The translations under genes were made by a program, and so were the position numbers. From a virus, in IMG/VR virus record IMGVR_UViG_3300028364_000170, positions 1 through 21,374 of that record: a stretch of DNA of 21,374 bases; one strand, 5' to 3'. Numbering within the stretch: position 1 is the stretch's first letter; the number at the start of each line of letters is the position of its first letter. A model generated the notes under the pieces. It saw only the letters and a list, made by a program, of their open reading frames with translations, did not search any database and was not told the DNA's origin. Shown one piece after another: positions 1-21,374 of the stretch.

Positions 1-19
1 GACATCGAATCATTCCTTA
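1..19 (-). promoter_or_regulatory. Ribosome binding site and probable start of the next gene
   Basis: After the J-like stop codon (TAA at 19-17) the minus strand reads TAAGGAATGATTCGATGTC. An AAGGA box stands 8 bases before an ATG at position 5, which would open the next gene of the tail operon beyond the left edge. The ATG at 13 is too close to the box to use it well. Only five bases of that gene are in the window. Confidence 0.4.
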
Positions 20-3000
20 CGCGACGGGATTGGCCGCAAATGCCAGACGCTCAAGCGCAATTAGCACCTCACCCTCTGCCTGCGGGATGTCATCGCGCAA
101 CATGCCCACAAACTCAAGGGTAAAGAATCGCCCGGTTACTATGATGTCCGTCTGGAGTAAATCAGTAACATCCAACCGGGTGGCGGAAGAGATCGAACCT
201 TCGGAGGATTCAGTTCCCGCCGTGCCGCTGTCACCGTAAACGAGGAACACGCGCCAGTCGAAGTATATGCGATTTAAGGCCCCCTCTGTGCCGTACTGAG
301 GGTGTGCCCATGATGTGTCATCAGGTGCCCGCCTGAGCCAAGGGAATGGCCGTGCATCGACGCTGATAAAGTGCGATCCCGAAACCTGATCGACAGGAGA
401 GGCATCTTCCACCGGCAATCGGTAAACGAACGTTGTGCGCGGGTCCGATTGAAGCAGTCCCCTGTTGGACGTGCCGGAATAATAACGGATCATGGACCCA
501 TTACGCAGGCCGACGGAAACGAACTCATTTTGGAACACCGCGGGAACGTCCGAGTACCCCGAAGGCACAACACGCTCGGTTGGAAGGCGCGTGTCTCCGG
601 TAGAGTAGTAGCGCACGGGGAGCCCGTCGGCGTTCGTCTTTTCGATGTAAGCCTTCACACCAATTCCGAGCACACGGTCATTCCCGCGAATCTCAACGAA
701 CGTATCCGTTGTGTCGGCAATCTGTTTACCGTGCTGCCAGATGTTAAGGTAAACGATATAGCCATCAGCTCCTGCGGATGCGCCCCATTCAAAAGTTGCT
801 TCCGTACCCGTAAACCCGGAGAGCGTCAAGCCCGTCGGGGCAGGCGGAACCTCTGCAATGATTCCGTTTTCATCATCGCGCATTACGGTATAAGACACGC
901 GTGCCCCAGCGCTCAGGCTGTCCGCCGTGTTGGCCGCCCCGCGCGTCGATACGGCAACAATGCCGAACTCTACAAGATCGCCAAACGCACCGGAAAAGCG
1001 CACCGTCGCAATCAGTCCGGTAACCGTAGCCAGCAAGGCAAACGCCGTGTTGCCGGTAACGCTGCGTGCATAAACCCGGTAAGTGTGCGCATTCGCCGCA
1101 GCGTCCCATGAAAGGTCAAACTCGGAAACCCCGCGGTCAACAGATACACGCTCAACCACAACAGCCGCGCCGGTAACATCAACAGGTTGAGGCGTCGGCG
1201 TCGGGGTAATCACTCCGTTGGCATCCGGTCCAGTGTCGTCATTGTAAACGAGAGTCCCGGGGTAAAGCTCGCCTTGCAATCGCTTCTGCATACCGCCGAT
1301 GTTCGTGATCGAAGTGATCATAAACTGCTCTTTAGTACGCCCAAACTCGCGAATGATGAACAGGCGGCCAACAGGAGAACCGCCGGGAAAGCTGGGCACG
1401 GTTGAAGTCGTAAGCGTCCGCAGACTGGTTGCGCCCGGGCTTGTGAACTCAGTCATTGACACAGTGCCGTCGTCTATACGCTCGGTGTACTCGTAAGCCC
1501 TGTTGGCATCGAATGAAATTGACTGATCGAGAACGCGGGTTGTCCCTGTGCCTGACACGATCCGCCCGGAGAACACGCGGTTTGCACGGCGGCTTGTCGT
1601 CACAATGTCCCCGGGCCGTATAGCCAGAGCATCAAGGCCCGTGTCCATCGTGCAGAAGTTACCGACCATCGTTGCCTTGCGGAGAGCAAAGAACGCAGCA
1701 CGCAAGGCTTCAGTGCGCCGGGTGCATCCGAGCCTGTTGATTTCCAGCACTTCTGCGCCGTCACTAAAGGACGGTTCGTCAAGCCTTGCAAACAAACGCT
1801 TTTGCTCGTAAGTGACTTCATCCTGATAGCTTAGAGTGATCTGGTTTGGTCTGGTTGACAGGGCCGAATAAGTAACGGAAGGCCCGCTGCCGGTCGTGTT
1901 CCCCTTGCTCATTTCCAGCGACTGATTGGACCCTCGGGCCTCTTCGATAATATACTCTAGTTGATTTCCGTAGCGCACAATGATCAAGCGGGCGTTGCGG
2001 GCCAGCTCAACCACAAGCTCCCAACCGCTTCGGCGTGAGTCAATAACTACATCGCAGCGGAACCGGCGCTCCATCGTAGCGCTTCCGGTAACTTCGGGAA
2101 CGTCCTCTTCACACCAGTCGGCGGCGTCGCTCAGGCTCAGCTTGTCAATCGTATCAAATGGCGTGCGGCGGCCCATGCCATATTCCGTGTTGGCCATAAG
2201 GTCAGCAGTGATCAAAGCATGATTTGTGCTGAATGAGTAAACGGAAATAACGCCACCGCTTGTATACGCGCCAGAACCTCTTGAGCCAACGAGTTCAAGA
2301 GTGTTTGCTGTTACCGCGCCGACTTCCCATTCCTCATTTGCTGCCGTGTTTCCGCCAACGTTCATAACCCGGATAATATTGCCGGGCGAAATCGTGTGAG
2401 CGTTAGACGTTAGGACGATAGGCGTGGCATTGGTGGCCCCTGTGATGGCCACAGTGGACTCGCGGGGATCGTAAACAGGTTTGCCCGCAATCAGCGTCCG
2501 GACCGTAGGAACGCTCTGCAATTGCTCCGATGCCTGCGCGTCGATATATAGACAGGCAACGCCACGATAAGCAGGACCGTATGAGTCGGATTCATAAACC
2601 TGCGAAACCTCGCAATCGTAAACGCGCCGGACCTCATTTTCGTCAGAGTTTAGGTTCCCGCTTCCTCCTACAACGGTGCGCTCAACCTCCAGGCGGTATT
2701 TGCCCAAGGCGAGCCCGCTGATGTTCAGTGAGTAAAACATGTTTTCCCGTTTGCGGGAGACGATCCGGAAGTCCCGCGAAGTTACAAGGCTTCCCCCTAG
2801 TGTGTAAACGCGGGCCTGCACGGTGATTGAGAACGAAGCGATACTTCCGTCTTTCGAGTTGAGCGAGGAAAGCCCACGCGGGAAGGACAAGAGCACTTCA
2901 AGTTCGTCAACTTCGCGCCGGGTTTCGTGCTTGAAAATGATCCCTCGGTTGAGCCGCTGGGTATACTCATACCCTACATATGGCCGCTCGAATCCGGCGG

Positions 3001-3700
3001 GGATTGTCTGGTTGGCTTTACCCATGCGCACAGATACAAGGACATTCTTAAGGTTTCGCGCTTCTACTTCCCCGAAGAACATACCCGGTGGAATGGCCGA
3101 ACCCGTAAGATTGTCAACGTCTGTTGTGATCTCGTCAGGCCCAGGACAAATGGCTGTGATGGGTCCGTGGGCAAGTCCAATCACCATCCGGTAAGTGAGT
3201 GAACCGCCGCCGCTTTGCGCCCGTGCGTGAGTAAGCAGGACCGCACCGCCGGTCTGCACGATGCCATAACAGATGGGAACGATTGATCCGTTTTCCGTTG
3301 AGCTAGTGGGCCGCTCGCTACCGTAGGCCGGAGATGCTCCTGTGGTCCCGCCTATCGTTGGCAACTCCGGCAGGAGAAAGCCCGTAAGCGTATCCATCAC
3401 GAATGCACGGACTTGCGAGCCGATTGCAAACTCTAAGGCAATCGCAAAGAAGTTGCCCGTTAGGATGGAGCCAATCTGGAAAAAGCTGTCGTCCTGATGG
3501 GTGTAAACAAAAGTCACGTCCGCCGTGTCGCGTGGAGTAACGTTTGCAAAGTCTTGAGGAAGGACTTTTTCACCATCGTACCAGCAACCAAGAGCGCCGG
3601 GCTGTGCCATGTCAGCAAGGGTCTTCCCCGCAAGAGTCCAGTGGTCCGCTTCAATTGGCATCTGGTTGATGGTGTTTTGCCAGTGTCTGACCCTAATCAC
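17..3700 (-). CDS. Central tail-tip/fibre protein (lambda gpJ-like), GTG start
   Basis: A 1,227-residue protein that should form the central tip and contact the host receptor. Residues ~70-110 hold a hydrophobic segment (FFQIGSILTGNFFAIALEFAIGS split by a Gln), then GASPAYGSERPTSSTENGSIVPICYG at 121-146 (outline), matching the 'sP.Y......N....g.piP..YG' start of gpI/J-type proteins. RMGKANQTIPAGFERP at 225-240 and VYDPR at 409-413, later NHALITADLMANTEYGMG at 493-510, match the conserved J core. An extra beta module lies between these at 418-488. Two fibronectin type III domains follow at about 843-945 and 948-1040; the C-terminal ~190 residues are unlike these and may bind the receptor. The GTG start has an AGGGGG box 5 bases upstream and overlaps the previous stop. 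Confidence 0.88.
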   Translation of the reverse strand: MIRVRHWQNTINQMPIEADHWTLAGKTLADMAQPGALGCWYDGEKVLPQDFANVTPRDTADVTFVYTHQDDSFFQIGSILTGNFFAIALEFAIGSQVRAFVMDTLTGFLLPELPTIGGTTGASPAYGSERPTSSTENGSIVPICYGIVQTGGAVLLTHARAQSGGGSLTYRMVIGLAHGPITAICPGPDEITTDVDNLTGSAIPPGMFFGEVEARNLKNVLVSVRMGKANQTIPAGFERPYVGYEYTQRLNRGIIFKHETRREVDELEVLLSFPRGLSSLNSKDGSIASFSITVQARVYTLGGSLVTSRDFRIVSRKRENMFYSLNISGLALGKYRLEVERTVVGGSGNLNSDENEVRRVYDCEVSQVYESDSYGPAYRGVACLYIDAQASEQLQSVPTVRTLIAGKPVYDPRESTVAITGATNATPIVLTSNAHTISPGNIIRVMNVGGNTAANEEWEVGAVTANTLELVGSRGSGAYTSGGVISVYSFSTNHALITADLMANTEYGMGRRTPFDTIDKLSLSDAADWCEEDVPEVTGSATMERRFRCDVVIDSRRSGWELVVELARNARLIIVRYGNQLEYIIEEARGSNQSLEMSKGNTTGSGPSVTYSALSTRPNQITLSYQDEVTYEQKRLFARLDEPSFSDGAEVLEINRLGCTRRTEALRAAFFALRKATMVGNFCTMDTGLDALAIRPGDIVTTSRRANRVFSGRIVSGTGTTRVLDQSISFDANRAYEYTERIDDGTVSMTEFTSPGATSLRTLTTSTVPSFPGGSPVGRLFIIREFGRTKEQFMITSITNIGGMQKRLQGELYPGTLVYNDDTGPDANGVITPTPTPQPVDVTGAAVVVERVSVDRGVSEFDLSWDAAANAHTYRVYARSVTGNTAFALLATVTGLIATVRFSGAFGDLVEFGIVAVSTRGAANTADSLSAGARVSYTVMRDDENGIIAEVPPAPTGLTLSGFTGTEATFEWGASAGADGYIVYLNIWQHGKQIADTTDTFVEIRGNDRVLGIGVKAYIEKTNADGLPVRYYSTGDTRLPTERVVPSGYSDVPAVFQNEFVSVGLRNGSMIRYYSGTSNRGLLQSDPRTTFVYRLPVEDASPVDQVSGSHFISVDARPFPWLRRAPDDTSWAHPQYGTEGALNRIYFDWRVFLVYGDSGTAGTESSEGSISSATRLDVTDLLQTDIIVTGRFFTLEFVGMLRDDIPQAEGEVLIALERLAFAANPVA

Positions 3701-4101
3701 AAAAGCCCCCTGTGCCGGTAAAGTCCCCTAATTGTAACGCTACGGATCGGGCTCCAGATGATCCCACACCTGCTGGATGCGTGCAGGATACCGCGGCCCG
3801 TGCCGTTGTAGATGTAAACGCCGACGTGCATTCCCTCGCCATGCTGACCGTCCATAACTCCAATATCGCCAATGTTCGGAGTGTTTACGGACCTGAAAAA
3901 AGAATGGAGGGCGAGGCCAGCGTCGCCCGGCTTAACGTCGCCCGGCCACGGGAAAGGCTCTGCAATGCCCATGTGCTCCCGTAAAAACTTGCGCACAAGA
4001 CCAAGGCAATTCACTTCGTCGCCTGAGCCAGAGCCAAAATCTGCATAGCGCAAGCCCTGCGTGTACTGGTTGATTATCCTGATGCAGGCGGCCTTGTCCA
4101 T
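3697..4101 (-). CDS. Tail-tip NlpC/P60 peptidase (lambda gpK-like)
   Basis: A 134-residue protein with the catalytic layout of NlpC/P60 cysteine peptidases: Cys32 in DEVNCLGLVRKFL, His92 in GMHVGVYI and His107 in GILHASSRCG. These enzymes cut peptidoglycan stem peptides. In phage tails they help the tip cross the cell wall or process tip proteins. The family often reads 'D C x G', and here the residue before Cys32 is Asn. It contains only this domain, while lambda gpK also has an N-terminal JAB-type metalloprotease domain, absent here. The ATG lies within the previous stop, and the stop lies within the next GTG start (GTGA), so this is a tightly coupled tail-tip operon. Confidence 0.85.
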   Translation of the reverse strand: MDKAACIRIINQYTQGLRYADFGSGSGDEVNCLGLVRKFLREHMGIAEPFPWPGDVKPGDAGLALHSFFRSVNTPNIGDIGVMDGQHGEGMHVGVYIYNGTGRGILHASSRCGIIWSPIRSVTIRGLYRHRGLL

Positions 4102-4925
4102 TATGGTGCCCTCTGGATTCCCGGCGCGCCACGGTAATTTAGGATGTTGTCATGCGCTACGCAACCATTGGGGCCAAAGCGGGTAAGGTCGCAGATCGGA
4201 AGGTCAACAAACGCAGTCCCGCCCGTACCCGCCCCGTCGGCTGTTGTGCCGGTCAAAGTGAACGCCGTTGCACTTGTGACGATCAAGGTATGTGAACCAG
4301 CACCGATGCCATCAGTTACGCCAGCGATGAGCACCGTTGCGCCTGTGATAAACCCGTGGGGCTCTGTGGTTACAATAGCGATTGGCGTTGTGTTGGAAGC
4401 CGTCGCAATCGTGGCAGTCTGCCCATAGTATCGGCAACGCTTACCGCGGTAAAGGTTTTGGCAAGGGCCTTCACGTTCAAATCGGATCGAAGGAATCATC
4501 AGGTTAAAGAGCGGAGTTGCGCCAAGGGTGAAACTGGCGCTCTGGTCGGTAATCGTTGACCCTGTTATGATTAAGTCCCGGCGCTTCCATGCTGAGGGCG
4601 TGCCGGTCAGATGCGAAAAGCCCTCGAAAACAACCACGCTCCGGTCAGTAAGCCCTTCGTTTTGCGCAAGGAAACCATCGAAGGCTCCCGTACTGTTATC
4701 AATCACAATCTGTATTTCGCCGGGGTTACCGTTGGCGTCTTGCTCGTCACCCGGGATGCTCAGCGGGAACGGAAGGTAGGAGTTGCCGTCGAATGTTACC
4801 GGTTCGTTATTGGCTGTGAGGTAAACGGTTTGGGACTGATTCAGTTTGACCTGCAAAAGGACAATCAGCGCGCCTTGTGGCTCAAGCCGGATTGCGTTTG
4901 TTTTCACTGCGTCCGGTATTGGCAT
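4101..4925 (-). CDS. Tail-tip protein, lambda gpL-like, with inserted beta module
   Basis: A 274-residue protein resembling lambda gpL, which sits in the tail tip and in lambda binds an iron-sulphur cluster through four cysteines. Here Cys155 and Cys164 (GPCQNLYRGKRCRYYG) and Cys245 and Cys255 (ICDLTRFGPNGCVAHDN) match that motif, including the 'C......GC' close and the following RGAPGI where gpL reads 'F.GfP'. Between the second and third cysteine lies an extra domain at about residues 171-240 (TPIAIVTTEPHGFITG and onward), so the four ligands are split into two pairs. The N-terminal region (about 20-140) is beta-rich. The stop overlaps the peptidase ATG (TAATG). Cluster binding is inferred from lambda and not shown here. 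Confidence 0.72.
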   Translation of the reverse strand: MPIPDAVKTNAIRLEPQGALIVLLQVKLNQSQTVYLTANNEPVTFDGNSYLPFPLSIPGDEQDANGNPGEIQIVIDNSTGAFDGFLAQNEGLTDRSVVVFEGFSHLTGTPSAWKRRDLIITGSTITDQSASFTLGATPLFNLMIPSIRFEREGPCQNLYRGKRCRYYGQTATIATASNTTPIAIVTTEPHGFITGATVLIAGVTDGIGAGSHTLIVTSATAFTLTGTTADGAGTGGTAFVDLPICDLTRFGPNGCVAHDNILNYRGAPGIQRAP

Positions 4926-5776
4926 CAGAGCACCTCTTGAATGTCACAGGTTATGCGGCGGGCTAATACCCCAAAGCGGGCAATCCGCATACTGCCGGGA
5001 GTTACGCGCCACTGGAAAGGTGCTGCATACCCGTTCGGATGCCAACGGAAATTAGTAGCCACTCGCGCTTGTAGGAACGTTTTCAGCGTGGCCGCGTCTG
5101 TGAGGTTGAGCGTCCATGAAAGGCTTGTAGACCTGCGGATCGCTGTTGCCGTCCTCACAACCTGCTGATAACCGCTGTAAAAGTCTGTGGTCTCTGTGTA
5201 CCCATTGAAGCCGATTGCATAGCCGAACTCAGGTTCAATGGGTAGGTCTGTTGTGCTTGTAGTCCCTTCATTATCAACGGTCTGCGTTTCCGTTCCGTGG
5301 CTCCACGTTAGCAAGTCAACGTTCCCGGCGGCGCTAATGATCGTGCGGGAAAAGCCTACGAGAACAGACACATGCGCGGAAGCCTCAACTGGGAAATTGC
5401 GCAGGTTGGCAAGGTCGGTGCCAGCTATTCCAAACGTGTTAACAAGTGAGATCAAATCAGCAGCGGGCGTCAAATCGCTTGCGACGTTTTGGAATCCTGC
5501 GGGGGTTGGAAGAACGAAATACTTACGCCCGGAGCCTGCCCAGTCGGAAAAGCTCAGCAAATATCTGGCTCTGAAGCCGCGGACTTCGGTTTGCGTTGGC
5601 GTCACCATACATACAGGCCCCCACGCTCCTGTTGCGATCTGCGGCGTCCTGATGGCTCCTGTGACGACGCCAGTACCTGCCAGAGTACCTACGCCCCCGG
5701 TGATGGTAGCCGAGCCAAGGAGTGAGTATCCGGTTGCAGATGCAAAGTTGGTGGTGGTGTCATTTGTAAGCGGCAT
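4925..5776 (-). CDS. Minor tail protein at the tail tip (lambda gpM-like C-terminus)
   Basis: A 283-residue protein starting directly after the tape measure stop. The first ~200 residues are beta-rich and unlike anything I recognise, with Thr/Gly-rich and aromatic segments. The last ~70 residues (STSLSWTLNLTDAATLKTFLQ, then FRWHPNGYAAPFQWRV and ITCDIQEV) match the 'WT......L..Fl....g...F.W........f.c.....' pattern of the gpM/minor-tail family that links the tube to the tip. The stop overlaps the start region of the next gene. The extra N-terminal domain probably makes it a distal-tail-like hub. The order tape measure, M, L, K, J is that of lambda-type tails. Confidence 0.68.
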   Translation of the reverse strand: MPLTNDTTTNFASATGYSLLGSATITGGVGTLAGTGVVTGAIRTPQIATGAWGPVCMVTPTQTEVRGFRARYLLSFSDWAGSGRKYFVLPTPAGFQNVASDLTPAADLISLVNTFGIAGTDLANLRNFPVEASAHVSVLVGFSRTIISAAGNVDLLTWSHGTETQTVDNEGTTSTTDLPIEPEFGYAIGFNGYTETTDFYSGYQQVVRTATAIRRSTSLSWTLNLTDAATLKTFLQARVATNFRWHPNGYAAPFQWRVTPGSMRIARFGVLARRITCDIQEVL

Positions 5777-7843
5777 TTATCGCATCCTTGGGGTTGACTG
5801 GATAGCGCGCACCGCATCTTTCACCTGCGGGCTGTTGAACTTGCGGGCGAAGGAATCCGCGTCTGTCGCTTCAATGTAATAATAAGTATCCCCGCCCTTG
5901 CTGGCGCTTTGTGCGATCTGGTTTGAGCCGAAGGATGTCATCTTTGCAGGAGCGGCGCCAGCGGCCCCGCCACCGGCGAACATGCTCCCAAAGCCAGCGC
6001 CCGCTCCTGTTGCGCCGCCAACCGCAGTGGCCGCCCCGCCGGTTGCAATGCCAATGCCCGGCAACAGAACGTTTAGCAGCAACGCCAGCAGCACGATCGT
6101 CATAAGCTGCGCGGCAAGACCGGTCAGAGATTTGGTCATGGCGCTGATGAACTGCTTGAATGCGTCCTTGGCGCTTGTGCCAGTAATGATCGACTCAAAA
6201 AAGGCGTCGCTGGCGCTGGTCATTGATCCAAAAACGCTTGCAACGGCGCTCTGAGTTGACCCGGCAACGTCGTTGATCTGCTTCTTGATCTCAGTCCAAG
6301 CGCCAACAAACCCTTGGCCCACTTGCTCCATGGTGTTTCTAAGGGCGCGGAGCATCTTGTCCAGCTCGGAAATCTGAGCAGGTAAGGGCTGCACTACTGC
6401 AACGGTTTCCTCCATCTGAAACCGGAGCCGGTCAATATGCCCGTCAGCGCCTGCAATCTCTTGGAGCAATGCGCCAAACTCGGCAAAGGGGTTTTGCATA
6501 CCGCCAAGGCTGTTGGAAAACGAGCCTGATGCACCAGCGAACTGCGCGGCGGCTTGATCGAAAGTAGCGCCGCCCTCACCAATCAGCATTGCAGCATCTC
6601 GCGAAACCTGTGCGGATTCGTGAAGGCGCATTGACGCTGCTTGCATTTGGTGTTCCATGCCCGGAATACCCAATGAGCTTAGAACCCGATTCATACCGCT
6701 CAGCGGGTTTCCCAAGTTTTCCGCAACTGACTCCTGACTTTTGCTCATGGTGTCGCGAAGGGTGAACTCGATTGAGCGCAAGGCACTGAGGACCGCGGCT
6801 TCAATCGCTGTACCGACGGCCTGCGCAAACGATAGCATGAGCACGCCAAGCGCGCCGAAGAACCCGCCCGCGGCGGATAGCAGCTTGGTGAAGATTCCAA
6901 GGAACGATTCAAGCAATCGCTTGCGTACTTCTTCGCCGGATTGCTCTGCTGTGCCCAAGAAAGTGTTGACCACAAACCGCGTAATCACTCCCAGCTTGTC
7001 CAGTATGTAATCAAGAGCACCGTCGATCATTTGAGTGATCATCGGGGTAAACTCGGCAAGGCCCGCGGCGGCCACGTTGAAGATGTCCGCAAACCGGTCG
7101 AACTGCTCGCCCGCAATAATACGCTGGATGTTACGAATCGTGCCAGTGAGCCGGGCAAGAGCATCGTTGAACCGCTCAGCAGCGGCGGCGGGGCCGGACA
7201 AGATCTTCATGCCGAAGCGTTCCGCGTCCGCTTGTAAGGCTTTGATGCCTGCGCTACCCAAGGAGAGCAGACCGACAAGCTGAGGCCCAGCACCTTCGCC
7301 GAAGAACTTGGCCGCGGCGGCTGCTCTGTCCTGAGCGTCCGTGAGTCCAGCAACTGCATCAGCGGCTGCATACACAGACGGTTCAAGACCTTGGCGGAAA
7401 TCAACGCCAAGCCTGCGGAACTGAGAAGACATTTCCTTATTGCCGTCTCGGGCCATAGACATACGCTTGTTTAGCTCGATAAAGCCCGCGTCAAGCTGCG
7501 CAATGTCAACGCCTGCAAACCCTGCGGCTGCTGAGAGAGTAGAAAGAAACTCTGTGGATGCTCCTAGTCTGGCCGCGCTCTTGGCTGTATTGTCCATTTC
7601 ATCGGCCAAGCGCGTGAATGATGTTGCCACAGCGCGGAGGGCAAGGAAGGCGGCTAGCGTGACGATCAGGGCCCTGAATGACGTGGCAAGACGTGCAACA
7701 GCGCGGCCCAAAGTCACAAGCCTGCTGCCAAGACTGCGCGCCGCGTTTGTGATTCGGGTGAACCCAGCGGCCATGCCCTGAGCCGCACGTTGCGCCGCTG
7801 CTGTCACCAGCCGAATGTCTATTTGGAAAGTAGCCGCTGCCAT
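5777..7843 (-). CDS. Tape measure protein
   Basis: A 688-residue protein that runs through the tail tube and sets its length; at about 0.15 nm per residue this predicts a tail near 100 nm. The N-terminal ~80 residues are basic, Ala-rich and helical with a hydrophobic stretch (ALIVTLAAFLALRAVATSF at about 58-76). The middle is helical, with further hydrophobic segments at about 320-350 (AAGGFFGALGVLMLSFAQAVG) and 576-598 (LMTIVLLALLLNVLLPGIGIA), then a Gly/Ala-rich zone near 600-640. Such segments can insert in the host membrane during DNA entry. No lytic domain is visible. The ribosome binding site (GAGGTGA) includes the stop codon of the chaperone long form, so the two are probably coupled. 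Confidence 0.9.
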   Translation of the reverse strand: MAAATFQIDIRLVTAAAQRAAQGMAAGFTRITNAARSLGSRLVTLGRAVARLATSFRALIVTLAAFLALRAVATSFTRLADEMDNTAKSAARLGASTEFLSTLSAAAGFAGVDIAQLDAGFIELNKRMSMARDGNKEMSSQFRRLGVDFRQGLEPSVYAAADAVAGLTDAQDRAAAAAKFFGEGAGPQLVGLLSLGSAGIKALQADAERFGMKILSGPAAAAERFNDALARLTGTIRNIQRIIAGEQFDRFADIFNVAAAGLAEFTPMITQMIDGALDYILDKLGVITRFVVNTFLGTAEQSGEEVRKRLLESFLGIFTKLLSAAGGFFGALGVLMLSFAQAVGTAIEAAVLSALRSIEFTLRDTMSKSQESVAENLGNPLSGMNRVLSSLGIPGMEHQMQAASMRLHESAQVSRDAAMLIGEGGATFDQAAAQFAGASGSFSNSLGGMQNPFAEFGALLQEIAGADGHIDRLRFQMEETVAVVQPLPAQISELDKMLRALRNTMEQVGQGFVGAWTEIKKQINDVAGSTQSAVASVFGSMTSASDAFFESIITGTSAKDAFKQFISAMTKSLTGLAAQLMTIVLLALLLNVLLPGIGIATGGAATAVGGATGAGAGFGSMFAGGGAAGAAPAKMTSFGSNQIAQSASKGGDTYYYIEATDADSFARKFNSPQVKDAVRAIQSTPRMR

Positions 7844-7847
7844 GCTA

Positions 7848-8812
7848 TCACCTCAGTTTACCGCGTGCGTTAGCCTGTGCGGTTGCGTGTTGCTGCTCTT
7901 GCTTGGCGCGCTCCATTGCGTCGCGTTCACACCATGAAATCATTGCAGCGATGTGCAAGATGGCTTCGATAAGCGTTGCAGGTTCGTTAGCTATACAGTC
8001 CGCCGTGATTGCGTGCCCTGCGGCCCAGTGCCGGTGAGAGCTAAAGGCAAAGTGGATTTCACGAGTGGCCCAATCCTCCGGCGTGCCTTCGATGGAAAAG
8101 AAGCCGGGCAATTCTTCAGATTCGCAGTGTTCACATACCGCACCGAAACAGACAGGGCAGGGAATGAGTACCCCGCCCCGCGCTGTCTTTGTCCTGACCT
8201 CAGCGGCGGAGTTTACAAGGCAGGCACTGATTTTTTTAGGTCTTCAAGGTCCACCCTGTTCTTGCTCTGGATGGCGATTGCCAGTTCGTCGGCGTAAGGG
8301 ATTACAACGTCAAGGGCGTCGTTGTTGAGCGTCCGGCCAATGTGAACGGGCTTTAGGTCAACGCCGTCTTCGTCGTATAGACGATCCCATCCAGCAATTC
8401 CGTACTTACAAACGAGCACAGCAGCGAGCCGGTTGGCGCGAAGCATGGCTTTGGGATCAGCCGTGATCATCATGGCCTCTCCCTGCTTCTGCTTGGCCGT
8501 TGCAATATCCCACGCGGCGGCGGCTTTTTCATCTTGGGTCTTGGCCCGTTTCATCACATCTTGCGCCTGCTTTTCTTCTGCGGCAAGTGCCTTAAGCTCC
8601 GTCATCTTTTCCGGGGTGATTCCCTCGGTTTTGAAAACGTCAAAGAGCAGGTCTTCAACTTCGGCCTTCTCTCCGTTGGTAAGGGTCCGAAGATGGAAGA
8701 CAGTAGGCGGGAGGATACTAACTCCCCCCGCTTCCTTTTGCTTGGCGTACTCTTCCCGGTCGGCGTTCAAGATGTAAGGCCACGTCTTCCGGGTGTTGGA
8801 TGCGATAGGCAT
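7848..8812 (-). CDS. Tail assembly chaperone, long form by -1 frameshift (lambda gpGT-like)
   Basis: Slipping back one base on A AAA AAA at 8237-8231 continues translation without a stop to 7848. It gives a protein of 321 residues: 194 from the G frame plus 127 from the T frame. The join spans 8812-8231 and then 8231-7848. The T part begins ISACLVNSAAEVRTK and then has four cysteines (CPVCFGAVCEHC), followed by an acidic and helical segment ending in a basic tail (AQANARGKLR). In lambda and most siphophages this G/GT ratio is needed for tail assembly, with the T part touching the tube protein and the G part the tape measure. The T frame has no ATG of its own; its only early start-like codon is a TTG at 8111. 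Confidence 0.85.
8213..8812 (-). CDS. Tail assembly chaperone, short form (lambda gpG-like)
   Basis: A 199-residue soluble, charged, mostly helical protein between the tube and tape measure genes. Proteins of this slot bind the tape measure during tail assembly and are not kept in the virion. The central part is a Lys/Glu/Ala coiled region (EEKQAQDVMKRAKTQDEKAAAAWDIATAKQKQGEAM at about residues 79-114, shown here in outline only). The start ATG has a GAGGAG box about 10 bases upstream. The gene ends in CTA AAA AAA TCA, and the seven-A run there allows a -1 shift into the downstream frame. See the long form below. Confidence 0.82.
   Translation of the reverse strand: MPIASNTRKTWPYILNADREEYAKQKEAGGVSILPPTVFHLRTLTNGEKAEVEDLLFDVFKTEGITPEKMTELKALAAEEKQAQDVMKRAKTQDEKAAAAWDIATAKQKQGEAMMITADPKAMLRANRLAAVLVCKYGIAGWDRLYDEDGVDLKPVHIGRTLNNDALDVVIPYADELAIAIQSKNRVDLEDLKKSVPAL
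8231..8237 (-). other. -1 ribosomal slippery heptamer A AAA AAA
   Basis: Seven consecutive A residues on the coding strand are placed in phase as A AAA AAA (codons CTA AAA AAA), five codons before the stop of the short chaperone. Both tRNAs can re-pair perfectly after a -1 slip. The -1 frame then stays open for 127 codons. This is the classical arrangement for the G/GT chaperones. I did not find an obvious strong downstream stem by eye. Confidence 0.85.
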
Positions 8813-8840
8813 TGCTTACTTGCTCCTCTGTGGTTGGTGG

Positions 8841-10151
8841 TTAGTCAAGCCTGATCAAGTACGGCACGTTTGGATCGTTGAGCGCTGCATCACTGCGGCG
8901 GCGGAAGCGGAAGGTCAGATTCCAAATGGCGCGCCCGTTGCGTTCACCGGGTTGACAGTCCACAAGCTGTGCGGACTCCGCAATGATTGTCATACGATTG
9001 CCCGCCGTGCCAATCGAAAAACTTAACGCTTCCTGACTGTTGGACTCAATTGCAGCAAACGGATTCCACGTGGTAAGCGTTGACTGCTCCACGTCGAGCG
9101 TGAATACGGGATCGAAGGCACTCACATAAGCGCCATCGTAACCCTGCGCAGCGCCAGCGCAATCAAGAGCGTTTACAACGGCGGCGGGATCGAAGCTGAA
9201 CGTGGAGAAGCAGGAGAGCACTTGCGCGTCCCAAGTGGCCGTTGCTGCCTTTACAGCGGGCGGGATAATATCCGAGTACACAGCGTTGGCGATGTAGGTT
9301 GCGGCGTCAGGACGGACATACTCACCAGTGAAGGAGAAGCCGAAGATAATCGTTTCCGCACGGTTGCCGGTGATGGTGAACGTTCCGGAACAACTCTTGA
9401 ACCGGTGCCGGTCAACGTTGTCAATGATGGCTTGCAGGTCAACCAGCTTCGGGCCGTTGGCTCCAAACTGGGAAGGCGTCGGGCTCGGAAGGTATTCGAT
9501 GTTTACCGCAGAAGAGGAACGCAAGGACACGCGGAACTGATCGCCGACGACGAACGGGGCGGTTGCAACATCGGGATTGCCGAAGTCTACGGCCAACGTG
9601 TCAAGCGGCCCGCCGGATAGCACAATGGCATCTTCTTCTTCCTGCGTGCCCGTGTAGGCCGTTGGTGCCGTACCGTCCCCGGGATAGAAAACCGCAAGGA
9701 ATGCAATGGACGTATTGACTACCAAGGCCGTGATCGTAATCACCACACGCCCGGAGATAGTGCCTGCAAACGTGCCGGTAAGCGTTGGCAGACCGGCATG
9801 ACCGACGGAAGGAAACGGAACGACCGCGCCGATTGCAGCGGTGCCAGGTGCAACGCGCTTGACGTGGCCACAGCCAAGCAGGAGGGCGTCCAGATCGTTG
9901 ATAACGCCAGCAGTACCAGAGCCGCGGAAAGGCACGTTGAAGCCAACAGCGCCAAGCACAGAGCCGAGAACGGACGCTTCCTTACCAGCAAACTGCGATT
10001 GAGTTTCCCGCTCGTATTGCTCGAAAGTGTTTGCTGGCGCAAAGTCGGTAATGGGCCCGACGATGCTGGTATTGAGAACCGTACTGAACGCGCCCAAAGC
10101 ATTCTTGCCGACAGCGGCGAACTGAACGTTTTTCGAGACGATGATTGCCAT
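8841..10151 (-). CDS. Major tail tube protein
   Basis: A 436-residue beta-rich protein between the neck genes and the tail assembly chaperones, exactly where the tail tube subunit lies in long-tailed siphophages. The start (VQFAAVGKNALGAFSTVLN) followed by an acidic and aromatic stretch, and the segment FKSCSGTFTITGNRAETIIFGFSFTGEYV at about residues 253-281, fit the tube fold in which beta sheets stack into a hollow pipe. It is longer than a minimal tube protein (~200 residues), so an extra surface domain is probable, perhaps at about 110-210 (GTISGRVVITITALVV and onward). The ATG is preceded by CGGAGTTTAG, which includes the stop of the previous gene. A 28-base gap follows. Confidence 0.72.
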   Translation of the reverse strand: MAIIVSKNVQFAAVGKNALGAFSTVLNTSIVGPITDFAPANTFEQYERETQSQFAGKEASVLGSVLGAVGFNVPFRGSGTAGVINDLDALLLGCGHVKRVAPGTAAIGAVVPFPSVGHAGLPTLTGTFAGTISGRVVITITALVVNTSIAFLAVFYPGDGTAPTAYTGTQEEEDAIVLSGGPLDTLAVDFGNPDVATAPFVVGDQFRVSLRSSSAVNIEYLPSPTPSQFGANGPKLVDLQAIIDNVDRHRFKSCSGTFTITGNRAETIIFGFSFTGEYVRPDAATYIANAVYSDIIPPAVKAATATWDAQVLSCFSTFSFDPAAVVNALDCAGAAQGYDGAYVSAFDPVFTLDVEQSTLTTWNPFAAIESNSQEALSFSIGTAGNRMTIIAESAQLVDCQPGERNGRAIWNLTFRFRRRSDAALNDPNVPYLIRLD

Positions 10152-10154
10152 TTG

Positions 10155-10496
10155 CTAAACTCCGTTCCAGCGTTCAAGTGTTGCCGTCATCGTCCATTGA
10201 CTAGAAGAAACGGCGGTTTGGGTCATGCTAGTAAACCTGTACTTCGCAGCGGCCCCGTCACCGGGAACCGTAAAGTCAAATGATGCGAAGAATCCAACGG
10301 CGATAAAGTCAGACATGAAAGACTGGAAAACGCTTTCCGTGATGAAGCGCCAGATGAGCGGAACCGTTCGCATCTCAGGCCCGGGGATTTCCGCGACGCG
10401 GTGCGATGGGTAAGCATCACCAGACTGGAGCGCTGGTTGCCGGAACTGCTCTGACATATCCGAACGGATCCACTGCGCGTAATCGTTAATTGCCAT
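10155..10496 (-). CDS. Small neck or tail protein
   Basis: A 113-residue protein starting at the ATG at 10496, which has an AGGGG box 8 bases upstream; a start at 10517 is less likely because it lacks a site and overlaps the previous gene more. It begins with a helical segment (AINDYAQWIRSDMSEQFRQPA) and ends in strands: FASFDFTVPGDG, then AKYRFTSMTQTAVSSSQWTMTATLERW. The closing YRF...SSQWTMTATLE pattern is common in small siphophage genes lying between the terminator and tube genes. I know no firm function for these. The stop lies three bases before the tube protein ATG. Confidence 0.6.
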   Translation of the reverse strand: MAINDYAQWIRSDMSEQFRQPALQSGDAYPSHRVAEIPGPEMRTVPLIWRFITESVFQSFMSDFIAVGFFASFDFTVPGDGAAAKYRFTSMTQTAVSSSQWTMTATLERWNGV

Positions 10497-10998
10497 ATGG
10501 CAAGCCCCTCGCGACAAACTGAATCACTGTCACAATCTCGAACTCAGCAACCACCTGCGTTTCCGCATACTCAAAGCGGGCTGTGGAAATATCGAAGCGA
10601 GCGATCCTTGACTGATTCTGGTTGCCCGTAGGACTTTCAGAGTCGCCCGTTGGAACGTGCCCGAGTAGGGTCCGGAAAAGGCCAACGCGCACATTGTTTA
10701 CAAATAGCTTTTGCCGTACTGGATTGGTGAGTGAGGCCATAAACCCGACAATCTGGCGAACGGTAACGGTTGGATAGCAGTCTTGGCCGCCGGAAGCGGG
10801 TGCCGTGTTATCGAATGATTCCGTTGTGGGATACGCAAGCACACAAGCAGGGAGCCTTACCCGGTTGGATTCCACGGCCTGCTCGGTAAGCTCCCCCGGT
10901 CGGAAGGGTAGACTTACGATAACGTCAACAGGACCGCCCGATTTACTCAGCATGGGTTGAAGGATGGCTTCAATAATGTCTTGTGTAAGTACCAGCAT
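10486..10998 (-). CDS. Tail terminator-like protein (Mu gp37/DUF1834-like)
   Basis: A 170-residue protein in the slot after gp36 and gpG homologues, where Mu carries gp37. It starts with a helix typical of this group (TQDIIEAILQPMLSKSG), then alternates beta strands (VDVIVSLPF, VRLPACVLAYPTTESFDN). It ends in a strand-rich segment (YAETQVVAEFEIVTVIQFVA) that fits the alpha/beta fold of tail terminator and tail-completion proteins. Such proteins cap the finished tail tube and dock it to the neck. Its ATG overlaps the preceding stop (TGATG), and its 3' end overlaps the next gene by about 10 bases. Family assignment rests mainly on order and size. Confidence 0.6.
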   Translation of the reverse strand: MLVLTQDIIEAILQPMLSKSGGPVDVIVSLPFRPGELTEQAVESNRVRLPACVLAYPTTESFDNTAPASGGQDCYPTVTVRQIVGFMASLTNPVRQKLFVNNVRVGLFRTLLGHVPTGDSESPTGNQNQSRIARFDISTARFEYAETQVVAEFEIVTVIQFVARGLPYGN

Positions 10999-11798
10999 CA
11001 GTAGCTCCCGCGGATTCGGTTCAGTAGGTCGCGCCCTCGCGTTGCCTGCCTCTTGAAAAACGGCATGTCCAGAATAGCGCGGGCAACCGTGGCGTCTATC
11101 AATCCAATGAGGTCTCTCTCCTGATTAGGCCCCATGCCCATTGACCGGCGGCCCGGAAGAGAAACTTGGCGAGCGTATATAAAGTGTTGGATCATTTGCG
11201 ATCCTCGAACCTCGTAAAGGCCCCATTCATCAGTCTGCGGATTCACACCACTCTTGATGATCTTCCCCGCGCTTCTCTTTTGCCGGACAAACTCCTTGGC
11301 GCGCCCTACGGTATACGCTTCATCTGACACCGGGAACGCCAGCAGCTTGGCATTCTTTGGCCGGATGATGATTGGCCCGCGCTGGGCTCCAGAGATCGGG
11401 CCGTTGTGTATGGCGGCAAGCTCGCTCAGGGTAATCGTGCCACCCCTGACCCTTGTATTCCCAGCGGCTCCAAGCCCGATGGAAACAACGTCGCCACTCT
11501 GAACCACGGGCTGCATAGCCATCACAGCCCTTTGCAGCCCTCCGGTGTCGCGTAGCGCCTTGGCGCTTGAACCGCGGCCCGGGCGTCGCGTAGTAAGGCG
11601 GCTTAGCTCCGGCCACCTTGCTCCGGTTACCATGTCCTTTTGTTGATCAAAGGCGTTCCCGACTTCACCAGAAATATATGCGCCCATTAACAGCAGCGAC
11701 TGGCTGCGCTCATCGGGGCCAAGCAGCGCGCCCAAACGCAGCAAGGAACTTGCAATGGGTGAACCTCCTGCTAGGTCGATGCTCGCGCTGTCTGCCAT
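10998..11798 (-). CDS. Virion morphogenesis / tail completion protein (Mu gpG-like)
   Basis: A 266-residue neck protein placed directly after the gp36-like gene and overlapping both neighbours by one base. It shows the signature of the phage virion-morphogenesis family: WPELSRLTTRRPGRGSSAKALRDTGGLQRAV at about residues 62-92, that is W..L...T..R......L.DTG.L. Next come a beta-rich part (VSIGLGAAGN) and an 'AAIHNGP' segment at about 128-134, as in members reading 'A..hq.G'. The C-terminus is basic and helical (FFKRQATRGRDLLNRIRG). The protein is longer than typical gpG (~150-200 residues) because of extra sequence at about 140-220. It probably helps finish the head or tail so that the two can join. 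Confidence 0.75.
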   Translation of the reverse strand: MADSASIDLAGGSPIASSLLRLGALLGPDERSQSLLLMGAYISGEVGNAFDQQKDMVTGARWPELSRLTTRRPGRGSSAKALRDTGGLQRAVMAMQPVVQSGDVVSIGLGAAGNTRVRGGTITLSELAAIHNGPISGAQRGPIIIRPKNAKLLAFPVSDEAYTVGRAKEFVRQKRSAGKIIKSGVNPQTDEWGLYEVRGSQMIQHFIYARQVSLPGRRSMGMGPNQERDLIGLIDATVARAILDMPFFKRQATRGRDLLNRIRGSY

Positions 11799-12259
11799 CA
11801 GTAGCGCCTCTTGAGTCCGGGAAGGCCAGAGCCGCCAACCTGAGAGCGGACCCGAGCAAGATCAATCGTGACGATCAGCGCCGGGGCTTCTTGGTTTGCC
11901 TTTACTCTCGTTTCAAACGGCAACGCCATGTTACCGCTCGCGATCGCTTCCAAACGTTCTACGGTCAACCGGTAACTTTCGATGTCTTCACTCGTTCGCT
12001 TTGCAGGCTTATTGCTAAGCAGATTCCAGACCGCAAGCCGTGTCGCGTACTCTCTCAGAACCGGCGGCACGTAAGTAAGCGGAAGCAATGACACCCGGCG
12101 AACGTACAATCCAAGCTCTGAGTTTGCAGATTCCACAGCAGCGCACAAAAGGGAATCTACCTCAAGCCCCTCATCGTTGTTGCGGTCAAGCAGGTCAGCA
12201 AGCGCGTCCGATTTGAACCGTGCCCGCAAGTCAGCAGTTGTGCAGAAAGCAATTTCCAT
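11798..12259 (-). CDS. Head-tail connector protein (Mu gp36/DUF1320-like)
   Basis: A 153-residue protein matching the gp36-type neck/head-completion family. It opens with a TTADLRARFKSDALADLLDR segment, followed by acidic residues and a helix pair (LLCAAVESANSELGLYVRR) leading into LPLTYVPPVLREYATRLAVWNLL at about residues 58-80. This 'A...A..EI..Y......LPL....P..L......ia.y.L' layout is the hallmark of DUF1320. These proteins join the portal ring to the tail after packaging. The start ATG has an AGGAG box 9 bases upstream, and the stop overlaps the next ATG (TGATG). The C-terminus is rather long and basic (GLPGLKRRY). Confidence 0.8.
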   Translation of the reverse strand: MEIAFCTTADLRARFKSDALADLLDRNNDEGLEVDSLLCAAVESANSELGLYVRRVSLLPLTYVPPVLREYATRLAVWNLLSNKPAKRTSEDIESYRLTVERLEAIASGNMALPFETRVKANQEAPALIVTIDLARVRSQVGGSGLPGLKRRY

Positions 12260-12270
12260 TTCTAAGCGCT

Positions 12271-12312
12271 CCTAAACAAATCAGCCCGCCCGGTGGAAAT
12301 CCGAACGGGCCG
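12271..12312 (-). terminator. Terminator-like hairpin between head and neck genes
   Basis: In minus-strand RNA, bases 12312-12301 pair with 12293-12282 over 12 base pairs (three G-U pairs) around the 7-base loop AUUUCCA, followed by the U-rich AUUUGUUU. It lies in the 77-base gap after the repeat-protein gene and just before the ribosome binding site (AGGAG) of the gp36-like gene. The form fits a weak intrinsic terminator or an RNA end-protecting stem that would lower expression of the neck genes relative to the capsid. The tail has too few U residues for a strong terminator. Confidence 0.5.
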
Positions 12313-12336
12313 AGTTGGTGCGGCGTGCGTAAGTGT

Positions 12337-12789
12337 TCACAACTGTCTGATGATTCCGCGATGAACAAGCATCAGCGGGTGATGCCCAAGGGCAACGATT
12401 TCGGACGTTGTAAACACTTTCCCTTCCGGGTAAAGGCGCTGGGTCTCTCGCCTATTGGTTGCAATGAATTGGCGCTCGCTTACCTTGGGGGCTTCAGCGG
12501 GGGCCTCTTCGATAACTTCTTCGATGGTTGCTGTGAATTGGCGCTCGCTTACCTTGGGGGCTTCAGCGGGGGCCTCTTCGATAACTTCTTCGATGGTTGC
12601 TGTGAATTGGCGCTCGCTTACCTTGGGGGCTTCAGCGGGGGCCTCTTCGATAACTTCTTCGATGGTTGCTGTGAATTGGCGCTCGCTTACCTTGGGGGCC
12701 TCAGCGATAACTTCTTCGATGGTTGCTGTGTTCTTCAAGGGAGCCGTAGCCCCCTTGAACTCCTTAGCAGGTCGCCCGCGGTTGGCCAT
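12337..12789 (-). CDS. Head-region protein with tandem 23-residue repeats
   Basis: A 150-residue protein starting inside the capsid stop (TAATG). A basic N-terminus (MANRGRPAKEFKG, with an AT-hook-like RGRPAK) is followed by four tandem units of the type TATIEEVIEEAPAEAPKVSERQF. Three are 23 residues long; the first in protein order lacks four residues. The last ~40 residues (YPEGKVFTTSEIVALG, then HHPLMLVHRG) form a non-repetitive C-terminal segment. The repeats are acidic, Pro/Ala-rich and probably extended. The position after the capsid gene corresponds to Mu gp35, and the C-terminal segment faintly recalls that small family, but I cannot confirm it. Role unknown; a head-surface or connector-associated protein is the simplest guess. 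Confidence 0.75.
   Translation of the reverse strand: MANRGRPAKEFKGATAPLKNTATIEEVIAEAPKVSERQFTATIEEVIEEAPAEAPKVSERQFTATIEEVIEEAPAEAPKVSERQFTATIEEVIEEAPAEAPKVSERQFIATNRRETQRLYPEGKVFTTSEIVALGHHPLMLVHRGIIRQL
12466..12729 (-). repeat. 69-bp in-frame tandem repeat array
   Basis: Three 69-bp units begin at 12466, 12535 and 12604. A fourth, at 12673-12729, is a 57-bp unit missing 12 bases. The three full units look identical by eye apart from the array edges. All lengths are multiples of three, so the coding frame is kept. Such near-identity implies recent duplication and makes copy-number change by slippage or recombination likely. Confidence 0.97.
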
Positions 12790-13766
12790 TAGGAAAGCGT
12801 CCCGGCAAACAGGAAGCCCGTGTCTTTGTTGCAGATCAACCGGTCAACGTACATGGACCCGGCAACGATGTCGGCGTCCTGATCTTCGGCGCGATAGTGC
12901 CGGACGCGAACGCCGTCCTGTTCACCACCACCAAATTTGCCGTTGCCATTCCAAGCGGTATGCAAACCAGTACCGTTGAACTCAAGGGAAGGAGCCTCAA
13001 CGCGGCAAAGGAACGCAAGCTGGCCCCAGCAAGGAGTAAGCACAGCAACCGCATCCTTCGCGGCCGTGTTGATAAACGCATTCTTCGTCACAAGCACTCG
13101 GTCGATTCCCAGCATACCAGCGAGCATGGTTGCCATTACGTCGGTGCTGTTGCCCTGCTGTATCGGACTGAGAGTGTAAATCTGCTTTTCCGTCACTTCG
13201 GTCGTGTTAAAAATGGCGCGCAGAACCTGCACGTCAAGGCCGAGGACGTTGGGGGAGACGCCCGTCCGGCTTTCGATCAAGGCAATTGCGGTCTTGATCT
13301 GAGCCAGCGGCGTACCCGCAGCCGCGCCCCACTTGGTGCTGGGCGTAAGGGTATACGCACCGCCGGTGTAGGCTGCAACCAGTCCGTCAACAAGGGCTTT
13401 TTCACGCTTGAGCGTAAGCAGCTTACCAACGTTAAGGGCACCATTGATGGCAAGTTCCGTTTCGTTTACGGCATTGGCTCGGAACTCATCGGGGATGGGT
13501 TGATTAACGCCCCACTTCTTGCAAAAGAAGCTGAGGTCTTTACTGACCTGAACCTCAATTGAGGGATACCTTGCGCCGGGACTTACCTCGGTATCAATCA
13601 ACCGCAGAAGCTGGCGGTTTGGATCAATGGAGGGGAGGATGCCAGACTGCTGAGCAACCGAGCGGATCGGAAAGATCTGATCGGCAATCAGCGTATATGC
13701 ACCGTTAGCAAGCGCGGTGCCGGTAAGGAAGCTGTCTGTATGGAACTGTTTCGCGTTAACGGGCAT
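12789..13766 (-). CDS. Major capsid protein
   Basis: A 325-residue protein placed directly after protease-scaffold and decoration genes, as expected for the main shell subunit. It shows a capsid-like layout: an N-terminal arm, a helical region with a KREKALVDGLVAAY segment near residue 120 (spine-helix position), and a P-domain/A-domain region with SRTGVSPNVLGLDVQVLRAI at about 173-192, where major capsid proteins typically read 'PN.lvl....v...l'. The C-terminus has a run (RVRHYRAEDQDADIVAG) typical of HK97-fold capsids. The ATG at 13766 has a good AAGGA box 8 bases upstream. Its TAA stop overlaps the next ATG by one base. No clear N-terminal delta domain is seen, consistent with a separate scaffold. 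Confidence 0.85.
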   Translation of the reverse strand: MPVNAKQFHTDSFLTGTALANGAYTLIADQIFPIRSVAQQSGILPSIDPNRQLLRLIDTEVSPGARYPSIEVQVSKDLSFFCKKWGVNQPIPDEFRANAVNETELAINGALNVGKLLTLKREKALVDGLVAAYTGGAYTLTPSTKWGAAAGTPLAQIKTAIALIESRTGVSPNVLGLDVQVLRAIFNTTEVTEKQIYTLSPIQQGNSTDVMATMLAGMLGIDRVLVTKNAFINTAAKDAVAVLTPCWGQLAFLCRVEAPSLEFNGTGLHTAWNGNGKFGGGEQDGVRVRHYRAEDQDADIVAGSMYVDRLICNKDTGFLFAGTLS

Positions 13767-13803
13767 TGTCGTTTTCCTTAGTTAGTGAGTGTTGGGCCGT
13801 TTC

Positions 13804-14241
13804 TTAGGCGGGGACAACGAGGCGGAAATTGGCGACCTTGACCGGAATCAAAACCCCGTCAGCGGTTGCAGGCTCAAGGGCGATTGCGCCAACCCAATTG
13901 CCGTCAGCGGCGGCAAGGACGCCAACGCCAGCAGCGCCAGAAGTAAGCGGGCCACCAATGGGGATGTTGGGAGATGCGCCGTCGACCTGGAGGTAAACGA
14001 TACCATCCATGGTGAAGGAGACTTGGTCGCCAGCTGCGGCGGGATCGTTATAGTCCGCGTTCAATGCGGTGGGAACGACCTGCACACAAACGCCAAGGAT
14101 GGGAGCGGTTGCGTTAGCGGCGGCTGTGACCTTGAACGAGGCATCAGTGGAGCCAGCGCCGGGGATGATGAAACGGGCGGGAGCGATTACAGCGGTTGCC
14201 ACGCCGGTGAGAATAGTACCGGGTTTGATTGGAGTCGGCAT
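13804..14241 (-). CDS. Capsid decoration-like protein
   Basis: A 145-residue beta-rich protein between the scaffold and capsid genes, the usual place for a head decoration (cement) protein that binds the expanded capsid surface. It has many Ala, Gly, Val and Pro residues and no long helix. The segment at about residues 72-118 (FTMDGIVYLQVDG, then GGPLTSGAAGVGVLAAADGNW) resembles DUF2190-type capsid proteins. The start ATG follows a GAAGGTAAG box that overlaps the protease-scaffold stop, so the two are probably translated together. A 37-base gap with a fresh ribosome binding site separates it from the capsid gene. Family assignment rests on position, length and this pattern, with no catalytic or signature residue to confirm it. 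Confidence 0.65.
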   Translation of the reverse strand: MPTPIKPGTILTGVATAVIAPARFIIPGAGSTDASFKVTAAANATAPILGVCVQVVPTALNADYNDPAAAGDQVSFTMDGIVYLQVDGASPNIPIGGPLTSGAAGVGVLAAADGNWVGAIALEPATADGVLIPVKVANFRLVVPA

Positions 14242-14243
14242 AA

Positions 14244-14828
14244 TTACTTACCTTCTTTCGCGAGTTGATTGTTGGCCTGATTGATAGCCGTAGCGGGGTC
14301 CATTGACGGATTCTTGATACGGATGGCCGCAACACGATCAGTGAGCGCCTTCTCCTTAAACTCAATGCTGTCAGGGTTGGAGCCGGGCTGACGGCCTTCG
14401 CTGAAAGCGGCTTGGGTTTCGCCAACGGTGATGGAAGGCCCAGTGGTTACCGCTGCAATGGCGGCAACGTTGCGGGCAAGCTCAAGCATGGCGTCATCAA
14501 ACGTGTGCTTGGTCTTGTCACTGAACGTCACCACGCCACTCTTGCCGTTGCGGATAGACACCAGCTTACCAACGATGTTGGCCGGAAGATTGAGAGTCTT
14601 CACAGACTCAGAGAACATCTTGGACTTCATCTCTGCCATTTCGGCTCGGAGTTGCTCAAGCTGAGCGTCCTTCTCCGCAACGGCGGCAGTGACTTCGGGG
14701 GCAACGGCGGCAGTGACTTCGGGGGCAACGGGGGCAGGCTCGGCCATTGTCGCTGCTTCCATTTCTGCAATCTTCGCCTTGAGGGCGGCGATTTCTTCGT
14801 CTTTGGTAGCAATCGCTTCCGTATCCAT
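14244..14828 (-). CDS. Nested scaffold protein from an internal start (Mu gpZ-like)
   Basis: Within the protease gene, the codon for Met177 (ATG at 14828) is preceded by an AAAGG box 6 bases upstream. It lies just where the protease domain ends and the coiled-coil scaffold begins. Starting there gives a 194-residue protein consisting only of the scaffold part. In Mu (I/Z) and lambda (C/Nu3) the scaffold is made from such an in-frame internal start at the 3' end of the protease gene. The box and position are seen directly; actual use of this start is inference from those systems. Confidence 0.55.
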   Translation of the reverse strand: MDTEAIATKDEEIAALKAKIAEMEAATMAEPAPVAPEVTAAVAPEVTAAVAEKDAQLEQLRAEMAEMKSKMFSESVKTLNLPANIVGKLVSIRNGKSGVVTFSDKTKHTFDDAMLELARNVAAIAAVTTGPSITVGETQAAFSEGRQPGSNPDSIEFKEKALTDRVAAIRIKNPSMDPATAINQANNQLAKEGK

Positions 14829-15356
14829 GATGGACCTTTGTGCTGTTGGAGTGTTTAGAGCCCGCACAACGGCGGCCTCAATTTCTAAATTGATGCTAGG
14901 AGAGACAGGCTCATCCTCTGAAAAGTTGATGCTTACACCGGCGGCTTCGCTCATGCTGATCAGCGGTAAACCCTTAACTTCCGGCGGTTGAGCGCCAAGG
15001 AAAGTAAGCGCTCGCAGGTAGTAGTTGCCGGGAGAGTCTACGCCTTCCGGTGTCTGCCCGCGGTACAGTTCGATGGACCGGTTTTCGTAGGCCCCGCGCT
15101 TTACAAGCGGCGCAAATTCAGGGTCAAGAGCCACGTCCGCAAAGAGAAGGTTGCCAGCAACTCGCACAGTGCCTTTAAGCACCTCGCCCCACTTCGGACC
15201 TGATTGCGTGTGGTCGATCGTGACAGGCGCAACGTGCTGGCCTGCGTTGTAAGCGTCCGCAAGCGTCTGCAAATCCTTAGACGTATAGACGCCCTTGTCC
15301 CCGTAATCACCGGAGCGGAAGATTGCAACATTATGGAGAACCTCGCGTGTGCGCAT
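14244..15356 (-). CDS. Head maturation protease with C-terminal scaffold (Mu gpI-like)
   Basis: A 370-residue protein that directs procapsid assembly and then cleaves head proteins, including itself. The N-terminal ~140 residues read as a Mu gpI/herpesvirus-assemblin-like serine protease. His49 (VTIDHTQSGPKWGEV) and Ser94 (AYENRSIELYRG) are the likely catalytic pair. The C-terminal half is a scaffold: a charged coiled coil at about 182-203 (KDEEIAALKAKIAEMEA), an Ala/Pro/Val repeat at 207-227, a second coil to about 247, and a basic C-terminus. I chose the ATG at 15356 because GAGGGG lies 9 bases before it; the ATG at 15377 has no such site and sits inside the hairpin. The stop AAGTAA overlaps the ribosome binding region of the next gene. 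Catalytic residue assignment is by analogy. Confidence 0.82.
   Translation of the reverse strand: MRTREVLHNVAIFRSGDYGDKGVYTSKDLQTLADAYNAGQHVAPVTIDHTQSGPKWGEVLKGTVRVAGNLLFADVALDPEFAPLVKRGAYENRSIELYRGQTPEGVDSPGNYYLRALTFLGAQPPEVKGLPLISMSEAAGVSINFSEDEPVSPSINLEIEAAVVRALNTPTAQRSIMDTEAIATKDEEIAALKAKIAEMEAATMAEPAPVAPEVTAAVAPEVTAAVAEKDAQLEQLRAEMAEMKSKMFSESVKTLNLPANIVGKLVSIRNGKSGVVTFSDKTKHTFDDAMLELARNVAAIAAVTTGPSITVGETQAAFSEGRQPGSNPDSIEFKEKALTDRVAAIRIKNPSMDPATAINQANNQLAKEGK
14677..14724 (-). repeat. 24-bp perfect tandem repeat inside the scaffold region
   Basis: Two identical 24-bp units (14677-14700 and 14701-14724), followed by seven bases of a third copy, lie in frame within the protease-scaffold gene. 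They encode a repeated eight-residue Ala/Pro/Glu/Val unit (PEVTAAVA) between the two coiled coils. Being in-frame and flexible, gain or loss of a unit would change only linker length. Confidence 0.9.
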
Positions 15357-15394
15357 AAAAGCAAACCCCTCGCACACATTAGGAGCACGAGGGG
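15356..15394 (-). promoter_or_regulatory. Hairpin covering the ribosome binding site of the protease gene
   Basis: In the minus-strand RNA, bases 15394-15385 (CCCCUCGUGC) pair with 15375-15366 (GUGCGAGGGG) over 10 base pairs, including two G-U pairs, around a 9-base loop. The 3' arm holds the GAGGGG ribosome binding site used by the ATG at 15356, so folding would hide it. The stem is followed by UUUGCUUUU, so it also resembles a weak intrinsic terminator. On the plus strand the two G-U pairs become mismatches, which fits a role in minus-strand RNA. Confidence 0.5.
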
Positions 15395-15434
15395 CAGGGC
15401 TTGTAAATTGGCGGGCAAGTAGGTAAAAAGGAAA

Positions 15435-15647
15435 CTACGGGTTAGTACGGTCGCGCGCTCGCTGAATGAATTTGCACAGGTCTGCATCTGAGGCAAACTC
15501 GTGGACTTCGGCGTCTTGTAGAGCGCCCCGCATTTGGAAAAGGGTAAACCCTAGCACTGGCCTCATGCACGCAAGCGCCAGCACAATGCGGTCCTTGGCG
15601 GTGCGTGCAATCTCTGCTTCAATAGCCTCAGCAACAGCACGATTCAT
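15435..15647 (-). CDS. Small unknown protein coupled to the portal gene
   Basis: A 70-residue protein whose ATG overlaps the portal stop by one base (TGATG), the same coupling used elsewhere in this operon, so I take this start and not an earlier one inside the portal gene. The sequence looks alpha-helical and soluble, with charged helices at both ends (AVAEAIEAEIARTAKDR at about residues 4-20, and ADLCKFIQRARDR near the end) and a hydrophobic middle. It contains no motif I recognise. It sits between the MuF domain and the protease-scaffold gene, where Mu relatives often carry small head accessory genes. A head assembly role is only inferred from the position. Confidence 0.6.
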   Translation of the reverse strand: MNRAVAEAIEAEIARTAKDRIVLALACMRPVLGFTLFQMRGALQDAEVHEFASDADLCKFIQRARDRTNP

Positions 15648-18259
15648 CAGAAGCGCTCCAGTTTGGAAACGTTGCCAGCAAGGCCAGCGGTTTTGACCGG
15701 AATAGCGCGGCCCGGAATGCGAAGAACAGGAACCATCAGGCACCGGCAGTTGTAAGAGAACGGCCCCCGGCCTAGCGCCTTCAGTTCGTCAGAGTCCAGC
15801 GGGAAGAACGACCCGACGAGAGCGCTGTGGCTTGGCCTTGTCCTGCTGTCGTTTGGATTGCTGTACCGGTATCCAAGAAGGTTGTCCCGGATAATGGGTA
15901 AGGCTTCAATCTCTGCACGCTGGGCTTCAAGAGCGTTTGCTTGCTCAGTTCGTGCGATCGTGTCGATGGTATTGCGCGCCACTCCGGGGAGTTTGCCAGC
16001 GTCTGCCTCTGCCCTGAGTATGTCTGCCATTTCCCGGGCCGTAGACCCTGCGGCAATGCCCTTGGCCAGTGAGTCTCTGATTGCTCCCACAACGCTGCTG
16101 GATACGGCCCCAGCGATTGCGAGCACTCTATCACGGATTGACTGTTCTACCACGCGGGCGGAAGGCACGATGGACGCGGCCAAGGCGGCCATGAATTGGG
16201 CAATGATCTTCGACAGCTTACTTTTCGGAACGCCACCACGGGTGGCCATCCACTCCGCGCCGCGCTTCCAGTAGGAGGGCAAATCGCTAGGCTCTGCAAA
16301 CTCCACTGATTTCGGGGAGTTTAGCTGGCTCTTGAATTGGCGGAAGGAAGAAGCCACGCCCACGAGAGCGGCGGCAATCATAGCATCTTCAATATCGCGA
16401 CTCGGCTTGTAAACGGTGCCCTTCTTTATCTTGCCGTTGTCCTGTATGGCCTTACCAATCAGCTTGGCAACTTCCCGTTCAAGGGCATCAGCAGTGCCCG
16501 CGGTAAGTGCAAACAACTGATCACGGGTTTGTGATTCGATGCGTTCGGAGCGCAGGTCTTCAGAGAACAAGACAAGACCTGTGCCTCGGTCGCTTTCATC
16601 GTCAGATGCTGAGTCTCCGCAACAGCCTTCGCGCATGGTCTCGCCCTCTTTACCTGCCGGGCGGATCATCTGATTATCTCGCCACTCACGCAAGGCCACG
16701 GGGTTGTAAACGATCCGTGCTCCGGCGCGATAAGCTGCATCGGGAATGAGTCCTGATTTAACGGCCTCGCGAAGCCAGCCCTTTGAACGGCCAACGATCT
16801 TGCACGCTTCATCAGCATTGACCGGCAACACGTCCGGAGGGGGAGGGGGAAGCGCAGGCTCTGCGGGAAGCTCTGGCGTGCCCAAGGACGGCCCCAAATC
16901 ATCCGCGAAGGGTGCAGGTCCACCGCCCATGCCCGGAGCCTGTATGATCACAGCATCATCGTCCGCGGGCGTTTGCATGTCAAAGACTTCGTAAAACTCC
17001 GTTCGCGAAACAGGAAGGCCGAGTTTTTCAGCAAGCGCATACCCCGCTTGAATCCACGTCAAATCCGTCGGATCGGTTACGTCCATGTTGAATTTGATCT
17101 TGGGGGTCGTATCAGTGCCGCCGCGCCAGTTGAGCGCAACGAACGGATCAACTGCGGATTTGTTGATTGCTTGCTCGATTCGCAAAGCCCAGTTCTTCGC
17201 GCGGCGTGAGCCAGTGCTTGCATGGACTTCGGCCTGTGCCCGCGTGCCATACTCGCTTTCCATGAAGCCGAGCGTTGAACCTACGATTACAGTGACTAGC
17301 TCTTTGATGGATTTGTCCATGGCGTCAAAGTGCGGCTGTGTACTGGAGCCGATTGCACGATCCTTGAACTCAAGCTCTACCCCGCTTGGAAGCACAAGGC
17401 CGCTCGATGTCTCGCTCAGGCTGTTAATGGTTGTTTGCAGTTGAAGCATCATGCGCTGCTGGTCTTGCACAGCGTCTGACTGTTCACCCATGAATCCGCC
17501 GGCCATTTTGCAAATGACGATTGGCATACCGTAGCGGCCAAGAAGGTCGTTAATACTGATCCACGCATTTTGCCAAGACTGCCACGGCACAATCAGGGAA
17601 TTGAGTAAGGACTCACCCGCCGGGAGTGAGTACATGCACGGTGACGTGCAGCGGATGAATTTGTAAGCTGGAAGCCTTGCGCCGGTACGGTAAAGCAGCG
17701 GGTGGCCTTGCTCATCGAAACAGAACAGGCCGGGATGCTGGTGCCGGAACTCGGTGATTAGGCAGTTACCGGCGGCGTCGATTTCCCAGATGTTTTCCAC
17801 CATGGAGAAGCCGTCTTGAGCCGCGCCCATGAACAGTGAGGAGATCAGTTCGTTGATTTTCGGGGAGAGGCAATCTTGCACAAGCTCAAGGAGCGCCTGC
17901 GCTTGGGGCGTCGGGTCGGTCTCGTCAAGCCGGAAAGACCAAGCGTTCTGCTGAATTTGATCGGATACGACGGCAAGGGCCGCCTTGATCCACGGGCAAG
18001 TTGACGCCATCTCATAATAAAGATCGTAGAGCTGTGGATCGTTGACGTATACATAATTGGCCGCGTTTGTGAGTGATCGCTTGGCACGAATGCCGCCGAG
18101 TAGAGTGGCGAAGGGATTATCAACACGGCCAAAGGCTCCGCCCATACCCGAGACGGATTTGAGCACGGAACTGTTGCCAATGCTGAGAGGCAAAGGACGG
18201 CGCGAGCGGGCCATCTCAGCTAGCATTTCCTCACCAGTAGGGGAACGATCGTTATCCAT
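15647..18259 (-). CDS. Portal protein fused to HTH segment and MuF head-morphogenesis domain
   Basis: An 870-residue protein holding what are normally two adjacent genes. Residues 1 to about 430 match a Mu gp29/DUF935-type portal: LLGRYGMPIVICK at 239-251, VGSTLG at 326-331 and EVHASTGSRRAKNW at 344-357. The portal is the dodecameric ring at the capsid vertex through which DNA passes. A Pro/Gly-rich linker (440-477) leads to residues 478-530, which read like an excisionase/MerR-type helix-turn-helix (NADEACKIVGRSKGWLRE, then ALREWRDNQ). Residues from about 560 on form a Mu gpF/SPP1 gp7-like minor head protein: ARTEQANALEAQR at 769-781, NPNDSRTRPSH at 801-811 and FSYNCRC at 834-840. The frame is unbroken, so this is a true fusion and not a run-on. 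It shares one base with the next gene (TGATG). Confidence 0.9.
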   Translation of the reverse strand: MDNDRSPTGEEMLAEMARSRRPLPLSIGNSSVLKSVSGMGGAFGRVDNPFATLLGGIRAKRSLTNAANYVYVNDPQLYDLYYEMASTCPWIKAALAVVSDQIQQNAWSFRLDETDPTPQAQALLELVQDCLSPKINELISSLFMGAAQDGFSMVENIWEIDAAGNCLITEFRHQHPGLFCFDEQGHPLLYRTGARLPAYKFIRCTSPCMYSLPAGESLLNSLIVPWQSWQNAWISINDLLGRYGMPIVICKMAGGFMGEQSDAVQDQQRMMLQLQTTINSLSETSSGLVLPSGVELEFKDRAIGSSTQPHFDAMDKSIKELVTVIVGSTLGFMESEYGTRAQAEVHASTGSRRAKNWALRIEQAINKSAVDPFVALNWRGGTDTTPKIKFNMDVTDPTDLTWIQAGYALAEKLGLPVSRTEFYEVFDMQTPADDDAVIIQAPGMGGGPAPFADDLGPSLGTPELPAEPALPPPPPDVLPVNADEACKIVGRSKGWLREAVKSGLIPDAAYRAGARIVYNPVALREWRDNQMIRPAGKEGETMREGCCGDSASDDESDRGTGLVLFSEDLRSERIESQTRDQLFALTAGTADALEREVAKLIGKAIQDNGKIKKGTVYKPSRDIEDAMIAAALVGVASSFRQFKSQLNSPKSVEFAEPSDLPSYWKRGAEWMATRGGVPKSKLSKIIAQFMAALAASIVPSARVVEQSIRDRVLAIAGAVSSSVVGAIRDSLAKGIAAGSTAREMADILRAEADAGKLPGVARNTIDTIARTEQANALEAQRAEIEALPIIRDNLLGYRYSNPNDSRTRPSHSALVGSFFPLDSDELKALGRGPFSYNCRCLMVPVLRIPGRAIPVKTAGLAGNVSKLERF

Positions 18260-18261
18260 TA

Positions 18262-20031
18262 TCAGAACCTAATCCGTCGGGATGTGTTGCCGGGTAGAGC
18301 TACCGGACCATTGGAGCGTTGGCCGTTGCTGCTTTGTTGTATAGCTGAGGGGCCGCGTGCGATCAAGCCCCGAATTGCAAACCATGCGGCCATTACTGAG
18401 TCAGGGGTTTCACCGGCACGCGGTACACGTTTGCAAGTTTGGAATTGGCCCATTGACTGACGCCATGCAGCGCCAACGTATGGATCCGCTGCCATAGACT
18501 CTGGCCACTGGATAAACTCACGCCGAAACAGGGATTCGATGGAAGGCAGGCCAACCTTCGGATCCATCTTGTTCGCGCCTGTGGTGCAGTTTTCAATTAG
18601 GTCAACAAGCCATTCCCCACGGCGGCGAAGGGATAAACGGATGTCTTCGATCCATCCCTTTTGCGTCGCGTTGTCTTCGCAGCGGATGCAGAGCGGCGTG
18701 ATTCCCCGGGCGTGCCCAGAGAGCACAATATCAGCCATGTCCTCAGATGTCATGCGATCCGAGAAGTGCCACTCAACGGGCCGGAAGATGCCGTGCGTAT
18801 CCAGTGACCACAGCGCCATCACGTTGCCGCCTGATTTGCCGCCCGCGAAGTCGCGCCCCCATACAAACGCAAAGCGGCGGCGCTCAAGCGCGCTGAATAC
18901 GGGAAGGCCCATTTCCATACTTTGGCAACCGTGAATGTCTGCAACCGTTCCGCCCTTGGCGCGGGTTGCCCAGCTTGCAAACATCCGGTCTTTATCGGAT
19001 GCGGGCTTGCCCTGAAACTTGCGGGCAAAGTCGGGATCGTTTACTTGCTGCTCAAGAAGTAAGGCAACGTTGTACACTTCCGAGTCTGTTGGAAACGGGA
19101 TGTTGAAAGTGGTTTCGTCTATACGGGAAACGCCGGGAACGCCTTCGATGATTTCGGCAAGGTCTGGATCGTGATGCACTTCACAAACGAAATGCGTCAA
19201 GTCCTCTGAAACGTAAATGAAGACTGTCGTAAAGCGCGGGTCTTTGATTAGCTTGTGAACGATGTCGTCTTCATGCCAGCAGTTTGAAAGCACAGCCATA
19301 CAGCCGCGGGATTGGTCATCCCATAAACGAGAGGCCCACTTGTTAGTAATCAGGTCATACGTGCGGTTGCGGCTTTCGAGCGTTCGGACGGATTCCGAGT
19401 TCTCCACGTCGTCAGCGATCAGGTAGTCGATGCGGCGGTTGAGGGCTTGGCCAGAGAATGCCACGGCCTCAGCACTGGCGTTGGCATCGTCCACAGCGTC
19501 AGGGCGGGAAACGAAGAACTTACCAGAGCGCCACGGGGAAACGGATCGCTTCTGACCTTGCGCGGCTAGTTCAATTTCCATCTGCTTTGCGGCTTCGGAG
19601 TTGGCGGCTTTGTCCGGTACACAGTCAGGGAAGACCGCGCGAAAGTTTCTGGAAACGATGGTTTTCCCCAGTTTGGAAACCATGCCTTCGGAGACGTTCA
19701 GGTCTCGCGACGTGGTTGCCGTGCGAAGCCCAAGATCGTTGCCCAAGGCCCACGCCGGGAGCGATCCGAACACAGCGGACTTGTAGATTCCGAATGGTGC
19801 AGATAGCACGATTGACCGGCGGCGCTCAAAGCATAGCTGGGCGGCTTTGCAAAGGACTTCGCCAATGGGTAAGGCAATACGCACGCGGACCTTTTCAGGA
19901 CCGGCAATAAGCATGAACTTATGGAAGGACTCGCGTGCGGCCTTACGATCAATCAAACTCACACCCTTGCCCATGAGCCCCCACGGGGAACGCTTGGTGG
20001 GCTCGAAGGTATCGGTGGTGCCTGTGAGCAT
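18262..20031 (-). CDS. Terminase large subunit (Mu gp28-like)
   Basis: The DNA-packaging motor: an N-terminal ATPase that pumps DNA through the portal and a C-terminal RNase H-like nuclease that cuts the genome. The 589-residue length is usual. The ATPase shows a divergent Walker A loop at residues 77-85 (SAPFGIYKS, Lys84), a Walker B at 203-208 (YLIADD) followed by Glu210, and a likely coupling segment at 247-252 (VLSNCW). The nuclease shows Asp394 (GRDFAGG), Glu452/Asp453 (RCEDN) and Asp544 (PDSVMAAW), spaced as in RNase H-fold terminases. The ATG directly abuts the stop of the membrane peptide, and the stop is two bases before the portal ATG, so the genes are translationally linked. No small terminase subunit is visible in the window. 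Mu-type similarity is inferred from the motifs and the gene order. Confidence 0.92.
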   Translation of the reverse strand: MLTGTTDTFEPTKRSPWGLMGKGVSLIDRKAARESFHKFMLIAGPEKVRVRIALPIGEVLCKAAQLCFERRRSIVLSAPFGIYKSAVFGSLPAWALGNDLGLRTATTSRDLNVSEGMVSKLGKTIVSRNFRAVFPDCVPDKAANSEAAKQMEIELAAQGQKRSVSPWRSGKFFVSRPDAVDDANASAEAVAFSGQALNRRIDYLIADDVENSESVRTLESRNRTYDLITNKWASRLWDDQSRGCMAVLSNCWHEDDIVHKLIKDPRFTTVFIYVSEDLTHFVCEVHHDPDLAEIIEGVPGVSRIDETTFNIPFPTDSEVYNVALLLEQQVNDPDFARKFQGKPASDKDRMFASWATRAKGGTVADIHGCQSMEMGLPVFSALERRRFAFVWGRDFAGGKSGGNVMALWSLDTHGIFRPVEWHFSDRMTSEDMADIVLSGHARGITPLCIRCEDNATQKGWIEDIRLSLRRRGEWLVDLIENCTTGANKMDPKVGLPSIESLFRREFIQWPESMAADPYVGAAWRQSMGQFQTCKRVPRAGETPDSVMAAWFAIRGLIARGPSAIQQSSNGQRSNGPVALPGNTSRRIRF

Positions 20032-20148
20032 TTACAGCACCGGGAGCGGGGTGGGTGCGATTGTAACCGCATACGCGGCAATGACAAGGGCAAGGAGCAT
20101 CAGGACGGTGCCAAGGCAATCTCTGGTTTGGCGATTCAGGTTGAGCAT
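20032..20148 (-). CDS. Small single-span membrane peptide
   Basis: A 38-residue peptide starting at the ATG at 20148. It has a short basic N-terminus (LNLNRQTR) followed by one hydrophobic stretch at about residues 12-29 (LGTVLMLLALVIAAYAVT) and a Pro-rich tail. The start lies 13 bases after the stop of the preceding gene and is preceded by a modest AAGAAAG box. A longer in-frame version would overlap the preceding gene, so I prefer the short form. Its TAA stop is directly followed by the terminase ATG (TAAATG), which suggests coupled translation. A charged N-terminus plus one membrane helix suits a small holin-like, spanin-related or other inner-membrane phage peptide, but nothing decides between them. 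Confidence 0.45.
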   Translation of the reverse strand: MLNLNRQTRDCLGTVLMLLALVIAAYAVTIAPTPLPVL

Positions 20149-20161
20149 GGGAATGCTTTCT

Positions 20162-20515
20162 TTATGTCGGGGGAGTGGTTGTGCCTGCGGTAAGATCCGC
20201 AGCGATGGTGTTGTAATTGACCGTCCCCGCGTTATTGTAAGCAACGATTAACATTGTGCCGACTACGTAAATGCAAGCGGACCCTGCGGGGATGTCAGCA
20301 GCAACCGGGGACGCGACGGAGGGCAGGATTGTGCGGATGCTGGTGATTGGCCCCGTGTTGGTCGCTAGGCGGCCCGCAAGGGCAAACCATGTGTCCGCAA
20401 GCCCTGCGATCTTCGCCGCCTCCTGCGCCGCGTTAGCCTTCGCCGTGTCCTCGTTATCCGCACCAGTGGCAATGGCCACAATGGCGCGTCCAAGTGGGGC
20501 CTCGGCTGCCACCAT
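20162..20515 (-). CDS. Unknown protein upstream of terminase, start uncertain
   Basis: This 117-residue protein is Ala-rich, with a helical first half (KANAAQEAAKIAGLADTWFALAGRLA) and a beta-like second half ending in Thr/Pro. It has no recognisable motif. The ATG at 20515 has no clear ribosome binding site. A much better site (AAAAGGAG, 7 bases before an ATG at 20558) lies upstream but in another frame, and that frame stops after 34 codons at 20454. Between that ATG and 20515 the main frame still reads naturally (SHKQWATSADQIM), so a one-base indel near 20550 may have separated the true start from the body. The gene sits between the fibre-like gene and a short membrane-peptide gene, where some phages carry small virion or lysis-linked genes. 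Function unknown. Confidence 0.5.
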   Translation of the reverse strand: MVAAEAPLGRAIVAIATGADNEDTAKANAAQEAAKIAGLADTWFALAGRLATNTGPITSIRTILPSVASPVAADIPAGSACIYVVGTMLIVAYNNAGTVNYNTIAADLTAGTTTPPT

Positions 20516-20550
20516 GATCTGGTCGGCGCTCGTTGCCCACTGCTTGTGTG

Positions 20551-20571
20551 ATGGACATTCAACTTCTCCTT
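20551..20571 (-). promoter_or_regulatory. Strong ribosome binding site and ATG out of frame with the gene it precedes
   Basis: On the minus strand an AAAAGGAG box stands 7 bases before an ATG at 20558, the strongest start signal in this part of the window. The frame it opens holds only 34 codons and ends at 20454. The downstream 117-residue frame is offset by one base. Removing one base just after this ATG would give a start followed directly by SHKQWATSADQIM and then the long frame. This suggests the natural start of that gene, now shifted by mutation or sequencing error. Confidence 0.45.
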
Positions 20572-20608
20572 TTCTAGGAAGGGGTTGCCCTCAGTGGGGC
20601 GGCTGTTG

Positions 20609-21374
20609 TCAGAACGCCTTGGCTTCATATTGGAGGCCGTAGGCCCACAGGTAGGACCGGTCTCCCACCAAAGCTGTGGGAAGGGTAATCTGGATGAATA
20701 GGCTGTCAAATTCTGTGGTCTGCACTGCGTAGGGAGTGAACGTGTTGGTGATCACCTGATTTGCCCCGGTGCCTATCCCGGCCACTGAGTAGAACCCGCG
20801 AATAGTGGGCACGGCATCCACCAAAAGCTGGGTAGCGTAGTCGATCCGCACAGTAGCATCCGCATCGAAAATGCCGTGCAGCCGGACTCCGGAAATCACA
20901 GTTCCGGGCTTGGAACTCACAGGTATGAAGATGAAATTGGTGAGTCCGTTAGTGCGGACGCCGCGAGGGTTAGAGTGGTAAAAGAACCCGTTGGACGCCG
21001 TGCCGTTGAAATTGTAAATGCTGAAGTCCTCCCACCAAGAGGCCACAGGGTCTTTCTTGATGTTGCCGATGCCTATGATGTCACCTGTCACTGAGGCGTT
21101 GCCGGCCACTGTCAAAGTGCCCGTGTGGGTCTGGCGGTAGGTAGGAGTCCCGCTCTGGATGGTCACAGCGGAGTTGCCGGTAATCACGCCCATGGTGAGG
21201 GCATCACCCGCCGCTACGGAGGTAGTGCGAATGGTGTGGTCCTCCTCCCCGTCACTGAAGAAGGTAAGCCCATCAATGTCCACTATGGGCACAAGCATAG
21301 TGTCTTGCTCTGCGAAGAGAGGAGTAGACCGAATGCCAATCAGTCCCTTGCCGCCCCGGGTGACAGCCTCTGTG
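20609..21374 (-). CDS. Fibre-like structural protein, C-terminal part (cut by right edge)
   Basis: The frame stays open to the right edge of the window, so this is probably the last 254 residues of a longer protein. An ATG at 21298 is the first one visible, but the reading frame before it has no stop and reads like protein. The segment near residues 60-90 has the alternating pattern (TLTVAGNASVTGDIIG) seen in beta-helical or triple-stranded tail fibre stems. The rest is beta-rich with many Gly, Thr, Asn and aromatic residues and ends in a possible jelly-roll-like domain (FDSLFIQITLP, then YLWAYGLQY). No signal peptide or membrane segment is visible. It lies just upstream of the terminase gene, away from the tail-tip genes. 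A tail fibre or capsid fibre role is inference from composition; I do not recognise the family. Confidence 0.55.
   Translation of the reverse strand, partial: TEAVTRGGKGLIGIRSTPLFAEQDTMLVPIVDIDGLTFFSDGEEDHTIRTTSVAAGDALTMGVITGNSAVTIQSGTPTYRQTHTGTLTVAGNASVTGDIIGIGNIKKDPVASWWEDFSIYNFNGTASNGFFYHSNPRGVRTNGLTNFIFIPVSSKPGTVISGVRLHGIFDADATVRIDYATQLLVDAVPTIRGFYSVAGIGTGANQVITNTFTPYAVQTTEFDSLFIQITLPTALVGDRSYLWAYGLQYEAKAF

Follow-up and report, generated by a model that had tools for sequence, protein, structure and literature searches.

A predicted winged helix-turn-helix in the linker of a fused Mu-type portal–MuF head protein

Introduction

Cryo-EM of phage Mu resolved the portal protein gp29 as a dodecamer made up of a crown, wing, stem, and clip. 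The C-terminal 124 residues of gp29 are absent from the virion, which the authors regarded as support for cleavage by the protease I (PMC11915804). In phage JBD30, the portal crown and wing are located inside the head (PMC11445458). The MuF protein gp7 of SPP1 binds the portal, is brought by it to the procapsid interior, supports infection at its start, and raises infectivity (PMC6316719). Fused portal–MuF genes have been published for Microbacterium phages of clusters EA3, EA5, EA8, and EB (PMC7302621).

Here, we analyzed the IMG/VR virus record IMGVR_UViG_3300028364_000170 over a stretch of 21,374 nucleotides, hereafter the window, in which portal and MuF parts are encoded by one frame with a predicted helix-turn-helix (HTH) between them. 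The portal family, the MuF family, and the gene order are the same as in phage Mu; however, Mu gp29 and gp30 (F) are two separate proteins without an HTH. The MuF domain is likewise shared with SPP1 gp7, which in contrast is encoded by a separate gene and has no HTH (PMC6316719). The Microbacterium phage fusions, compared here through their published description only, also join a portal to MuF (PMC7302621).

Results

The minus-strand frame at 15647-18259 comprises 870 codons with no internal stop, in agreement with the original prediction of a single unbroken frame running from the portal into the MuF part. Three Pfam matches were found in the chain, Portal_Mu (residues 78-427), HTH_17 (residues 482-530), and Phage_Mu_F (residues 727-842), which reproduce the predicted domain order of portal, HTH, and MuF, and PHROGs also assigned the chain to the portal and MuF-type head proteins. 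The Mu gp29-type portal core (residues 78-430; 16970-18028, minus strand) was recognized by Pfam, PHROG, and phmmer. The Portal_Mu match (PF06074) spanned model positions 1-335 of 336 (E 1.9e-41; 143 bits compared to a cut-off of 23.9), the PHROG 113 portal family matched with an E-value of 1.4e-38, and phmmer comparison with solved portals returned 9khx (E 2.8e-7) and 8rka (E 4.9e-6). The portal had been placed at residues 1 to about 430; its end was corroborated, whereas residues 1-77 (18029-18259, minus strand) represent an N-terminal extension, the Pfam match starting at residue 78. Judging from its family, the portal part would form a dodecameric ring.

The portal core is followed by a Pro/Gly/Ala-rich linker (residues 431-477; 16829-16969, minus strand), which is absent or much shorter in fusions without the HTH and whose composition (55% P+G+A, net charge -8) supports the predicted Pro/Gly linker. 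The putative winged HTH (residues 478-530; 16670-16828, minus strand, with the HTH_17 match at 16670-16816) was assigned by Pfam HTH_17, and helices were predicted in the fragment. A second linker, acidic and Ser-rich in composition (residues 531-563; 16571-16669, minus strand), is missing from the HTH-less fusions in the alignment. Residues 564-700 (16160-16570, minus strand) form a helical region without a family match that was delimited by multiple alignment with 12 other fusions and is probably the counterpart of their tail; a profile built from the tails of separate Mu-type portals detected no homology to it. The MuF domain itself (residues 701-845; 15725-16159, minus strand) was identified by both Phage_Mu_F (PF04233; residues 727-842, E 7.8e-13, 49.6 bits compared to a cut-off of 29.6) and the NCBIfam model phageSPP1_gp7 (E 1.6e-13), and the conserved C-terminal CRC motif of MuF is present as NCRC at residues 837-840. 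The domain is thus where it had been expected, at about residues 560-850, but MuF proper begins only near residues 700-727, and about residues 564-700 of that range belong to the helical region.

The strength of the HTH_17 match (PF12728) depended on the query. Within the whole chain, residues 482-530 scored 26.3 bits (E 8.9e-6), just below the 27-bit cut-off; scanned alone, the 51 HTH residues reached 32.1 bits (E 1.4e-7; model positions 4-50 of 51) and a 76-residue fragment 30.8 bits compared to the cut-off of 27. In a search of 50 phage records, HTH_17 rose above its cut-off at two sites only, the HTH of the fusion and its copy in the related contig L002 described below. HTH_17 is a DNA-binding-type family, although domains of this type are also able to serve protein contacts. 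The sequence of residues 478-530 holds the full pattern of helix, turn, recognition helix, and wing, and its net charge of +3 is set between two acidic linkers. Weak PHROGs matches pointed to the terminase small subunit and excisionase families. The HTH_17/excisionase/MerR-type winged HTHs, including the lambda gpNu1-like domains of the small terminase (TerS), share both the sequence match and the helix pattern; however, they are usually found as small proteins that stand alone or as regulators, rather than as inserts in a portal linker.

Prediction of the full chain without relatives gave a model too poor for use (pLDDT 36). The 76-residue fragment was predicted as four helices in HTH order with a moderate pLDDT of 59, and its fold matches were weak (no Foldseek E-value below 0.001; Z about 2-3.3) and mostly to winged HTH proteins, among them those of the MerR and excisionase types. 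The fragment model agrees with the sequence assignment without proving the fold, and surface charge is unproven at the low confidence of these models. The proposed excisionase/MerR-type assignment of residues 478-530 was right at the level of the HTH_17 match, and the weak fold matches agree with it. The idea that this segment is an ordinary clip or crown helix of the portal was rejected, because the segment falls outside the portal domain, has no counterpart in the HTH-less fusions, and matches HTH_17.

The same 870-codon frame was found whole in contig L002 (3300023242_000954), the sole close relative detected in IMG/VR. The two fusion genes differ in 39 codons, 31 of them silent and eight amino-acid-changing; within the HTH, three codon differences are silent and none changes an amino acid. 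The frame therefore shows no obvious decay, and a frameshift or assembly error as the origin of the fusion was rejected, since the frame is intact in L002. The low E-value, the complete helix-turn-helix-wing pattern, and the exclusively silent changes in L002 together make a chance HTH match unlikely. Only these two closely related contigs carry the HTH form; both come from near-identical phages, and L002 says little about the long-term conservation of the HTH. Just upstream of the terminase, positions 20384-21226 of the window differ from L002 within a tail-spike-like frame: two L002 blocks that are about 66 bases apart are separated by about 840 bases in the window.

All genes around the fusion listed here are encoded on the minus strand. 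The order is large terminase, fusion, protease, a cement/scaffold-type protein, major head protein, gp36-type adaptor, and tail genes. The terminase large subunit (TerL; 18262-20031; PHROG 38, E 4e-27) lies directly upstream of the fusion, and the head maturation protease (14244-15377; PHROG 976, E 2.8e-35), a candidate to cut the fusion, lies downstream. They are accompanied by the major head protein (12789-13766; PHROG 1005, E 1.2e-36) and the Mu gp36-type head-tail adaptor (11798-12259; Pfam Phage_Mu_Gp36, E 2.8e-17). Between the latter two, a 150-residue protein (12337-12789) contains a DNA tandem repeat at 12456-12706, with 3.6 near-identical copies of a 69-bp unit (23 residues, ...ATIEEVIEEAPAEAPKVSERQF...).

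Among MuF and portal relatives, 13 IMG/VR contigs have a single frame in which Portal_Mu is joined to an end that is MuF or MuF-like (L201, L207, L250, L272, L274, L277, L280, L281, L282, L288, L313, L325, and L340); the MuF part was detected by Pfam in 12 of them, below cut-off in L313, and by alignment only in L325. Together with the published Microbacterium phage genes, these contigs confirm that portal–MuF fusions are known in some phages. Like the window protein, they run in a single chain from a portal domain through a tail to a MuF domain; in contrast, they have no HTH (no HTH_17 match at E-values up to 0.05), their linker is 38-58 residues long, and they are 19-24% identical to the window protein. 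The latter has 128 residues from portal core to tail, and in the alignment with the 12 HTH-less fusions the extra segment appears as a clean insert of Pro/Gly/Ala linker, HTH, and Ser/acidic linker. In the portal tree, fused forms branch among separate ones with strong support, and this scatter suggests that fusion or splitting happened several times. The window protein sits on a very long branch, its place too uncertain to tell an independent fusion from a shared one. Three MuF proteins (L194, L211, and L254) match a C-terminal PBECR2 nuclease domain, L254 below the curated cut-off.

No other portal-HTH-MuF chain was found in INPHARED phages or plasmids. Searches of IMG/VR with the fusion protein, terminase, or capsid as query returned no HTH-bearing relative beyond L002, and none was present among 79 viral and 80 genomic Mu-type portals, 783 genomes, and 80 MuF loci. 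All of these searches are limited by their pattern-based design, and their negative outcome is not proof of absence. The HTH between portal and MuF is thus as unusual as had been supposed, and the same domain order was not found in other phages beyond the near-identical L002. Within the collections and literature searched, a DNA-binding-type domain in the portal–MuF linker appears to be new, the fusion itself being already known. Since relatives have no counterpart, a head of this type can in general do without the HTH module.

None of the 79 viral and 80 genomic Mu-type loci obtained from portal searches had a portal frame running on into MuF. One of them, L107 (Aureimonas sp. SK2), stands out by the unusual length of its Mu-type portal frame, whose 982 residues include an N-terminal extension. 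Of 122 non-redundant Mu-type portals, 37 (about 30%) have a CxxC motif in the linker that follows the portal core, and none has one within the first 380 residues. The motif is zinc-knuckle-like, often CPxCGxxH (in L006, L009, L021, L028, L116, and 32 others), and had no confident Pfam family assignment. Based on this distribution, the linker seems to be a site where small modules are gained and lost.

Discussion

We propose that the chain is a fused head-vertex protein composed of a Mu gp29-type portal, a flexible linker with a winged HTH, a helical tail, and MuF. By alignment with the Mu portal, the point at which the Mu protein ends in the virion corresponds to about residue 413 here, which assigns the linker, HTH, and MuF to the portion that is lost or disordered in Mu. 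From about this residue on, the chain would lie within the procapsid at the crown side, the location of MuF proteins in other phages. From the observations on Mu, JBD30, and SPP1 gp7, the HTH would be expected within the head, at the portal vertex, for the time of assembly at least; in the mature virion it may no longer be attached to the portal ring, given that the C-terminus of the Mu portal is missing there and is regarded as cleaved. With one MuF and one HTH fixed to each portal subunit, no separate recruitment would be needed, and the HTH could contact packaged DNA near the portal, helping to hold or order it. Alternatively, it could stay on the DNA if the phage head protease cuts the chain after assembly, as is thought for Mu. 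For the assembling procapsid, the original picture of a DNA-binding HTH on each of twelve subunits near the channel is plausible. We infer the position inside the head, DNA binding, cleavage, and any role in packaging or ejection; on sequence evidence and by analogy with these phages, the chances are about even that the HTH serves to contact DNA while tethered at the portal vertex within the head, from which the protease may release it.

It is rather doubtful that the HTH is instead a passive spacer or protein-contact domain gained by recombination, with no role on DNA. Such an origin would fit the relatives that do without the HTH, the flexible linkers that flank it, and the unrelated CxxC modules hosted by the same linker, but the helix-turn-helix-wing pattern is intact, and zero amino-acid compared to three silent changes, albeit small numbers, argue against it.

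Ejection of the HTH into the host with MuF, where it would act, for example, on a promoter, would parallel the many presumed injected effectors that are fused to MuF and portal domains (PMC5512222, PMC9503650). The three MuF relatives that match the PBECR2 nuclease, L254 with a score under the curated cut-off, point in the same direction, and cleavage as thought for the Mu portal C-terminus would free an HTH-MuF part. However, known MuF-fused effectors are mostly C-terminal enzymes, whereas this HTH sits between portal and MuF, and we consider such an activity in the host quite improbable.

The HTH could also be a TerS recognition domain moved onto the portal, which would then help to select the genome to be packaged or to dock it. 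The match of the PHROG terminase small subunit family (E 7.6e-4 for the HTH alone, 0.0074 in the whole chain) was better than that of the PHROG excisionase family (0.023), and the former family had no other match in the window at E-values up to 1. One of the weak fold matches was 7lw0, an entry whose title concerns motors for viral DNA packaging. Furthermore, no TerS-like gene adjoining TerL was seen in the window or L002, whereas TerS lies just upstream of TerL in the Mu-like POA1180, B23, and martha 12B12. On the other hand, HTH_17 (E 1.4e-7) fits the segment far better, and the small-subunit family probably matches only as a generic HTH; against chain residues 480-557, PHROG 57 aligned at model positions 13-76 of 199 only (E 0.0074). 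The record, 21.4 kb long, may be a fragment, so TerS could lie elsewhere. TerS is also a separate protein working with TerL, unlike the HTH here, which belongs to the portal chain. The docking site of the terminase is the outer, clip side of the portal, whereas the portal C-terminus is found at the inner, crown side; an HTH on the assembled portal would therefore face the wrong side relative to the terminase, which weakens a TerS-like role. We regard this origin as very improbable, less likely than a DNA-contacting module inside the head. That the portal itself carries a sequence-reading domain for phage DNA, replacing or supplementing the small terminase, is highly improbable; if true, the gate of the packaging motor would itself be a reader of DNA sequence.

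If the DNA-contacting module proposed above does bind DNA, it would be a naturally occurring probe, fixed by covalent linkage, for the way in which the portal vertex holds DNA. Its position also fits a view of the Mu-type portal linker as a host of exchangeable small modules, of which the CxxC motif in about 30% of relatives would be another.
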